Assembly: GCA_020852515.1 (NCBI GenBank)
Contig: JADZAS010000002.1
Span: 186,001 to 250,000 of the forward strand
DNA: 64,000 bases
Source of the DNA: Phycisphaerales bacterium
Lineage (GTDB): Bacteria > Planctomycetota > Phycisphaerae > Phycisphaerales > UBA5793
Direction: 5' to 3'
Made by a program: the position numbers and the translations under genes. A model generated the notes under the pieces. The model saw only the letters and a program-made list of their open reading frames with translations, was not told the DNA's origin and did no database searches. Every line of letters starts with the position of its first letter. Position 1 is the first letter of the stretch. Of the stretch, positions 1-64,000 are shown one piece after another.

Positions 1-782
1 TGGACATGGAGTGCCATATCGATGCGCTGACCAGCGCCATTGAACGCAAGATTCCCGAGGGGTTCACGGGCATTGCCATTCTGGACTTCGAATCCTGGCC
101 GCTGTCGCTCTACAACAAGAACTACGAAGAGTTCCGCGAGATCCGCATCCAGGCGCAACTCCAACTCCACCCGGAACTCACCTACAAGCAGGCCGAGGAT
201 CTCGCGGCGGAAATCTACCTGCCCTACGTTCAGGAGTTCTACCTCCGCTCGCTCGGGATTGCCCGCGCCATGCGTCCCGAGGCCTCCTGGGGCTACTACA
301 GCAACATCTACGCAGACCGCTGGTCGCCGCAGAACGCGACCCGGCGCTGGGTGAATGACCAGTCGCTCTGGCTCTGGGACGAGGTGGATGTACTGTGCCC
401 CTACGGGTATACAGGGGTTGACGAATCGGATCCGCGCCACGAGACGATTGAAGCCCTCGTGATCGATAAGACGCGCGAAGCCGTGCGCATCGCCGAACTG
501 GTCAGGGACCGGACCGGTAAGCGGCCGCTGGTGCTCACGTACCTGAATCCTCGGATCGTCTACTGGGGCATCTCCGGTCACGAGGGCGACTGGCTCACGC
601 CTGAGCAGATGCACAATCACATTCTCGGCGCGTGGGTTGGCGGCAGCGACGGCTTCGTCCTCTGGCAGTCTGTGGGGGACGATAAGTACCGCCGACCGGA
701 ACCGGAACTGATCGAATACCTCGACTCGGTTGTGCTCGACGCCGTCAAGACGCTTCGCCTCGGCCGGTGGGCGCTGGACTGA
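1..782 (+). CDS. GH56 (hyaluronidase-like) glycoside hydrolase, 5' truncated by window edge
   Basis: The reading frame is already open at base 3 and runs to the TGA at 780-782. The Met at base 6 is not the start, because it aligns with an internal 'DME' of the full-length paralogue at 959-2254. Visible GH56 hallmarks are the strand ending in Asp-Phe-Glu (bases 84-92), matching the catalytic D-x-E of bee-venom hyaluronidase; a following 'LYNKNY'; 'RPEASWGYY'; 'NDQSLWLWDEV'; and a late 'GFVLWQS'. The family normally hydrolyses hyaluronan or chondroitin outside the cell. The true substrate here is unknown. Unlike its neighbour it has no glycine-rich tail and ends soon after the last barrel motif. 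The tandem order suggests a local duplication. Confidence 0.75.
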   Translation, partial: DMECHIDALTSAIERKIPEGFTGIAILDFESWPLSLYNKNYEEFREIRIQAQLQLHPELTYKQAEDLAAEIYLPYVQEFYLRSLGIARAMRPEASWGYYSNIYADRWSPQNATRRWVNDQSLWLWDEVDVLCPYGYTGVDESDPRHETIEALVIDKTREAVRIAELVRDRTGKRPLVLTYLNPRIVYWGISGHEGDWLTPEQMHNHILGAWVGGSDGFVLWQSVGDDKYRRPEPELIEYLDSVVLDAVKTLRLGRWALD

Positions 783-958
783 GTCTGCCACTCATGCCGT
801 CTGTGGCGAAGGCGCCGCCTGTGCCACCCGTAGCGATGGCGAAGTGGGGGAAACTGCGCGACATTGGTTGAAATCTGAGCCCAGTATCGGATGCTCTATG
901 CGAGAATCAATCGCAGGGGCGTCGATATCCGAGCGCCCGCTGTGGGAGGAGGATTTCA

Positions 959-2254
959 ATGCGTACCGGCGGCTTTTCAAAGTGCGTTCCAGGCCTTGTT
1001 GCGGCTCTCCTGGCCGTTCCTGTCTCGCCCCACGCGCTCGGATGGAGCGGCAACTCGGACTTTCATCTCTACCTGCAGACGACCGGCGACTGGAGCGGCA
1101 CCTTCACGGGCGCTGATCTCGGCCTCGACGCCAACACCCGGATTCTCTACGAGCACAACGCCGGCTGCCTGTCGGAGCAAGGTCCGGAGTACGTGGACAT
1201 GGAGGCCCATCTCGCCGCCCTGCGGACCGGGATCGACCGCTACCTCCCGCCGGATTTCGACGGACTGGCGATTCTCGACTACGAGGGGTATCCGCTCTCG
1301 CTGTACAACAAGAACTACTCCGCCATTCGCGAGCCGCGCATCGAGGCCGTGCTGCGCCAGCAGCCTTCGCTCTCTCGCGAGCAAGCCCTTGCCGTGGCGG
1401 ATGCGGCGTATCAGCCCGCGGTGCGGCGGTTCTTCCTCGAGTCGCTCGATCTCGCGAAGCAGATGCGGCCCAACGCCAAGTGGGGCTATTACAGCCTCGT
1501 GGCAGCCGACCGGAACGCACCGGCCACCGAAGAAACCCGGGCGCTCAACGATCGCTCGACCTGGCTGTGGGATCGCGTGGATGTCATCTGCCCGTACTCC
1601 TACACCGGATACTTTGAGTTGGACCCCGAGCACGAGCGGATCGAGACGCTGATGCGCGACAAGGCGCAGGAAGCCGTGCGTCTGAGCCGCGACGTCGAGA
1701 GCCGCACCGGTCGGCGGCCGCCCGTGTATCCGTACGTGAGCATCCGCACGGTGTACTGGGGCCTTTCGGAGTACGAAGGCAGCTGGGCCACGGCGCCTCA
1801 GGTGCGCAACTTCCTGACCGCAGCGCGCGACGGCGGCGCGGATGGCGTGGTGCTGTGGCAGAGCGTCAAGAACTCCGATCCCAAGCGGCGCACCGAGTCG
1901 GAGTACATCGACGCAATCAACACTACGCTCGCCGGCGTGCTCGAAGAGCTGGAAATGGGGTCGTTCGCCGGCACGAGCAACAACAATCGGCGCGAATCGC
2001 GAGCCTACCGCTTCATCATTCACTCCGGCCCGGCCCGCATCATCGATCGCGCAAAGGCCGAACTGTCGCCGGAGCAGCAGGCCAATCTGCCCGAACTGCG
2101 GAATGAAGCGGCACGCATCATCGCCCGTCGGACCGAGGACCGCAGCGAGCAGGTGCGCCAGCGGCTCATCACCGCAGCCAGGCAGGTCGAGCGCACCGTC
2201 CGCCGCGAGGGCGAAGGCGGAGAAGGCGGCTCGGGAGGCAACGGCGGCAACTGA
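959..2254 (+). CDS. Secreted GH56 (hyaluronidase-like) glycoside hydrolase with Gly-rich tail
   Basis: This is the full-length paralogue of the preceding gene (431 aa). The ATG at 959 follows a strong GGGAGGAGGA ribosome site. Residues 1 to about 28 look like a Sec signal peptide. GH56-type motifs in order are D107-Y108-E109 at the end of a barrel strand (catalytic acid pair in the family), 'YNKNY', 'RPNAKWGYY' (W175), 'NDRSTWLWD' (197-205), a 'RTVYWG' tyrosine and 'GVVLWQS' (W300). Residues from about 345 form a charged helical extension ending in a Gly/Glu-rich tail, which is not part of the hydrolase fold. It is probably exported and may act on polysaccharide made by the downstream glycosyltransferase genes, but that link is inference. 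Family assignment rests on motif order; activity is unproven. Confidence 0.75.
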   Translation: MRTGGFSKCVPGLVAALLAVPVSPHALGWSGNSDFHLYLQTTGDWSGTFTGADLGLDANTRILYEHNAGCLSEQGPEYVDMEAHLAALRTGIDRYLPPDFDGLAILDYEGYPLSLYNKNYSAIREPRIEAVLRQQPSLSREQALAVADAAYQPAVRRFFLESLDLAKQMRPNAKWGYYSLVAADRNAPATEETRALNDRSTWLWDRVDVICPYSYTGYFELDPEHERIETLMRDKAQEAVRLSRDVESRTGRRPPVYPYVSIRTVYWGLSEYEGSWATAPQVRNFLTAARDGGADGVVLWQSVKNSDPKRRTESEYIDAINTTLAGVLEELEMGSFAGTSNNNRRESRAYRFIIHSGPARIIDRAKAELSPEQQANLPELRNEAARIIARRTEDRSEQVRQRLITAARQVERTVRREGEGGEGGSGGNGGN

Positions 2255-2294
2255 AGCCGGTTTCCCGCCGCAGCCGCAGAATTCAGTCAATCCC

Positions 2295-2330
2295 ATGCCC
2301 CTTCGCGCCGTCGAAGGGGCATACTTCTTT
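2295..2330 (+). terminator. Hairpin terminator after the GH56-like gene
   Basis: There is a perfect 11-bp stem (2295-2305 with 2312-2322) and a 6-base loop, followed by a weak pyrimidine stretch (acttcttt). It lies 40 bases after the stop codon and before the polysaccharide genes. The T tract is imperfect, so efficiency is uncertain. Confidence 0.6.
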
Positions 2331-2431
2331 CTGAGATGCCCATACGATTGTGACGAAAACTGAGGGAGTCGCAGCGCCGCGCTGCAGCCCCGCGGTCGAG
2401 CCGCCGCACCCGTTCGCTCGAAAGTGTCGAT

Positions 2432-3790
2432 ATGCCGCAATTGTCCGTTCCACTGCTGCTGGGCGTGATCGTCGGAGGCACGATCGGACTCATCATTGCC
2501 CTGGCCGCGACCGGCCGGCCGGTGCGCGGCGTGTGGATCGTGGCGGGGATGGTGCTCGCCGCCGCACTGGGCATCCAGGTGAACTGGCTGGGCCGGCTCG
2601 TGGTGACGTTCTGGACGCCGATCCAATTGTACCGATCGCACCTGTTTCTCTCGGGCGGTGCACTGCTGTTCATCGTGGTCATCGGGCTCTTTGCGCATCG
2701 CGCGCTTCAGCGCCTCGCGGCGCCGACCGTCGTGCTGCTGGTTATCGCCGGACTCGCCGGGCTGCTGCGGCTCGTGCACGGCGACCCGAAAGACGGCGTG
2801 GCGACGCTGGGCTTTGCGGTCGCGACCCTCATGCCCCTGGGCTACTTCGGCACGTCGTTCGCCGGCGAGTGGACCGACTGGCACAAACTCTTCCGCGCGC
2901 TGACGGTGGCCAACGTCATCTGGATCCTCGGCGTGTTCGTGCAACTGGTCGTCAATCCCTCAGTGCTTACCGTGAGCAATTCCTCACGGTTTGTCGGCCT
3001 CACGGGCAATCCGCAGCACTGCGCCGTGTACCTGAGCATCATGTGCGTGCTGCTGCTCTGGCTGGCCATGAACGACCCGCAGCGGCGGTATCTGGGCTTC
3101 TGGATCGCCCTGCTGGGGATCGACGGCGTACTGCTGATGTGGACCGGCTCGCGCACCGGCCTGCTCATGGTGCTGACAGGCAGCACTCTCCTCCTCTGGC
3201 GTCGCATCGGGCAGGCCATTCTCCTGCTGCCCATCGCGGCGGCGGTCGCGTTTGCGGCGATCGAGTTCGTGCCAGGCCTGGACATCGGATCAGCGTCTTC
3301 CCGACTCACCTCCGTTGAGAACACGCGCGCCAGCGTCTGGCTTACGCTGCTCAAGGAGGGGATGGCGAATCCGATCATCGGCGCGGGCGTGCACGCGACC
3401 AAGTCGCAGGACGCCAGCGAGAACAGTTACCTGCTCGCGTGGGCGGCATACGGCTTCGGGATGGTCATCGTGCTCATCGGGCTGATGATCGTCTCCGCCG
3501 CGCAGGCCTTTCGCCTGCTCCGCGCCCGGTCCTGGCTGGGCGAGCACGCGCCGCTGGCCGATCTCGTCTGCGCGTATTACCCGATGTTTTTCCTCGGGGC
3601 TCTGTTCGAGGGCTACATCATGGCCCGGGTGAGCGTGACGCTGGTGTTCCTCGTGCTGTACAGTTCGCTGGGCGTGGCGCTGCTGCGAGCGCTGGCTGCG
3701 GAGCAGGAGTACGAGCCAGCGCCAAGCGCCCGGGGCGACTCGGTCGATCTGGATCCGGCCGCCGGGCTGGCGCCTGGCGGCTACGGGTGA
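2432..3790 (+). CDS. O-antigen ligase / polymerase family membrane protein (Wzy_C type)
   Basis: A polytopic membrane protein of 452 aa with about ten to twelve hydrophobic helices. The central part carries the signature of the O-antigen ligase/polymerase superfamily: 'RFVGLTGNPQHCAVYL', then 'WTGSRTGLLM', then a periplasmic stretch with 'NPIIGAG' and 'ENSYLLAWAAYGF'. Such proteins polymerise lipid-linked glycan repeats or transfer glycan to a lipid or protein acceptor at the outer face of the inner membrane. The next two genes are a methyltransferase and a GT4 glycosyltransferase on the same strand, which fits a surface polysaccharide locus. Ligase cannot be told from polymerase by sequence alone. 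No strong ribosome site precedes the ATG. Confidence 0.8.
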   Translation: MPQLSVPLLLGVIVGGTIGLIIALAATGRPVRGVWIVAGMVLAAALGIQVNWLGRLVVTFWTPIQLYRSHLFLSGGALLFIVVIGLFAHRALQRLAAPTVVLLVIAGLAGLLRLVHGDPKDGVATLGFAVATLMPLGYFGTSFAGEWTDWHKLFRALTVANVIWILGVFVQLVVNPSVLTVSNSSRFVGLTGNPQHCAVYLSIMCVLLLWLAMNDPQRRYLGFWIALLGIDGVLLMWTGSRTGLLMVLTGSTLLLWRRIGQAILLLPIAAAVAFAAIEFVPGLDIGSASSRLTSVENTRASVWLTLLKEGMANPIIGAGVHATKSQDASENSYLLAWAAYGFGMVIVLIGLMIVSAAQAFRLLRARSWLGEHAPLADLVCAYYPMFFLGALFEGYIMARVSVTLVFLVLYSSLGVALLRALAAEQEYEPAPSARGDSVDLDPAAGLAPGGYG

Positions 3791-3925
3791 GCCGGGCAGA
3801 CCGTCAGAGGTCAGCAGCAGCATCTTGCTGCCGGTGGCCCTTGGAGCGTGTCCCTACACTGTGGGTCCGGCTCAAGCCGATACCTGAGCCGGGCAACGCC
3901 CCGGAAGCAGAGGAATTGAATCGAC

Positions 3926-4663
3926 ATGCCTCCCACCACCGCGCCAAACGCCCCGGCTCGTGAAACGGCTTACTCTGAGGCCCAGGCGGCCGCGTACGAC
4001 GACAAACGATTCACCAGCCCGGCCGGGCGGCGCATCCACGCACTCGAGCGCGACATCCTGCTCGAAGCGCTCGGGCATGTGGACCGCGGGGCGCGGATTC
4101 TCGAAGTCGGCTGCGGGACAGGACGCCTTCTTCTGGAAGCCAGAAGCGCCGGCTACAACGTCGGCGGGCTGGATGCGTCGCCCCACATGCTCGAGAAGCT
4201 CAACGAGAAGATCGCCGGGCGAGGGGGAGAGTTTGAAATGGTCGTCGGCGAGGCCGCCCGAACCGGCCGGCCGGACCGCTCCTACGACTTTGTCTACGCC
4301 ATCCGTTTGCTCAATCAGACCGAGTCGCCGGCTTACGCGCTCGACGTCGTGTCAGAGATGCTTCGCGTGACCCGGCCGGGGGGTTACGTGCTGGCCGAGT
4401 TTGTTAACGGCCGCCGGCCGCGCTGGGGAGACAACAAGCGATCGACGACGCGGTTGGCGCCTGAAGAAGTGATCGAGCGCGGCCGAGCGAGCGGAGGCGA
4501 GTACATCTACAGCCGCGGCGCATTTTTCCTGAGCATGCAGGCGTATAACGCCGTGCCCGGTTGGCTGGCGCCGGCCGTGGCCGCTTGCGATCGCCTGCTG
4601 TCGCGGCTCATGCCGCGCCTGTGCAGCCGGTGCTATGTCCTGTTCCGCCGGGCCGGCGAATGA
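3926..4663 (+). CDS. Class I SAM-dependent methyltransferase
   Basis: A 245-aa protein with a Rossmann-type SAM site: motif I 'ILEVGCGTG' near residue 56, an acidic end of strand 2 ('GLDAS') and a post-II region 'YDFVYAIRLLNQTES'. This is the usual pattern of methyltransferases in polysaccharide, quinone or small-molecule pathways. Its stop overlaps the start of the next glycosyltransferase (ATGA at 4660-4663), so the two are translationally coupled and probably act on the same glycan. A TACACT box at 3855-3860 could be the promoter -10, but no good -35 is seen. The acceptor is unknown. Confidence 0.8.
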   Translation: MPPTTAPNAPARETAYSEAQAAAYDDKRFTSPAGRRIHALERDILLEALGHVDRGARILEVGCGTGRLLLEARSAGYNVGGLDASPHMLEKLNEKIAGRGGEFEMVVGEAARTGRPDRSYDFVYAIRLLNQTESPAYALDVVSEMLRVTRPGGYVLAEFVNGRRPRWGDNKRSTTRLAPEEVIERGRASGGEYIYSRGAFFLSMQAYNAVPGWLAPAVAACDRLLSRLMPRLCSRCYVLFRRAGE

Positions 4664-5817
4664 GAATCGGCATCTACGCCTCCATGCTGGCCAGCGAGAT
4701 CGGCCACGAGCACAACGTCTCGGGTCACATCCAGGTGCCGGCGCATTCGGCCCGCCTCCTGCACCAGGCCGGCCACGAAGTACACCTGATCACGAATGAG
4801 TTCGGGCCCCAGCACACGTTTCCCGCGATGATGCCGCGGGACCTGCACACGCACTTTGTGACCGATGCGCGCGTGCGGCCGGAGAAGATGCGCGGCGCCC
4901 GATCCACCGACGGCGTGCGGCCGGGCGCGCTGCTGCGACAGGTGGCGCAGATCCGGCGCATCGTGCGCCGGCAGCGGCTCGACGTGCTGCACCTCTTCGG
5001 CTTCATGCGCACGGCCCAACTCGGCGGCGCGCTCGCGGCCTCGGCGATGCGCACGCCCGTCGTCGCCACGGTGCTCAACGGCGAAGTCAGCAGGAGCGGC
5101 GGCCGGGCCGGACGCTGGCTCCTGCGCCGACTTGGCGCCGTTTGCTCCGCCACCGCGTACGTGGCCCGGCGGTACGAAAGCCTCGGGCTGGCGGTCACGC
5201 AGATTCGCCACGGCGTCATTCGCGACCTGCGGACCGAAGAGGGCTTCAGTGCGGCCGCACCTCGCAACCGCGTACTCTTCTGGCGCGACGCCAACGAGAT
5301 GAACGGGGGCGATCTCAGCCTGGCTGCATTCGACGCGCTGGCGCCCAGGTTCCCTCAGTTCACGTTCACGATGGCGATTCGCCCGGCGTGGAACGAAGTG
5401 CCGGGTATTGACGAGCTGCCTCGCCGACATCCCAACGTGCACATCCACCGCTTCCCCTACGAGCCGGGCATGAGCCTGGCCCGACTCATGAGTGAGTCGC
5501 TGCTGGTGGTGCTGCCGTTTCGCAAGTTGTCGGTCGAGCCGCAGTTTGCCATCGCAGAGAGTCTGGCGTCAGGCGTGGCGGTCGTCGCATCGGACGTGCA
5601 GTCGAACCCCGAACTCATCGAGAGCGGCATCACCGGCGAGACGGCGCCCGCCGGCGACGCCGAGGCGCTGACCCGGGCGATCGAGCGTCTGCTCTCCCAC
5701 CCCGAGCGGCTGGCGGCGATGGGTAAGGCCGCCGCCGAACGTTTTGCTCAGCAGTGGAACTGGTCCAACTACGTGAGTGAGCTCGAGGCCCTCTACGGGC
5801 GCATCATCCGGCATTGA
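4660..5817 (+). CDS. GT4-like glycosyltransferase
   Basis: The start is taken at the ATG overlapping the methyltransferase stop (ATGA), giving 385 aa; frames further upstream are read-through. The N-terminal half has the GT-B Rossmann look ('IGIYASMLAS..HNVSGHIQVPAHSARLLHQAGHEVHLIT'). The C-terminal half has a nucleotide-sugar domain with 'RFPYEP', an E-x7-E-like 'EPQFAIAESLASGVAVVASDV' and 'NPELIESGITG'. Family 4 enzymes retain anomeric configuration and transfer sugars at the cytoplasmic membrane during glycan assembly. It faces another GT4 gene tail to tail with a 9-base gap. Confidence 0.8.
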   Translation: MRIGIYASMLASEIGHEHNVSGHIQVPAHSARLLHQAGHEVHLITNEFGPQHTFPAMMPRDLHTHFVTDARVRPEKMRGARSTDGVRPGALLRQVAQIRRIVRRQRLDVLHLFGFMRTAQLGGALAASAMRTPVVATVLNGEVSRSGGRAGRWLLRRLGAVCSATAYVARRYESLGLAVTQIRHGVIRDLRTEEGFSAAAPRNRVLFWRDANEMNGGDLSLAAFDALAPRFPQFTFTMAIRPAWNEVPGIDELPRRHPNVHIHRFPYEPGMSLARLMSESLLVVLPFRKLSVEPQFAIAESLASGVAVVASDVQSNPELIESGITGETAPAGDAEALTRAIERLLSHPERLAAMGKAAAERFAQQWNWSNYVSELEALYGRIIRH

Positions 5818-5826
5818 GACGATCCG

Positions 5827-6972
5827 CTACGCGCGCACCACCTCGGCGTACATCGCGTCAATCTTCCCCGCGATCACATCCCAGCGGAACGTGCGCTCCA
5901 CCCACGGCCGGGCCCGCGCGCCCATCTCCGCCAGAGCGCTTCGGTCGGCGAACATGGCTTCGAGCCTCGCGGCAAGCGGCTCGACGCGACAGGGCACAAC
6001 TTCCCCCACCCCCGCCGCGGCCACCTCGTCGTGGATGTTGACCTGATCTGAGATGAGCACCGGCGTGCCGACGCCCAGCGCTTCGATGACCGACACGCCG
6101 AAGTTCTCCTGATAACTGGGCAGGCAGAAGAGGTCCGCATCGTGCAGCGCCTCGAGCCGGGCGCGCCCGCCGATCATTCCCGGGAAGAGTACGCGATCGG
6201 CCATACCCAGTTGCCGCGCCTGAGCCTGCAATTGCTCGACGTACTCCGGCTCGCCTGGCCCGATGATCGCGAGCATCGCCTGGCGATTCGCGAGCAGCGC
6301 AAAGGCCGGCAGCAACAGATCGAGGCCCTTCTTGTGATGCACGCGGCTGAGGAACATGACCAGCGGCCGATCGCCGATGCCGTGCGCTGCGCGAAACGCG
6401 CCGCGCGGCGGCAGCGTCTCGAACTCCGTCCAGTCGAGTCCGTTGGGAATGACATGCGCAGCCGGGGCGAGGCCGAGTGGCGCGACGAGGCGGCGCTCGG
6501 TTTCCGTGGTGAAGTGCAGCGCCGCGGCATGGTTCAGATGCCGGCGCGCGACGAGCGTCAGGAATAGTCTTTTTTTGATTCGCCCCTGATTGAGCGACCA
6601 CGGATCAAGCATGCCGCAGGGCCGGAAGATGTAGGGCACGCCGGCCTTGCGCGCCTTGGCCGCCGCGGCGTGCGGGGCGTGCTGCCAGAGCCCGTGGATG
6701 TGCACGAGATCGACCCCGGCGGCGAGGCGCTCGTCGAGAAGCGCGGCCGTGCGCGGCCCCTTGGCGAGCGGGCCGCGCGCCGGGCCCCCCGCTGCGAGCC
6801 GAGCGCCGCCGAGGCCGGCCGACACATCTCGCACGCGCGCCGGGTCGTCGGCGGTGATGATGTGCACCTCATGGCCGCACTTCTCCGCCTGCACGCGCGC
6901 CAGCCGGGCCAGCACATTGGCCGGGCCGCCGGTTCGCGGGTCGATCGAAGTGCAGACGTGCAGAATCTTCAT
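5827..6972 (-). CDS. GT4 family glycosyltransferase
   Basis: A 381-aa canonical GT-B enzyme. It opens with 'MKILHVCTSIDPRTGGPANVLARLAR', has the acceptor-domain 'DLVHIHGLWQH', the linker 'VIPNGLD', the donor-domain 'LSRVHHKKGLDLLLPAF' and the E-x7-E motif in 'ENFGVSVIEALGVGTPVL'. This is the standard layout for nucleotide-sugar:glycan transferases of family 4. It is the last gene of a minus-strand run, 12 bases after the endonuclease/phosphatase-like gene. The upstream GAGAT is a weak ribosome site, so translation may depend on coupling. Donor and acceptor sugars cannot be read from sequence. Confidence 0.9.
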   Translation of the reverse strand: MKILHVCTSIDPRTGGPANVLARLARVQAEKCGHEVHIITADDPARVRDVSAGLGGARLAAGGPARGPLAKGPRTAALLDERLAAGVDLVHIHGLWQHAPHAAAAKARKAGVPYIFRPCGMLDPWSLNQGRIKKRLFLTLVARRHLNHAAALHFTTETERRLVAPLGLAPAAHVIPNGLDWTEFETLPPRGAFRAAHGIGDRPLVMFLSRVHHKKGLDLLLPAFALLANRQAMLAIIGPGEPEYVEQLQAQARQLGMADRVLFPGMIGGRARLEALHDADLFCLPSYQENFGVSVIEALGVGTPVLISDQVNIHDEVAAAGVGEVVPCRVEPLAARLEAMFADRSALAEMGARARPWVERTFRWDVIAGKIDAMYAEVVRA

Positions 6973-6984
6973 GACGATCTCGTT

Positions 6985-8058
6985 CTATCGACCATTCTCA
7001 ACCTCATTGCGGACCGGCGGCGTGGGCAGCGAAAGCGTGACCAGGATCGGCCGATGGTCTGAGCCGATGTCATCGAGCACTTCGCGCGAAAGAAGCCGCA
7101 CACCAGGCGACACCCACACGCGATCGAGCGTCAGCCGCGCCGGCCCGGGCCAGTCGCTGGGCCACGTGCCTTCGATTCCACCGAGCCTGTCGGAGGGAAC
7201 GAGCCCGCTGCGGCTGAGCATGATGCGATGGCGGTAACCACCTGGCGTCGTGTTGTAATCGCCGCCGATGACCACGGGCACGCCGGTGGGCAGTATGTGC
7301 TCTTGGCAGACTTCGGCCAGCAACGAGGTCCACTCGTTGCCGCGCATCCACGACGCCGCTTCGCGCGGGCTGGGCGGGTGCATCGCCGTCAGGAGATAGC
7401 GCCCCTGCGGGTCTTCGATGAAGCACGAACGGCGGTAGGCGAAGAGGTGCTGGTAGCGCTGATCGTCGCCGTCGAAGTGCAGGCGGTGCATCGGATGGCG
7501 GCTGAGCATCATGTCGCGCCACAACATGCCGCGCTCAGGCCCGATCGCGAACGGGAGAATGGCTTTGACGGCTTCGTTGTCAGCCAGGTAGGCTTCGAGG
7601 CCCGGCTGCACTTCGATGGCGACGACGACGTCGGGCTGGACCTGCTCGATGAGGGTGATGAGCCCGTCGAGCGCCGCATGGCTGCCGTGCACATTCGCTT
7701 CGAGCACGCGAACCACGTGGCCGTCTGCCCCACTGCCGGGCGCCGCGGCCGCGTTCGGATTGATCAGCATCCAGCGCACGGGCCACGCGGCAATGAGCGC
7801 GAGCATGACCGCCGCCGCAGCCGCCAGCCAGCGCCGCCTGACCGCCGCCGCCAGAGCCGTGATCAGAGCGGGGATGAATGCGAAGTAACTCACGTTGGCC
7901 AGCAGATCGATCGGCCAGGCAAGCGCGGCAAAGAACCGGCTCAGCGCCGCCAGCGCCAGCACGGTGAGCCACAGCCACCACAGCGCGCTGCACACGCGGC
8001 TTCGGGCCGAGCGTCGCGGAGCCGCGCCGCGGTCTACTTTTTCTTCACGGTCAGCCAC
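6985..8058 (-). CDS. Membrane-anchored endonuclease/exonuclease/phosphatase family protein
   Basis: Starts at a GTG inside the thiD 3' end (25-base overlap). About 100 N-terminal residues hold three hydrophobic segments. The EEP catalytic domain follows with the conserved set: 'VLEANVHG' (Asn), 'VVAIEVQPG' (metal Glu), 'VVIGGDYNTTPGG' (Asp/Asn) and a terminal 'GSDHRPI' (Asp/His). The fold hydrolyses phosphodiesters (DNA, inositol phosphates, sphingomyelin). The membrane anchor suggests an external or lipid substrate rather than DNA repair. It sits between thiD and a GT4 gene, which does not define the substrate. Confidence 0.85.
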   Translation of the reverse strand: MADREEKVDRGAAPRRSARSRVCSALWWLWLTVLALAALSRFFAALAWPIDLLANVSYFAFIPALITALAAAVRRRWLAAAAAVMLALIAAWPVRWMLINPNAAAAPGSGADGHVVRVLEANVHGSHAALDGLITLIEQVQPDVVVAIEVQPGLEAYLADNEAVKAILPFAIGPERGMLWRDMMLSRHPMHRLHFDGDDQRYQHLFAYRRSCFIEDPQGRYLLTAMHPPSPREAASWMRGNEWTSLLAEVCQEHILPTGVPVVIGGDYNTTPGGYRHRIMLSRSGLVPSDRLGGIEGTWPSDWPGPARLTLDRVWVSPGVRLLSREVLDDIGSDHRPILVTLSLPTPPVRNEVENGR

Positions 8059-8882
8059 GCCAGATGATTGACCGGCCCATTGCCCTGGCCAATGTTGATG
8101 TTCTGGCGAATCGCTTCGCTGACGATATTCCGAGCCTGCTCGACGGCGTCGTTGAGCGGCTTGCCGAGGGTGAGGCCGCCGGCGATGGCCCCGGCGAAGG
8201 TGCAGCCGGCGCCGTGCGTGTTGCCGCCCTGCCGCTTTTCGGCCACCAGTTCGACCGTCTCTTCACCGGTCCAGAATGCATCGACCATTTCCGGCGGGCT
8301 GTCAGGCGTGGGGCCGGGCCGCTCGAATCCGGTCACGACCACGGCGTGGCAGCCGAATTTTTTGGCGATCTGTTTCGCGGCCGCCATGCCTTCGGCGATC
8401 GTGTTGCAGTTCTGCCCGCCCAGCAGCCGCGCCGCCTCGACGCGGTTGGGAGTGACGATTGCGGCGAATCGGAAGATCTTCTCCGCCACGGACCGGGCCA
8501 CGGCGTCGTCAACCAGTTTCGCGCCCGACTTGCTGACCATGACCGGATCGGCCACGAGCGGCTGCAGCTGATGCCGCTTGATCGCCTTGGCGACGGCGTC
8601 GGCGATCGCGACGGTGCCGATCATGCCCGTGACGGTGGACTGACAGTCGATGTCGCCAACGACGGACTCGATCTGATCTTCGACGAGATCAGCGGCGACG
8701 TGTTCGACGCGCTGCACGCCGCGCGTGTTCTGAGCGGTGATGGCGGTGACCACCGAGCAGCCGAAGACGTTCATCGCGGCCCAGGTCTTGAGGTGCGCCT
8801 GCAGGCCGGCGCCGCCGCTGCTGTCACTTCCGGCGATGGACAGCGCCGCTTTCATTCCCGGGGTTGTGCGTTCTTCGGCCAC
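8034..8882 (-). CDS. thiD: Hydroxymethylpyrimidine/phosphomethylpyrimidine kinase
   Basis: A 282-aa ribokinase-family kinase that phosphorylates HMP and HMP-P with ATP in the pyrimidine branch of thiamine synthesis. The start is a GTG at 8882 with AAGGAG ten bases ahead; an internal ATG at 8855 is the alternative. Motifs are the N-terminal 'ALSIAGSDSSGGAGLQAHLKT', 'PLVADPVMVSKSG', 'VTPNRVEAARLLGG' and the anion-hole 'GGNTHGAGCTFAGAIAGGL' with the catalytic Cys of ThiD enzymes. No TPP riboswitch was recognised upstream, and no other thi gene lies nearby. Confidence 0.93.
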   Translation of the reverse strand: MAEERTTPGMKAALSIAGSDSSGGAGLQAHLKTWAAMNVFGCSVVTAITAQNTRGVQRVEHVAADLVEDQIESVVGDIDCQSTVTGMIGTVAIADAVAKAIKRHQLQPLVADPVMVSKSGAKLVDDAVARSVAEKIFRFAAIVTPNRVEAARLLGGQNCNTIAEGMAAAKQIAKKFGCHAVVVTGFERPGPTPDSPPEMVDAFWTGEETVELVAEKRQGGNTHGAGCTFAGAIAGGLTLGKPLNDAVEQARNIVSEAIRQNINIGQGNGPVNHLAWLTVKKK

Positions 8883-9005
8883 TGCCTGTGGTCTCCTTGT
8901 TGAGTCGCCCGCTGCCCGGCTGTGCAGCGCAATGAGTCGGCAAGATAGGCGCGAGCCGCATCGTTGAAAAGCACGGCAAAGTCCGCAAAGCCGCCGCGGC
9001 TGCGT

Positions 9006-9599
9006 TCATCGGCGGTCCAGTGCGTCCCGGCGGCGCTGGACGTAGTCGAGCACGACGGGGATGAACTCATCATTGCGCAGCCCCGCCAGGCGTGCCTCCG
9101 CCTCGGCCCGCTCGGCGGTGTAGCCGTCCTCGAGCATGCGCCAGGCCATCCACACCGCACCGACGCGGTTCCCCGAGGCGCAGTGCACCAGCAGCGGCTT
9201 TTCGCTGGTCCGGATGATGCGCAGGGATTCGTCGAGCGCCTCGTCAGTGAGTTCCTCCGGCCCGCCCACCGGAACGTTTTCATACTCGATGCCGAAGCGG
9301 TTGAGCTCGGCCGCCTCGTCAAAGCCGCGGTTCTCTCCCTCGCGGCGCAGGTCGAGCACGGACTCGAGGCCCGGATAGTGCGCCGCGGCGGCCAGATCGG
9401 CGCGCGACGGCTGGCCGCCGAGATAGACCTGCCCGTCCGCCAGCGCCATGTCATGTGCCCCCAGGCTCGCCGACTGGACGCCGTGATTCGCGGCAGCCTC
9501 AGCGTCAGCCCTCTCCCCGCGTACGGTTGTTGTTTCGCATCCGACCAGAGACGCGGCTGCGACCGCAAGCAGGACGCATTCAACCAGAACGTGGCGCAT
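9006..9599 (-). CDS. Lipoprotein with DUF442/tyrosine-phosphatase-like domain
   Basis: A 197-aa protein with a lipoprotein signal ('AAASLVGC', lipobox Cys at about 21). The mature part resembles the DUF442/BLH-type phosphatase fold: 'VYLGGQPSRADLAAAAHYPGLESVLDLRREGE' followed by 'PLLVHCASGNRVGAVWMAWRM'. The P-loop reads C-x4-R, one residue shorter than the classic C-x5-R of protein tyrosine phosphatases but like the short 'HCRSGTR' loop of DUF442 proteins. It overlaps queG by 20 bases, so it is cotranslated. It is probably periplasmic; the substrate is unknown. Confidence 0.7.
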   Translation of the reverse strand: MRHVLVECVLLAVAAASLVGCETTTVRGERADAEAAANHGVQSASLGAHDMALADGQVYLGGQPSRADLAAAAHYPGLESVLDLRREGENRGFDEAAELNRFGIEYENVPVGGPEELTDEALDESLRIIRTSEKPLLVHCASGNRVGAVWMAWRMLEDGYTAERAEAEARLAGLRNDEFIPVVLDYVQRRRDALDRR

Positions 9600-10698
9600 T
9601 GTGTTGTTCCTCCCGGGGTGATGAGTTCAGCCTTTGGAGCACCTGCCGCGCCGTTTCGCGAACGACTTCGTGCTCAGCCGCGTCGGCGGCCAGTTGAGCG
9701 ATTCTATTGAGCAGATCGGGATCGCGCTGCCGCGCGAGGTGGTTGCCCGCGGCGATGAGGGCATTGCGCTTCATCATCCACAACTTCGCCCGTTTCATGG
9801 CCGAGCGAGTGAAGGCGGCAAGGCGATCGTGCGGCGACCAGTTGAGAATCTCGAGCAGGTCGAAGCCGTTGCGCCTGGGGCGATAGGCCTCGTGAACCGG
9901 CGCCGCCTGCGTGCGCGGCGTGTCCCCGTTGTGGGGGCAGACTTCCTGGCACACGTCACAGCCGAAGATCCAGTCGCCGATCCCTTCATGCCACTGCTCG
10001 TCAATCAGGCCGCGCAACTCGATCGTGTGGTAACTGATGCAGGCCGTGGCGTCAAGCGACCACGGCGTCAGCGCGCCTGTCGGGCAGGCGTCGAGACAGC
10101 GCGTGCACGAGCCGCAATGGTCGTCATACCGCTGTGCATTCGTTTCGAGCGGCAGGGTGGTGATGACCTCGCCCAGCAGCAGGTAACTGCCCACGCCCGG
10201 CTCGATGAGCATGGTGTTCTTGCCGACGTAGCCCAGCCCCGCACGCCGCGCGTGCTCGCGCTCGAGCACCGGAGCCGTGTCAACGCAGGCGACGAACTGG
10301 TGTTCGTTGAATTCGGCCGCGAGTGCATCGCACAGCTCGTGCAGCCGTCGCTTCATCACGCGGTGGTAGTCGTCACCGCGCGCATAGCGCGCGATGCGGC
10401 CGGTTCGCCCGCAGGGCGGCTGCATCTCGGATTCTGACGCCGCGTAGCGATCGGCCACGCAGATAACCGACTGCGCGCCGACCAGTTTCTTGCGCGGATC
10501 GATGCGCTGGGCCAGATGCGCTTCGAGGTACTCCATCTGCCCGTGCCGGCCGGCTTCGAGCCAGGCGATCAATTCGCGGTGGTGCTCGATGGTCTCGGCG
10601 GGGGCCACGCCGCTGAGCGCAAAGCCGAGTTCCGCGCACCGATCGAGCACCCGCCTTGCAGCCACTCCGGCGGCGTGATCCTCCATCACGCCGCTCAC
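9580..10698 (-). CDS. queG: Epoxyqueuosine reductase
   Basis: QueG (372 aa) performs the last step of queuosine synthesis, reducing epoxyqueuosine to queuosine in tRNA using cobalamin and two [4Fe-4S] clusters. It shows 'LGYVGKNTMLIEPGVGSYLLLGEVITTL', the first cluster 'CGSCTRCLDACPTGAL', the family signature 'CISYHTIELRG' and the second cluster 'CDVCQEVCPHN'. A C-terminal helical part of about 90 residues fits the HEAT-like tail. The start is a GTG overlapping the previous stop (GTGA at 10695-10698); an ATG at 10686 is possible. It lies in a three-gene minus-strand operon with a FlgI-domain lipoprotein and a phosphatase-like lipoprotein. Confidence 0.95.
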   Translation of the reverse strand: MSGVMEDHAAGVAARRVLDRCAELGFALSGVAPAETIEHHRELIAWLEAGRHGQMEYLEAHLAQRIDPRKKLVGAQSVICVADRYAASESEMQPPCGRTGRIARYARGDDYHRVMKRRLHELCDALAAEFNEHQFVACVDTAPVLEREHARRAGLGYVGKNTMLIEPGVGSYLLLGEVITTLPLETNAQRYDDHCGSCTRCLDACPTGALTPWSLDATACISYHTIELRGLIDEQWHEGIGDWIFGCDVCQEVCPHNGDTPRTQAAPVHEAYRPRRNGFDLLEILNWSPHDRLAAFTRSAMKRAKLWMMKRNALIAAGNHLARQRDPDLLNRIAQLAADAAEHEVVRETARQVLQRLNSSPREEQHNAPRSG

Positions 10699-12572
10699 CG
10701 CTCGTGAATCGTGGATTCAGCCGGCGGCGCATCGGGGTCCGCATCGAGGAGCGATGGATCCCGCGTCGTCTCCGGCCGCTCGTCCGGCGCGGCGTTTCGG
10801 ATGCTGTCGATCACCGCCTGCATGAGCGTGTTGCGCTCCGGCACGAAGCGCACGTTCAGGCCGCGCTGCACTTCCGATTCGTACAGTACGCGCACGGTTT
10901 CGCCGTAAGTCAGCCCCAGCGATGGGTCAAGGCTGTATTGCGACGGCCGGGCGCCCAGGAACGTGATGAAGCCGATCAGATCCGATGGCGGTTCGTATTC
11001 CACCGCCTCCAGAGCGCCCTTGCTGCGGTAGCGCACGCGCAGCGGCTCATCGCTGCCGTAACGCACGATCTGCAGCCGGTCCGAGAGCGCCTGCACGAGC
11101 ACTTCGTCCGCAAAGCCGTTGTCCGAGCCGAACACGACCAGCTGCGGCTTGTCCTGCAGCGTGGCGTAGACCATGCGCTTTTCGGAGGGCACCGCGTAGA
11201 CCTCGAACTCCTGCTGCGGATCGAGCGTCATGCGCTTCACCAACGGGTCGCGCTGCTTGAGCAGGGCGTCGAACGTCGCCACGCGCACGTCAAACGACTC
11301 GTCGTTGAGCAATTCGCGCAGCGCCAGGCTGATGCGCGGCGAAGCAGGCATGTCGCCCAGCAGGTTGATCGCATCCACGCGAAGCGCGTTGTCGGGGTCC
11401 ACGGCGACTTCGACGAGGTGCGGCACGACGCGCGGATCGCCCAGCCGGGCGCCGGCGTTGAGCGCCGCCAGGCGGGGAATCACGTCCGGGTAGGTGTAGA
11501 GGTGTGAAAAGCCGTTAATCGCCAGTTCGCCCAGCGCCACCCAGCACCAGGTCACGGGAACAGCGTCTATCGGATTCTCCGTGATCCACTGGGCGAGGAA
11601 GTTGGCACGCGATTCGATGCCGCCCTGGAAGATCTGAGTGTGCAGCATCGTCTCCACGAAGACCTCGGAGTCGGCATGCCGGCTGGGAGGAACGGTAATG
11701 AGAATCTGCTCGTCGGAGTGGCCGGCCACGGGGTCGGCCGTGGGCCGCGTCTGCGAAGGCTCCTGCGGGAAGCGCGAGTTGATCGCGTCGATAATCGCGC
11801 GGGCCCTCCCGAAGTTCGGCGTGCGCAGCTGGAGGATAAGTGGCATGTCGTCGGTCAATACGCCGCCGTTGAGGATGCGCGCCACGCGCCGATCGACGAC
11901 CACGCCTGCGCTGCTGGACTGGCCCTCCGGCGCGGAAGGATCCGGCAGACCCCAGTCGACACCGCCGGCGAGCGAGTTGCGGTCGTCCGGGGCAAAGGGA
12001 TTGATGAACAGATCGCCGTGCGCCTGCGCAACCGGCTTGACGCCCTGCACCGCGCCGGTGAATCCGCTGCTCAGATTGGTGGTCCAGAGGCGACCGCCCT
12101 CGAGGCTGGTGGTGCTCGAACCCGGCGCCACCGAGACCATGACGTCAAAGCGCGTGCCCTTGACCGCTCCGGCGGGGATCACCGCCTGCACGAGCACTGC
12201 CGCCGTGTTCTTGTCCTGAAGCAGTTTGGTCATGGTGATGCGCCGCTCGGTCTCGATCCGCGGATCGGGCAGCAGTTTGGCGCCCTCGCGTTCGAGGTAC
12301 GCCCGAATAGGCAGCGGGGTGTCCGCCGAGCCGGTGCCGTCGAGACCGACGACGACGCCGTAGCCCTGCACGAGCGAACGGCCGTAGCCGCGCAACTCGG
12401 CCTCGTAGAGGACCGTGCCGCGCAGGTAGCGAGGCAGCGGATTGGGTGTCAGTTCCGGGGTGGTGAGCTTCGGCGGCGGCTTGTCGTCGGAACAGGCGGG
12501 CGTGACGAGTACCGCCGCAGCCATGCCAAGCGCGAGCGACAGAAAGCCGGTGAGAGAGCACTGATGAGCCAT
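10695..12572 (-). CDS. FlgI-domain lipoprotein with HEAT-like repeats
   Basis: The start is set at the ATG at 12572, which has GAGGAAG six bases ahead; the frame stays open further upstream but would overlap xerD. It has 625 residues. Residues 1-27 form a lipoprotein signal with lipobox Cys27. Residues from about 50 match the flagellar P-ring protein FlgI: 'LVQGYGVVVGLDGTG' (67-81), 'LVQAVIPAGAVKGTRFDVMVS', 'GRVWTTNL'-like text and a late 'VTVPPSRHADSEVFVETM'. Unlike FlgI it then continues with alpha-helical repeats resembling HEAT units ('DPRVVPHLVEVAVDPDNALRVDAINLLGDM') and a further domain. No other flagellar gene is present, so a P-ring role is doubtful; a secretin-like or envelope scaffold is a guess. 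Confidence 0.7.
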   Translation of the reverse strand: MAHQCSLTGFLSLALGMAAAVLVTPACSDDKPPPKLTTPELTPNPLPRYLRGTVLYEAELRGYGRSLVQGYGVVVGLDGTGSADTPLPIRAYLEREGAKLLPDPRIETERRITMTKLLQDKNTAAVLVQAVIPAGAVKGTRFDVMVSVAPGSSTTSLEGGRLWTTNLSSGFTGAVQGVKPVAQAHGDLFINPFAPDDRNSLAGGVDWGLPDPSAPEGQSSSAGVVVDRRVARILNGGVLTDDMPLILQLRTPNFGRARAIIDAINSRFPQEPSQTRPTADPVAGHSDEQILITVPPSRHADSEVFVETMLHTQIFQGGIESRANFLAQWITENPIDAVPVTWCWVALGELAINGFSHLYTYPDVIPRLAALNAGARLGDPRVVPHLVEVAVDPDNALRVDAINLLGDMPASPRISLALRELLNDESFDVRVATFDALLKQRDPLVKRMTLDPQQEFEVYAVPSEKRMVYATLQDKPQLVVFGSDNGFADEVLVQALSDRLQIVRYGSDEPLRVRYRSKGALEAVEYEPPSDLIGFITFLGARPSQYSLDPSLGLTYGETVRVLYESEVQRGLNVRFVPERNTLMQAVIDSIRNAAPDERPETTRDPSLLDADPDAPPAESTIHER

Positions 12573-12770
12573 GGATCTTCCTCGCACAAGGCAAGTCGGA
12601 GCAACCGGTTGGCGGGCCGCCGCCCCCCGGCCGCACCCGCTTAAACCCAGCGTCAAGCGTATGGCCGTTTTCGCGGGGCGACCACAGCCGGGCAAAGGCA
12701 ACCGTACCGCTGCGCGTGGTTTTGCAGCCGCGGCCGCCGGCAGTTCGATACGCTCCTGCGAGAGCGCGAG

Positions 12771-13685
12771 ATGCACGATAGTTCCTGGACCGGCTCAATC
12801 CGCGACTTCCTGACCTTCATTCGCGTGGAATGTGGGTTGGCGGCCAATACGCTCAGCGCCTACTCAGCCGATCTGCGTGACCTTGAAGAGAACCTGATCG
12901 CCATGCAGCGCCCGGGCCCGGTGAGCGTGCAGCCCGAGGATCTGGCCGCCCACGTGCGCACGCTCAAGACCGATCGGGGGCTTTCGACTTCGAGCATCTG
13001 CCGCCACCTGGCCACGATTCGCATGTTCTTCCGGTTCCTGCACGCCAACGCACGCCTTGAGCGCAACCCGGCCGACCTGCTTGAAACGCCGACACGCTGG
13101 CAGCGGCTGCCCGGTTGCCTGTCGCCGATACAGATGAAGAAGCTCCTCGCGGCCCCGAACGAATCGCAGGGCCCGCTGTGGGTTCGCGATCGCGCGCTGC
13201 TTGAACTCCTGTACGCCGCCGGCCTGCGCGCCAGCGAGGTCGTGGGGGTGCGCGTGCGCGATGTGCATGCAGTGCTGGGCGTGGTGGATGTGATCGGGAA
13301 GGGCAACCGGCAGCGCCTCGTTCCACTGGGCAAGCCCGCGCTTGCAGCGATCGCGGACTATGTCAACGCGCTGCGCCCGGTGCTTGCCGAAAAGGCGATG
13401 GGCCGCGACGATGAACGACTTCTGCTCTCGCGCTCGGGCCGGCCACTCGAGCGCATCGCCATTTGGCAGATCGTCCGCCGCCAGGCTCTGGCCGCCGGCC
13501 TTCGTAACGTGCACCCGCACATGCTGCGGCACAGTTTCGCGACGCACCTCGTCTCGGGCGGAGCGAATCTGCGCGTCGTGCAGGAACTGCTCGGGCACGC
13601 GGACATCAAGACCACGCAAACCTACACGCACGTGGACGCCAGCCGCCTGCGCGAAGTGCACGCGAAGTTCCATCCGCGCTCGTAG
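12771..13685 (+). CDS. xerD: Tyrosine site-specific recombinase XerD/XerC type
   Basis: A 304-aa protein that normally resolves chromosome dimers at dif. An N-terminal SAM-like domain ('FIRVECGLAANTLSAYSADLRDL') precedes the catalytic domain with the full set R153 ('GLRASE'), K177 ('GKGNRQ'), H250-x-x-R253 ('HMLRHSFATH'), H276 ('LLGHAD') and Tyr285 ('TQTYTHV'). Length and motifs fit XerC/XerD rather than phage integrases, and there is no att site or phage gene nearby. It is transcribed divergently from the FlgI-domain gene with about 200 bases between. The choice of D over C is tentative. Confidence 0.88.
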   Translation: MHDSSWTGSIRDFLTFIRVECGLAANTLSAYSADLRDLEENLIAMQRPGPVSVQPEDLAAHVRTLKTDRGLSTSSICRHLATIRMFFRFLHANARLERNPADLLETPTRWQRLPGCLSPIQMKKLLAAPNESQGPLWVRDRALLELLYAAGLRASEVVGVRVRDVHAVLGVVDVIGKGNRQRLVPLGKPALAAIADYVNALRPVLAEKAMGRDDERLLLSRSGRPLERIAIWQIVRRQALAAGLRNVHPHMLRHSFATHLVSGGANLRVVQELLGHADIKTTQTYTHVDASRLREVHAKFHPRS

Positions 13686-13714
13686 CAGCGATCGAAGGCG
13701 GCGCGACGGCGGGC

Positions 13715-13750
13715 GAAAAAGACAGCACCTCGCGACAAGCGCGAGGTGCT
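13715..13750 (-). terminator. Intrinsic terminator of the PEP-CTERM gene
   Basis: Read on the minus strand, a perfect 11-bp stem (13740-13750 with 13724-13734) and a 5-base loop are followed within 3 bases by TTTTT. It lies 38 bases after the PEP-CTERM stop codon and also separates it from the convergent xerD. Confidence 0.85.
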
Positions 13751-13787
13751 GGGGATTTCGGTCCGAAATCGTCAGAGGCGGTGAGGC

Positions 13788-14414
13788 TCAGGCGCGGCGG
13801 CGACGGCCACCGATCGCGAGCGAGCCGAGGCCGAGCAGGGCGAGGCTGCCGGGCGCCGGGATTTCGTAGAGCAGGACGGAGCAGAGCCACTCGCCGCTGC
13901 CCTGGAAGTTGTTCACTTCGGTATCCTGGGCGTCGAAGCTGTCCCAGGTGGTGTTGTAGGGGCCGATGACGACGAGGTACTCACCAGCGAGCAGGTTGAT
14001 CTCGTTGGTGATGTTGCCCTGCCGCGTCGTGCCGTTGAACGGATCGTTCGGCTGGGGTGCGTCGCCGGCAGCGATGTAGGCGTCGTAGATGTCGCCCTGA
14101 TCGTAGTCGTCGTTGATGGCGAGGATCTGCAGCCCGTCGCCCGTGTAGAGGGCAAGTTCGGTGTCCGACCCGAGGTCGAACGAGCCGAAGCTATCGAGGA
14201 TCAGGCCGTAGCCGCTGCCCTGCGTCACGTTGCGGTCGAGCGTGAAGCGAAGGCCGAAGAGGACATTGCCGTTGTTCTCGAAGAAGCCGGCGTCCTGAAG
14301 CGCCACTCCGACCTGCAGCACGCCGGCGTCCCGAATCGGGAAGTCGGCAAGGGCGGGAGTCGCAACGACGGCGGTCAACGCGGCGCCACACAAAAGGGTC
14401 TTGATCTGGTTCAT
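13788..14414 (-). CDS. PEP-CTERM sorting domain protein
   Basis: A 208-aa exported protein. Residues 1-23 are a Sec signal ending 'ATPALA'. The mature part is acidic, beta-rich and Asn/Asp/Gly-rich. The C-terminus carries the sorting signal 'IPAPGSLALLGLGSLAIGGRRRRA': PEP-like motif (here PAP), hydrophobic helix, basic tail. In this system an exosortase cleaves the signal and delivers the protein to the cell surface, often with exopolysaccharide. No exosortase is seen in the window. AGGAGA lies nine bases before the ATG. It is a single-gene unit with its own terminator and a long upstream region. The function of the mature part is unknown. Confidence 0.85.
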   Translation of the reverse strand: MNQIKTLLCGAALTAVVATPALADFPIRDAGVLQVGVALQDAGFFENNGNVLFGLRFTLDRNVTQGSGYGLILDSFGSFDLGSDTELALYTGDGLQILAINDDYDQGDIYDAYIAAGDAPQPNDPFNGTTRQGNITNEINLLAGEYLVVIGPYNTTWDSFDAQDTEVNNFQGSGEWLCSVLLYEIPAPGSLALLGLGSLAIGGRRRRA

Positions 14415-14762
14415 TTCTCACACTCTCCTGTACTGTTTGAGCCCGGACCGTAGGCTGGACTTTGAACGATAAACACTATCGCGCGCTCGGGACCGGCTGT
14501 CGAGCCGATTCCGCACCAGTCGCCTGGCAAGACGGCCTTTCACCACCAACGGTGGACTGGAGGCTCTTCGCCCAGACACGCGACGCATGCTGATGGAGTT
14601 CGTTCTCCTCTCCTCAACATGACTCTACCAGTCTATCAGATTACTCGGTTTTTGCCCAGATGTCCAGTTCGAAGTGCAAATTCCTGTACCATTTTGCAAA
14701 ATTGTCCTGCAACAACCGGTTTTCTGCGGCGGTACGCGTCCCTCGTCTGCTAGGTCCTATAA
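14415..14762. promoter_or_regulatory. AT-richer noncoding region upstream of the PEP-CTERM gene
   Basis: This 348-base gap has lower GC content than its surroundings and no credible ORF. It holds a small perfect inverted repeat (CGATA, 5 bases, TATCG at 14467-14481), 53 bases before the PEP-CTERM start, which could be an operator. There is a sigma-54-like near match at about 14676-14695 with wrong spacing. Promoter and control sites of the PEP-CTERM gene are expected here, but none is certain. Confidence 0.4.
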
Positions 14763-15143
14763 CTAGTACCGCGCCACGCTTGGATCCACGCCGGTTGACC
14801 ACGCATCAACCCCGCCCGCCAGCGACCACACATCCGAGAAACCCTGCCCGCGCAAAAAGGACGCGACTCGCAATGACCGCTGCCCCCGATGGCAGTGGAC
14901 GACGATCCGCGACTCGCGATGCACCTCCAGCTCCTCAAGCCGGCCGGCAAGCTCCCCCATCGGAATGAGCACGGCGCCCTCGATTCGGGCCACGGCGTGC
15001 TCCTCGGGCGTGCGGCAGTCGATCAGCAGCGGCCTGCGATCGCCGGCCATCTCGGCGGCGAGTCGCCGGGGCGTCACTTCCCATTCCTCCCGGAGCCGAT
15101 AGCCGGCCGGGAGGCCTGTTTCAGCTTCGGAGCCCTGGCTCAT
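14763..15143 (-). CDS. Rhodanese-like sulfurtransferase
   Basis: A 126-aa single-domain rhodanese. 'LIDCRTPEEHAVARIEGAVLIPMGEL' gives the first half of the fold and 'VVHCHRGQRSLRVASFLRGQGF' the active-site loop with the nucleophilic Cys, followed by 'DVWSLAGGVDAW'. Such proteins carry persulfide sulfur between donors and acceptors in the cytoplasm. Its ATG overlaps the stop of the upstream lipoprotein gene (ATGA at 15140-15143), so the two are coupled. There is no signal peptide. The sulfur acceptor cannot be inferred. Confidence 0.9.
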   Translation of the reverse strand: MSQGSEAETGLPAGYRLREEWEVTPRRLAAEMAGDRRPLLIDCRTPEEHAVARIEGAVLIPMGELAGRLEELEVHRESRIVVHCHRGQRSLRVASFLRGQGFSDVWSLAGGVDAWSTGVDPSVARY

Positions 15144-15667
15144 GGCTGCGGTGCAACCGGACTGATGTCGATCGGATCGGTCGCCGGTTGCAGTTCATAG
15201 GCGTCCTTTGGACCGTGAACGATCTCGCGCGGCCGCTGGATAAACGCCACTCTGAAGGGCGCCATGACGAGGTTGCCCAGCTGCACGATCGGATCGGTCA
15301 CGATCTCCAGGTACTCAGCGCCCAGCGTGCGCGGATGATCAGCCAGATTCATCGCCGTTTCCGTGGTCGGATAATCGCCTGACTCGCGCACGCGGTAACG
15401 GTCGCCGATGGTGAATGATCGGACGTAGGTCGGCCGCGTCTCGACGTCATCGCGCGAGAGGCGGACTTCCGTGGCCGGCCAGTCGCTCCGGTCGATGCCG
15501 GACACGGACGGCTCGCCGGTGAATGTGGCCGGAGGCGTGTCGGATTCAAGAGCCGGCAGCGGCGTGGCCTGGCGCGGCTGGTTGTCGACGTTCATCGACC
15601 CGCATCCCTGCCCGAACCACATCGACATGGTGACCCAGAATGTCAGCCAGATGATGCGCATCTTCAT
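15140..15667 (-). CDS. Putative lipoprotein of unknown function
   Basis: The start is set at the ATG at 15667, with GGAGG ten bases ahead. The protein has 175 aa with a lipoprotein signal (hydrophobic 4-18, then 'GQGC' with Cys22). The mature region has no recognised domain. It contains a Pro/Thr-rich linker, then a compact region with 'GDRYRVRESGDYPTTETAMNLADHP' and 'APFRVAFIQRPREIVHG'. It is coupled to the rhodanese gene (ATGA overlap) and lies 79 bases after recX. It is likely anchored in the outer or inner membrane facing the periplasm. Confidence 0.7.
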   Translation of the reverse strand: MKMRIIWLTFWVTMSMWFGQGCGSMNVDNQPRQATPLPALESDTPPATFTGEPSVSGIDRSDWPATEVRLSRDDVETRPTYVRSFTIGDRYRVRESGDYPTTETAMNLADHPRTLGAEYLEIVTDPIVQLGNLVMAPFRVAFIQRPREIVHGPKDAYELQPATDPIDISPVAPQP

Positions 15668-15746
15668 GTTCAAACGGCCTCCAGTCCAAAGTGGAGTGTA
15701 TGGCGCTGCGGCCCTGCAGACAGCATGCGCCACGCCGGGGAGGTTG

Positions 15747-16409
15747 TCAATCGGGCAGCTCAATAAACTCGCGCACGACCCCCTGCGCAACCTCGTCATC
15801 GAACCCGCGCCGCGCCAGCAGACCGAGCAGCCGCACCGCCTGCTTGTGACTCGGCAGGTCGCGCATCGACGGCAGCCTCGCCTGCACCAGCAACCGGGCC
15901 TGCTCGACCGGGCTCGGAGCTTCGCGGCCGGCCTCTTCGATCGCTTGGCGCGCTGTCTCGGGCTCCACGCCGTGGCGATCGAGCACGTGGCGCATGAGCC
16001 GTTCGCCTGCCGGTCCGCGGCGGTGCGTCTGCTCGATCGCCTCGCGCGCAAAGGCGCGATCATCAATCAGGCCCAGCTCGCGCAATCGATTGAGGATCGC
16101 TTCGACGTGTTCGCCGGCGAGTCCTCGTTCGCCCAGGTGCGCTCGCATCTCCGCTTCGCTGCGAGCGCGGCGCTTGAGGTGCTTGAGCGCGCGGTCGAGC
16201 CCGGCGGCGAATCGGGCGCGATGGAAGATCTCAGCGAGTCGAGTCTGAGAGAGCGTCTCGCCGACGTGAAGTTGCAGGTCCGCCACATCGCGGGCGCGCA
16301 ACGTGGTCAGCCGTCGGCGGCCGGCGCGCACGGCTATCCACTGCGGGTCGCGGCCCGTGGGCGTAAGCGAGGTAATGGAATCGCCGATGAACGGCGCCCA
16401 ATCCTCCAA
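15747..16409 (-). CDS. recX: RecX family regulator of RecA
   Basis: A 220-aa protein. RecX binds RecA filaments and limits recombination. The body shows the tandem three-helix repeats of the family: 'ALKHLKRRARSEAEMRAHLGERGL', 'AILNRLRELGLIDDRAFAREAIEQ' and 'GPAGERLMRHVLDRHGVEPETARQAI', plus a C-terminal repeat 'HKQAVRLLGLLARRGFDDEV'. A short N-terminal beta region ('ITSLTPTG') precedes them. The start appears to be a TTG at 16409 with GGAG just ahead; no ATG suits. It follows a small TPR gene by 14 bases. recA is not in the window. Confidence 0.88.
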   Translation of the reverse strand: MEDWAPFIGDSITSLTPTGRDPQWIAVRAGRRRLTTLRARDVADLQLHVGETLSQTRLAEIFHRARFAAGLDRALKHLKRRARSEAEMRAHLGERGLAGEHVEAILNRLRELGLIDDRAFAREAIEQTHRRGPAGERLMRHVLDRHGVEPETARQAIEEAGREAPSPVEQARLLVQARLPSMRDLPSHKQAVRLLGLLARRGFDDEVAQGVVREFIELPD

Positions 16410-16423
16410 TCGCTCCGGCTCTC

Positions 16424-16741
16424 TTACCCGCCCAGCGATTGCAGATACTCCTGGAGTTCGCGGTGCGCCTTGGCGTCGGCAGCGGGTGACACGGCGCGCA
16501 GGCCGCTGCGCAGCGTCGCGCGGGCATCGTCAGTCCGGCCCATGGCTTCGAGCGATCGAGCCTTGTGGTAGTAGGCGTAACCGTGCGCGGGTTCGACCAC
16601 GATGACGCGATCGAAACAGGCGATCGCCTGCTCGTGATCGGCCGCCTTGGCGTGCTCTTGAGCCAGGGCGTAGAGGCAGAACGCATCGTCAGGCTCGAGT
16701 TCGAGCAGGCGGCGAAGTTTTTCGAGGCGGTCGCTGGCCAT
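16424..16741 (-). CDS. Small tetratricopeptide-repeat protein
   Basis: The start is set at the ATG at 16741 (105 aa); the open frame upstream is low-complexity and lacks a ribosome site. The body is two to three TPR units: 'DAFCLYALAQEHAKAADHEQAIACFDRVIVVEPAHGYAYYHKARSLEAMGRTDDARATLRSGL' spans residues of about 17-80. There is no signal peptide, so it is probably a cytoplasmic adaptor. It is cotranscribed ahead of recX. The partner is unknown. Confidence 0.8.
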   Translation of the reverse strand: MASDRLEKLRRLLELEPDDAFCLYALAQEHAKAADHEQAIACFDRVIVVEPAHGYAYYHKARSLEAMGRTDDARATLRSGLRAVSPAADAKAHRELQEYLQSLGG

Positions 16742-16846
16742 GGATGCATCGAATCCTACGCTACCGCCCCACCGCGAGGTGGCACGCGCCGGCGGCGCCC
16801 GAAGGCGCTGCGCCGGTTGGGATTGGGATGAGCAAGGGGAGCAAAG

Positions 16847-17845
16847 ATGCCTGCGTTTCCGTCTCTTCACCGTATCGCCGGGCGACTTGCGAGTGCCGCG
16901 GCGATTGTCGCGTGTTCAGCAGTCATGGCCGATGATCGCATCGCGCTGATCGGCGGGGATGTCATCCACGGCACGATCGTCGAACAGACGGAAGAGAACA
17001 TCATCTTCGAGCATGCCGTACTCGGCCGGATGGTGATTGAACGGACCAAGATCGAGTCGATCACGCTCGAGGGCGAGGAGCCGGCCGCGCCCACGCCCCA
17101 GCAGGCCCAGGCCGAAGGCCAGGCGGAAGCTGCAGCGCCCGGCGCGCCTGCCGAGCCGACCACGACGATCCAAGAGCAGACACCCGCACCGAATCCCTGG
17201 AAGTCGCGCTTCGAGGCAGGCTTCAACGGCAGCGAGGGTCGCACGGAAAAGCTCGATGCGCGCCTCACCTTCGCCACCGAGCGCCGCACCGAGGAGACGC
17301 GCCTGGCGTTTGATACCAACTACCGCACCGCCACATCGCGCGGAGATCGCACGCAGAACAAATTCGACGCGGGCGGCATTCACGACTGGTATTTTCCCGA
17401 GTCGCCGTGGCTTGCGTTCGTTCAGGGCCGTCTGGAGTACGATGAGTTCGCCGCCTATGACCAGCGCTACTCGGCGGGCGGCGGCCTTGGGTACACCTTC
17501 GTCAAGGATGACAAGACCGAACTTGTCGGCCGCGTCGGCCTCGGCGGCTCGCTCGAGAATGGCGGGCCCAACGACGGCGAGATCACGCCCGAAGGCATCC
17601 TCAAACTCGATCTCACCCACCACTTCAGCGAGATTACGAGCATCGTCGCGGGCGCCGAGTATTACCCCGACCTGAGCGAGTTCGGCGACTACCGCGCTGT
17701 CCTCAGCGCCGCCATCGAGACCAAACTCTCCGTCGGCAGCCCGGCCAGCCTGAAGTTCGGCGTGCGCCAGGAGTTCGAGGAGTACCAGGACTCAGACCGC
17801 GAAGACCTGCTCGAGTTCTTCGGCCTGTTCGTGGTGGAGTTCTGA
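16847..17845 (+). CDS. DUF481 (YdiY-like) outer-membrane beta-barrel protein
   Basis: A 332-aa exported protein. The N-terminal signal ends near residue 28 ('SAVMA'). It is followed by a small beta domain of a type common in planctomycetes ('GDVIHGTIVEQTEENIIFEHAVLGRMVIERTKI'), a Pro/Ala/Gln-rich linker (about 80-115) and a C-terminal region of alternating beta strands matching DUF481. That region includes 'WKSRFEAGFNGSEGRTEKLDARLTFATERR' and ends in aromatic 'FFGLFVVEF', as in barrels inserted by Bam. The role of the family is unclear; E. coli YdiY is acid-induced. It is divergent from the TPR/recX operon with 105 bases between. Confidence 0.8.
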   Translation: MPAFPSLHRIAGRLASAAAIVACSAVMADDRIALIGGDVIHGTIVEQTEENIIFEHAVLGRMVIERTKIESITLEGEEPAAPTPQQAQAEGQAEAAAPGAPAEPTTTIQEQTPAPNPWKSRFEAGFNGSEGRTEKLDARLTFATERRTEETRLAFDTNYRTATSRGDRTQNKFDAGGIHDWYFPESPWLAFVQGRLEYDEFAAYDQRYSAGGGLGYTFVKDDKTELVGRVGLGGSLENGGPNDGEITPEGILKLDLTHHFSEITSIVAGAEYYPDLSEFGDYRAVLSAAIETKLSVGSPASLKFGVRQEFEEYQDSDREDLLEFFGLFVVEF

Positions 17846-17854
17846 GCGGCGGAT

Positions 17855-18121
17855 TCAATCCACGTCGATGAGGTTGACGAACGTGCTGACTTCCTCCGCG
17901 GTCACAACGCCTCTGGACACCAGCAGTCGGATCAGCGAGCTGACGTAGAGTTTGAGCTGTTCGTTCTCCTGCCTGAGTTCTGCAATCTCGATGTTCTGTG
18001 AATGATCGACGCCTTGCTTGCTCCGCAGCGCGGACTTGAGCCTCTCGACGTCGCGCTCGGTGTCTGCGATGTCGAGGCGGTTTCCGATGTCGCCCAGCAG
18101 CAGTGTTCTTCCCCAGCCCAT
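17855..18121 (-). CDS. Small coiled-coil protein, function unknown
   Basis: An 88-aa protein with no recognised family. Residues of about 19-60 form an amphipathic coiled coil ('DTERDVERLKSALRSKQG', 'QNIEIAELRQENEQLKLYVSSLIRLL'), and the tail 'RGVVTAEEVSTFVNLIDVD' looks like a short helix-turn-helix or capping segment. There is no signal or membrane segment. A very strong ribosome site (AGGAGG) lies 4 bases before the ATG, with an inverted repeat two bases further upstream. It ends 9 bases from the convergent DUF481 gene. Confidence 0.75.
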   Translation of the reverse strand: MGWGRTLLLGDIGNRLDIADTERDVERLKSALRSKQGVDHSQNIEIAELRQENEQLKLYVSSLIRLLVSRGVVTAEEVSTFVNLIDVD

Positions 18122-18125
18122 GGCA

Positions 18126-18164
18126 ACCTCCTGAGATCCACGCCTGACAACACAGGGCGTGGAT
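18126..18164 (-). promoter_or_regulatory. Ribosome site abutted by a 9-bp leader hairpin
   Basis: In the leader of the coiled-coil gene, the perfect inverted repeat ATCCACGCC/GGCGTGGAT (18156-18164 and 18136-18144, 11-base loop) stands immediately before the AGGAGG at 18126-18131. It could be an operator or a translational control hairpin. The start codon itself is not in the stem. Confidence 0.45.
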
Positions 18165-18251
18165 GGACAATCCAGACTGCCTGATCAATAGTCGCGCTCC
18201 CTGCGGAAGGCTAAGCACCGACATTCCGATTGCCGGTCGTTCTGAAACGCA

Positions 18252-18280
18252 CCAACCGCCGGCGCGGGGCCGGCGGTTGG
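18252..18280 (-). terminator. GC-rich hairpin after clpC
   Basis: A perfect 12-bp stem (18252-18263 with 18269-18280) and a 5-base loop lie 55 bases after the clpC stop. On the minus strand it is followed only by TGCGTTTC, so the T tract is poor. It is the likely end of the clpC transcript. Confidence 0.6.
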
Positions 18281-18334
18281 GGGTGAGGGAAACCTTTTGG
18301 GATGGTGCGGCGCTGGGCCGCGGGATGAAATCGT

Positions 18335-20920
<2,586 letters not shown>

Positions 20921-21271
20921 GGTTTCTCCTCACTGGTGCGGATGCACCTGGCCTTCATACGTCCCATTCCTTGGAACGGTTCTAACTTATCGGCTCCGCG
21001 CAATCCTAGGGGCCATGAGGCCGGTTTGCGGGCAGCCAAACCCCCACCAACCGCCAATCAGGAGCGCGACCCCGTGTATTTATCGGTTTTTGGGGCGGCG
21101 GGATCGACGCGGGGCCGGGTGGCGGGTGGAAATCGGAAGGATCGGAGACGGGGCCCACACCGGATGCGGCGGTTCGGAATTGCCAGCCGGCGAAACCGGC
21201 GCGCGAGCGGGTGCCCCTCCTCGCCGCTCCGGGCGATGTGTGCCGGGGGTTTGGGATCGCTCGTCATGCAA
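20921..21271. other. Noncoding region upstream of clpC
   Basis: A 351-base gap between the clpC start and the first multi-hairpin repeat. It has no credible ORF. It holds GC-rich stretches and a small hairpin (GCCGG/CCGGC near 21184-21198). The clpC promoter should lie within about 100 bases of 20920 on the minus strand, but no confident -35/-10 pair was seen. Confidence 0.5.
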
Positions 21272-21533
21272 GATGGCTTGCACGCCGACGGCGTGATCGT
21301 CAGTAGCCGGGCGGTGAAGCGAGTCTTCGAGCGCCACCCTCGGAAGGCGATGCGTATTCCTCTGAACTCCGAAGGAGTTCTCGTGGGGTGCGGCGCGCAA
21401 CGGACGCGATGCGCGGCCGCACGATACGAGCACCCCTTCAGGGTGCGATCTATTGCCGGCGACACAACCGGGGGTCGCGCTCGCATGCGCTCCCTGGACC
21501 CCCGTCTAGGCGCGATGAGGCCTTTGGCCTCGA
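21272..21533 (+). repeat. Multi-hairpin dispersed repeat, copy A (262 bp)
   Basis: It aligns end to end with 23078-23338 in the same orientation, at roughly 80 percent identity by eye. It is built from a chain of short palindromes, most closed by GAAG, TTCG or similar loops: CACGCCGACGGCGTG, an imperfect CCGGGCGGTG...CGCCACCC stem, GAACTCCGAAGGAGTTC, CACCCCTTCAGGGTG and AGGCCTTTGGCCT. Stem substitutions tend to be compensated between copies. No coding frame is shared. It resembles REP/BIME-like elements; no transposase lies nearby. Confidence 0.8.
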
Positions 21534-21576
21534 CGCAAGACATTTCGCTCGCCGTCACACCCGCGCTCGCCACGAA

Positions 21577-22935
21577 TCATTCGAACGTCCACGTCACGGT
21601 GTGGCTGATTTCGCACTCGAAGGGTGCGATGGCCTGCATGCGGATGGTGCGGCCGCGGGCGTAGGGCGGGATGAACGTCGTGAACGTCGCGACGCCATTT
21701 TCATCGGCGCGGACCATCGGCAGTGCATGCGGGTCGCGGATGAGCAGTGTCCCGCCGGGGCAGGTCGGCCGAATCTTTTGTGCGCCTTCCTGCGTGCCCC
21801 AGACGAGAACAACCCGCTGATCGGGTTGAAGGCCCGTGATGGTCACGGTGTTTTTCCTGCCGGCGCGGCCCGGCACGGGGTTCGAGAGTTCAAACCGATA
21901 CGGCGTCACCAGCAGCGCCCGCTGCCGCCCGTCGTCGTATTCGCCGACGACGGCCATCTGGCCCGCGTCGTTGATGTCCTTGGCACTGACCAGTCGGAGG
22001 TCAGAGTATCGAGGAATCCAGTCGTTCAGGTCATGCACCGTGAACTCGGAATTGACCCGCTCCCAAATGACCGCATGCTGCTGGCCGTTGATGCAGCGCG
22101 GATCCGGGTTGGACTCGCCGGCGACCACGCCGAGATTGTTGATTGCCCATGGCGATGCGCCACATGTGCCGATGCGAGGTAGCGATCTTCGCACTCCGTT
22201 GGACCAGTGGAAGGCTCCGAACAACTGGATTGAACCCACGACTTCCGTCCAGTCATTGACGGCCGTCGCGCTGCCTCCCTGGTCGAACGGTTCGCCGCCC
22301 ACATCGATGGACTGACCGTCGCGCCAGAGAGTGGGGCGCGTAACGCCGAGTTGGTTTCGCTCTGTGCCGACAACGTGTCCGAGGTTGTTGATAGCGTCCG
22401 CCCAGCTTCTCTCAGCGCCTACCCGAATCGGCTGTTCGCCCTGCCAGACGGTGCTGTATGTGACGACGGCACCGCTGATACCCGTAGAGCGGCAATGTGG
22501 CCAAGGGCGATCGTCAACGGCATGAGCCTCACTCGAGTCCGTTCCGGGAATCGGCGGTAGCAGGTGGATTCCCTGGGACACAGTCCATGCAACAGCGCGC
22601 CAGGCCAATCCTTGACTCGGGATCGCGTAGCCCACAACCACGCCGCCCGCGCCGATATCGGCGCACCCAAAGCGATCGAAACCAGGAACCGGAGGCACGA
22701 CCAATGTGTCGCCGTTGATCCAGACGAAGTAGGTACCAGGCGTAGTGTTCGAGAGAATCAGGAACCGGCCGAAATCGTCCATCGCTTCGGCAGACGTACT
22801 ACTGTGTCCTTCCAGCGGTCGGATCTCGATCACGTCGTAGCCGATCACACCCGAAGGTTGCGCGGCTGCGACACCGGCAACCGCGGCGAAAGACCCGCAC
22901 ACGATCAGCCGTCGAATCGAGTTTCGGACCGGCAT
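21577..22935 (-). CDS. Secreted HAF-repeat-type protein
   Basis: A 452-aa protein with a Sec signal (residues 1-25, ending 'GVAAAQ'). The central part has repeated units of the extracellular HAF/'A-x-N-x-x-G-x-V-x-G' type: 'ADAINNLGHVVGTERN', 'ATAVNDWTEVVGSIQ', 'PWAINNLGVVAGESN' and 'AKDINDAGQMAVVGEY', each followed by a Trp-containing strand. The last about 100 residues are a beta domain ('LSNPVPGRAGRKNTVTITG'). One unit near 22500-22535 is odd: the in-frame text reads 'AVDDRPWPHCRSTG', while the +1 frame reads 'ALGHIA', the expected repeat core, so two compensating frame changes may have occurred. The gene is bracketed by the two direct repeats. Function unknown; probably surface-exposed. 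Confidence 0.7.
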   Translation of the reverse strand: MPVRNSIRRLIVCGSFAAVAGVAAAQPSGVIGYDVIEIRPLEGHSSTSAEAMDDFGRFLILSNTTPGTYFVWINGDTLVVPPVPGFDRFGCADIGAGGVVVGYAIPSQGLAWRAVAWTVSQGIHLLPPIPGTDSSEAHAVDDRPWPHCRSTGISGAVVTYSTVWQGEQPIRVGAERSWADAINNLGHVVGTERNQLGVTRPTLWRDGQSIDVGGEPFDQGGSATAVNDWTEVVGSIQLFGAFHWSNGVRRSLPRIGTCGASPWAINNLGVVAGESNPDPRCINGQQHAVIWERVNSEFTVHDLNDWIPRYSDLRLVSAKDINDAGQMAVVGEYDDGRQRALLVTPYRFELSNPVPGRAGRKNTVTITGLQPDQRVVLVWGTQEGAQKIRPTCPGGTLLIRDPHALPMVRADENGVATFTTFIPPYARGRTIRMQAIAPFECEISHTVTWTFE

Positions 22936-23077
22936 GCCCCGCCTCCCCTTGCGATGCGTTCACGACAAGTCTACATCAGAATCGAGGCGTTGAGTCGGTT
23001 TACAGGCGGAATCGGACCCCGTTTTTGCACGCGCTTGGCCGGCGCGCGCCCGGTGCTCAATCTCGCCTGCCCGTTCG
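22936..23077. other. Noncoding region upstream of the HAF-type gene
   Basis: A 142-base gap between the HAF-type gene start and repeat copy B. No ORF or clear promoter pair was seen. With the repeat and the 128 bases to the next stop it forms a noncoding block of 531 bases. Confidence 0.5.
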
Positions 23078-23338
23078 GATGGCTTTTACGCCGAAGGCGT
23101 GATCGTCAGTAGCCGGGCGGTGGAGCGAGTCTTCGAGCGCCACCCCCGGAAGGCGAAGCGAATGTTCCTGAACTCCGAAGGAGTTCTCGTGGCGTGAAGC
23201 GCGCGACCCGCGTGAAGCGTGCCGCACGATACGAGCACCCCTTCGGGGTGCAACGCGTCTGCGCCCGGCAGTCCGGGGGCCGCGCTCGCTTGCGCTCCCT
23301 GGACCCGCGTCTACTCGCGATGAGGCCTTCGGCCTCGA
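23078..23338 (+). repeat. Multi-hairpin dispersed repeat, copy B (261 bp)
   Basis: The second copy of the element at 21272-21533, same orientation. Its palindromes are cleaner: ACGCCGAAGGCGT, CCGGGCGGTGG...GCCACCCCCGG, GAACTCCGAAGGAGTTC, CACCCCTTCGGGGTG and GAGGCCTTCGGCCTC. Every perfect hairpin has a GAAG or TTCG-type loop, which is very stable in RNA. It lies between the convergent-facing ends of no genes; both neighbours are minus strand. Confidence 0.8.
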
Positions 23339-23466
23339 AGTCGGGAGGTCACGCATGGTTTGAGGACGATCTCGCCTGCCCGCTCGCACACCGCATCCAA
23401 AGCGGACTGCGGTGCGGCGCCCCGGCGATCCATCAAGAGATCGCGCGGCGCGGCGTTGCGAGCAGA

Positions 23467-24480
23467 CTACAGCAGCGAGCCGGTGGTGGCGCCGCCATTG
23501 AGCAGCACGTGGCCGGCGGGCTCGAGGTCATCGCGATCGCTCGATCGCACCGCCACGCGGAAGCCTGGCCGCAGCGCGGCGGACGCCCATTGCCCCTGCG
23601 GGGTCAATGCAATCAGACCCACCTGGTGATCGGCGACGATGTCGCACGAGTCGATGATGCGCTCGATCACCTGACTCGCCGCCTGGGCCGGGGAGCAGCC
23701 GGATCGCATGAGTTCGACGGCCAGGAACGTGCCGCAGGTGCGCATGAGCAGTTCGCCCGTCCCGGTGGCCACGGCTGCGCCGACGCGGGGATCGACGTAG
23801 AGTCCGTGGCCGATGATCGGCGAATCGCCCACGCGGCCGGGGACTTTGAACGCCATGCCGCTCGTCGAGCACGCGCCGGCTAGCACGCCGGCCGCGTCGA
23901 TGGCCAGCACGCCGACGGTGTCGTGCCGCCGATTGTGCGGCAGGGATTCGTCGGCGGCAATCCGCTGTTTGTCATCGCCGGCGGCGTCGCCTTCGACGCC
24001 GCGCCGCTCTTCGACGTTGCGCGGTGGCAGCCAGCCGCGGTAGCGCTCGCCGGTGAGCTGGGCCGGATCAGCCTTCCACTTCTCCCACACCTGTCGCGCT
24101 TCATCGGTGAGCAGATCGGAGCGCTCGAAGCCTTCTCGGCGAGCGAATTCGTCGGCTCCGGAACCGGCGAGCAGCAGGTGGTGCGTGCGCTCCATCACCC
24201 GCCGCGCGATCGAAACCGGGTAGTTGTGCTCGCGCACGAAGCAGACGCCGGCGCAGCGGCGCGGCGAGAGCATGATGCAGCCATCGAGGCTCACGCGGCC
24301 GGAGGCATCGGGCAGTCCGCCGAGGCCGACGGAATCGACACCGGGGTCGGCATCGATGGCGATGCAGGCGCGCTCGACGGCGTCGAGCGCCGAGCCGCCC
24401 GCGCTGAGCACCTCCCAGCCGACGGCGTTGGCGCGGCGGCCGAAAGACCAGGTGGAGAGGATGATCGGCTGAGCCGCCAC
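23467..24480 (-). CDS. N4-(beta-N-acetylglucosaminyl)-L-asparaginase family hydrolase
   Basis: A 337-aa Ntn-hydrolase of the glycosylasparaginase/isoaspartyl-peptidase family. It opens with 'ILSTWSFGRRANAVGWEVLSAGGSALDAVE', has 'VGLGGLPDASGRVSLDGCIM', and the self-cleavage site before the nucleophilic Thr in 'HDTVGVLAID'. It is followed by 'GACSTSGMAFKVPGRVGDSPIIGHGLYVD' and 'ATGTGELLMR'. The proenzyme cleaves itself to free the Thr, then releases aspartate from glycosyl-Asn or similar. There is no evident signal peptide. It lies 12 bases after the M16-like lipoprotein gene, so the two are cotranscribed; a joint role in glycopeptide turnover is inference. Confidence 0.88.
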   Translation of the reverse strand: MAAQPIILSTWSFGRRANAVGWEVLSAGGSALDAVERACIAIDADPGVDSVGLGGLPDASGRVSLDGCIMLSPRRCAGVCFVREHNYPVSIARRVMERTHHLLLAGSGADEFARREGFERSDLLTDEARQVWEKWKADPAQLTGERYRGWLPPRNVEERRGVEGDAAGDDKQRIAADESLPHNRRHDTVGVLAIDAAGVLAGACSTSGMAFKVPGRVGDSPIIGHGLYVDPRVGAAVATGTGELLMRTCGTFLAVELMRSGCSPAQAASQVIERIIDSCDIVADHQVGLIALTPQGQWASAALRPGFRVAVRSSDRDDLEPAGHVLLNGGATTGSLL

Positions 24481-24492
24481 GCAGCGCCCCCG

Positions 24493-25899
24493 CTACTCGC
24501 CGTTGAGGATGAACAGAGCGCGGTTGCCGTCGGCAAAGTATTTGTCGCGAGCGGCGGTGAGGTCCTTCGGATCCATGCGCTGGAGTTTCGTGCGGTAACC
24601 ATCCCAGAACGCGCTGTCGCCGTACATGGCGCGAAAGCCGGTGGCGTAGGCGATGGTGTACAGCAGGCCGGGCTGGTGGGCGAGTTCATCGACCACGCCG
24701 CCGCGCAGCGGCGCGCCGAGCTGCCAATCGAGCGCGCCCAGCGTGCGGAGCGCATCGGCGTGGGTGTTGCGGCGGTTCTTGATCTTGGCGTCCCAGTAGC
24801 CCAGAGCCTGCGCCGGCCCCTTGGGGTAGCGCCAGGCGTGCGGCGTGATGTAGGCGGCGCGCGGGTCGAGCAGCATGTCATACTGGAACTCGATGCGGCT
24901 CTGCGAACCCTGAAGAGTCGCGGCGTCGCGCATGAGTGCGCGGCTGACGGTGAGGAAGGCGGGATGATCAGGGCTGGTGATCGCGGGCGCGAAGAACGCG
25001 GCCACGCCGTGCGGCCGGTTGCCGGGCAGGCCGCTCGAATCGAGCACATCCCGCGCCACGGCCCCGACGGGACGCACGGTGACGGGGAAGTCCGGCCGGG
25101 CCCCGCTGGGCAGCGAGCCGAATGCCTTGTCGGTCGCGGCGTTGAGGCCGATGCGGCTCACGTCGCCGGCGAGCACCACCGTCACGTTGCCGCCGGTGAT
25201 CCGCTGCTGCCACTCGCGCAGGACTCGATCGGGCTGCAGGCGGGCGAGGCGAATCGGGTCGATGCCGCGCGGCGCATCGGTGTCGTGGCGGAACGACTTG
25301 GCGACAAGCCAGGACATCGGTTTGACGAGCGGCTGATCGTCGAAGAGCGCTTTCATCTCCGCTTCGATCGAGCCCGTTTCGCGCGAGATGTCTTCGGCGG
25401 TGACGTTGAGCGTGCGCACGCGGCGGGCGATGGCCTCGATCTCCTGGGCCGCGGCTTCCGAAGGCGCGACCACGCCGTAGACGCTCATGGCGTCGTAGGA
25501 GCGAATGTTCCAGCCGGCGGGGTACAACTCATTGAGTTGCTTCACGCTGCGCGGCGGAGCATCCTGCGAGGCGCAGGTCATCAGCAGCCGGTCGAAGAGG
25601 CGCGAGAGTCCGGGCGCATCGGTCGGATCGTTGGATGAGCCGGATTCGAAGACGACGACGATGGCGGCTGATTCCACGCCGGCGATCGGCTGCGAGAGCA
25701 CGCGCACGCCGTTGGGCAGCGTCCGCTCGCTGACGATCTGCGGCGCCGGCGGTGTTTCAGTCTGCTCGGCGGACTCGACGGGAGTCTCCTCGTCCGTCGG
25801 GGGCGCTTCATCCTGGCGGGCCAGCGCCTGGCCCGAGCCGCAGGCGAGGAGCGACAGCAGCAACATCGCTGCGGCGAGAGTCTGGATTCGATCGTGCAT
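24493..25899 (-). CDS. M16 peptidase-like lipoprotein lacking the zinc motif
   Basis: The start is set at the ATG at 25899 (GGAGG nine bases ahead), giving 468 aa. The lipoprotein signal ends 'SLLAC' (Cys20), followed by a Glu/Pro/Thr-rich linker to about 55. The rest follows the M16 (pitrilysin/insulinase) fold: 'ERTLPNGVRVLSQPIAGVESAAIVVVFESGSSND'. However, where active enzymes have H-x-x-E-H, this reads R100-L-F-D103-R104, so it cannot bind zinc in the normal way. The second half carries 'GNVTVVLAGDV', typical of M16. Non-catalytic M16 partners usually pair with an active subunit; none is seen nearby. Cotranscribed with the asparaginase-like gene. Confidence 0.78.
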   Translation of the reverse strand: MHDRIQTLAAAMLLLSLLACGSGQALARQDEAPPTDEETPVESAEQTETPPAPQIVSERTLPNGVRVLSQPIAGVESAAIVVVFESGSSNDPTDAPGLSRLFDRLLMTCASQDAPPRSVKQLNELYPAGWNIRSYDAMSVYGVVAPSEAAAQEIEAIARRVRTLNVTAEDISRETGSIEAEMKALFDDQPLVKPMSWLVAKSFRHDTDAPRGIDPIRLARLQPDRVLREWQQRITGGNVTVVLAGDVSRIGLNAATDKAFGSLPSGARPDFPVTVRPVGAVARDVLDSSGLPGNRPHGVAAFFAPAITSPDHPAFLTVSRALMRDAATLQGSQSRIEFQYDMLLDPRAAYITPHAWRYPKGPAQALGYWDAKIKNRRNTHADALRTLGALDWQLGAPLRGGVVDELAHQPGLLYTIAYATGFRAMYGDSAFWDGYRTKLQRMDPKDLTAARDKYFADGNRALFILNGE

Positions 25900-26021
25900 G
25901 AAAAGGGGCCTCCGGTCGTGGCGCCGAAATCGGTGCGGAGGAAAGGATACGGCGCTGCCTGACCGGATGCGATAAAGCCGCTGCTCTGGCGAGATTACGT
26001 TTCCCCAGCGCAATTGAGCGT

Positions 26022-26051
26022 TTGGCAACGCTGGCGGGCGGCGACTACACT
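26022..26051 (+). promoter_or_regulatory. Promoter of argS (leaderless)
   Basis: TTGGCA (26022-26027), an 18-base spacer and TACACT (26046-26051) make a sigma-70-type promoter. The argS ATG at 26060 starts only 8 bases after the -10, where transcription should begin, and no Shine-Dalgarno sequence precedes it. The argS mRNA is therefore probably leaderless. Confidence 0.6.
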
Positions 26052-26059
26052 GCGGCCGC

Positions 26060-27880
26060 ATGGAAATCGATCCCATTGAACTGCTCGGCCGACGCTTCGT
26101 GGACGCCATCGTCGCCGCGTTCGGCGATGAATTCGCCGACTCCGATCCCCTGGTCCGGACGGCGCAGAACCCGCAGTTCGGTGACTTCCAGTCCAACGTG
26201 GCGATGGGTCTGGCCAAGCGCGTAGGCCGGCCGCCGCGCGAGGTGGCGGGGGCGATTCTCGAGCAGGCACGCCTGGAGGACCTGTGCGAGAAGCCGGAAA
26301 TCGCCGGGCCCGGATTTGTCAACCTGCGGCTGCGAGCTGATGCGCTGCCTCGCCTGCTCACGCAACTCGAAGCCGAGCTGGCGGCTGTCGCGGCAGCGAA
26401 GACACCCGCGGATGCGCCGCGCGTCGTGGTGGATCTCGTCGGCGTGAACATCGCCAAGCAGATGCACGTCGGGCACCTCCGCTCTTCGATCATCGGCGAC
26501 AGTCTGTGTCGCGTGCTCTCGCGCGTCGGCAATCAGGTGATCCCTCAGAACCACCTCGGTGACTGGGGCTTGCAGATCGCGATGGTGATCGCGTCGCTGC
26601 GGCGGCGGCACGTCGATCTCGATTCGCTTGATCTCGATGCGCTCGAAGCGGCCTATCGCGACGCCAACCTGGAGTGCAGGGCGGATCGGCAGGCGCTCGA
26701 GACGGCGCGGCGCATTAACGCGGGAGCGCACCGCATCGCAGAGTGGGAAGCACAGGTTGCCGGCGCCGAGCAGCGCCTCGATGAAGCCAAGAGCACGCTG
26801 GTGCGCCTGCAGCGCGGCGAAGGCGAGATCGTCGCCGCGTGGGAGAAGATCACCGCCATCACGCTTGCCGCGTGTTACGAGATCTACGACCTGCTTGATC
26901 TGACCGTGACCGAGGAACACAACCGCGGTGAGTCGTTCTATCGAGAGCGGCTCGGCCCGGTCGTCGATGCGTTCATCTCGAGCGGGATCGCCAAGGAGTC
27001 GCAGGGCGCGATCGTGGTCGAGATCGAAGGCGACGACACCCCCCTGCTGATTCGCAAATCCGACGGTGGATTTCTCTACGCGACGACCGATCTGGCCGCG
27101 ATCCGCTACCGCGTGCAGGAACTCGGCGCGCAGCGCGTGATCTACGTCGTGGATGCCCGGCAGCGCGATCATTTCCGCAAGGTGTTCGAAGCGGTGCGGC
27201 TGATCGGCTGGGATCAGTTGCCCGACGGCTCGCGCGCTGAGCTGCGTCACGTGCCCTTCGGCGCCGTGTGCGGCGAAGACGGCAAGCCGCTCAAGACCCG
27301 AAGCGGCGACAACATCAAGCTCAAGGACCTTCTGCTCGAAGCGATCCAGCGGGCCGGGGCCATCGTGCGCGAGAAGAACCCTGACCTGCCGCCCGACGAG
27401 CAGCACCAGGTCGCGCGGGCGGTGGGCATCGGCTCGGTGAAGTACGCGGACCTCTCGACCCAGTTGCAGAAGGACTACGTTTTCGCATGGGACCGGATGC
27501 TCGCCTTCGAAGGCAACACCGGCGCGTACTTGCAGAACCAGTACGTGCGGATCCGCTCCATCGGACGCAAGGCGCCCGACGACGTGCGCGGCGACGCGGC
27601 GTTTCTCATCGCGGCCGCGGAAGAGAAGGCCCTGGCGCTGGCGCTGCTGCGCTATCCGGGCACGCTGGCGAGCGTGGCGCAGACGCTCGAGCCGCATCGA
27701 CTGTGCCAGTATCTCTATGATCTGGCGGGCGCGTTCTCTGTCTTCTACACCCAGTGCCCCGTGCTCAAGGCTGAGACGAAGGAACTGCGCGATGCACGCA
27801 TCCGCCTGGCGCGGCTGACGGAGTCAATCCTCGCCGACGGACTGGGATTGCTGGGCATTCGCACGCTCGAGCGCATGTAG
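26060..27880 (+). CDS. argS: Arginyl-tRNA synthetase
   Basis: A 606-aa class I synthetase that charges tRNA-Arg. The N-terminal Add1 domain (about 1-115) is followed by the catalytic core with the HIGH-type 'NIAKQMHVGHLRSSIIGD', an insertion, 'LLIRKSDGGFLYATTDLAAIRYR', and 'FGAVCGEDGKPLKTRSGDNIKL', which stands where KMSKS lies in other class I enzymes. The C-terminal DALR anticodon-binding domain includes 'NTGAYLQNQYVRIRSIGRK' and ends at the usual methionine ('RTLERM'). It is divergent from the M16-like gene, with a likely leaderless start. Confidence 0.97.
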   Translation: MEIDPIELLGRRFVDAIVAAFGDEFADSDPLVRTAQNPQFGDFQSNVAMGLAKRVGRPPREVAGAILEQARLEDLCEKPEIAGPGFVNLRLRADALPRLLTQLEAELAAVAAAKTPADAPRVVVDLVGVNIAKQMHVGHLRSSIIGDSLCRVLSRVGNQVIPQNHLGDWGLQIAMVIASLRRRHVDLDSLDLDALEAAYRDANLECRADRQALETARRINAGAHRIAEWEAQVAGAEQRLDEAKSTLVRLQRGEGEIVAAWEKITAITLAACYEIYDLLDLTVTEEHNRGESFYRERLGPVVDAFISSGIAKESQGAIVVEIEGDDTPLLIRKSDGGFLYATTDLAAIRYRVQELGAQRVIYVVDARQRDHFRKVFEAVRLIGWDQLPDGSRAELRHVPFGAVCGEDGKPLKTRSGDNIKLKDLLLEAIQRAGAIVREKNPDLPPDEQHQVARAVGIGSVKYADLSTQLQKDYVFAWDRMLAFEGNTGAYLQNQYVRIRSIGRKAPDDVRGDAAFLIAAAEEKALALALLRYPGTLASVAQTLEPHRLCQYLYDLAGAFSVFYTQCPVLKAETKELRDARIRLARLTESILADGLGLLGIRTLERM

Positions 27881-27935
27881 AGGACGTATCACTGCGGAGA
27901 TCGCTGCGAGCGGGCTTCGCGTTAGGAACACTTCG

Positions 27936-28628
27936 ATGAAGATTCTCGTTGTCGGCCCGCATCCGGATGACCAGGAGATCGGCATGGGCGGAACGATCGC
28001 CCGGCTCGTCGATCAGGGACACGAGGTGCTGCTGCTGGACGTGACCAACGGCGAGCCGACGCCGCACGGCTCGGTCGAGATCCGGGCGCGGGAATCCGCC
28101 GCGGCCGCGGAGATCCTCGGCGTGCGGCGGAAGCTGCTCGATTTCCCGAACCGGTACGTGGAGAACACGCTCGAGCTGCGTCACGCGATCGCCTCAGTCA
28201 TTCGAGAGCACCAGGCGCAGCTCATCTTCGCGCCGTACTTCGAGGATGCGCACCCGGATCATCTCGCCGTGACGCAGGCGGTAATCGGGGCCCGCTTCGC
28301 CGCGCGCCTGGTGAAAGTCGATGAACCATGGGGGCAAACGGGCGAGCCGATCAGTCCCAAGTGGCTGTTCTTCTACTACGCGATGCACCTGCGCAAGGTG
28401 CACAACCCGACGTTTCTCGTTGACATCAGCGGCTACGAAGATCGCAAGTTCAAATCAATCGAGGCGTATCACACGCAGTTCGTGATGTCCGAGAAGAACC
28501 GCAAGGTGCTGCAGGGCATCCGCGCGATGGCGACCTATTTCGGATCGCGTCTGGGAGTTGATGCGGCCGAGCCGTTCTTTACGCAGGAGCCGATCGGTCT
28601 GGCGTCGCTCGACGGGCTCGTCATGTAG
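27936..28628 (+). CDS. LmbE/PIG-L family N-acetylglucosaminyl deacetylase (BshB-like)
   Basis: A 230-aa zinc-dependent deacetylase. The metal site is visible as 'VGPHPDDQEIGMGGT' (His9, Asp12) and 'YFEDAHPDHLAVTQAV'. The family removes acetyl groups from GlcNAc conjugates, for example in bacillithiol or mycothiol synthesis. The length and 'DFPNRYVENTLELRHAIASVIREH' resemble BshB1-type proteins, but no bshA or bshC lies nearby, so the bacillithiol role is only possible. It lies 55 bases after argS and may share its transcript. It is convergent with the thioredoxin gene 5 bases away. Confidence 0.85.
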   Translation: MKILVVGPHPDDQEIGMGGTIARLVDQGHEVLLLDVTNGEPTPHGSVEIRARESAAAAEILGVRRKLLDFPNRYVENTLELRHAIASVIREHQAQLIFAPYFEDAHPDHLAVTQAVIGARFAARLVKVDEPWGQTGEPISPKWLFFYYAMHLRKVHNPTFLVDISGYEDRKFKSIEAYHTQFVMSEKNRKVLQGIRAMATYFGSRLGVDAAEPFFTQEPIGLASLDGLVM

Positions 28629-28633
28629 CGCGG

Positions 28634-29188
28634 CTACTGGAGCGCCGCGATCTCCCGGCGGAGGGCTTCAGCGCTCTGAACGCCGACGGCGATCTTGCGG
28701 ACCGCGCCGGTGGCGTCGACGAACACCAGAGTCGGAATCGATGACACACCGAATGTCTGTGCGAGGCTGCTGCTCGCCATGAGTTCGTTCTCGGCGCCGT
28801 GGCCGGTGGTCTCGACGTGCTTTTGCACCACAGATGGACCGCCCTGATCGACCGAGAGCGCCACGACGTGCACGTTCCCGCTCAACTCGGACTCCATCCC
28901 GGCGAGGATGCCGCGCTGCGTGCGGCAGGGCCCGCACCAGGTGGCCCAGAAGTCGAGGATGACGGGTTTGCCGATGAAGGATGCGAGTTCAACGGTCTCG
29001 CCGGACAGCGTAGTCGCCTCAAGCCCGTTGATAGTCTCCGCTCCACCGGCGCTGGAGTCGCGGCCGAGGACGCCGTCCATGATGCCCGTGCAGGTGGGGC
29101 AGAAGCCGGTCGTGCCGGCGATGGCGATGTAGGCCGCGATCGCGGCGGGAACAGCGGCAATGGTCAGAATGGTCTTGGCGGCGGGCAC
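28634..29188 (-). CDS. TlpA-like membrane-anchored thioredoxin
   Basis: A 184-aa protein starting at a GTG with GGGAG eight bases ahead. An N-terminal membrane anchor (5-28) is followed by 'GFCPTCTG', an extra CxxC that could be redox-active or bind metal. The thioredoxin domain starts near 55 with 'LASFIGKPVILDFWATWCGPCRTQRG' and continues 'VHVVALSVDQGG' and cis-Pro 'SSIPTLVFVD'. Such proteins reduce periplasmic disulfides, for example in cytochrome c maturation. It has its own promoter region facing aroDE. Confidence 0.9.
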   Translation of the reverse strand: MPAAKTILTIAAVPAAIAAYIAIAGTTGFCPTCTGIMDGVLGRDSSAGGAETINGLEATTLSGETVELASFIGKPVILDFWATWCGPCRTQRGILAGMESELSGNVHVVALSVDQGGPSVVQKHVETTGHGAENELMASSSLAQTFGVSSIPTLVFVDATGAVRKIAVGVQSAEALRREIAALQ

Positions 29189-29325
29189 GATAGGATCTCC
29201 CTTGAAGAGGACGGCTGCTCAGCGTTACGGCAGCCGCAGCCGCCGGGTTCGTCCGTCATTTAAACGTCTTGCTCGGAACGAACGCGGCGGCTGATTCACG
29301 TCCGATACTACTCCGGCGGAGTCTC

Positions 29326-30927
29326 GTGACCTTTATCTGTGTTCCCATCTTCGTCGAAGACGCGCTCAGCGCCGCCCAGGAGGGAATCGATGCGCGCGAG
29401 GCGGGCGCCGATCTCATTGAGTGGCGGGTGGATGTGGTCGCCGACGATGTGGGGCTGATCGATGGCCTCGTTCGCGAGTCGCCCCTGCCTTGCATCGTGA
29501 CCTGCCGCAGCCGCGATGAGGGAGGCGAGTACGACGGGGACGAACAGCAGCGCATCAGCCTGCTCGAGCACATCGGCCTGCACGCGCGGCCGCGCTTCAT
29601 CGACATTGAACTGTCGAGTTTCGAAAAGTCCGCCAATCTGCGGCAGAAGGTCAAGCTGGCGATCCAGCATCCTGAACAGTTGCGCGAGCTGGATTCGACG
29701 CTGGTCCTTTCACATCACGACTTCAATGGTCGGCCCGCCGATCTCATGCGGCGGCTGGCGCGCATGGCGGCGGAGCCGGCGTGCGGCGTGATCAAGATCG
29801 CGTGGATGGCGCGTTCCCTGCGCGACAATCTGGAAGCGTTCGAGATCCTGCGAGCGCGGCACAAGCCGACGATCGCGCTGTGCATGGGGTCTCTCGGACT
29901 CATGAGCCGCGTGCTGGCGCCGAAGTTCGGCGCCTTGCTCACCTTTGCCTGCCTGCGCGATTCGTCGGCGACGGCGCCGGGTCAGCCGACGGTGTGCGAT
30001 CTCATCGAGACCTACCGCTTTCGCGCCATCGGCCCGGCGACGAAGGTCTACGGCGTCATCGGCTGGCCTGTCGAGCACTCGCGCAGCCCGGCCATTCACA
30101 ACGCGGCGTTCGAGCGCACCGGCTTTGACGGCGTCTACCTGCCGCTTCCCGTCGCACCCGATGAACTGGCGTTCCGCACGACGCTCGAAGCGCTCATCGA
30201 GGAGCCGACTCTCACATTTCGCGGCGCGAGCGTCACGATACCGCACAAGACGCATCTGCTCGAATACGTGCGGCAGCGCGGCGGCAAGATCGATAGTGAT
30301 GCGCGGTACGCCGGCGCCGCGAACACGCTCATCGTCGGAGAAGACGGTTCGCTCGAAGCGCGCAACACCGACGTCAGCGGCATCGTCGAGTCGGTCACGG
30401 CCGCGATGGAGATCGGCGAAGACGATCTGAGGGATCGGCGGATCGCGGTCATCGGCGCGGGCGGGATGGCGCGGGCCGCCGTGGCGGGCCTGGCCGGGCG
30501 CGGCGCGACGGTGGTCATCCATCATCGCGAATTCGACAAGGCGCGGCGGCTGGCGGACGAGTTCACAAGTCGCGCGCCATCGGGCCCGGGCGCGTTTGGA
30601 AAGGTCGTGGCGGCGCGAATCGAGAAGTTGTGCGGCACCTGTTGCGACGTGATCATCAACGCCACGCCGGTGGGCATGACCGGCGGTCCCGATCCACAGG
30701 GTCTGCCCCTGCCGGTCGACGCCGGCGCGACCTGGCTCGACCACGGCCCGCTCGTTGTTGAAACCGTCTACGCCCCGCAGCGCACGCCGCTGATCGAGCA
30801 CGTCTCCTCGCGCGGCGGGCGGACGCTGGGCGGCCTCGATCTGCTGCAGCGCCAGGCTTATCACCAGTTTCGCGCGTGGACGGGCAGCGATCTTGATCTA
30901 AAGACGTTCCGGGCGGGGTTCGAGTAG
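29326..30927 (+). CDS. aroDE: Bifunctional 3-dehydroquinate dehydratase / shikimate dehydrogenase
   Basis: The start is chosen at the GTG at 29326 (GGCGGAG six bases ahead); a TTG further up at 29269 is less likely. It has 533 aa. Residues 1 to about 225 are a type I dehydroquinase with 'LIEWRVD', His131 in 'SHHDF' and the Schiff-base Lys157 in 'GVIKIAW'. Residues of about 240-533 are shikimate dehydrogenase with 'VYGVIGWPVEHSRSPAIHNAAF', catalytic Lys in 'VTIPHKTH', 'AGAANTL', 'NTDVSG' and the NADP loop 'VIGAGGMARAAVAGL'. Together they convert 3-dehydroquinate to shikimate in aromatic amino acid synthesis. This fusion is well known in plants and occurs in some bacteria, including planctomycetes and chlamydiae. 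Confidence 0.95.
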   Translation: MTFICVPIFVEDALSAAQEGIDAREAGADLIEWRVDVVADDVGLIDGLVRESPLPCIVTCRSRDEGGEYDGDEQQRISLLEHIGLHARPRFIDIELSSFEKSANLRQKVKLAIQHPEQLRELDSTLVLSHHDFNGRPADLMRRLARMAAEPACGVIKIAWMARSLRDNLEAFEILRARHKPTIALCMGSLGLMSRVLAPKFGALLTFACLRDSSATAPGQPTVCDLIETYRFRAIGPATKVYGVIGWPVEHSRSPAIHNAAFERTGFDGVYLPLPVAPDELAFRTTLEALIEEPTLTFRGASVTIPHKTHLLEYVRQRGGKIDSDARYAGAANTLIVGEDGSLEARNTDVSGIVESVTAAMEIGEDDLRDRRIAVIGAGGMARAAVAGLAGRGATVVIHHREFDKARRLADEFTSRAPSGPGAFGKVVAARIEKLCGTCCDVIINATPVGMTGGPDPQGLPLPVDAGATWLDHGPLVVETVYAPQRTPLIEHVSSRGGRTLGGLDLLQRQAYHQFRAWTGSDLDLKTFRAGFE

Positions 30928-31054
30928 GCGCGTCCGCAGCGGTTATCGAGCAATTCGGCCGGGATTAACGGGCCATCTGGAAAACACGGACCCGATCTCG
31001 CCGATCAGAGTCGAGACGGACCATCACAGAGGCCGGCGGCCCCGCGCCGCGGCG

Positions 31055-32296
31055 ATGATCATGCTGCACATCGACCTGACGCAGACCAAGCCGGGCATGA
31101 CGATCGGAATGCCGATACTGCATCCGCAGCGTCCGGATTCGATCCTGCTCAAGGCGGGCTTTCGAGTCGATGAGAAGATGATCCGCCGCCTGCGCGACCT
31201 GAATCAGAAGGCCGTGTGGGTCGTCGCTCCCGGATTCGAGTCGATCGATCAACTCCTCAGCAGCAGCATCGAACTGGGTCGGCGGCGCCTGCTGGGCGTC
31301 GTGACGCAGGCTCTGGGCGACATCTACGACCCGCGCGGCAAGCGACAGATGTGGGACGATTTTGCCGAAACGCTGGCGGCGCTGACCGAGACGCTGGTGG
31401 CCGAACCCGCCGCAGCCCAGTTCATGGAAGACGACGACCCGGTCGAGTACCGCATGCTCAGCCATGCGGCCAATGTCGCTTATCTCTCGACGCTGATTGG
31501 CATGAAACTGCAGGGCTACCTCATGCGCCAGCGCAAGAGGCTCAACGCCAAGCATGCGACCAACCTCGTCACGCTCGGTCTGGCGGCGATGCTCCACGAC
31601 GTCGGCCTCTCGCAACTGAGCGAGTCCGTGCTCGTGCGCTGGGAGGAACACCACGACGAGCTCGATCCGGCGTGGCAGAAGCACGTGCAGTTCGGCTATG
31701 AAATCCTCACAGGCAAAGTCGATCCCACCGCCGCGGCGGCCGTGCTCCACCATCACCAGTACTTCGACGGCACCGGGTTCCCCCAGAAGCCCAACTGGGA
31801 CGGTCAGGGGAAATCCGGCCTGCGCGGCGACTCGATTCACGTCTTTGCCCGCATCGTCACCGTCGCCGACCAGTTCGATGAACTGCGCACGTTCTACTCC
31901 TCGCGGCCTCGACCCAATGTGGCGGTGCTGGCGCAACTCACCAGCGGGAGGATGCGCCGCCGCTTCGACCCGGTCGTTCTGCGGACGCTGCTGGAGATTG
32001 TCCCCGCGTACTCGCCGGGCCGGCGGGTGACGCTGTCGACCGGGGAGGAGGCATTCGTGCTCGCGTGGCGGCCGGCCGATCCGTGCCGGCCAAAGGTCGC
32101 CGTGATCGACGATCTGGAGCCGCTGTGCCGAGGCGAAATGCCACCGCATCGACTCGTTGACCTCGCCGCGACGCCGGAGGTGAGCATCACGCACTCGGGC
32201 GGCGTCGATGTCAGCGACAGCCAGTTCAGCCTCGCCGAGGACATCATCCCCCGCGGCGGCCAAGGGCTGAACGTGCAGGCGCTGGACGCCGCCTGA
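31055..32296 (+). CDS. HD-GYP-type phosphodiesterase domain protein
   Basis: A 413-aa cytoplasmic protein. The N-terminal about 130 residues ('IDLTQTKPGMTIGMPILHPQRPDSILLKAGFRVDEKMIRRLRDL') form the DUF3391-like lead domain common before HD-GYP. The HD pair is H181-D182 ('MLHDVGLSQL'), further metal His residues lie in 'LHHHQYFDG', and the GYP signature reads D238-G-T-G-F-P. Tyr to Phe in the GYP motif is conservative. Active members hydrolyse cyclic di-GMP. The C-terminal 100 residues are not part of the core. No diguanylate cyclase or receiver domain is nearby. Confidence 0.82.
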   Translation: MIMLHIDLTQTKPGMTIGMPILHPQRPDSILLKAGFRVDEKMIRRLRDLNQKAVWVVAPGFESIDQLLSSSIELGRRRLLGVVTQALGDIYDPRGKRQMWDDFAETLAALTETLVAEPAAAQFMEDDDPVEYRMLSHAANVAYLSTLIGMKLQGYLMRQRKRLNAKHATNLVTLGLAAMLHDVGLSQLSESVLVRWEEHHDELDPAWQKHVQFGYEILTGKVDPTAAAAVLHHHQYFDGTGFPQKPNWDGQGKSGLRGDSIHVFARIVTVADQFDELRTFYSSRPRPNVAVLAQLTSGRMRRRFDPVVLRTLLEIVPAYSPGRRVTLSTGEEAFVLAWRPADPCRPKVAVIDDLEPLCRGEMPPHRLVDLAATPEVSITHSGGVDVSDSQFSLAEDIIPRGGQGLNVQALDAA

Positions 32297-32361
32297 CCTT
32301 CCGCCGGTGCCGGATTGAGCAGCCGGCCGATTTCGGCCCCGGGTATTCCCCCGGATTGGGC

Positions 32362-32389
32362 TTGGCGCGGCGAGCGAGCCGGTTACACT
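32362..32389 (+). promoter_or_regulatory. Promoter of the pseudopilin gene (leaderless)
   Basis: TTGGCG (32362-32367), a 16-base spacer and TACACT (32384-32389), with the ATG at 32395 only 5 bases after the -10 box. No ribosome site is present, so the transcript is probably leaderless. Confidence 0.5.
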
Positions 32390-32394
32390 CCTGT

Positions 32395-33099
32395 ATGCCT
32401 AACTCTAATCGATCGCTGCAGCGTCGCGGTGCCTCTCTCATCGAACTTCTTATCGTGCTCGGTGTCATGGTCGCGCTCATTGCGATCGTGGGCACCGCCA
32501 TCACGGGCACCAGCGGTTCATCCGGGCCGGGCAGCCCGGGCGGCACCGAAGGCGCCAAGGACCGCCTTGAGCGCCAGATCCAGCAGATCGATCTGCACAA
32601 CGTCTACGTCGGCTTCTTCGCCTTTGCTTCCGAGCATCACGGCAACTACCCCTCGACGCGCACGAGCGGCGGCTCGATGAGTTCGGATACGACGCACCAG
32701 GTCTTCGCCGAACTGATCGAGTACGGCTCGCTGGTTCCGCAGCAACTTGTCAGCCCCAACGAAATGGAAATCGACACGATCCAGATCGGCTCACCCAACT
32801 CGTTCGGCAAGAACAACACGAGCTACGCGCTCGAAGACTACGACGCCGACAACTGGCTGCGCTACCGCCACTGGAACGATTCGGCGGGCTCGCAGTTCGT
32901 CCTTCTGTCTGACCGCTGGTACGACGACCGCGTGGTGCCCGAGTACCACTCGATCAACGGCGACTGGTGGCACGTACTCCTGGGCGACGGGTCGACGCAC
33001 ATCGCGCGCAACTCGCCCAACAAGCCCAATTCGGAAGATGACCTCTTCCGCCGCGATCCATCGCAGGGCGACTACGATGCGCTGATGGTGCACGACTGA
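32395..33099 (+). CDS. Pseudopilin-like protein with prepilin-type N-terminus
   Basis: The start is set at the ATG at 32395 (234 aa). The N-terminus is a class III prepilin signal: short basic leader, then 'RGASLIELLIVLGVMVALIAIVG' with cleavage after Gly12 and Glu at +5 of the mature helix. It then has a Gly/Ser-rich linker and a globular domain ('YVGFFAFASEHHGNYPSTR', 'WWHVLLGDGSTHIARNS') similar to the planctomycete-expanded pseudopilins with a His...Asp-Gly motif near the C-terminus. Such proteins are processed by PilD and placed in type II secretion or competence-type pseudopili; dozens can occur per planctomycete genome. Its exact role is unknown. Confidence 0.8.
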   Translation: MPNSNRSLQRRGASLIELLIVLGVMVALIAIVGTAITGTSGSSGPGSPGGTEGAKDRLERQIQQIDLHNVYVGFFAFASEHHGNYPSTRTSGGSMSSDTTHQVFAELIEYGSLVPQQLVSPNEMEIDTIQIGSPNSFGKNNTSYALEDYDADNWLRYRHWNDSAGSQFVLLSDRWYDDRVVPEYHSINGDWWHVLLGDGSTHIARNSPNKPNSEDDLFRRDPSQGDYDALMVHD

Positions 33100-33215
33100 A
33101 TCGTGGCCGACGATTCGCCGCATCCCGCCCACGGGCGGATTGTGCACAAACCGATTCCGCACTGCCGATGAAGCGATCGAGCAGCCGCCCGGGTTGCAGA
33201 TGAGGGAAACTGCGA

Positions 33216-33845
33216 ATGCCCACGTTGACCGGACCCCAGGAAGTCACCCCCGACGAGGTGGTCCTGGCGGACGACGAATTGCTGGCCGAACTGCCGGAGG
33301 CCCCGGCCGTGGATGAAACGCTGGCAGCCCGGATCGAGGCGATCCTGCTCACCTCCGAGCGGCCGCTCTCGCTGCGCCGGATCGGCGAGACTCTGGCGGC
33401 CGCCGACGGTCGCGGCGTTGATGAAGCGGCCATCGAAGAAGCTGTCGGGCATCTCAATGAGGTTTACGACCGGACCGGTCGATCGTTCCGGATCGAGCGC
33501 GTGGCGGGCGGCCTGCGCATGATGACGCGGCCGGAGTTCGGCTCGCTGGTCTCGGCTTCGCTCAAGGCCCGCGACGCCGGTCGGCTGAGCCAGGCGGGCC
33601 TTGAGACGCTCGCGATCGTGGCCTACCGGCAGCCGATCACGCGCTCAGACATCGAGGCGATCCGCGGCGTTGCTTGCGGCGACATTCTTCGGGGTCTGCT
33701 CGAGCGGCGCCTGGTCAAGATCGTCGGCCGGGCGGAGGAACTCGGCCGCCCGATGCTCTACGGCACCGGACGCGAGTTTCTTGAGGCGTTCGGCCTGGCG
33801 TCGCTCAAGGACCTGCCCAACAGCCGCGAACTGCGCCAGCCCTGA
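33216..33845 (+). CDS. scpB: Segregation and condensation protein B
   Basis: A 209-aa kleisin partner of SMC. Two winged-helix domains are visible: 'ARIEAILLTSERPLSLRRIGETLA' to 'RIERVAGGLRMMTRPEFGSLV', then 'RLSQAGLETLAIVAYRQPITRSDIEAIRGVACGDILRGLLERRLVKIVGRAEELGRPMLYGTG', ending with the usual 'FLEAFGLASLKDLPN'. ScpB dimerises and binds ScpA to close the condensin ring. scpA is not adjacent, which is unusual but not rare. GAGGG precedes the ATG. Confidence 0.95.
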   Translation: MPTLTGPQEVTPDEVVLADDELLAELPEAPAVDETLAARIEAILLTSERPLSLRRIGETLAAADGRGVDEAAIEEAVGHLNEVYDRTGRSFRIERVAGGLRMMTRPEFGSLVSASLKARDAGRLSQAGLETLAIVAYRQPITRSDIEAIRGVACGDILRGLLERRLVKIVGRAEELGRPMLYGTGREFLEAFGLASLKDLPNSRELRQP

Positions 33846-33955
33846 GCGCGAGTGAGCCGGCGCGGACGGCACACGTTGGGCGCACATTCTTAAGGTGATG
33901 CAGAGCCCCTACACTTCGGTCCACGACCGACCTGTGAGGAGGCCCGCCTCGTCCG

Positions 33956-35443
33956 ATGCCACGAAGCAAGTCCGCCAGAACAGTGATCCGCGGCGGCACG
34001 ATTCACACCGCCACCCATTCGTTTCGAGGTGATGTCGCCATTGCCGACGGCCGGATCGAGGCCGTCGGCGCCGCACTGCCCGTCGATGCCGGCGTACGCG
34101 TGATTGAAGCCGCGGGCATGGAGGTCATACCCGGCTGCATCGACGTGCACGTGCACCTGGCGCTGCCGTTCTGCGGCACGGTGTCGTGCGATGATTTCGA
34201 GTCCGGCAGCCGCGCCGCGGCGTGCGGCGGAGTGACCACGCTGATCGATTTTGCCATTCCCGGCTCCGGCCAGTCTCTGCGCGAAGCGCACGACGCCTGG
34301 TGGGCCAAGTCGGAGGGCCTCTCCGGCGTCGATTACACCTGGCACATGGCCCTGACGGATCGCCGCCACATCGCCGAAGTCCCGGCGATGATCGACATGG
34401 GCCTGCCGACCTTTAAGGAGTTCATGATCTATGAGTCGGAAGGGTGGAACAGCGATGATGCGATGATGTTCGCCACCCTCGAGCAGGTGCGCGAGCACGG
34501 CGGAATGCTGCTGGTGCACGCCGAGTCCAGCCGCGTGCTCGACCTGCTCATCGAGCGGCATCACACACCGGCGCAGATGCGCAAGTACGGCGCGCGGCTG
34601 CACCCGATGACGCGGCCGAACTTCGTTGAAGCCGAGGCCATCGAGCGGGCCATTCACTGGGCGAGCGCCACGGGCGGAACACTCTACATCGTCCACATGT
34701 CCACGGCCCAGGGCGCCGATCTCGTTCGCCAGGCTCGGCAGCGCGGCGTCAACGTCTGGGCCGAAACCTGCACGCAGTACCTCACGCTCGACGACCGGGT
34801 GTTCGACGCCGAAGACGGCCACCTGTTTGCCTGCTGCCCGCAGGTGAAAAAGCAAAGCGACATCGACCGCCTCTGGCAGGCGCTGGAGCGCGGCGGCGAG
34901 GAGGTGTGTGTCGTCTCGACCGACACGTGCAGTTTCACGCGCGAGCAGAAGGCCATGTGGTGGGTGGAATCGGAGCCGAGCCGGCGCGGCAAGTCCGGCG
35001 AAGCGGACGGACCGGGGGCAAGGCGAGAAGGTTACGGCGACTGGACGAAGATCCCCATGGGCCTGCCCGGGCTCGAGACGATGGCGCCGCTCGTGTACAC
35101 GCTGGGCGTCAGGCCGGGGCGGATCTCGATGAACCGGCTCGTTGAGTTGTGCTGCACCAACCCGGCGCGGATCATGGGAATGGGCGACCGCAAGGGCCAC
35201 ATCGCGCCGGGCTTTGACGCGGACATCGTCATCATCGATCCGAGCTGGACGAAGGAAGTGGACTGGAAGGAGATGCACAGCCGCTGCGACTGGTCGCCCT
35301 ACCAGGGCATGAAACTCGGCGGCTTTGCCCGAACCACGCTGCTGCGCGGCCAGGTGATCGTCGACGGTTACAAGTACGTCGGCCGGCGCGGCCAGGGGCA
35401 GTTCATCGAGCGCCATGGACCCGGATCGCTCGCACCCGCCTGA
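33956..35443 (+). CDS. Dihydropyrimidinase / hydantoinase family amidohydrolase
   Basis: A 495-aa cyclic amidohydrolase. Metal ligands of the family are visible: 'DVHVHLALPF', the bridging Lys region 'LPTFKEFMIYE', 'LLVHAES', 'YIVHMST' and the Asp in 'VSTDTCSFTRE', where typical enzymes read SDHCPF. Such enzymes open dihydropyrimidine or hydantoin rings. The altered last motif and a 20-residue insertion (about 340-360) mean the substrate may differ. GAGGAGG lies eleven bases before the ATG and a TACACT box stands 40 bases upstream. A PreA-like enzyme at 60233 could act earlier in the same reductive pyrimidine route, but the genes are 25 kb apart. Confidence 0.88.
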   Translation: MPRSKSARTVIRGGTIHTATHSFRGDVAIADGRIEAVGAALPVDAGVRVIEAAGMEVIPGCIDVHVHLALPFCGTVSCDDFESGSRAAACGGVTTLIDFAIPGSGQSLREAHDAWWAKSEGLSGVDYTWHMALTDRRHIAEVPAMIDMGLPTFKEFMIYESEGWNSDDAMMFATLEQVREHGGMLLVHAESSRVLDLLIERHHTPAQMRKYGARLHPMTRPNFVEAEAIERAIHWASATGGTLYIVHMSTAQGADLVRQARQRGVNVWAETCTQYLTLDDRVFDAEDGHLFACCPQVKKQSDIDRLWQALERGGEEVCVVSTDTCSFTREQKAMWWVESEPSRRGKSGEADGPGARREGYGDWTKIPMGLPGLETMAPLVYTLGVRPGRISMNRLVELCCTNPARIMGMGDRKGHIAPGFDADIVIIDPSWTKEVDWKEMHSRCDWSPYQGMKLGGFARTTLLRGQVIVDGYKYVGRRGQGQFIERHGPGSLAPA

Positions 35444-35448
35444 ACGTC

Positions 35449-36240
35449 ATGAAACAGAACCGCGACTCCATCACCCTCAAGAGCGCCGCCGAGATCGAGC
35501 AGATTCGCGCCGCCGGCCGCGTCGTCGCCGCCACGCTCGACGCGTGCGAGAAAGCGTGCCAGCCCGGCGTGACCACGCGCCAACTCGACGACATCGCGCT
35601 GAGCACTTTTTCCTCGCTGGGCGCCACCGGCCTGTTCTTCGGCTACCCCGACTACCAGCCTCGCAGCGGCTACCCGCGGCACACGTGCATCTCGATCAAC
35701 GAGGAGATCGTGCACGGCATCCCCGGCGACCGCATCGTTCGCGACGGCGATCTCGTTTCGATCGACTGCGGCGTGCGGCTCAATGGCTGGTGCGCCGACA
35801 GCGCCCGATCGATCGCCGTGGGAAACGCCTCCTCGCAGGCGCGCCGCCTTGTGGAGGTGACCAAGCGGGCGCTGACACAGGCCATCGACGCCATCCGCCC
35901 CGGCATGCGCTGGAGCGCCATCGGCAGTCTGCTGGAGGACCTGGCGGAGCGCGAGCGGATGGGCATCATCCGCGAGTACGTGGGGCACGGCATCGGCCGA
36001 TCCATGCACGAGTCGCCCAAGGTGCCCAACTACCGGGTGAAATCCGGCAGCGCCGAAGACTTTCTGCTCCAACCCGGCCTGGTCATCGCCATTGAGCCCA
36101 TGCTCACGCTGGGCAAGGGCCAGACGCTGACGCTGCGCGACGGCTGGACGGTGGTGACGCGCGACCGACGGCTGGCCGCCCATCAGGAGCACACCATCGC
36201 CGTGACTGAGCAGGGCGCCGACATCCTCACCCTGCCCTGA
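35449..36240 (+). CDS. map: Methionine aminopeptidase type I
   Basis: A 263-aa enzyme that removes N-terminal Met from new proteins. Metal ligands appear in order: '[18 protein letters not shown]' (two Asp), '[10 protein letters not shown]' (His), 'AIEPML' (Glu) and '[10 protein letters not shown]' (Glu). '[14 protein letters not shown]' carries the substrate-pocket His. It lies 5 bases after the hydantoinase stop and 125 bases before infA, which matches the common map-infA-rpmJ order of the ribosomal alpha operon. Confidence 0.96.
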
Positions 36241-36301
36241 CGCGCGGCGCAGCCGCAAGGCAGGTAATTTGCCCTGCTGGTCCGGGCGATCCGGCGCGAC
36301 C

Positions 36302-36307
36302 TACAAT
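36302..36307 (+). promoter_or_regulatory. Candidate -10 box ahead of infA
   Basis: TACAAT stands 58 bases before the infA start in the map-infA gap. No good -35 is seen at 16-18 bases, so this rests on the -10 match and on similar boxes before other genes in the window. Confidence 0.3.
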
Positions 36308-36365
36308 CGCGTTCAGTTTTCGAGGATTGGCAAGGTTGGCCCGTGGACCTTGCCGCGGAGTCCGT

Positions 36366-36581
36366 ATGGCCAAAGATGACAAGATAGTTCTGCAGGCTGA
36401 AGTGGTCGACGCGATGCCCAACGCCATGTTCAAGGTGCGGCTCGAGAACGGCCACGAGATCCTCGCCTACGTCTCCGGGAAGATGCGCAAGTTCTTTATT
36501 CGCATCCTCCCCGGCGACCAGGTGTCGGTCGAACTCAGCCCTTACGACCTGACCCGTGGCCGGATCACCTACCGGTACTGA
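36366..36581 (+). CDS. infA: Translation initiation factor IF-1
   Basis: The start is set at 36366 (71 aa), the normal IF-1 length; a longer frame upstream is spurious. The S1/OB fold is clear: '[66 protein letters not shown]' matches IF-1 throughout, with 'SGKMRK' and 'DLTRGRI' as anchors. The usual IF-1 start is followed here by Lys-Asp-Asp-Lys. First gene of the infA-rpmJ-rpsM-rpsK-rpoA-rplQ run. Confidence 0.97.
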
Positions 36582-36676
36582 TCGGGCCCTCTTGACGCCG
36601 CTTGGCCTGTGCGGGATAACGGCTATTATTGAGTTCGCGAAACGACCGGCCCGGGGCCGGCTGAAGGGATTGTGTC

Positions 36677-36793
36677 ATGAAAGTGAAATCGAGCGTCAAG
36701 CGCCGCACGCTGGACTGCCAGATCGTCCGCCGCCGCGGCAAGCTCTACGTCATTAACAAGAAGAACCCGCGGATGAAGCAGCGCCAGGGTTGA
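36677..36793 (+). CDS. rpmJ: Ribosomal protein L36
   Basis: A 38-aa protein, readable directly from the sequence: '[19 protein letters not shown]' then '[19 protein letters not shown]'. The length and 'NPR.KQRQG' end are diagnostic of L36. Only one cysteine (residue 14) remains of the C-x2-C...C...H zinc set, so this is a zinc-independent (C-minus) L36. It lies in its normal place between infA and rpsM. Confidence 0.95.
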
Positions 36794-36843
36794 GTGAGTC
36801 AGTTCGACCCCGTGCGTGAACGGGGTCTGGTGAGGTACAGGAC

Positions 36844-37221
36844 ATGCCACGTATCGCTGGTGTTGATATTCCCGACAACAAGCCGATCCGCTACGCGCTT
36901 CGGTACATCTACGGCATCGGCCCGAAGTTCGCCGACGACATTCTCGCCGAAGCCGCGATCGACCCGACCAAGCGGGCCCGCGACCTGTCGGGCGAAGAGG
37001 CCAGCCGCATCAACAGCATCATCGACTCGAGTTACCTCGTCGAAGGTACGCTGCGGCGCCAGGTCTCGCAGAACATCCAGCGACTGCGCGACATCCGCTG
37101 CTATCGCGGCGAGCGCCACCGGCGCGGCCTGCCCGTTCGCGGCCAGCGCACGCGCACCAACGCCCGCACGCGCAAGGGCCGCAAGAAGACCGTGGCCGGA
37201 AAGAAGAGCGTCAAGGCCTGA
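36844..37221 (+). CDS. rpsM: Ribosomal protein S13
   Basis: A 125-aa small-subunit head protein contacting the P-site tRNA. It shows '[26 protein letters not shown]', the helix-two-turn-helix, '[29 protein letters not shown]' and a Lys-rich tail '[13 protein letters not shown]'. All are standard S13. Cotranscribed with rpsK, 116 bases downstream. Confidence 0.98.
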
Positions 37222-37337
37222 TCGCCTTGTGACAGTACATATCGCGCTCCGCGCCCGTGGCCGGGCCGGGGCGAATCAGCCAGTTGCCTGCCGCACTGTT
37301 CGGAGAAGGCAACGCCAGGAACTGAAAGGGTTACTTC

Positions 37338-37715
37338 ATGGCCAAGAAGACCGCCAAGGTCCGCAAGAACGTCATTCGGGGCATCGCACACATCCGCGCG
37401 ACGTTCAACAACACACAGGTCACCATCACCGACGTCAACGGCGAGACCATTGCCTGGGACTCGGCCGGCACGGTCGGCTTCAAGGGCGCTCGCAAGAGCA
37501 CGCCGTTTGCCGCCACCCGCGCGGCGGAGTCGGCGGCGTCGAAGGCCCGCAAGGTCGGCATGAAGGAGATCGAAATCCGCGTCAAGGGACCGGGCGGCGG
37601 ACGCGAGTCGGCCGTCACCGCCCTGTCGCACTCGGGACTGAAAGTCACGGCGATCGAGGACCACACACCGGTGCCGCACAACGGCTGCCGTCCTCCCAAG
37701 AAGCGCCGCGTTTGA
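37338..37715 (+). CDS. rpsK: Ribosomal protein S11
   Basis: A 125-aa platform protein. Conserved text includes '[46 protein letters not shown]', '[13 protein letters not shown]'-type '[17 protein letters not shown]' and the C-terminal '[18 protein letters not shown]'. In most bacteria rpsD follows; here rpoA comes next after 154 bases. Confidence 0.98.
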
Positions 37716-37869
37716 ATCACTTGCTCGCCGCGGCCTGACCGCCTCGACGGGCCTTCGCCTTTGATTGTCTGCTCCGCCGGATTCAGCAGGGGCTTCGCTT
37801 CGGGCAGAGGCGAATGTCTCCGATCAGCCGGCGGTTTCCCCCAAGGGATCTGCCCAAGGAACGAAGACC

Positions 37870-38892
37870 ATGAGCACCAGACGCGTACGCTGGAGAGGGC
37901 TTGAACTGCCCGGCCGTGTCGTCCAGGACCCGGCGATGAACACGCCCACCTTCGGCCGGTTCACCGTCGAGCCGTTCGAGCGCGGGTTCGGCACCACCGT
38001 GGGCAACAGTCTGCGCCGCATCCTGCTCTCGAGCATTGAGGGCGCGGCGGTCAGCAGCGTGAAAATCATCGGCGCCGAGCACGAGTTCTCGACCCTCAAG
38101 GGCGTCCTCGAAGACGTCACCGACATCGTCCTGAACGTCAAGAATCTCGTCGTCGAACTCGAAGGGGACGAACCCAAGACCATGAGCCTGGCCGCGACCG
38201 GCCCGGGCGAAGTGACCGCCGACCTTATCGAGGCCGACGCGGCGATCACCATTCACAACAAGAACCTCGTCATCGCCACGCTTACCGAAGAAGTCGATTT
38301 CGAGATGCACTTCGTCGTCTCCAAGGGTCGCGGCTACGTGCCGGCGGCCGAGCAGTACGAGGCGATGGAAGAGCAGGAGATCGGCGTCATTCCGCTGGAC
38401 GCGATCTACTCGCCCGTGCGCCGCGTGCGCTACAAGGTGGAAGACACGCGCGTGGGTCAGAAGACGAACTACGACAAGCTCGTCATCGAAGTCTGGACCA
38501 ACGGCACGGTCGCGCCCGAGACGGCGCTGGTCGAGGCGGCCAAGATCCTGCGCAAGCACCTCAACCCGTTCGTGCAGTATACCGAGATCGGCGCCACCCG
38601 CGTGTCGCCCGAGGCTTCGGCTGCGGCGGGGGTGGAGGAAAAACTGCTGCGCAAGCTGCGCATGCCGATCAACGAACTGGACCTCTCGGTTCGCGCCAGC
38701 AACTGCCTCGAGGCGGCCCGCATCCGCACCGTCGCGGAACTGATCAGCAAGAGCGAGAGCGACCTGCTCAAGGTCCGCTCGTTCGGCAAGACGTCGCTGC
38801 GCGAAGTGAAGAAGAAACTGGAAGAGATGGAACTGACGCTCGGGTCCGAACTGCCCGAGGGATTTGACCTTGAAACGATGAGCGTGCGCTGA
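37870..38892 (+). CDS. rpoA: RNA polymerase alpha subunit
   Basis: The start is set at the ATG at 37870 with AAGGA nine bases ahead (340 aa); in-frame codons upstream are not part of the family. The N-terminal dimerisation domain has 'FTVEPFERGFGTTVGNSLRRILLSSIEGAAV' and 'EDVTDIVLNVKNL'. The linker and C-terminal domain (from about 255) show 'LDLSVRASNCLEAARIRTVAELISKSESDLLKVRSFGKTSLREVKKKL', the helix-hairpin-helix that binds UP elements and activators. Confidence 0.98.
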   Translation: MSTRRVRWRGLELPGRVVQDPAMNTPTFGRFTVEPFERGFGTTVGNSLRRILLSSIEGAAVSSVKIIGAEHEFSTLKGVLEDVTDIVLNVKNLVVELEGDEPKTMSLAATGPGEVTADLIEADAAITIHNKNLVIATLTEEVDFEMHFVVSKGRGYVPAAEQYEAMEEQEIGVIPLDAIYSPVRRVRYKVEDTRVGQKTNYDKLVIEVWTNGTVAPETALVEAAKILRKHLNPFVQYTEIGATRVSPEASAAAGVEEKLLRKLRMPINELDLSVRASNCLEAARIRTVAELISKSESDLLKVRSFGKTSLREVKKKLEEMELTLGSELPEGFDLETMSVR

Positions 38893-38923
38893 GCGCGCGT
38901 TGCAGCCAAAGGAGTGACCGGTC

Positions 38924-39466
38924 ATGCGTCACCGGATGTACGGACGAAAGTTCTCGATGGACACGGAGCATCGCCGCGCGATGTTCCGCAACCTGGCGGC
39001 CGGCTTCTTCGAGCACGGGCAGATCACCACGACACTGCCCAAGGCCAAGGCCGTCCAGCCCTTCGTCGAGAAGATCATCACGCTGGCCAAGCGCGGCGAC
39101 CTGCACGCCCGGCGGCGCACGATTCAGCTCCTGCGCGATCGCATCATGTGCGACGACGAGAGCAAGATCGAGCGCGACCGCTACGGCGAAGTGAGCAAGG
39201 GCCCCAAGCTGGTCCGCCACATCTTCGAGAACGTCGGGCCTCGCTTTGCCGATCGCGACGGCGGGTACACCCGCATCGTCAAACTCGCCAAGAACCGCAT
39301 CGGCGACGGATCGCAACTCGTCGTGCTGCAGATGGTCGGCGACGAGCAAGGCCCGGAAATCGGCGGCCGCCGATCGCCGCGCCGCGTCGCCAAGCAGCGC
39401 CGCCGCGACTTTGCCGCCAAGGTGCAGGGCAAGGCGCCAGCGGAGCCGGCTGCCGCAGCAGGTTGA
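38924..39466 (+). CDS. rplQ: Ribosomal protein L17
   Basis: A 180-aa protein. The N-terminal 120 residues are typical L17 ('MRHRMYGRKFSMDTEHRRAMFRNLAAGFFEHGQITTTLPKAK', 'ITLAKRGDLHARR', 'GGYTRIVKLAKNRIGDGSQLVVLQMV'). There is a 50-residue basic C-terminal extension rich in Arg/Ala/Pro, longer than in E. coli. Last gene of the alpha operon; a hairpin follows 63 bases after the stop. Confidence 0.96.
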   Translation: MRHRMYGRKFSMDTEHRRAMFRNLAAGFFEHGQITTTLPKAKAVQPFVEKIITLAKRGDLHARRRTIQLLRDRIMCDDESKIERDRYGEVSKGPKLVRHIFENVGPRFADRDGGYTRIVKLAKNRIGDGSQLVVLQMVGDEQGPEIGGRRSPRRVAKQRRRDFAAKVQGKAPAEPAAAAG

Positions 39467-39528
39467 CCGGGCCGATCGCTTACCGGAGACGGTGGCGTCG
39501 CCGGTGAACGAGTCATTCGAACCAGTGC

Positions 39529-39562
39529 CGGGCGGCGTCTTCGTGACGCCGCCCGCTTGCTT
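39529..39562 (+). terminator. Hairpin after the alpha operon
   Basis: A perfect 11-bp stem (39529-39539 with 39545-39555), 5-base loop TTCGT, followed by GCTTGCTT. It directly abuts the pheS -10 box, so it may end the ribosomal transcript just before pheS starts. The T tract is weak. Confidence 0.55.
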
Positions 39563-39567
39563 ATACT
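39562..39567 (+). promoter_or_regulatory. -10 box of pheS (leaderless start)
   Basis: TATACT at 39562-39567 lies 6 bases before the pheS ATG (39574). There is no Shine-Dalgarno sequence, so transcription should begin at or next to the start codon. The -35 region overlaps the terminator stem and is poor; a TG pair sits just upstream. Confidence 0.5.
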
Positions 39568-39573
39568 CGTCTC

Positions 39574-40572
39574 ATGACCGCCGTGCTCGACGAACTCAAC
39601 ACGATTGAAAGCCAGGCGCTGGCCGCGCTGGGCGAGGCGGCCGACCCGGCGGCGCTCGAGCAGTGGCGCCTCGCGTGGATCGGCCCCAAGGGTCGCCTCA
39701 AGGGCCTGCTCGGCTCGATGAAAGACGTCTCGCCCGCCGACCGCCCCGCGGTCGGCAAGCGCATGAACGAAGTGAAGGTCGCGCTCGAAGGGGCGTTCGA
39801 CCAGCGCAAATCGTCGGTGGGCGCCGCCAGGCCGCAGGCGGCGGGGCCGATGCTCGACGTCACCGAGCCGGGGCTGGATGTCACCATCGGCCGTACGCAC
39901 GTCATCACGCGCACCATCGACGAACTCATCGAGGTTTTCGCGCGCATGGGCTTCACCGTGGCCTCCGGCCCCGAGGTTGAAGACGAGTACCACAACTTCG
40001 TCGCGCTCAACATTCCTCCTGACCACCCGGCCCGCGACCCGCTCGAGAATTTCTACATCGACGGCAAGCACCTGCTGCGCACGCAGACGAGCACGGTGCA
40101 GATCCGCGCGATGGAAAGCACCACACCGCCGCTGCGCATCGTCTCGTGCGGGCGCGTCTACCGCCCTGACGAAGTGGATGCGACGCACTCGTTCATGTTC
40201 CACCAGATCGAAGGGCTGTACGTCGATCGCCAGGTGTCGATGGTCGATCTGAAGACGACGCTGCTGCAGTTCGCGCACGCGTATTTCGGCGCCGAGGCGG
40301 AAGTGAAACTCGTGCCGTCGTTTTTTCCGTTCACCGAGCCCAGCGCCGAGATGCACATCAAGATGAACGTGCGCGGCCAGTGGCGCTGGGTCGAACTGGG
40401 CGGCTGCGGCATGGTCGATCCGAACGTATTCAAGGCGGTGGGCTACGACCCGGAGGAGTGGTCCGGCTTCGCCTTCGGTCTGGGCATCGAACGCATCGCC
40501 ATGCGCAAGTACGGCATCCCCGACATCCGCTGGCTGTTCGAGAACGACCTGCGCTTTTTGACGAGCGTGTGA
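39574..40572 (+). CDS. pheS: Phenylalanyl-tRNA synthetase alpha subunit
   Basis: A 332-aa class II synthetase subunit. An N-terminal coiled coil (1-80) binds tRNA. Motif 2 and the active site are visible: 'EVFARMGFTVASGPEVEDEYHNFVALNIPPDHPARD', 'LLRTQTSTVQIRAM', 'VYRPDEVDATHSFMFHQIEGL' and motif 3 'GFAFGLGIERIAMRKYGIPDIRWLFENDLRFL'. It works with PheT; pheT is not next to it. Confidence 0.97.
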   Translation: MTAVLDELNTIESQALAALGEAADPAALEQWRLAWIGPKGRLKGLLGSMKDVSPADRPAVGKRMNEVKVALEGAFDQRKSSVGAARPQAAGPMLDVTEPGLDVTIGRTHVITRTIDELIEVFARMGFTVASGPEVEDEYHNFVALNIPPDHPARDPLENFYIDGKHLLRTQTSTVQIRAMESTTPPLRIVSCGRVYRPDEVDATHSFMFHQIEGLYVDRQVSMVDLKTTLLQFAHAYFGAEAEVKLVPSFFPFTEPSAEMHIKMNVRGQWRWVELGGCGMVDPNVFKAVGYDPEEWSGFAFGLGIERIAMRKYGIPDIRWLFENDLRFLTSV

Positions 40573-40658
40573 GCGCGTAGGTCGGGACAAGGCTCGGCGC
40601 AGGCCCGGCAATTCGGCAGGCTTCTCAAGTTAGCGATCCCGCCCTGCTTAGGTGGGCT

Positions 40659-41039
40659 CTAGCCATCCACACGCCATTCCTCGTCGCCGGCGCGTTTGAA
40701 TAGTGTGAACGGCGATCGCACGGTGTACTGACCGATGCTGAGTTGGAAGCCACCCTGCTCTGTACGGACGTACTGCCATCCGCCGTAGTCTGCCGGCGGT
40801 GGCACGATGGCTGCGGCCGCAAGCGAGTCCGGGTATTGCCCGTGCGCCTGCTTGTATTCCTCGATCTGTAAGATGATCTCATCGCCCTCGGCCTTGAGTT
40901 GCTCGAACTCCGCCGCAGTGGGAATTTGCTCGGGTCCGAGGGCGGCTACAACGTTCGCGCACTCTCGAAGAGACAGTACCGCCGCAGCCACCACGACCAG
41001 CCCGGCAACCACATACGCGACAATGATGCGGCTCTGCAT
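40659..41039 (-). CDS. Membrane-anchored small protein with pseudopilin-like core
   Basis: The start is set at the ATG at 41039 (126 aa). One membrane segment (4-23), then a helix and the text 'ILQIEEYKQAHGQYPDSLAAAAI', which matches the helix-turn of GspG-like pseudopilins and related planctomycete proteins, then a short beta region ending 'EEWRVDG'. There is no prepilin cleavage motif, so it is not a typical pseudopilin. Convergent with pheS. Function unknown. Confidence 0.65.
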   Translation of the reverse strand: MQSRIIVAYVVAGLVVVAAAVLSLRECANVVAALGPEQIPTAAEFEQLKAEGDEIILQIEEYKQAHGQYPDSLAAAAIVPPPADYGGWQYVRTEQGGFQLSIGQYTVRSPFTLFKRAGDEEWRVDG

Positions 41040-41105
41040 GCATGAACAGTAGAATCGTGCGACTGTTGTTTCGCGTTTCGTCCGGACCGCCATGAGGCCT
41101 TTGCT

Positions 41106-41759
41106 GTGCCCAAAGTTCCCAATCCCCTCGCCGATCTCTCGCCTGACCAGCGCTCGCAGGCGCGCATCGATGCCGAGCAGCGATTTCATCGAGACCTGGA
41201 CCCGTGGCCGGTGCTGCTGGTGTACGGCCTGGCGCTGGGCGCAGGTCTGGTCGTCTATGCGCTCGGCGCGTTCGTGCTGACTCGGGCGAGCCTGGCCGCC
41301 ATCACGCCGGTGCTTCTCGCGGCACTGCCGCTGTCGCACGCCAGGATCATCCGCAAGCAGGAAGCGGGCTCGGCGCTGCTGCGATTTGCGTACGGCTTTG
41401 TCGTGGCGCTCGCGCTCGTCTGCGTGGCGGTGTTCATCGAAGTCCGAGCCATGGTGCTCGACCTGACAGCGATCATCCTGCTCACACTCTTCGTGAGAGG
41501 CTTCGCCGAGCAGGCGCTGCGCAAGTATCTGCTTCGCCCGTCGGGTCGCAGCAGCGACGACTCATCCATCGTCACCGACCATTGTCTCGCATGTGGCTAC
41601 TGCTTCGACGGCCTGCCGCGCACCGTCATCCGCTGCCCAGAGTGCGGCGAGGTCCGCATCTTCCCGGCCGATTCGCGGCTGGGGCTGGGGTCGCGCACCG
41701 TAGAGGCTGCGCCCGCGACGGAAGTCGCGAGCCGGAACGATAATCCAGCGCGGGCGTAG
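41106..41759 (+). CDS. Integral membrane protein with C-terminal zinc ribbon
   Basis: A 217-aa protein starting at a GTG. Four hydrophobic segments (about 36-58, 63-80, 96-115, 120-140) are followed by a cytosolic zinc ribbon 'CLACGYCFDGLPRTVIRCPECG' (about residues 158-179). The same C-x2-C-x-Y...C-P-E-C-G pattern ends the next two genes and begins the one at 43937-45067. No family function is known to me. Probably part of a local set of paralogues. Confidence 0.7.
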   Translation: MPKVPNPLADLSPDQRSQARIDAEQRFHRDLDPWPVLLVYGLALGAGLVVYALGAFVLTRASLAAITPVLLAALPLSHARIIRKQEAGSALLRFAYGFVVALALVCVAVFIEVRAMVLDLTAIILLTLFVRGFAEQALRKYLLRPSGRSSDDSSIVTDHCLACGYCFDGLPRTVIRCPECGEVRIFPADSRLGLGSRTVEAAPATEVASRNDNPARA

Positions 41760-41850
41760 CCGCAACTGCGGCGCTGGGTTCCCGAGATATTGCAACCTGA
41801 CCCGCGCCGACTGCGAACAGCACGGAGAGGACGTCGCTGACGGGCCAGGC

Positions 41851-42615
41851 ATGTGCAGAGAGCCGAAAGCATCGCGACACGATTGCTACCACCGGGCGGC
41901 GAACTGGCTGGCCAAGTCAAGAGGATGGCTGGGCACGGAGCCGAACGTGGCATTGATGGCGTCCGGGGTTCTCTCTGTGATGCTCGGAGCTCTGCTGCTC
42001 AGCTTCCCGAATGCTCTCGGCGGAAGTCGGCGGTTTGGCAGTGATCAATTCACGATTCTGGACACTTCCGATGGCTACCGCTGCATCGAAGATGCGGATC
42101 GACCCGAAGCGAGCGTCGGCCAAATCGTCGGCGATGGCCACGTTATCTACTGGAGGGAAGAACACTCCTACTTCGGTGTCTTCACCGTGGTGCAGCGACC
42201 GACACCGACGGCTCATCTGCGAATAGACCCCGGCCACGCGCCGACTCGTGAACAGTATCAATCGCTGTTCAATAGCGCGCGCGAGCTTTTCCCGCGCCTG
42301 GTCTCCCCGACGATTGATGAGATCTCTCCTGACGGCGATGGATTCGTTTCGTTTCGCTTCCAGCCGGGCCCCTGGTCCGTTGTTTGGGGCGGGATCGTCT
42401 CCAACATTGCCTTCTGGGCCTACTTCCTGCTGGTCTGTTCCTGCATCGCATGGTTTGTCTCTGCGCTGCATCGACTCTGCGACCCGCGGCGCAAACGGGC
42501 GCTGCGGCTTGTGGCGGGCGTCTGCCCCGGATGCAAATATGATCTGCGAATGACCACATCGGGCCGCTGCCCCGAGTGCGGCGACGTCCTGACCGTCGAA
42601 CCGGGGCGCGCGTGA
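41851..42615 (+). CDS. Two-pass membrane protein with C-terminal zinc ribbon
   Basis: 254 aa. One membrane helix near 32-52, an external region of about 110 residues, a second helix near 180-205, then the basic 'DPRRKRALRL' and zinc ribbon 'CPGCKYDLRMTTSGRCPECGD'. Layout and sequence match the next gene, so they are tandem paralogues. The next gene starts at a GTG that overlaps this stop (GTGA). The first ATG has no good ribosome site; an internal ATG at 41956 is an alternative start. Confidence 0.7.
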   Translation: MCREPKASRHDCYHRAANWLAKSRGWLGTEPNVALMASGVLSVMLGALLLSFPNALGGSRRFGSDQFTILDTSDGYRCIEDADRPEASVGQIVGDGHVIYWREEHSYFGVFTVVQRPTPTAHLRIDPGHAPTREQYQSLFNSARELFPRLVSPTIDEISPDGDGFVSFRFQPGPWSVVWGGIVSNIAFWAYFLLVCSCIAWFVSALHRLCDPRRKRALRLVAGVCPGCKYDLRMTTSGRCPECGDVLTVEPGRA

Positions 42616-43439
42616 GCGGCCCGGACCGGAGCCTCGCGTTGTCCAGTGAACCCGTTAGAGTGATTCGCATTCATGACCGGCCGCCGCCGCCTGAGTGGCA
42701 GGGGCGCTGCCGATGGTTTCCGCATGTGCATGTCGGCACGGCGATGACGTGGGCATCGCTCGCCCTGCCGGCGTCCGCGGGTGTGCTGATCGTCTTGCTT
42801 GCCGCCGCGAGCTCTGGGCGCGCCACGCACGGCTACTTCCGCTCGGCAAAGGTGATCGCGACCGCAGACGGTTATGCCCTCGTCGATCCCCCGGCACGCG
42901 GGAAGACGAAGCTGCCCGGTGATGGCATCGGCGATTTCATCTGGGGCCGGCGCGCGACGACTCGCGGCGTTTTCGGCCCGTTCGCGATTTTCCGAGGCTC
43001 GCAACCGAACGTCATGCTCTTCTTGGACAACGGCGAACAGATGTCAACCGAAGATGCTGTCCGACTCGCCCGCACCGCGCCGAAAGCGCTGCGCGACTAT
43101 GAATTCGGCGAACCGCTGGGTGTGGCGGCGCTGGCGGCCGGAGAACTGCAGTTTCAGTTCGAGCAGCACGAGCGCCGCTTCATTTGGATCGGCGCTGCGC
43201 TCAATGTCGCATTCTGGCAGGTGCTGCTCGCATTCGTCTGGTCCGCGTGCTGGCTCGTGTTCGCGCTGATGAATCTTTTCGATCCGCGCCGCAAACGGGC
43301 CGCGAGACTGGCCGCAAGCGTCTGCCCCAATTGCAACTACGACATCCGCCTCATCGACTCGCCGCGTTGCCCCGAGTGCGGCGATCGGCTTGTGGTTGAC
43401 CCGTGGACGCCGGCGGAGGCGGCTCCGCCCTCGGCGTGA
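42612..43439 (+). CDS. Two-pass membrane protein with C-terminal zinc ribbon (paralogue)
   Basis: The start is placed at the GTG overlapping the previous stop (275 aa). First helix near 48-66, an external domain, second helix near 195-215, then 'FDPRRKRAARLAASVCPNCNYDIRLIDSPRCPECGDRL'. The 'DPRRKRA.RL' plus ribbon block is almost the same as in the preceding protein, which shows recent duplication. The external domains have diverged strongly. Function unknown. Confidence 0.7.
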   Translation: MSGPDRSLALSSEPVRVIRIHDRPPPPEWQGRCRWFPHVHVGTAMTWASLALPASAGVLIVLLAAASSGRATHGYFRSAKVIATADGYALVDPPARGKTKLPGDGIGDFIWGRRATTRGVFGPFAIFRGSQPNVMLFLDNGEQMSTEDAVRLARTAPKALRDYEFGEPLGVAALAAGELQFQFEQHERRFIWIGAALNVAFWQVLLAFVWSACWLVFALMNLFDPRRKRAARLAASVCPNCNYDIRLIDSPRCPECGDRLVVDPWTPAEAAPPSA

Positions 43440-43464
43440 CGTAGGGCGTCGCCGAGAGGCAAAG

Positions 43465-43956
43465 TCAGGCGTGCTTCGCCAGGTGCGCCAGCAGGCGGCC
43501 GCGCGTGGCCTGCATGACCCAGCCCAGCCACAGCCGGACGACCCAGCGCGGCACCCAGCGCGCCGTCCACACGCCGCGCACCTCGTAGAGCAGGCTGTGG
43601 CCCCGCGGCCGGCGCTCGCTGAGCACGTAGCGGCACATGTGCGGAAAACCGACGCTGCGGCCGCGCTGCGACAGATCGCTCACGGCCAGTTCGAAGCCCG
43701 GCCTCCAGCGCAGGATGCGCCCGGCCCGGTCGATGTGTACACCCAGCAGTGCGTGGCGGATGGTGATCGCTTCGCCGCGGATCTCGCCGGGATCATCCGG
43801 TTCGCCGTTGTCGAAGGTGATCCGCTGATGCAGGGGGTCGGCGATCAGAAATGCGCGAAAATCGTTCAACAGCCGCTGGGCCGTCTCGAGCGGCACATCA
43901 CATTCAACGCGCATGCGGGCGCAGACGCGCCAGCGCTCATCCACCGTGATGCGCAC
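43465..43956 (-). CDS. SRPBCC-like small protein
   Basis: 163 aa, no signal or membrane segment. The pattern (N-terminal strand 'MRITVDERWRVCARMRVECDVPLETAQRLL', central strands, then 'YEVRGVWTARWVPRWVVRLWLGWVMQATRGRLL' as a long C-terminal helix) fits the SRPBCC/START-like lipid-binding fold, but homology is weak. It overlaps the 3' end of the upstream gene by 20 bases, and that gene also carries a fold of this type. Function unknown. Confidence 0.6.
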   Translation of the reverse strand: MRITVDERWRVCARMRVECDVPLETAQRLLNDFRAFLIADPLHQRITFDNGEPDDPGEIRGEAITIRHALLGVHIDRAGRILRWRPGFELAVSDLSQRGRSVGFPHMCRYVLSERRPRGHSLLYEVRGVWTARWVPRWVVRLWLGWVMQATRGRLLAHLAKHA

Positions 43957-45067
43957 CGTCGTCTCCTCTGCTGCCGATGCGGTCCTTGTTCTCGTTCGAC
44001 CGGCGCTGGGCTTCGAGGCGGATGCCTTCGATCACGTGCTCGTGCAGGCCGTGCACCGCGTAGCGCTCGAACGGCCGCCACGCGAAGCGCGGCCCGAGCC
44101 GGGGGCGATACGTCGTCGTCAGAATGACCTTGGTCGTGTCTTCATCGAGGGCGATGAACTGGAACGAGCCGGAGAGTAATTCGGCATCATGCTCGTACAC
44201 GCGGAACTGTTCGACCACGTCGAAGTCGAGCCGATTCGGCGCGTCGTAGAGCGTCACCTGTTTGACCAGCCGGCCGTAGGTGTAGTTGCAGGTGCGCTGA
44301 TCGCCGACGCCGGTGATGGCGCCGCTGGTCGAAACGGGCGTGGCCAGGCCGGTGCGGATGAGCCACGGGGCCTTGTGCTGCACATCCTCGTAGAACATAA
44401 GCGAGTCCCAGCACAACTGAGCGGGGTAGGCGATGACGCCCTCCGTCGCGATGGTCTCCATCCCGGTCGTCGGCTGCGGCCGGCCTTCAAAGGCGCCGTA
44501 CGCCAGCGGGAACGCGAGCGCGATCCACACGGGCAGGTGCGCGCGCTGGCTGAATTGACTGGCCTTGAGACGAAGGCGCAGGAACAGGCCCGAGACGATG
44601 CCGGCGCTGATCGGGACGGCGACGATGACGGCCAGCACCACGCCGCAGTACGCGCCCGCCATGCCGAAGGTCATCAGGCCGATCACCCAGGAGATGAGCA
44701 GGATGACGCCAAAGAGCACGAGCATGTACCAGCGGAGCATGACGCGATAGCCGAGGATCACGCCGCACGCGAAGGGCAGGGCGAACCAGAGCGCCGCGCC
44801 CCAGTTGCCGTAGATGATCAACAGCGCCCCGACTCCGAAGCCGCCACCGAGCGCCAGCAGCAGCCCGGGCAGCCAGAAGGTCCAGAACATGAATGGCGGC
44901 TTGAGCGTGAACGAGGTTGGATCGCGAAAATCAAACGGCCTGCCGCACTCAGGGCACTTGTGACTGTCCAGACCGCCGAGTGGATAGAAGCAGTCGATGC
45001 AGCGCGGCTCGGCCTGCGGGTCGTAGGGCGAGATGTTCGGCGCCTGGCCAGCCATGCAGCCCTGCAA
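43937..45067 (-). CDS. Zinc-ribbon membrane protein with SRPBCC-like C-terminal domain
   Basis: 376 aa. The N-terminal zinc ribbon is 'CIDCFYPLGGLDSHKCPECG' (about 23-42), then about five membrane helices (60-190). A soluble C-terminal domain of about 150 residues follows ('CNYTYGRLVKQVTLYDAPNRLDFDVVEQFRVYE', 'DTTKVILTTTYRPRLGPRFAWRPFERYAV') with SRPBCC character. The ribbon has the same pattern as those of the three plus-strand membrane proteins nearby but sits at the other end. It could bind lipid or a hydrophobic ligand at the membrane; that is inference. Confidence 0.65.
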   Translation of the reverse strand: MQGCMAGQAPNISPYDPQAEPRCIDCFYPLGGLDSHKCPECGRPFDFRDPTSFTLKPPFMFWTFWLPGLLLALGGGFGVGALLIIYGNWGAALWFALPFACGVILGYRVMLRWYMLVLFGVILLISWVIGLMTFGMAGAYCGVVLAVIVAVPISAGIVSGLFLRLRLKASQFSQRAHLPVWIALAFPLAYGAFEGRPQPTTGMETIATEGVIAYPAQLCWDSLMFYEDVQHKAPWLIRTGLATPVSTSGAITGVGDQRTCNYTYGRLVKQVTLYDAPNRLDFDVVEQFRVYEHDAELLSGSFQFIALDEDTTKVILTTTYRPRLGPRFAWRPFERYAVHGLHEHVIEGIRLEAQRRSNENKDRIGSRGDDGAHHGG

Positions 45068-45128
45068 GGTAGAACGAGGGACCGTGCATTAATAGCCTGG
45101 CCGCCCCACGCAAACCGGATGGCGCAAT

Positions 45129-45153
45129 AAAAAGCGCCCGCAAGCGCGGGCGC
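45129..45153 (-). terminator. Intrinsic terminator of the P-type ATPase gene
   Basis: On the minus strand an 8-bp perfect stem (45146-45153 with 45134-45141) and 4-base loop is followed directly by TTTTT (45133-45129). It lies 40 bases after the ATPase stop codon. Confidence 0.85.
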
Positions 45154-45192
45154 GAGAGTCGAATGCCGGTCAGCCCGATCGGTTTCGGACGA

Positions 45193-47286
45193 TCATGCCC
45201 CGGCGGGCTGAACGGTGTAATGCCCAAAACCGGTCGAGGCGGCAATGGGTTCGTGTCGGTCGTGCTCTTCGCCGTAGCGAACGAGGCGGAAGGAGTTGGC
45301 AATTACAAACACATCGCCGAAGGAGTGGTAGACGGCGGCCCAGAAGATCATGCTTCCGCCGAGTTGTCCGCTGGCGGCCAGAGTGATGCCGATGATGGCG
45401 ATGACGATCGACGCGATGATGTTCTGCGTGATGACCATGCGCGTCTTGCGAGCCAGTTCGAGCAGGAACGGCAGGCGGTCGAGATCGTCGTTCATGAGCG
45501 CGATGCCGGCGGAGTTGGCGGCGATGTCCGTGCCGCCCAGGCCCATGGCCACGCCGACGTCCGCCGCGGCCAGCGAGGGCCCGTCGTTGATGCCATCGCC
45601 GACCATCATGACGCGACGGCCGCTGCGAGTCAGTTCGACAATGCGCGCGTGTTTCTCTTCCGGGTGACACTCAGCTTCGATGTGGTCGATGCCGACGACC
45701 TGCCCCACGCGCTTGGCCACCGGCAGGCGGTCGCCGGTGAACATGCACACGAGGCGCACGCCCAGCTCGCGCAGGCGGGCGACGGCGCCGGGCGCCTGCT
45801 GGCGGACTTTGTCTTCGAGGCCCACGGCGCCGAGGTACTTGCCGTTGCGCATCACGTGCACGCCGGTCATGCCTTCGATGCGGCCTTCGACGGCGGCGAT
45901 CTGTTCGCCAACGGATGCGTCGATGCGCTGAAGCCACTTGGCGCGGCCGACGTAGAGCGTCTCGCTGCCCTGCGTGACTTTCACGCCCAGGCCGTGCACC
46001 TCTTCCGCCTGACCCTCGCGCGGCGGGGTGATGCGCGCGGCGCGGGCGGTTTCGAGAATGGCCGCGGCCAGCGGGTGATTCGAATGCTGCTCGGCCGTCG
46101 CAGCGGCAGTGAGCAGATCAGCACCATCCACGCCTTCGGACGGCGCGAGGCGGCTGACCGCAAAGTGGCCGGTCGTGATCGTGCCGGTCTTGTCGAGCAC
46201 CACGGTGTCGATGCCTGCGGCCGTGTCGAACACGGTCGTGCTCTTGATCATGATTCCCAGGCGCGCGGCGGCGGCGAACGCGGCCACCATCGCCGTGGGC
46301 GAAGCCAGCAGCAGCGCGCCCGGGCACGTCACCACCAGCACCGAGATGGCCTTTTCGATCGCGGTCTGCGAGCCGGTCACGTCCCCGGGTGTGTTCGAGA
46401 GAATGAACACGGCCAGCGCGACGAACAGCACGATCCAGACGTAGTGGCTGGCGACGAGTTCGATGATCTGCTGGCGCGGCGTCTTGGATTGCTCGGCTTC
46501 GTTGATGAGATTGACGACTTTGCCGATGGTCGTGTCCTGGCCGACGCGGGTGACCTCCACGTCGATCACGCCGGTGAGGTTCGTCGTACCGGCGTAGACC
46601 ATCGAGCCGCTCTCGACTTCGACGGGAGCGGATTCGCCCGTCAGGCTGGCCTGGTTGATCGTCGTGCGGCCTGTGGCCACGCGGCCGTCGGCCGGGAAGT
46701 TCTCGCCGGCGCGGACGCGGATGATCGTGCCGACTTCAAGTTTGTCGAGATCGATTTCGCGCTCGACGTCGTCGATGACGACGCGCGCGGTGTCGGGCGT
46801 CAGGCCGACGAGTTGCTCAATGGCGCGGTGGGCGCCCCACGCGGTGCGGCGAAGCACCGCATCCATGAGAAACAGGATGAACGCCAGGCCGCCGGCGACG
46901 GCGTACTTGCCCGTGGCCAGGGCGGCGCCGATGGCCAGGGCGACGAGCACCGAACTGCTCGGCCGTCCCCTCTTGATCTCCCGCCCCGCCGCCATGAGCA
47001 GCGGAATCCACAGCAGCACCGCCCCGATCGCGGCGGGAATGACGCGGATCTCTTCATCGAGGCCGAAGAGGCCCGCGATCACCGTGGTGAGCACCATCGC
47101 CCCGCCGACGAGCGCGAAGACGATCGAACCCTCCGAGGAGTTCGTGCTGTGCATTTCGCAGCAACTGGCGTCGTGGATGTGCTGGTGCTTGTGGCCGGGG
47201 CCGTGGCCGTGGCTGTGATCGTGCCCACTGTGGTCGTGGCTGTGATCGTGGGGCTGGGCGGCGGACGGGGAACCGGCTTGAGACAT
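45193..47286 (-). CDS. Heavy-metal P1B-type ATPase with His-rich N-terminus and CPG motif
   Basis: The start is set at the ATG at 47286 (GGAGAAG six to eight bases ahead), giving 697 aa. Residues 13-46 hold 13 His and 2 Cys ('HDHSHDHSGHDHSHGHGPGH'), a metal-binding tail in place of the usual HMA domain. The core has 'SLTGES' (216-219), the transmembrane metal motif C321-P-G323 where most members have CPC, the phosphorylation site D365 in 'DKTGTIT', an HP pair ('SNHPLA') and 'MVGDGINDGPSLAAADVGVAMG'. It exports a divalent metal ion, probably zinc, cadmium, cobalt or nickel; the CPG change makes the ion uncertain. Confidence 0.88.
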   Translation of the reverse strand: MSQAGSPSAAQPHDHSHDHSGHDHSHGHGPGHKHQHIHDASCCEMHSTNSSEGSIVFALVGGAMVLTTVIAGLFGLDEEIRVIPAAIGAVLLWIPLLMAAGREIKRGRPSSSVLVALAIGAALATGKYAVAGGLAFILFLMDAVLRRTAWGAHRAIEQLVGLTPDTARVVIDDVEREIDLDKLEVGTIIRVRAGENFPADGRVATGRTTINQASLTGESAPVEVESGSMVYAGTTNLTGVIDVEVTRVGQDTTIGKVVNLINEAEQSKTPRQQIIELVASHYVWIVLFVALAVFILSNTPGDVTGSQTAIEKAISVLVVTCPGALLLASPTAMVAAFAAAARLGIMIKSTTVFDTAAGIDTVVLDKTGTITTGHFAVSRLAPSEGVDGADLLTAAATAEQHSNHPLAAAILETARAARITPPREGQAEEVHGLGVKVTQGSETLYVGRAKWLQRIDASVGEQIAAVEGRIEGMTGVHVMRNGKYLGAVGLEDKVRQQAPGAVARLRELGVRLVCMFTGDRLPVAKRVGQVVGIDHIEAECHPEEKHARIVELTRSGRRVMMVGDGINDGPSLAAADVGVAMGLGGTDIAANSAGIALMNDDLDRLPFLLELARKTRMVITQNIIASIVIAIIGITLAASGQLGGSMIFWAAVYHSFGDVFVIANSFRLVRYGEEHDRHEPIAASTGFGHYTVQPAGA

Positions 47287-47484
47287 CGCAGACTTCTCCA
47301 AAATGGGCAGCGGCCCGGAGTCGAGGCGGGAACCGTAGGCCCGGCGGCACAGCGAGTCCGGGGGCGATCTATCGCGATACGAGTTCGGCCCGCGCCAGGT
47401 TCGACGGGATCGGGCAATTCCAGCGCAGCCTTGACGGCGCTGCCGGCTGGCCGATGAGTCCGGGGCGGTCGCATACCATCGGTC

Positions 47485-47781
47485 ATGCCCACGTACGTCT
47501 ACCAAGTCATCAACGAAGACGGCAGCGAAGGCGAAGTCTTCGAGGTCTTCCAGAAGATGAGCGATCAGCCGCTGAAGAGGCACCCTGAGACGGGCCGGCC
47601 GGTGCGGCGGGTCATCCAAGCCGCCAACATCCCCCTCAAGCATACCGACAAGGCCGAGGCCAAACGGATCAGCAACGAAAACCTCGATCGCCTCGGCTTC
47701 ACCAAGTACGAACGGGCCGGCGGCGGCTTCTATGAGAAGAAGGCCGGCAAGGGGCCGAATGTTATCTCGGCGGACGATTAA
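47485..47781 (+). CDS. Cysteine-less FmdB-family protein
   Basis: 98 aa. The N-terminus 'MPTYVYQVINEDG', then 'FEVFQKMSDQPLKRHPETGRPVRRVI', follows the FmdB regulatory-protein family, whose members read PTYEYxCxxCGHxFExxQ...C..CG..V.R. All zinc cysteines have been replaced here (Val/Asn/His/Thr positions), so it cannot form the zinc ribbon. The second half is a charged extension with a Gly-rich 'AGGGFYEKKAGKG' block. A TACCAT box ends 5 bases before the ATG. Function unknown. Confidence 0.7.
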   Translation: MPTYVYQVINEDGSEGEVFEVFQKMSDQPLKRHPETGRPVRRVIQAANIPLKHTDKAEAKRISNENLDRLGFTKYERAGGGFYEKKAGKGPNVISADD

Positions 47782-47796
47782 CCGGCGGGTGGCGGG

Positions 47797-48192
47797 TCAC
47801 TCCGGAATCTGCACGACGTTGCTCGGCACACACGGCGAACTCTTGACGAGCAGCTGCAGGTAGCCGCCGCAGTCAACTTCGCTCGCCTGTCCGCTCACGC
47901 TCCCCTGTCCGTTGGAGCGAGTTCCGATCACCGTAATGAGGCGAACGCCGCCGGCGATTCCCAATTGCGTTCCTCCGCACGGGCCGCTCGGGATGATGGT
48001 GGCGCCTTGGCGCTGGCCATAAATGATTGCCAGGGGCCGATTCGGCTCAGCGCCGTTCCAGCGCACCGTGATCGCACCGGGGCATTGACCTGTAACCTCG
48101 AGTGTCAGGTCGGCGGCGCTGGAAACAGTTGCCGGGACGAAAACGGAGAAAGCTGCGACAACGCACGCGAGTACGACTCGAGACGGCTGCAT
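47797..48192 (-). CDS. Small secreted protein (tandem paralogue 2)
   Basis: The start is set at the ATG at 48192 with AAAGGAG ahead (131 aa). Sec signal to about residue 27 ('VSSAA'). The mature part of about 105 residues is beta-rich with four Cys: 'LTLEVTGQCPGAITVRWNGAEPNRPLAIIYG', 'GPCGGTQLGI', 'DCGGYLQLLVKSSPCVPSNVVQIPE'. It is a close relative of the next gene upstream (same length, same ends). This domain type is common in secreted proteins of planctomycetes; its role is unknown. Confidence 0.72.
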   Translation of the reverse strand: MQPSRVVLACVVAAFSVFVPATVSSAADLTLEVTGQCPGAITVRWNGAEPNRPLAIIYGQRQGATIIPSGPCGGTQLGIAGGVRLITVIGTRSNGQGSVSGQASEVDCGGYLQLLVKSSPCVPSNVVQIPE

Positions 48193-48229
48193 GCTCCACT
48201 CCTTTCGTCGAAGAGTTCGTTCCGTCCGA

Positions 48230-48625
48230 TCAGTTCGAAATCTGCACGACGTTGCTGGTCTGGCACACGTAGGTGTTGTTGAGCACCATGAGCTGAAGGT
48301 AGCCGCCGCATGCATCAGGCGAAGCGCTACCCGTGACGGACCCGGAGCCCGCGGACCGGGTCGAAACGACGCGCACCAGACGCACGCCGCTCATGCCGAT
48401 CCATGTTCCCTCGCAGACGCGGATGCTGCGCGACAGACCGAGATCTTCGCCATAGAGAATCGCCATCTGGCGGTTCGGTTCAGCGCCGCTCCAACGCAGG
48501 GTGAGTTCGCCAGGGCCCTGACCCGCAACTTCAAGGTTTAAATCGCCAGCGCTGGCCGGGAGGGAGCATGCCGCAATGGCTCCAGCCGCTGCGATGCACG
48601 ATACGAATCCACGTGATGCGTTCAT
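48230..48625 (-). CDS. Small secreted protein (tandem paralogue 1)
   Basis: The start is set at the ATG at 48625 with GAGGAG ahead (131 aa). Sec signal ends near residue 27 ('LPASA'). The mature domain mirrors its neighbour: 'LNLEVAGQGPGELTLRWSGAEPNRQMAILYG', 'ACGGYLQLMVLNNTYVCQTSNVVQISN'. The first Cys of the partner is Gly here, and other Cys are shifted, so disulfide pairing differs. The genes are 37 bases apart and share one strand, so they are cotranscribed. Confidence 0.72.
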   Translation of the reverse strand: MNASRGFVSCIAAAGAIAACSLPASAGDLNLEVAGQGPGELTLRWSGAEPNRQMAILYGEDLGLSRSIRVCEGTWIGMSGVRLVRVVSTRSAGSGSVTGSASPDACGGYLQLMVLNNTYVCQTSNVVQISN

Positions 48626-48767
48626 ACTCGACTCCTCGCCTCGCAACGCGCAACGATGATTCGGAGTAAGTGACAGCTCGCGTCGTCTCACGGATCGTAC
48701 CGGAACGACGCTCGAACGGGCGTCACAAACGCCGCTTTCGAGGTGATTTCCCTCACTTTGCTCGACC

Positions 48768-50063
48768 TCAACCCACTTCGCGGGTCTGGAAGAGGATGAC
48801 GGCCAGCGAGAGCATGCCCGAGATGTAGAGCAGGCTGTAGAGGCCCACCAGGCCCAGGTGCGTCGGCGGGATGAAGTGCCCCTGGTTGAGCGCATCGCCG
48901 AACGACATCGCCTGCAGATTCGGCGGAACCGACCAGGCGATGCGCCACAGCGAGTGCACCCGCTGCGGGCCGTCGATGAGATAATCATCGACGCGCGGCG
49001 GCCGCTCCATCGGGTCGTCGCCGCGCTTCACGAGATCAGCCGTGTTGTACGACGCGTTTTTGAGCACGGCCTGGCCAGGGCCGAGCAGGCCGAAGCCGAG
49101 GTTGTCCGATGAGAGGTAGACGGCTTCGTTGTCGGTGATGTCGATGCCGCGATCGACGGTGATGTGATACGTGTCGCCGTCGTCGCTGAAGTTGTCGTTG
49201 TGATCGTCGATGACGTTGATGGCGAGGATGCGGCCGCGCGACTTGGACTCGAACGCCCGCCGGCCAAAGAGCGTGTCGGTGAGCAGCCCGGCCATGAAGA
49301 CGACGAGGCAGACGACCACGGTCATGACCTGCCCGAGGCGCGTCGAGGCGGCCAGCGCCACGGACGCAATGACGAGCAGCGCCAGGAACACGCCGGCCAG
49401 GGCCAGGATGATCTGCGGATCGAAACTGGCAGAGATCATCCTCATCGTGCCGAACGGCGTTTCCATGGGTTCGAACATCTGGAACTTCCATTCCTTGTCG
49501 AACATGAGAACGCCGATCCAGGCGAGAATCGAGAGCGGCAGCATGGCCCCGACGGTGGTGCTCGTGAACACCCAGCCATAGAAGAAGTTGCACCAGATAC
49601 CGATAAGCAGCGACCCGAAAAGCGCGATGAGGCCGAAGACGATCACGGGCATGTCGGCCGTGTCGCGGGCGGTCTGCATCACGCCGTAGCGCTTGATGAG
49701 CAGGAACGTGCAGGACATGATGATGGCGGCGACGAGGATGGCCGACGCGACGCCGACGTACTTGCCGAGCACGAAAACCGGCCGGCCCACGGGCTTGGAG
49801 ACCAGCGCCAGCACCGTCTTGTTCTCGATTTCGCGCGTGACCACGCTCGTGGCCACGAAGGCGGCGATGATGAGCCCGCACAAAAAAATCGTCGCCAGGC
49901 CCATGTCGACCATGAACAGGTTGTCGTCCGAGAGCGTGAAGGTGCTCAGGCCCGGCGTTATAAGGAGCGCAATGAGCCCGATCCCCAGCATCACAAGGTA
50001 GATCGGCTGGCGAATGCTCTCTAGAAACGTGTTGCGGACGATAGCGAAGAACTGTTGGAACAT
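48768..50063 (-). CDS. ABC-2 type transporter permease
   Basis: 431 aa with six to seven hydrophobic segments. It opens 'MFQQFFAIVRNTFLESIRQPIYLVMLGIGL' and has 'VTREIENKTVLALVSKPVGRPVFVLGKYVGVASAIL', the coupling-helix region of ABC-2 exporters. A large external domain follows (about 290-390) and a last helix. The 'SKP..R...GK..GVA' block recurs in the 671-aa permease at 56082-58097, so the two may form a heterodimer with the single ATPase at 54836-56077. The gene is divergent from the SPFH/ABC block across 321 bases that probably carry both promoters. Confidence 0.82.
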   Translation of the reverse strand: MFQQFFAIVRNTFLESIRQPIYLVMLGIGLIALLITPGLSTFTLSDDNLFMVDMGLATIFLCGLIIAAFVATSVVTREIENKTVLALVSKPVGRPVFVLGKYVGVASAILVAAIIMSCTFLLIKRYGVMQTARDTADMPVIVFGLIALFGSLLIGIWCNFFYGWVFTSTTVGAMLPLSILAWIGVLMFDKEWKFQMFEPMETPFGTMRMISASFDPQIILALAGVFLALLVIASVALAASTRLGQVMTVVVCLVVFMAGLLTDTLFGRRAFESKSRGRILAINVIDDHNDNFSDDGDTYHITVDRGIDITDNEAVYLSSDNLGFGLLGPGQAVLKNASYNTADLVKRGDDPMERPPRVDDYLIDGPQRVHSLWRIAWSVPPNLQAMSFGDALNQGHFIPPTHLGLVGLYSLLYISGMLSLAVILFQTREVG

Positions 50064-50384
50064 GTATCCATCCGCGAGGCGGTGACGGACCTGGCGCGGG
50101 AGCAGCCGGGGAAGACTTGGTACGCCGGCTATCGTAGGCGGGTTTGCCGGAGTGCGAAAAAACCTCGAACTCTCTTCGAACCGGACTCAAATCGGGCCCG
50201 TAGCCGAGTCTTTGAGGCGGATGCCGCGACGAGGCCACACCATCGTCGCGGCCTGGGGCGAGACCATCATCTGCCACCGGCATGTGCCGGCGGTTGCTTG
50301 AATTGCAGGCTTCGGGTATCGTTCGCTCTTTCGACGGGGACTCTCCCCGACACGTTCGTGCGGGTTCGAGGGCAGCGCCACACT
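50064..50384. other. Divergent intergenic region of the SPFH/ABC block
   Basis: 321 bases between the permease start (minus) and the first SPFH gene. No credible ORF. It contains the promoter described at 50294-50322 and should also contain the promoter of the minus-strand permease, which I could not place. Shared control of both transcripts is plausible. Confidence 0.5.
50294..50322 (+). promoter_or_regulatory. Candidate promoter of the SPFH/ABC operon
   Basis: TTGCTT (50294-50299), a 17-base spacer and TATCGT (50317-50322), giving a leader of about 55 bases before the ATG at 50385. Confidence 0.4.
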
Positions 50385-52487
50385 ATGCGAATCAATCACG
50401 AGACATACCGGCGGGCCGCGGTGGCGGCCATCTTCGCCTCTATTTTCCATCTCGTGCTCACCGCGGTTGTCTTCTTGCTCGGCTACGTCCTCAAGGACGA
50501 CGCCACGCGCATTGCCGCCTATTCGATGCTGTGCGGCATTCCGGTTTGGGTCGTCCTGATCCTACTGTTCCACCAGCATCGGCTCGAGCGGCTCGAGTCG
50601 CTCGAACACGAACAACTGCGCACCCGCGCCGAAGCCACCGGCAGCATCTTCGACTTTGACGAGAACGAAGTTCCCCAGCACGCCAGCCGCCTGAAGTGGA
50701 TGCACCGCTACCTGGTGCCGGCCTCCAGCCTCTTCATCGCCGCGCTGCTGATCGCCATCGGCTGGTGGCAGCGCGGCGTGGTCTCCTCGCGGGGAGACCA
50801 GGGCCCGGTGGTGGCGGAGCCCGGCTCAGCGGGTTATGGCGTGGGAATCACGGCGGCCATAGCGCTGGTCTGCTTCGTCGTCTCATGGTTCCTCGGTGGA
50901 ATGAGCCGCCAGCCGGCGTGGCGGCTTCTGCGCGCTGGAGCGACGGCGACGATCGGCGCCGCCCTGCTCAACGCTGCACTGGCGGTGGGCTACGGCTTCC
51001 GGCTCAACGGCAATCAGGACATCCTGGCCGCACTGGCGTTCGTCTTCCCGATCTACATGATCGTCCTCGGCCTCGAGGTGATCATCGCGTTCGTTCTCAA
51101 CCTCTACACGCCGCGCAAGCCCGGCGAGTACCCGCAGCCGGCGTTCGATTCACGCGTCCTCGGGTTGCTCGCCGCTCCGGAATCGGTCGTCAAGTCGATC
51201 AACGACGCGATCAATTACCAGTTCGGCTTCTCCGTCACTTCGACGTGGTTTTACCAGTTGCTCAGCCGGCAGATTCTGCCGCTGCTGGGTTTTGTGGTGC
51301 TGCTCATTGCCCTGCTGCGGTGCGTGGCGATCGTGCAGCCCGGCGAGCAGGCGATCGTGACGTCCTTCGGCGATCTGCGCCGCGATGGCCACGTGTTCGA
51401 ATCCGGCGCGGTCGTCAAGTGGCCGTGGGAACGGCTCGAGCGCTACCCGGTATCGCAGATCCACCAGGTGCTCGTGGGCACGGCGAGTGAAGACGGGCAC
51501 GCGAAAGTAGACGACAAGGCGCCGATCCTCTGGGACAACGCGCACACGCTGGGCCAGGAAGAACTGATCATCGTCGGCCCGGGACGGATAGGTGCGGAGC
51601 AGGAGACGGAGAACTCAGGCTCCGGCAATCTGGCGCGGAGCATCGCCGTCGTCAACGCCGAGGTGCCCGTGCAGTTCCGCATCAAGGACGGCCGGGACGC
51701 CGACGGAACCTCGGAACTGCTCAACTACATCAACTTCGTCGGCGGCGACGACAGCCAGCGCGAAGCGCTGATCCGCCAGATCGCCACGCGCGTGGTGAAC
51801 CGCCGGCTGGCGGGCATGTCAATCGAGCAGGTGCTCGGGCCCAGGCGGGCCGCGCTCTCCGACGACCTTCGCGGGCGCATCCAGACGGAACTCGACCGCT
51901 GGAACTCGGGCATCCAGGTCGTGTTCGTCGGCGTCGCGGGCATCCACCCGCCCAAGGACGTCGCGGCGAGCTTTGAACAGGTGCTCGAAGCGCGCGAGAC
52001 GCGCGAATCGACGATCCAGGATGCGCTCCGCGTCGCCACCGAGAGGCTCGCCCGGGCCGCCGGCTCGGTCGAACAGGCACAGACCATCGCGCGCGAAATC
52101 GAAAAACTCCGGAGCTTCGGCCTGAGCGACGAGGGCTACGCCGAGCAGTCGCTGGTGGTCGAGCAGGTGCTCCTGCAGGCGGGCGGTTCGGCGGCGAGGG
52201 AGATTCTCGAAGCGAAGGCCGACCGCTGGACCACGCAGAACGACAAACTGGCCACGGCCATCCGGCACAAGAGCCGCCTGATGCCCTATGAGCAGGCGCC
52301 GGAGCTGTATTCCGTGCGCGAGTATCTCAACACCCTGCGCCGCGCTCTCGAGGGTCGGCAGCTGGTCATCATCCCCGACGGGGTGATGTCGCGCATCACC
52401 ATCGATCTCAAGCAGGATCCGACCATGATCAACCTCACGGACATCGGCGCTTCCGCGGATGCGGCCGAGAGGTTGCGAAACGAATGA
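50385..52487 (+). CDS. Polytopic membrane protein with HflK-like SPFH domain
   Basis: The start is set at the ATG at 50385 (700 aa); the frame is open upstream but noncoding in character. Unlike HflK, which has one membrane helix, it has seven (about 11-35, 44-62, 109-128, 153-171, 186-206, 213-240, 296-315). The SPFH domain begins at 316 ('VAIVQPGEQAIVTSFGDLRRDGHVFESGAVVKWPWERLERYPV'), followed by a coiled coil ('EARETRESTIQDALRVATERLARAAGSVEQAQTIAREIEKLRS') and a C-terminal domain ending 'INLTDIGASADAAERLRNE'. SPFH proteins form oligomeric membrane cages; HflKC encloses FtsH. Next comes a HflC-like gene 43 bases on. No ftsH is present. Confidence 0.85.
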   Translation: MRINHETYRRAAVAAIFASIFHLVLTAVVFLLGYVLKDDATRIAAYSMLCGIPVWVVLILLFHQHRLERLESLEHEQLRTRAEATGSIFDFDENEVPQHASRLKWMHRYLVPASSLFIAALLIAIGWWQRGVVSSRGDQGPVVAEPGSAGYGVGITAAIALVCFVVSWFLGGMSRQPAWRLLRAGATATIGAALLNAALAVGYGFRLNGNQDILAALAFVFPIYMIVLGLEVIIAFVLNLYTPRKPGEYPQPAFDSRVLGLLAAPESVVKSINDAINYQFGFSVTSTWFYQLLSRQILPLLGFVVLLIALLRCVAIVQPGEQAIVTSFGDLRRDGHVFESGAVVKWPWERLERYPVSQIHQVLVGTASEDGHAKVDDKAPILWDNAHTLGQEELIIVGPGRIGAEQETENSGSGNLARSIAVVNAEVPVQFRIKDGRDADGTSELLNYINFVGGDDSQREALIRQIATRVVNRRLAGMSIEQVLGPRRAALSDDLRGRIQTELDRWNSGIQVVFVGVAGIHPPKDVAASFEQVLEARETRESTIQDALRVATERLARAAGSVEQAQTIAREIEKLRSFGLSDEGYAEQSLVVEQVLLQAGGSAAREILEAKADRWTTQNDKLATAIRHKSRLMPYEQAPELYSVREYLNTLRRALEGRQLVIIPDGVMSRITIDLKQDPTMINLTDIGASADAAERLRNE

Positions 52488-52530
52488 CACCAGCCCCAGC
52501 CATGCCCCTGCCGACGGAGGCAACCGATCA

Positions 52531-53484
52531 ATGAACCGAATCGCCCTGTATGTCATCGCGGCCATCGTCGCCATCACCCTGCTGCTGTTCACCTGCACGT
52601 TTCAGGTGCGCTTCAACCAGACGGCGATCGTAACGACCTTTCGCAAGATCGGCCGCGTGGTCGAGGAGCCTGGCCTGCACTTCAAGTGGCCGTATCCCAT
52701 CCAGTCCGTCAAGCACTATGACTCGCGCGTGCGCGTGCTCGAGACGCGGCTCGAGAACGTGATGACCAAGGACAGCCAGCTCGTCATCGCACAGGTGTTT
52801 CTCGCGTGGAAGATTGAGGATCCGCGGACCTTCTTCCAGGTCATCACTTCCGAGGCGAGCGCGGACAAGCGCCTCAACGAGCGCCTCCGCTCCGCCCTCG
52901 GCCTGTTCGCCGAATACGACTTCCATGACCTTCTCACAACCGAAACCGGCGAGAGCGAAGCGGGCCAGAGCAACCTGGCTGCGATCGAAAGCCGCATCAG
53001 GGAACTGCTCGAGAACCCTTCAGACCAGGCGGCGGGCGTGGAGTCGGCGTACGGCATCAAGCCGGTGGCCGTGGGCATCAGCCGCTTCATTCTGCCTGAG
53101 AACACGAGCAAAGCGGTTTTCGAGCGGATGAAGAAGACGCGCGAAACGATCGCAGCCGACACCTCTTCTTCTGGCCAGGCCGAAGCGGAGCGCATCACGT
53201 CCAGGGCTGAAAGCGATGCGCGGACGATTGAATCGTTCGCGCGCGTCCGGGCCAACGCCATTCGCGCCGAAGGCGATCACGAAGCAGCCGCGCTCGCCGC
53301 CCAATTGGCGCGCAACGAACGCTTTGCGATTCTACTGCAAAAACTCCAGGCGCTCGAAGCCATCATCAGCAAGGACACCAAGGTGATCCTGTCCACGACG
53401 CAATGGCCCTTTGACATGCTCGTGGGACCCGACGGAATCCCCGTGAAGATCGCGGCTCCACAGAGCGCGGAAGGCGGCAACTGA
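52531..53484 (+). CDS. HflC-like SPFH protein
   Basis: The start is set at the ATG at 52531 with GGAGG ten bases ahead (317 aa). One N-terminal membrane helix (6-23), then the SPFH domain ('VRFNQTAIVTTFRKIGRVVEEPGLHFKWPYPIQSVKHYDSRVRVLETRLENVMTKDSQLVIAQVFLAWKIEDP'), 'GIKPVAVGISRFILPENTSKAVFERMKKTRE', and the helical tail 'AERITSRAESDARTIESFARVRANAIRAEGDHEAAAL', as in HflC. It ends 3 bases before the third SPFH gene. It is likely to assemble with the two flanking SPFH proteins. Confidence 0.9.
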   Translation: MNRIALYVIAAIVAITLLLFTCTFQVRFNQTAIVTTFRKIGRVVEEPGLHFKWPYPIQSVKHYDSRVRVLETRLENVMTKDSQLVIAQVFLAWKIEDPRTFFQVITSEASADKRLNERLRSALGLFAEYDFHDLLTTETGESEAGQSNLAAIESRIRELLENPSDQAAGVESAYGIKPVAVGISRFILPENTSKAVFERMKKTRETIAADTSSSGQAEAERITSRAESDARTIESFARVRANAIRAEGDHEAAALAAQLARNERFAILLQKLQALEAIISKDTKVILSTTQWPFDMLVGPDGIPVKIAAPQSAEGGN

Positions 53485-53487
53485 TCC

Positions 53488-54795
53488 ATGGCTGAAGATC
53501 AGCACAACCCGATTCCGCCGGGCGGCGATCCGGGGCCGATCCGCCGGCCGGCCGAGGCCGGGCGCCCGTTCGCGCCGACGACGACCGCCGATGACGAGTT
53601 CGATCCCGCCAACCGTTCGCTTGCCAGCGCGCTGCGCATCTCCTTTATTGCGCTGCAGGTGGTCATGGTCGTCCTCGTGGCGATGTACTTCTTCTCAGGC
53701 CTGCGCCAGGTGCCCGAGCAGTCGCGCGGCCTGCGGCTGCTCTTCGGCCGGCTGCAGGACGCGACGCCGCTCGAAGCGGGCGGCTATTTCGTCTGGCCCT
53801 ATCCGATCGGCGATTTCATCCTCGTGCCCAGTTCGCAGCAGTCGGTCGAAGTCGATGACGCCTTCTGGCCGCAGTTGAGCGAACTGCAGAAGGCCAAGCC
53901 CTTCACGAGCCTGACCGAAACGGAAAAGTTCACCCTCGTGCCCGGCAAGGACGGCTCGGTCATCACCGCCGACCACAACCTCGCACACACGAAGTGGAAC
54001 GTGCAGTATCGCATCGTTGACGCCCGCCAGAACCAGGAGACGGTTCCGCTGTCGATGAACGATCCTCTGGTTCGCAGCGCCGTCGAGCGAGCGGTCGTGC
54101 TCGGCGCTGCTGAGACCACGCTCGACGAGATCATCCAGTCGCGCGACCGGCTCAGCGGAAAGGTGAAGGCGTACGCGCAGGAGTTTCTCGATCGCATTCA
54201 GTGCGGCATCGAAATCTCGACGGCCACCTACGACGCCTACCCGCCGGTGCCCGCGCAGGCCAGTTACGAGCGCGTTAACCAGGCGCACGTCGAAGCCGCG
54301 CAGGGCAAGGTCGAGGCGGAGCGCAGGGCCAGCGAGATTCTCAACGCCATGGCCGGGCCGGCCCACCAGCGGCTCAGCGCGCTCATCAGCGAGTATGACC
54401 AGTTGCTCGCACAGGCAAAGATTGACGCCGACAAACGATCGGCAGCCGAAGCGAAACTGCAGGAGATCGACGACCTGCTGATGAGCGACGCCGTCGGCGG
54501 CAAGGTGGCAACGATCATCGGCACCGCCCGGAGCGATCGCGGCGAACTCGTGTCGGCGTTCCGCAGCGATCTCGCCCGCTTCAACGCCTGGATCGACCGC
54601 TATGAAGAAAATCCCGACCTGGCGACGGCGCTGCTCTGGTCGGAGATGATGATCAACATTTCGACCAAGGACCTCGAATGGTTCAGCATCGCGCCCGGCA
54701 CGACGCTGATCGACATTGAAACCAACCCCGATCCCGAGCGGGCCCGGCGCATCAAGAGCCAGGAGTACTTGAAGCCCGGCCAGTCGCGTCCCTGA
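53488..54795 (+). CDS. HflK-like SPFH protein
   Basis: 435 aa. Pro/Gly-rich cytosolic N-terminus (1-40), as in HflK; one membrane helix (about 50-70); then an SPFH domain starting 'QVPEQSRGLRLLFGRLQDATPLEAGGYFVWPYPIGDFILVPSSQQSVEVDDAF' and continuing 'NLAHTKWNVQYRIVDARQNQE'. A helical part follows ('AAQGKVEAERRASEILNAMAGPAHQRLSALISEYDQLLAQAKIDADKRSAAEAKLQEI'). It is the third SPFH protein in a row and differs from the first by having a single helix. It lies 40 bases before the ABC ATPase. Confidence 0.88.
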   Translation: MAEDQHNPIPPGGDPGPIRRPAEAGRPFAPTTTADDEFDPANRSLASALRISFIALQVVMVVLVAMYFFSGLRQVPEQSRGLRLLFGRLQDATPLEAGGYFVWPYPIGDFILVPSSQQSVEVDDAFWPQLSELQKAKPFTSLTETEKFTLVPGKDGSVITADHNLAHTKWNVQYRIVDARQNQETVPLSMNDPLVRSAVERAVVLGAAETTLDEIIQSRDRLSGKVKAYAQEFLDRIQCGIEISTATYDAYPPVPAQASYERVNQAHVEAAQGKVEAERRASEILNAMAGPAHQRLSALISEYDQLLAQAKIDADKRSAAEAKLQEIDDLLMSDAVGGKVATIIGTARSDRGELVSAFRSDLARFNAWIDRYEENPDLATALLWSEMMINISTKDLEWFSIAPGTTLIDIETNPDPERARRIKSQEYLKPGQSRP

Positions 54796-54835
54796 TTCCC
54801 ATCCCGCGCCAGTCCGCGGCGAGAGCGCAGTGCAG

Positions 54836-56077
54836 ATGAGACCTGTCGATTCCACATCTCGAACTCCGGTCGTCCTCGCGCAGGGCCTGACCAAAGTTTT
54901 CTCCGACTTCTGGCTCCGCGCGCAGGTCCGGGCCGTGGACAATCTCGATCTGCGCATCGAGCCGGGGCAGATTTTCGGGCTCATCGGGCCCAACGGCTCG
55001 GGCAAGAGCACGACGATCAAGATGATCCTCGGCCTGCTGCACAAAACCTCGGGCCGGCTTTCGGTGCTGGGCAAGCAGCCTTCGGACATCGCCGCCAAGA
55101 AGCGCATCGGCTACCTGCCGGAAGAGTCGTACCTCTATCAGTTCCTGAACTCGCGCGAGACGCTGGACTTCTACGCCAAGTTGTTCGGCTACCCACGCGC
55201 CATCCGGCGCCGGCGCATCGATGAACTGCTTGAGATGGTCGGGCTCGACGCCGTGGCCCATCGCCCCGTCGGCCAGTTTTCCAAGGGCATGCAGCGCCGC
55301 GTGGGCATCGCGCAGGCGCTCATCAACGACCCCGAGTTTCTCATCCTCGACGAACCCACCTCGGGCCTGGACCCGCTGGGCATTCGGCAGGTCAAGGACC
55401 TCATCATCGATCTTGGCAAGCGCGGCAAGACGATCCTTCTCAGTTCGCACCTGCTCTCCGAGGTCGAAGATGTGTGCGACTCGATGACGATTCTCTATGG
55501 CGGCAAGAAGCGAGCCGAAGGCACGCGCGACGAGTTGCTCACCGCCGACGATCGCACGATCATCGAAACCGAAGCGCTCTCGCAAACGCAGGCCGACGAG
55601 ATTGCCGAGTTCATCGAGCAGAAGGAAGGCCGGCGGATCATCCGCGTGGCGCCGGCTCGACAGAGCCTCGAGTCGCTGTTCATGTCCATCGTCGAGAAGG
55701 CCCAGGCCGAACGCGTGAAGACCTCCGGCGCCGGGCGCGGCGGGCCGACGGCGGCGTTCCTGCGGGGCGTCGAGCCGGACGCCGAGCGGAGCGGCGACAA
55801 GGTCATCGCCGATCTGATGAAAGAGCCCGAGGTTCCCGCCGCGTCTCGGGCCGAGCGCCCCGCGGCCGATCAACCGCGCCAGGCGGGCGAGCCGAATCAG
55901 TCGGTCCTCGACTCGCTCGTGGACGGCGGCCAGGCCCCGGCCGCGCGGCAGGGCGACCGGAGCAAAGCGCCGGCTCCCAAGCGGGAAGCCCCTGCGGAAG
56001 ACGTTGATCGCTCCGTCCTTGATTCGCTGATGGGCGGCTCGCAGGAATCGCCCGGCGAGAGCCGCGAGGAGAGGTGA
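54836..56077 (+). CDS. ABC transporter ATP-binding protein with repeated C-terminal motif
   Basis: 413 aa from the ATG at 54836; a GTG six bases earlier is possible. The ATPase domain is complete: Walker A 'GPNGSGKST' (51-59), Q-loop region 'IGYLPEESYLY', signature 'FSKGMQRRVGIAQAL' (a degenerate LSGGQ), Walker B 'LILDEPTSGLD' and H-loop 'SSHLLSEVED'. A disordered tail of about 110 residues carries the hexapeptide SVLDSL twice (356-361 and 393-398) and a similar 'VIADLM'. These look like docking motifs, possibly for a neighbour in the operon. Next gene starts 4 bases after the stop. Confidence 0.92.
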   Translation: MRPVDSTSRTPVVLAQGLTKVFSDFWLRAQVRAVDNLDLRIEPGQIFGLIGPNGSGKSTTIKMILGLLHKTSGRLSVLGKQPSDIAAKKRIGYLPEESYLYQFLNSRETLDFYAKLFGYPRAIRRRRIDELLEMVGLDAVAHRPVGQFSKGMQRRVGIAQALINDPEFLILDEPTSGLDPLGIRQVKDLIIDLGKRGKTILLSSHLLSEVEDVCDSMTILYGGKKRAEGTRDELLTADDRTIIETEALSQTQADEIAEFIEQKEGRRIIRVAPARQSLESLFMSIVEKAQAERVKTSGAGRGGPTAAFLRGVEPDAERSGDKVIADLMKEPEVPAASRAERPAADQPRQAGEPNQSVLDSLVDGGQAPAARQGDRSKAPAPKREAPAEDVDRSVLDSLMGGSQESPGESREER

Positions 56078-56081
56078 TCGC

Positions 56082-58097
56082 ATGATCGACCGTCTCTTCG
56101 AGTTGCTTACTCGCCTGAATCTGCTCCAGCAGAGCCTGCGGTTCAAAATTGTCGCGACCGCGCTTGGCCTGGTGGCGGTAACGATTATCGCCATCTTGGC
56201 CGCGCGCACCGATCTCGCCTGGATGCCCGAGACGCTTTCGAGCAACTTGGTGAGCAGCGCCGTCATCGGCGCGCTGGCGGTGGTCGGTGTCATCTGGCTG
56301 GGCCGCACGCTTTCGGCTGCGGCCATCGGCGTCGTCGCCCTGCCGTTCTGGTTCGTCTTTCGAATGCTCGGCATGGAACTCTGGGCCCAGATTGCGCTGG
56401 GCATCGGCTCGCTGAGCATTCTCTTCGTGCTGCTGCTCCAGGTTGCCCGGCTCATGCTCGCGGCCCCGATCGGCCCGCTGGCGGTCGCGCGGCTTGTGCT
56501 CGATGAAGCCGTGCGCATGAAACTCGCGCTGGTCTTCATCGTCCTGCTCATCATCTACATTCCCTTCCTCGCCACCCAGCTCGACACGCACGAGCGCCTG
56601 CAGTACCGCGTGCAGACGTTTCTCAGTTACGGCACGGGTGTGAGTTACGCGCTGCTGGCGGTCATGACCGTCTTCCTCTCCACCGCGACCGTCGCATTCG
56701 AGCAGCGCGACAAGCAGATCTTTCAGATCGTCAGCAAGCCGCTGAGCCGCTTCAAATACCTCATCGGCAAGTGGATCGGCGTCGCGGTGCTCAACGGCCT
56801 GCTGCTGCTCATGACCGGAGGCGCCATCTTCTGGTTCACCCAGTACCTGCGCACGCAGCCGGCCATGGACAGCTTCGACGAGATGGCCGTCACCGAGCAG
56901 GTGCTCACCTCGCGCATCGGCGTGCGACCGACCGTGCCGGATTTTCGCGAAGAAGCCAAGGCGCGAGCGGCCCAGCGGGCGGATGAGGATCCCGAACTCA
57001 AGGACAATCCCACCGCCATCGCCAATCTCGCCAATGAGATGCTCAGCGAACTCCAGTCGCAGATGCTCTCGATTCCGCCCGGCGAATACCGCGAGTACCT
57101 CTTCGAAAACGTCACGCCGATTTCTCGGAGCTTCAAGACCACCGTTCACTTCGACGGCGAGCCGATCGTGGTGCCCTCGCGCATCCAGTCGCCGTTTGAC
57201 TTGATGGTCAGGAGCGAAGACGGCGAGACCTTTTACGTTCCCCAGACGCCGTCCCAGCCGGGCCAGTTTCAGCTCGGCTTCGCGGAAGACGCGACGCTCA
57301 TTCGCTTCATCCCTCCCGATTCGCAGCAGACGTTTCCGAATCCGCTGCGCGAGGGTCAGACGGTGCGCATCGAGTACTACCCGGAGAACGCGCTGACGCT
57401 TCGCTACAAGCTGAACTCCGGCCAGGACATGCCCGATGTCTCGGTGCCGATCACGATCTGGCTGGAAGGCAACGTCATCATGCCGCAGGAAGCGGTGCTC
57501 GTGCAGACGCAGAACGTGATGATCCCCGCAGGATTCGTAAGTGACGATCACACGCTCAGCGTGCGCATCGCCAACGGCAACATGAACACGGGGCAGGTGT
57601 ACGGCGAGACGATCACCATCCCGTGGGACGGCCTCGAGATCATGTACAAAGTGGACACGTTCGAGGCGAACTACTTCCGCGCCATGCTCATCATCTGGCT
57701 CAAACTCGGCTTCCTCGCCATGCTCGGAATTGCGGCAGCCACGTTTGCGAGTTTCCCGGTCGCGTGCCTGCTGGCGTTTACGATCTTCTTTGGCGCCGAG
57801 TCGGCGCCGTTCCTGGCCGCGTCGCTGGAGAACTTTGACAAGGTCGATCCCGTAACCAAAGAGCGGTACTACTTCAACACGGTCATCTGGCAGATCGCCT
57901 CGGCGATGCAGTGGCTGCTGCGGCAATACGGCAGCGTCCGGCCGACGCAGAACCTTATCGAGGGCCGCCATGTCTCGTGGACGGTGGTGTCGCAGACCTT
58001 TGTCTGGATCACCGTGCTGTGGACCGGCCTCACCGCCTTCGTGGGATGGGTGATCTTCCGGGCTCGGCAACTGGCCATCTACTCGGGGCACGCATGA
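56082..58097 (+). CDS. Large ABC-2 type permease with external domain
   Basis: 671 aa with strong GAGGAGAGGTG ribosome site. Six helices in the first 260 residues ('FKIVATALGLVAVTIIAILAA', ...), including 'EQRDKQIFQIVSKPLSRFKYLIGKWIGVAVLNGLLLLMTGG', the block shared with the permease at 48768-50063. Residues of about 270-520 form a large external beta-rich domain; three helices follow at the C-terminus. It partners the ATPase upstream. Its stop overlaps the next ATG (ATGA at 58094-58097). Substrate unknown. Confidence 0.85.
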   Translation: MIDRLFELLTRLNLLQQSLRFKIVATALGLVAVTIIAILAARTDLAWMPETLSSNLVSSAVIGALAVVGVIWLGRTLSAAAIGVVALPFWFVFRMLGMELWAQIALGIGSLSILFVLLLQVARLMLAAPIGPLAVARLVLDEAVRMKLALVFIVLLIIYIPFLATQLDTHERLQYRVQTFLSYGTGVSYALLAVMTVFLSTATVAFEQRDKQIFQIVSKPLSRFKYLIGKWIGVAVLNGLLLLMTGGAIFWFTQYLRTQPAMDSFDEMAVTEQVLTSRIGVRPTVPDFREEAKARAAQRADEDPELKDNPTAIANLANEMLSELQSQMLSIPPGEYREYLFENVTPISRSFKTTVHFDGEPIVVPSRIQSPFDLMVRSEDGETFYVPQTPSQPGQFQLGFAEDATLIRFIPPDSQQTFPNPLREGQTVRIEYYPENALTLRYKLNSGQDMPDVSVPITIWLEGNVIMPQEAVLVQTQNVMIPAGFVSDDHTLSVRIANGNMNTGQVYGETITIPWDGLEIMYKVDTFEANYFRAMLIIWLKLGFLAMLGIAAATFASFPVACLLAFTIFFGAESAPFLAASLENFDKVDPVTKERYYFNTVIWQIASAMQWLLRQYGSVRPTQNLIEGRHVSWTVVSQTFVWITVLWTGLTAFVGWVIFRARQLAIYSGHA

Positions 58098-60028
58098 GAC
58101 GCGACCGCTGGATTCAGATCATCGCCGGCGTGGTCATGCTCGCCTCGCTGCTGGGCGCGGGCTGGCTCATGCCGGCCATCAACGCCTCGGCGTCTGATGC
58201 GCAGTTGAAGTACACCGACGAAGCAGCGGCCGGCGCGCCGGCGCCGGTGGTCGTGGCGCAGAGCATCGGAGTGGTGCGCGGCATCATCGCCAACTACCTC
58301 TGGATCCGTGCCGACAAACTCAAGGAAGACGGCAAGTTCTTCGAGGCCTACCAGCTCAGCCGGTGGATCACCCAACTCCAGCCGCGCTACGCCTCGGTGT
58401 GGCAGTTCCAGGCGTGGAACATGGCCTACAACATCTCGGTGGCCACGCACACGCCGCAGGAGCGCTGGCAGTGGGTGCGCGATGGCATTCAGTTGCTGCG
58501 CAACTACGGCATCCGCTACAACCCCAGCGAGATGATGCTCTATCGCGAACTGGCGTGGTTCTTCCTCCACAAGATCGCCGGCAACACCGACGACGCCAAC
58601 AAGTACTACAAACAGCAGCTCGCCGATGAGTGGCAGGGCCTGCTCAGCGAACCGCCTTATTCGTTCGAGGGCCGCAAGGAGGCCATCAAGACCATCGCCG
58701 ACGCCCCCGAGCGCTGGGACCGCGTCGTCGAGATGCAGCCGGCCGCAGCGGCGCTGCTCGAAGACCTCTACGCGGCGGGCTTCGAACTCGACGAGCGTCT
58801 CCTTCGCACCATCGAGTCCACGCGGGCGCTGGTTTCCAGCCCCGTCGCCAAGGCTTCGGGCATGGCCGAGCAGTTCGCGCAGGTGACCGACGCCAGCCGG
58901 CTTTCGCCCCAGGGCCTGGCGGTGCGGCAACTGCAGCCGGCGCTGACGAACGAAGCGTACAAAGACGCCTGGCCGCTGGTCATCGCCTACACCCGCAAGC
59001 GCATCCTCAAAGACGTCTACAACATGGACCCGGCCTACATGCTGCAGTTCATGGAGGAGTTCGGCCCGCTCGACTGGCGCTCGCCCTCGGCCCATTCGCT
59101 CTACTGGGCCGCCGTCGGCGTCGAGCGCGGCCTGACGCGCCGCGAGCAGAACAAGTTCGACCGCGTCAACACCGACCGCATCCTCTTTCACTCCGAGCAG
59201 GCGCTCAAGCGCGACGGGCGCATCTTCTATGACTTCGTCTCAAAAGAGATCTCGCACGGCCCCGACCTGCGATTCGTGCCTTTCTACGAGCACACCTACG
59301 TGCTCATGAACCAGCGCCTCATCGACGAGTGGGGCATCGGCACGCCGGCGACATTCATCGACGGCTATCGCAACTTCCTCATCGACAGCGTGCGCGAAGC
59401 GTACATGTTCGGCGACCACGAGCGGGCCCAGGAGATCTACGCGCGCCTGCGCAACGATGAGAAGTTCTTCCAGCCCGAGCATCCGGACCGGTTCGAGGCG
59501 CCGCTGGAATCGTTCATCATGAACGAAACGGCCGACCGCTGGTCGTCGATCAGCGTCGCCCGCAACGACTGCATCGCCCTGCTCGCTGCGGCGTTCCGCT
59601 TCGGCCTGGGCCGGGGCGACCAGCAGACGTTCAATCGCAACGTCCGCATGGCCCGCGCCATCTATGACAACTTCTACAAGGACGTCGGCAATCGCGAGAC
59701 CATCCTCACGCCCGGCGAGGGCCGCCTCACATTTGAATGGGATGACATGCTGCTGCAGGCGTTCCAGATGGTCATGACTGACGGCATCTCAACCATGGGT
59801 GAGCGCATGGCCGTCTGGGAGCGGGCAGACAACAGCCTCAAACTCAGGGTCTACGACAACATCCTCACCGCCCTGCAGGACAACTTCCAGCGAAGCGGCC
59901 TGACCGACCGGATGACGCTCGACCAGGCCTTCCCGCCGCCCGAGGGGCTCGAAGCCTACCGCCTTCAGAAGCAGCAGGAAGCCCAGAGCCAGCCCCAGGG
60001 TCCGACGCTTCCCATCGAGCGCAAGTAA
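58094..60028 (+). CDS. Membrane-anchored helical-repeat protein of the SPFH/ABC operon
   Basis: The start is the ATG overlapping the permease stop (644 aa). A single anchor (7-27, 'IQIIAGVVMLASLLGAGWLMP'), then an external, almost entirely alpha-helical region with TPR-like character ('ANYLWIRADKLKEDGKFFEAYQLSRWITQLQPRYASVWQFQAWNMAYNISV', 'RAQEIYARLRNDEKFF'). The C-terminus is Gln/Pro-rich. The tight coupling to the permease suggests it is part of the exporter complex, for example a periplasmic scaffold. No characterised family is recognised. Confidence 0.75.
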   Translation: MRRDRWIQIIAGVVMLASLLGAGWLMPAINASASDAQLKYTDEAAAGAPAPVVVAQSIGVVRGIIANYLWIRADKLKEDGKFFEAYQLSRWITQLQPRYASVWQFQAWNMAYNISVATHTPQERWQWVRDGIQLLRNYGIRYNPSEMMLYRELAWFFLHKIAGNTDDANKYYKQQLADEWQGLLSEPPYSFEGRKEAIKTIADAPERWDRVVEMQPAAAALLEDLYAAGFELDERLLRTIESTRALVSSPVAKASGMAEQFAQVTDASRLSPQGLAVRQLQPALTNEAYKDAWPLVIAYTRKRILKDVYNMDPAYMLQFMEEFGPLDWRSPSAHSLYWAAVGVERGLTRREQNKFDRVNTDRILFHSEQALKRDGRIFYDFVSKEISHGPDLRFVPFYEHTYVLMNQRLIDEWGIGTPATFIDGYRNFLIDSVREAYMFGDHERAQEIYARLRNDEKFFQPEHPDRFEAPLESFIMNETADRWSSISVARNDCIALLAAAFRFGLGRGDQQTFNRNVRMARAIYDNFYKDVGNRETILTPGEGRLTFEWDDMLLQAFQMVMTDGISTMGERMAVWERADNSLKLRVYDNILTALQDNFQRSGLTDRMTLDQAFPPPEGLEAYRLQKQQEAQSQPQGPTLPIERK

Positions 60029-60232
60029 TCTCTCGGTGCCGTGGTCCAGAGTGAGGCTCTGCGACCGGCGGGCCACGCCGTCTCGCGGAACGCGTGTCAC
60101 AGCGGGCGGGGTGTTCCTGCACCGTTGCGTGGCCTGCGCTCGCAGAGCCTCGCTTGATCACAGCACCCCGTGGCGCGCGCGGCTCTATCATTGGGCGGTG
60201 GAAATACCAGCACATCAGCGAAAGCGCGGCTC

Positions 60233-61399
60233 ATGCCCGATCTGAGCGTCTGTATCAATGGCATGCGGTTCCCGAACCCTTTTGTGATCGCCTCTGGCCC
60301 GCCGGGGACGAACGCCAACGTCATCGGCCGCGCCTACGACGAAGGCTGGGGCGGCGTGGTGTGCAAAACCGTCTGCCTCGACGCCGAGTCGATCATCAAC
60401 GTCAGCCCGCGCTACGCGCACCTGCGCGCTGCGGATTCCGATGAGATCATGGGCTGGGAGAATATCGAACTCATCAGCGACCGGCCCTTCGAAACCTGGC
60501 TCGACGAGTTCAGGCGCATCAAGGATCTTTATCCGCAGCGCCCGCTCATCGCTTCGGTGATGGAAGAGTGCGCGCGCGACCGCTGGGTCGAGATTATCCA
60601 GCGCTGCGACGAGATGGGTGTGGATGGCTTTGAACTCAACCTCTCGTGCCCACACGGCCTGCCCGAGCGGCACATGGGCCAGGCGATGGGCCAGGACCCG
60701 GAGATTGTGCGGGAGGTGTGCCAGTGGGCCCGCAGCGCCACGCGCAAGCCCATCTGGGCCAAGATGACGCCCAACATCACGAGCATCGTCGAGCCGGCCC
60801 GCGCGGCTCTGGAGGCAGGATGCGACGGCATCACCGCCATCAACACCATCCTTTGCGTCATGGGCGTCGACCTGGAGACGCTTCGTCCCCTCCCCACCGT
60901 GGAGGGATATTCGGAGGCCGGCGGGTACTCGTCCAAGGCCATCCGGCCCATTGCGCTGCGCATGGTGATGGAGACCGCCCGGCTGGTCGCCGCTGATTTC
61001 CCCGCGGCGACGGTCAGCGCCGCGGGCGGCGTCGAGAGCGGCGATGACGCGGTGCAGTTCATCCTCCTCGGCGCCGGGACGGTGCAGGTGTGCACGGGCG
61101 TGATGAAGTTCGGCTATCGCATGATCCGGCCGATGCTCGACGACCTGCGGGCCTTCATGGACCAGCATGGATTTGAGACCGTGGATGAGTTCCGCGGCCG
61201 GAGCCTGCCCTACTTTACCACCCACGCCGATCTCGTCTCGCGCCAGGCGGCGGCCCGCGCGGCCCGGGGGGGCGAGGGGCAGCCGGCCGAGACCGGGGGT
61301 CGCGACGACCGCTGGCAGGCGGACCGCCTCGTGGAGCAGTCCCGGGCTCTCTCGTCGCAGGAGCCCGACCCGGCACTGACCCGCGGCCCCTCCCAATAA
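60233..61399 (+). CDS. PreA-like dihydropyrimidine dehydrogenase subunit lacking the ferredoxin domain
   Basis: The start is set at the ATG at 60233 (388 aa). The FMN-binding TIM barrel of PreA/dihydroorotate dehydrogenase type is clear: 'FPNPFVIASGPPGTNANVIGRAYDEGWGGVVCKTVCLD', 'NVSPRYAHLR', 'GFELNLSCPHGLPERHMGQAMGQDPEIV' with the active-site Cys, 'IWAKMTPNIT', 'GYSSKAIRPIALRMV' and 'LLGAGTVQVCTGVM.GY'. E. coli PreA then has two [4Fe-4S] clusters; here the last 55 residues contain no Cys and are low-complexity, so electrons must arrive another way. No preT neighbour. A reductive pyrimidine role is likely but unproven. Confidence 0.85.
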   Translation: MPDLSVCINGMRFPNPFVIASGPPGTNANVIGRAYDEGWGGVVCKTVCLDAESIINVSPRYAHLRAADSDEIMGWENIELISDRPFETWLDEFRRIKDLYPQRPLIASVMEECARDRWVEIIQRCDEMGVDGFELNLSCPHGLPERHMGQAMGQDPEIVREVCQWARSATRKPIWAKMTPNITSIVEPARAALEAGCDGITAINTILCVMGVDLETLRPLPTVEGYSEAGGYSSKAIRPIALRMVMETARLVAADFPAATVSAAGGVESGDDAVQFILLGAGTVQVCTGVMKFGYRMIRPMLDDLRAFMDQHGFETVDEFRGRSLPYFTTHADLVSRQAAARAARGGEGQPAETGGRDDRWQADRLVEQSRALSSQEPDPALTRGPSQ

Positions 61400-61484
61400 C
61401 GGTTGGGAAAGCGAGCGCGGCGGACCAACCTACAATCCCACTTGCCGGCCGGCCGCGCCAGGCCGATACTACTTCCCAGCACCA

Positions 61485-61862
61485 ATGTCCCGACTCGACC
61501 GCTCAACCCGACCTCTGCCCACCTCGCTGGCGACGCTCGCCGCGCTGGTGGCGATCCTGGCGGCGGCCTCAAGCCTGCCGGACGGAGCGGTCATCGAGCG
61601 ATCGCGCGGCTGGATCATCCGGCCGATCGACGGTGACGAACCTGGTTCGACGGGCGGAAGGTCGCTGACCGACTGCCTCGCGCAGGCGGCGCGGCACCTG
61701 CTGGGCGCCCGCGCGGAACTGACAGTCGCGCTCGCGCCGCTGCACGTGGTTCAATCGGGCCGGGTCACGGCGACGCTCGCCGCCGTGCCTGAGAGTTGCT
61801 GCTGGCCGCCCGAGCGGCGAGTGCTTGTGACCCACCTCGCGCTGCCTCCCCCGCTGGCGTGA
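61485..61862 (+). CDS. Small exported-type protein upstream of secA
   Basis: 125 aa, no recognised family. The N-terminus (basic, then 13-30 'SLATLAALVAILAAASSLPDG') looks like a signal or anchor; the rest is mixed, with 'DCLAQAARHLLGARAELTVALAPLHVV' and a short C-terminus ending 'LALPPPLA' just before the stop. It lies 118 bases before secA on the same strand, and a stable hairpin lies between. A TACAAT box stands 49 bases ahead. Size, signal-like start and Pro-rich end recall secretion monitors such as SecM, but none of the known arrest motifs is present. It could also be an ordinary secreted protein. Confidence 0.5.
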   Translation: MSRLDRSTRPLPTSLATLAALVAILAAASSLPDGAVIERSRGWIIRPIDGDEPGSTGGRSLTDCLAQAARHLLGARAELTVALAPLHVVQSGRVTATLAAVPESCCWPPERRVLVTHLALPPPLA

Positions 61863-61871
61863 TGACGCGTT

Positions 61872-61917
61872 GCCGGCATGGCGCTGCGCCTTTTGCGCGC
61901 AGCCGCTGGGCGCCGGC
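61872..61917 (+). promoter_or_regulatory. Two-tier hairpin between the small ORF and secA
   Basis: Outer arms GCCGGC (61872-61877 with 61912-61917) enclose an inner 7-bp stem GCTGCGC/GCGCAGC (61883-61889 with 61897-61903). It has no T tract after it, so it is not a normal terminator. The loop contains CCTT, complementary to AAGG of the secA ribosome site (61969-61973). Confidence 0.4.
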
Positions 61918-61980
61918 GTCGCCGCGAACCGTGCGCTCCGGTCGATTCATCACTCTCTGCAGCCAGTCAAGGATTTAAAC

Positions 61981-64000
<2,020 letters not shown>

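Follow-up and report, generated by a model that had tools for sequence, protein, structure and literature searches.

The two direct 262-bp repeats that bracket a single gene in the window, a stretch of 64,000 nucleotides from a Phycisphaerales genome, are very likely non-autonomous, MITE- or REPIN-like derivatives of a small transposon, as judged by sequence comparison. In the autonomous form a gene for a Y1/HUH transposase of 148-150 aa would lie between an arm in the order hairpin-GTAG-REP-hairpin and an inverted copy of this arm. The 262-bp form would have a palindromic centre of about 50 nt in place of the gene. We observed a defined anatomy, covariation of the stems, dispersal of the copies and an association of the arms with a transposase gene (tnpA).

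Anatomy of the two copies

The first-pass annotation had described two direct copies sharing an ordered chain of five palindromes, mostly with GAAG or TTCG loops. Both copies, E1 and E2, are present in direct orientation and align with 84% identity from end to end, including blocks of 142 nt at 86%, 66 nt at 91% and 31 nt at 97% identity. An ordered hairpin chain is indeed common to both, but it comprises six hairpins and a central palindrome instead of five palindromes, and the loops of the small hairpins are actually GAA or TTC trinucleotides closed by a C-G pair. The following features were assigned.

21272..21533, + strand: element copy E1, two hairpin-GTAG-REP-hairpin units in a gene-less head-to-head dimer (ortholog in the congener G005: one copy, locus L121)
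21281..21295, + strand: E1 left outer hairpin hp1 (CACGCCGACGGCGTG)
21303..21306, + strand: E1 left tag GTAG, 7 nt 3' of hp1
21307..21343, + strand: E1 left REP-like hairpin
21364..21380, + strand: E1 left inner hairpin hp2 (GAACTCCGAAGGAGTTC)
21380..21430, no strand: E1 central imperfect palindrome, the position of tnpA in the autonomous form
21430..21446, − strand: E1 right inner hairpin hp2'
21468..21504, − strand: E1 right REP-like hairpin
21506..21509, − strand: E1 right tag position, here altered to CTAG
21517..21531, − strand: E1 right outer hairpin hp1' (GAGGCCTTTGGCCTC)
21577..22935, − strand: bracketed passenger gene, 452-aa HAF-repeat protein (NCBIfam HAF_rpt)
23078..23340, + strand: element copy E2
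23087..23101, + strand: E2 left outer hairpin hp1
23109..23112, + strand: E2 left tag GTAG
23113..23149, + strand: E2 left REP-like hairpin
23170..23186, + strand: E2 left inner hairpin hp2
23186..23235, no strand: E2 central imperfect palindrome
23235..23251, − strand: E2 right inner hairpin hp2'
23273..23310, − strand: E2 right REP-like hairpin
23311..23314, − strand: E2 right tag GTAG (CTAC on the + strand)
23322..23336, − strand: E2 right outer hairpin hp1'

The symmetry of the element is visible in an alignment of the five full copies from its own genome (G000). The left arm is composed, in this order, of a small hairpin, ATCGTCA, GTAG, the REP-like hairpin (CCGGGCGGTG...CACCCCCGG), a spacer of about 20 nt and another small hairpin. 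Its inverted counterpart forms the right arm, and the imperfect palindrome of about 50 nt lies between the arms. When folded as single-stranded DNA, E1 and E2 were more stable than their shuffled sequences (z −4.9 and −4.0), and none of 200 shuffles was equally stable.

Covariation of the stems

In an alignment of 43 units the stem pairs form in 94.8% of the cells, and the covariation score is 0.286 compared with 0.082 after shuffling; differences between copies thus preserve pairing, as the first-pass annotation had proposed. By shuffling, 21 double changes would be expected in the stems; 68 were observed. Pairing in the outer hairpin reaches 98.8%, four of its six pairs have changed on both sides and its GAA loop is nearly fixed. 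The tag sits directly 5' of the hairpin stem, and in the 43 units TAG is invariant and GTAG nearly so. The structure of the element is under constraint.

Covarying stems at intergenic positions would also be expected of a conserved structured RNA or of a terminator array regulating the neighbouring genes. However, a search of Rfam with the 262-bp repeat gave no match, no terminator-like sites were found at the hairpins of the element, and both the perfect inverted symmetry and the association with tnpA described below are unexpected for a regulatory RNA. In addition, the presence of the element varies between congeners at orthologous sites. We consider this explanation highly improbable, and it was rejected as the primary role; a secondary role of this kind may have been acquired following insertion.

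Copy number and dispersal

The genome that contains the window (4.7 Mb) yielded five full and 11 partial blastn matches, which are spread over many contigs. A covariance model built on the 63-nt half-unit was used to search six genomes, G000-G005, and detected 31 half-units in G000, 29 in its congener G005, 30 in G003, 58 in G001 (which belongs to another genus), seven in G002 and one in G004, some of these matches belonging to the related CCACGGGT family. The half-units and full dimers sit in unrelated contexts. Exact-pattern scanning of viral contigs and blastn against plasmids and phages gave no match. The copies spread over this genome and its relatives refute the case in which only the two copies of the window exist. 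They largely uphold the earlier suggestion of a mobile REP/BIME-like family that is non-autonomous and exceeds classical REP units in size.

Among 42 pairs of neighbouring units, 30 are oriented with GTAG outward and one with GTAG inward. The gaps of the outward pairs are of two sizes, 112-215 nt (24 pairs) and 559-709 nt (six pairs, four of them with tnpA in the gap), as would be expected if gene-less forms occur alongside gene-bearing ones. The second REP family (CCACGGGT) likewise occurs in short gene-less and long tnpA-bearing forms. Some units of G001 are single or in tandem and not dimeric.

Other hairpin repeats were seen beside these units. At 171 kb of contig C21 in G000 (L010, L012) a repeat with GTAGGTCAGGTGCAACCTGAC adjoins half-units of the 262-bp family, and the two seem to be nested. 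G001 holds a further tagged family (L134, L135, L148, L149), GTAGGGTGGGATAAGCG...CATCCCACC, often beside CCGGG units and preceded by a GGGGCACAT...ATGTGCCCC hairpin.

The locus of the bracketed gene

The protein encoded between E1 and E2 belongs to a HAF-repeat family with 67 tblastn matches in G000. The HAF-repeat proteins of this genome form a very large paralogous family with a common conserved C-terminal stretch.

We considered two alternatives in which the bracketing itself would be the essential feature. First, the copies could be the ends of a duplicated block with the HAF gene, without any mobility of their own. E2 and its upstream block do recur next to a HAF gene of 58-61% identity in both G000 and G005, and flank types are common to several copies: the segments A, U, B and X repeatedly accompany the element, shuffled among the copies, and therefore larger blocks have been duplicated too. 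But half-units and dimers are present in unrelated contexts, both across many contigs and in a second genus, and the same arms surround tnpA, which speaks against simple local or segmental duplication. We regard it as quite unlikely for the family, the dispersed copies ruling it out as a full account; for the two copies around the HAF gene it is likely.

Second, the two elements could act jointly as the ends of a composite unit carrying the HAF gene, which we think unlikely. The order gene-upstream block-element-X is found at different places, in the window and at L119 of G005, and the site of G005 orthologous to the window consists of clpC, one element and the asparaginase gene, lacking the HAF gene and the second element, as an insertion of such a unit would explain. 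At L119 and L078, however, an element is present on only one side of the HAF gene, the right flank is X in G000 and B in G005, which a simple composite insertion does not predict, and in G003 the same asparaginase gene likewise has a HAF gene next to it. The orthologous site of G002 contains neither element nor gene. The pair around the HAF gene most likely goes back to recombination at an element already in place and not to gene capture, a reading that accommodates either direction of change. The HAF gene is a passenger, and its bracketing is a local rearrangement and no defining feature of the family.

The partner transposase

There is no transposase near the two copies in the window, which agrees with the first-pass annotation; this annotation had also pointed to a REP-associated tyrosine transposase as a partner to look for. 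Outside the window, in the congener G005 (C61:137989-138327, L116), an intact tnpA of the Y1/HUH type encoding 148 aa lies between CCGGG-family arms on both sides, and these arms match the arms of the 262-bp element in order and orientation. A tyrosine transposase is thus flanked by the same arms, but it is IS200-like, of subclass 1.2 by its motifs, and no classical RAYT.

Six Y1 transposase matches were found in G000. An intact transposase with matching CCGGG arms was not found in this genome; the nearest Y1 relatives, L028 and L029, carry the unit layout with CCACGGGT hairpins on both flanks. In G001 a frameshifted tnpA relative adjoins a cluster of five units.

The L116 protein contains the motifs DH[IV]H, WQ and Y...Q..HH, which were present in 93, 119 and 115 of 120 relatives, respectively, and the arm-flanked proteins comprise 148-150 aa. 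By these motifs and this length, as opposed to placement in a reference tree, the transposase appears to match TnpA_Y1 subclass 1.2. Pfam Y1_Tnp and the NCBIfam model transpos_IS200 exceeded their cut-offs, whereas REP_Tyr_transpos did not reach its cut-off; the NCBIfam label is IS200/IS605 family, not REP-associated. Its relatives of solved structure are the transposases of ISDra2 and IS608.

Other Y1 genes, L030, L031 and their relatives, are RAYT-like and have different flanks. L031 is situated between repeats (GGGTGCCGTGGTCTGGAGGGAGG) which recur elsewhere and possibly represent a TIR-type family.

Inverted ends across phyla

In a survey of Y1 transposases, subclass 1.2 was found mostly in Cyanobacteria and Bacteroidetes and generally without terminal structures, with 'no' given under REP (PMC6006769). 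We examined 103 subclass-1.2-type genes with enough flanking sequence from Planctomycetota, Verrucomicrobiota, Acidobacteriota, Bacteroidota, Chlamydiota and other phyla. Inverted flanking repeats at z>5 were detected for 87 of them, compared with none of 56 distal segment pairs. The same flanks compared in direct orientation reached z>5 in 42/103, an effect of the self-complementarity of the small hairpins; the distal segments are the cleaner control. Of 112 genes, 88 showed the strict layout (a hairpin, then 6-8 nt, NTAG and the REP hairpin) on one side or both, as did 3 of 56 controls; for both sides the counts were 55/112 and 0/56, respectively. Bacteroidota were weaker (10/17). A detector restricted to GTAG gave only a few cases among 80 relatives since many feet are ATAG or TTAG, and the general inverted-repeat test was used instead. 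TAG was found at 115 of 143 feet in a search that admitted only TAG, CAG or AAG, so that its excess is partly conditioned by the search.

The identity of the REP stems rises with the identity of the transposases (Mantel r 0.38, 0 of 2000 permutations). This correlation supports joint inheritance; it is consistent with specificity but no proof of it, and is partly due to descent among close proteins.

A further alternative is that the family is a classical RAYT-mobilised REP/BIME with a class 2 TnpA_REP as partner, the link to subclass 1.2 being incidental. The genome does contain class 2-like Y1 genes (L030, L031), and the GTAG tag with its hairpin matches that of classical REPs (PMC3733652). 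Yet the gene between the CCGGG arms is of the subclass 1.2 type, none of the 11 further Y1 genes in the genomes examined showed the strict layout, and end and transposase sequences co-vary. We therefore judge a class 2 partner very unlikely. The arms are probably what the orphan transposase group of the subclass 1.2 type, which occurs in several phyla, recognises.

Evidence bearing on mobility

A copy on contig C44 of G005 is missing from the orthologous intergenic region of G000 (559 and 116 nt, respectively) and also from that of G002, G003 and G004. At the tnpA locus of G005 the element is absent in G000, G002 and G004, where the left flank is inverted. The element at this locus borders a segment of at least 1 kb which is inverted relative to these three genomes (L306, L307, L309).

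Neither the tnpA locus nor the C44 site offers a clean empty site, the latter lacking an exact junction, and no target-site duplication was seen at these two sites or in the flank comparisons, the flanks being rearranged. E2 is closely flanked by an 18-nt direct repeat (23060-23077 and 23369-23386, 17/18 identical). This is probably not a target-site duplication because the sequence also occurs in the upstream block of other copies. Most copies of G000 are syntenic with G005, and therefore activity is low or past; the family looks old in G000. Dispersal and the presence or absence at one intergenic region indicate past mobility or the insertion of a block.

Comparison with known systems

GTAG-tagged REPs with their head-to-head dimers (PMC3733652) and REPINs (PMC3116915) resemble the family in the short hairpin with GTAG at its foot, the inverted pairs with GTAG outward, the structured spacer, the intergenic position, the tens of copies and the link to a Y1 transposase. 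Unlike in these systems, two additional small hairpins with covarying stems flank each unit, the dimer measures about 260 bp with a spacer of 112-215 nt, and the partner is of subclass 1.2 and not a class 2 TnpA_REP (RAYT). The copy number is modest compared with the hundreds in classical REP genomes. With subclass 1.2 as published (PMC6006769) the transposase shares DH[IV]H, WQ and Y...Q..HH, the length of 148-150 aa and a low copy number, but most of the genes tested here, from several phyla, have inverted hairpin ends.

The IS200/IS605 elements IS608 and ISDra2 have a homologous HUH/Y1 TnpA and, at their ends, a hairpin preceded on its 5' side by a tetranucleotide. Ends of the IS608 type, however, are both on one strand instead of being inverted copies, whereas the ends described here are inverted repeats of three hairpins each, and a tnpB, as in IS200/IS605, was not seen. 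In TIRtrons/TIRYT, too, long inverted repeats enclose a Y1 gene and gene-less repeats are dispersed, but according to their description these TIRs have no relation to GTAG REPs, most of them belonging to subclass 2.1 (PMC3733652). As in MITEs, the gene-less copies have both ends in common with the autonomous partner. A target-site duplication was not seen in their rearranged flanks, and single-strand Y1 chemistry would be expected, not DDE.

Proposed mechanism and significance

We propose that the arms would fold once the DNA is single-stranded, and that the transposase would bind the REP hairpin and the GTAG guide at each inverted end, cut the element and move it as single-stranded DNA. Gene-less copies would be served by the transposase in trans. 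Binding, cleavage and trans-mobilisation are probable by analogy with the biochemistry of IS200/IS605 (IS608/ISDra2) and TnpA_REP (PMC8266576).

For the group as a whole, we lean towards the view that subclass 1.2 represents widespread ssDNA transposons with inverted hairpin-NTAG-REP-hairpin ends, that repeats like the 262-bp element are their trans-mobilised gene-less population, and that this REP/REPIN system arose independently of the class 2 RAYT systems. REP, REPIN and Y1 transposase are parts of known kind. Judged by the open-access literature searched, the inverted multi-hairpin ends of subclass 1.2 and the matching gene-less population appear to be new.

The Y1 proteins of subclass 1.2 are widespread and were previously without a known DNA substrate; the ends supply a candidate substrate for each gene. 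They also give a name to hairpin repeats that are abundant in Planctomycetota, Verrucomicrobiota and Bacteroidota and lack annotation. An element with symmetric inverted ends stands between the asymmetric IS200/IS605 transposons and the domesticated RAYT/REP systems, and such an intermediate bears on the origin of REP systems.
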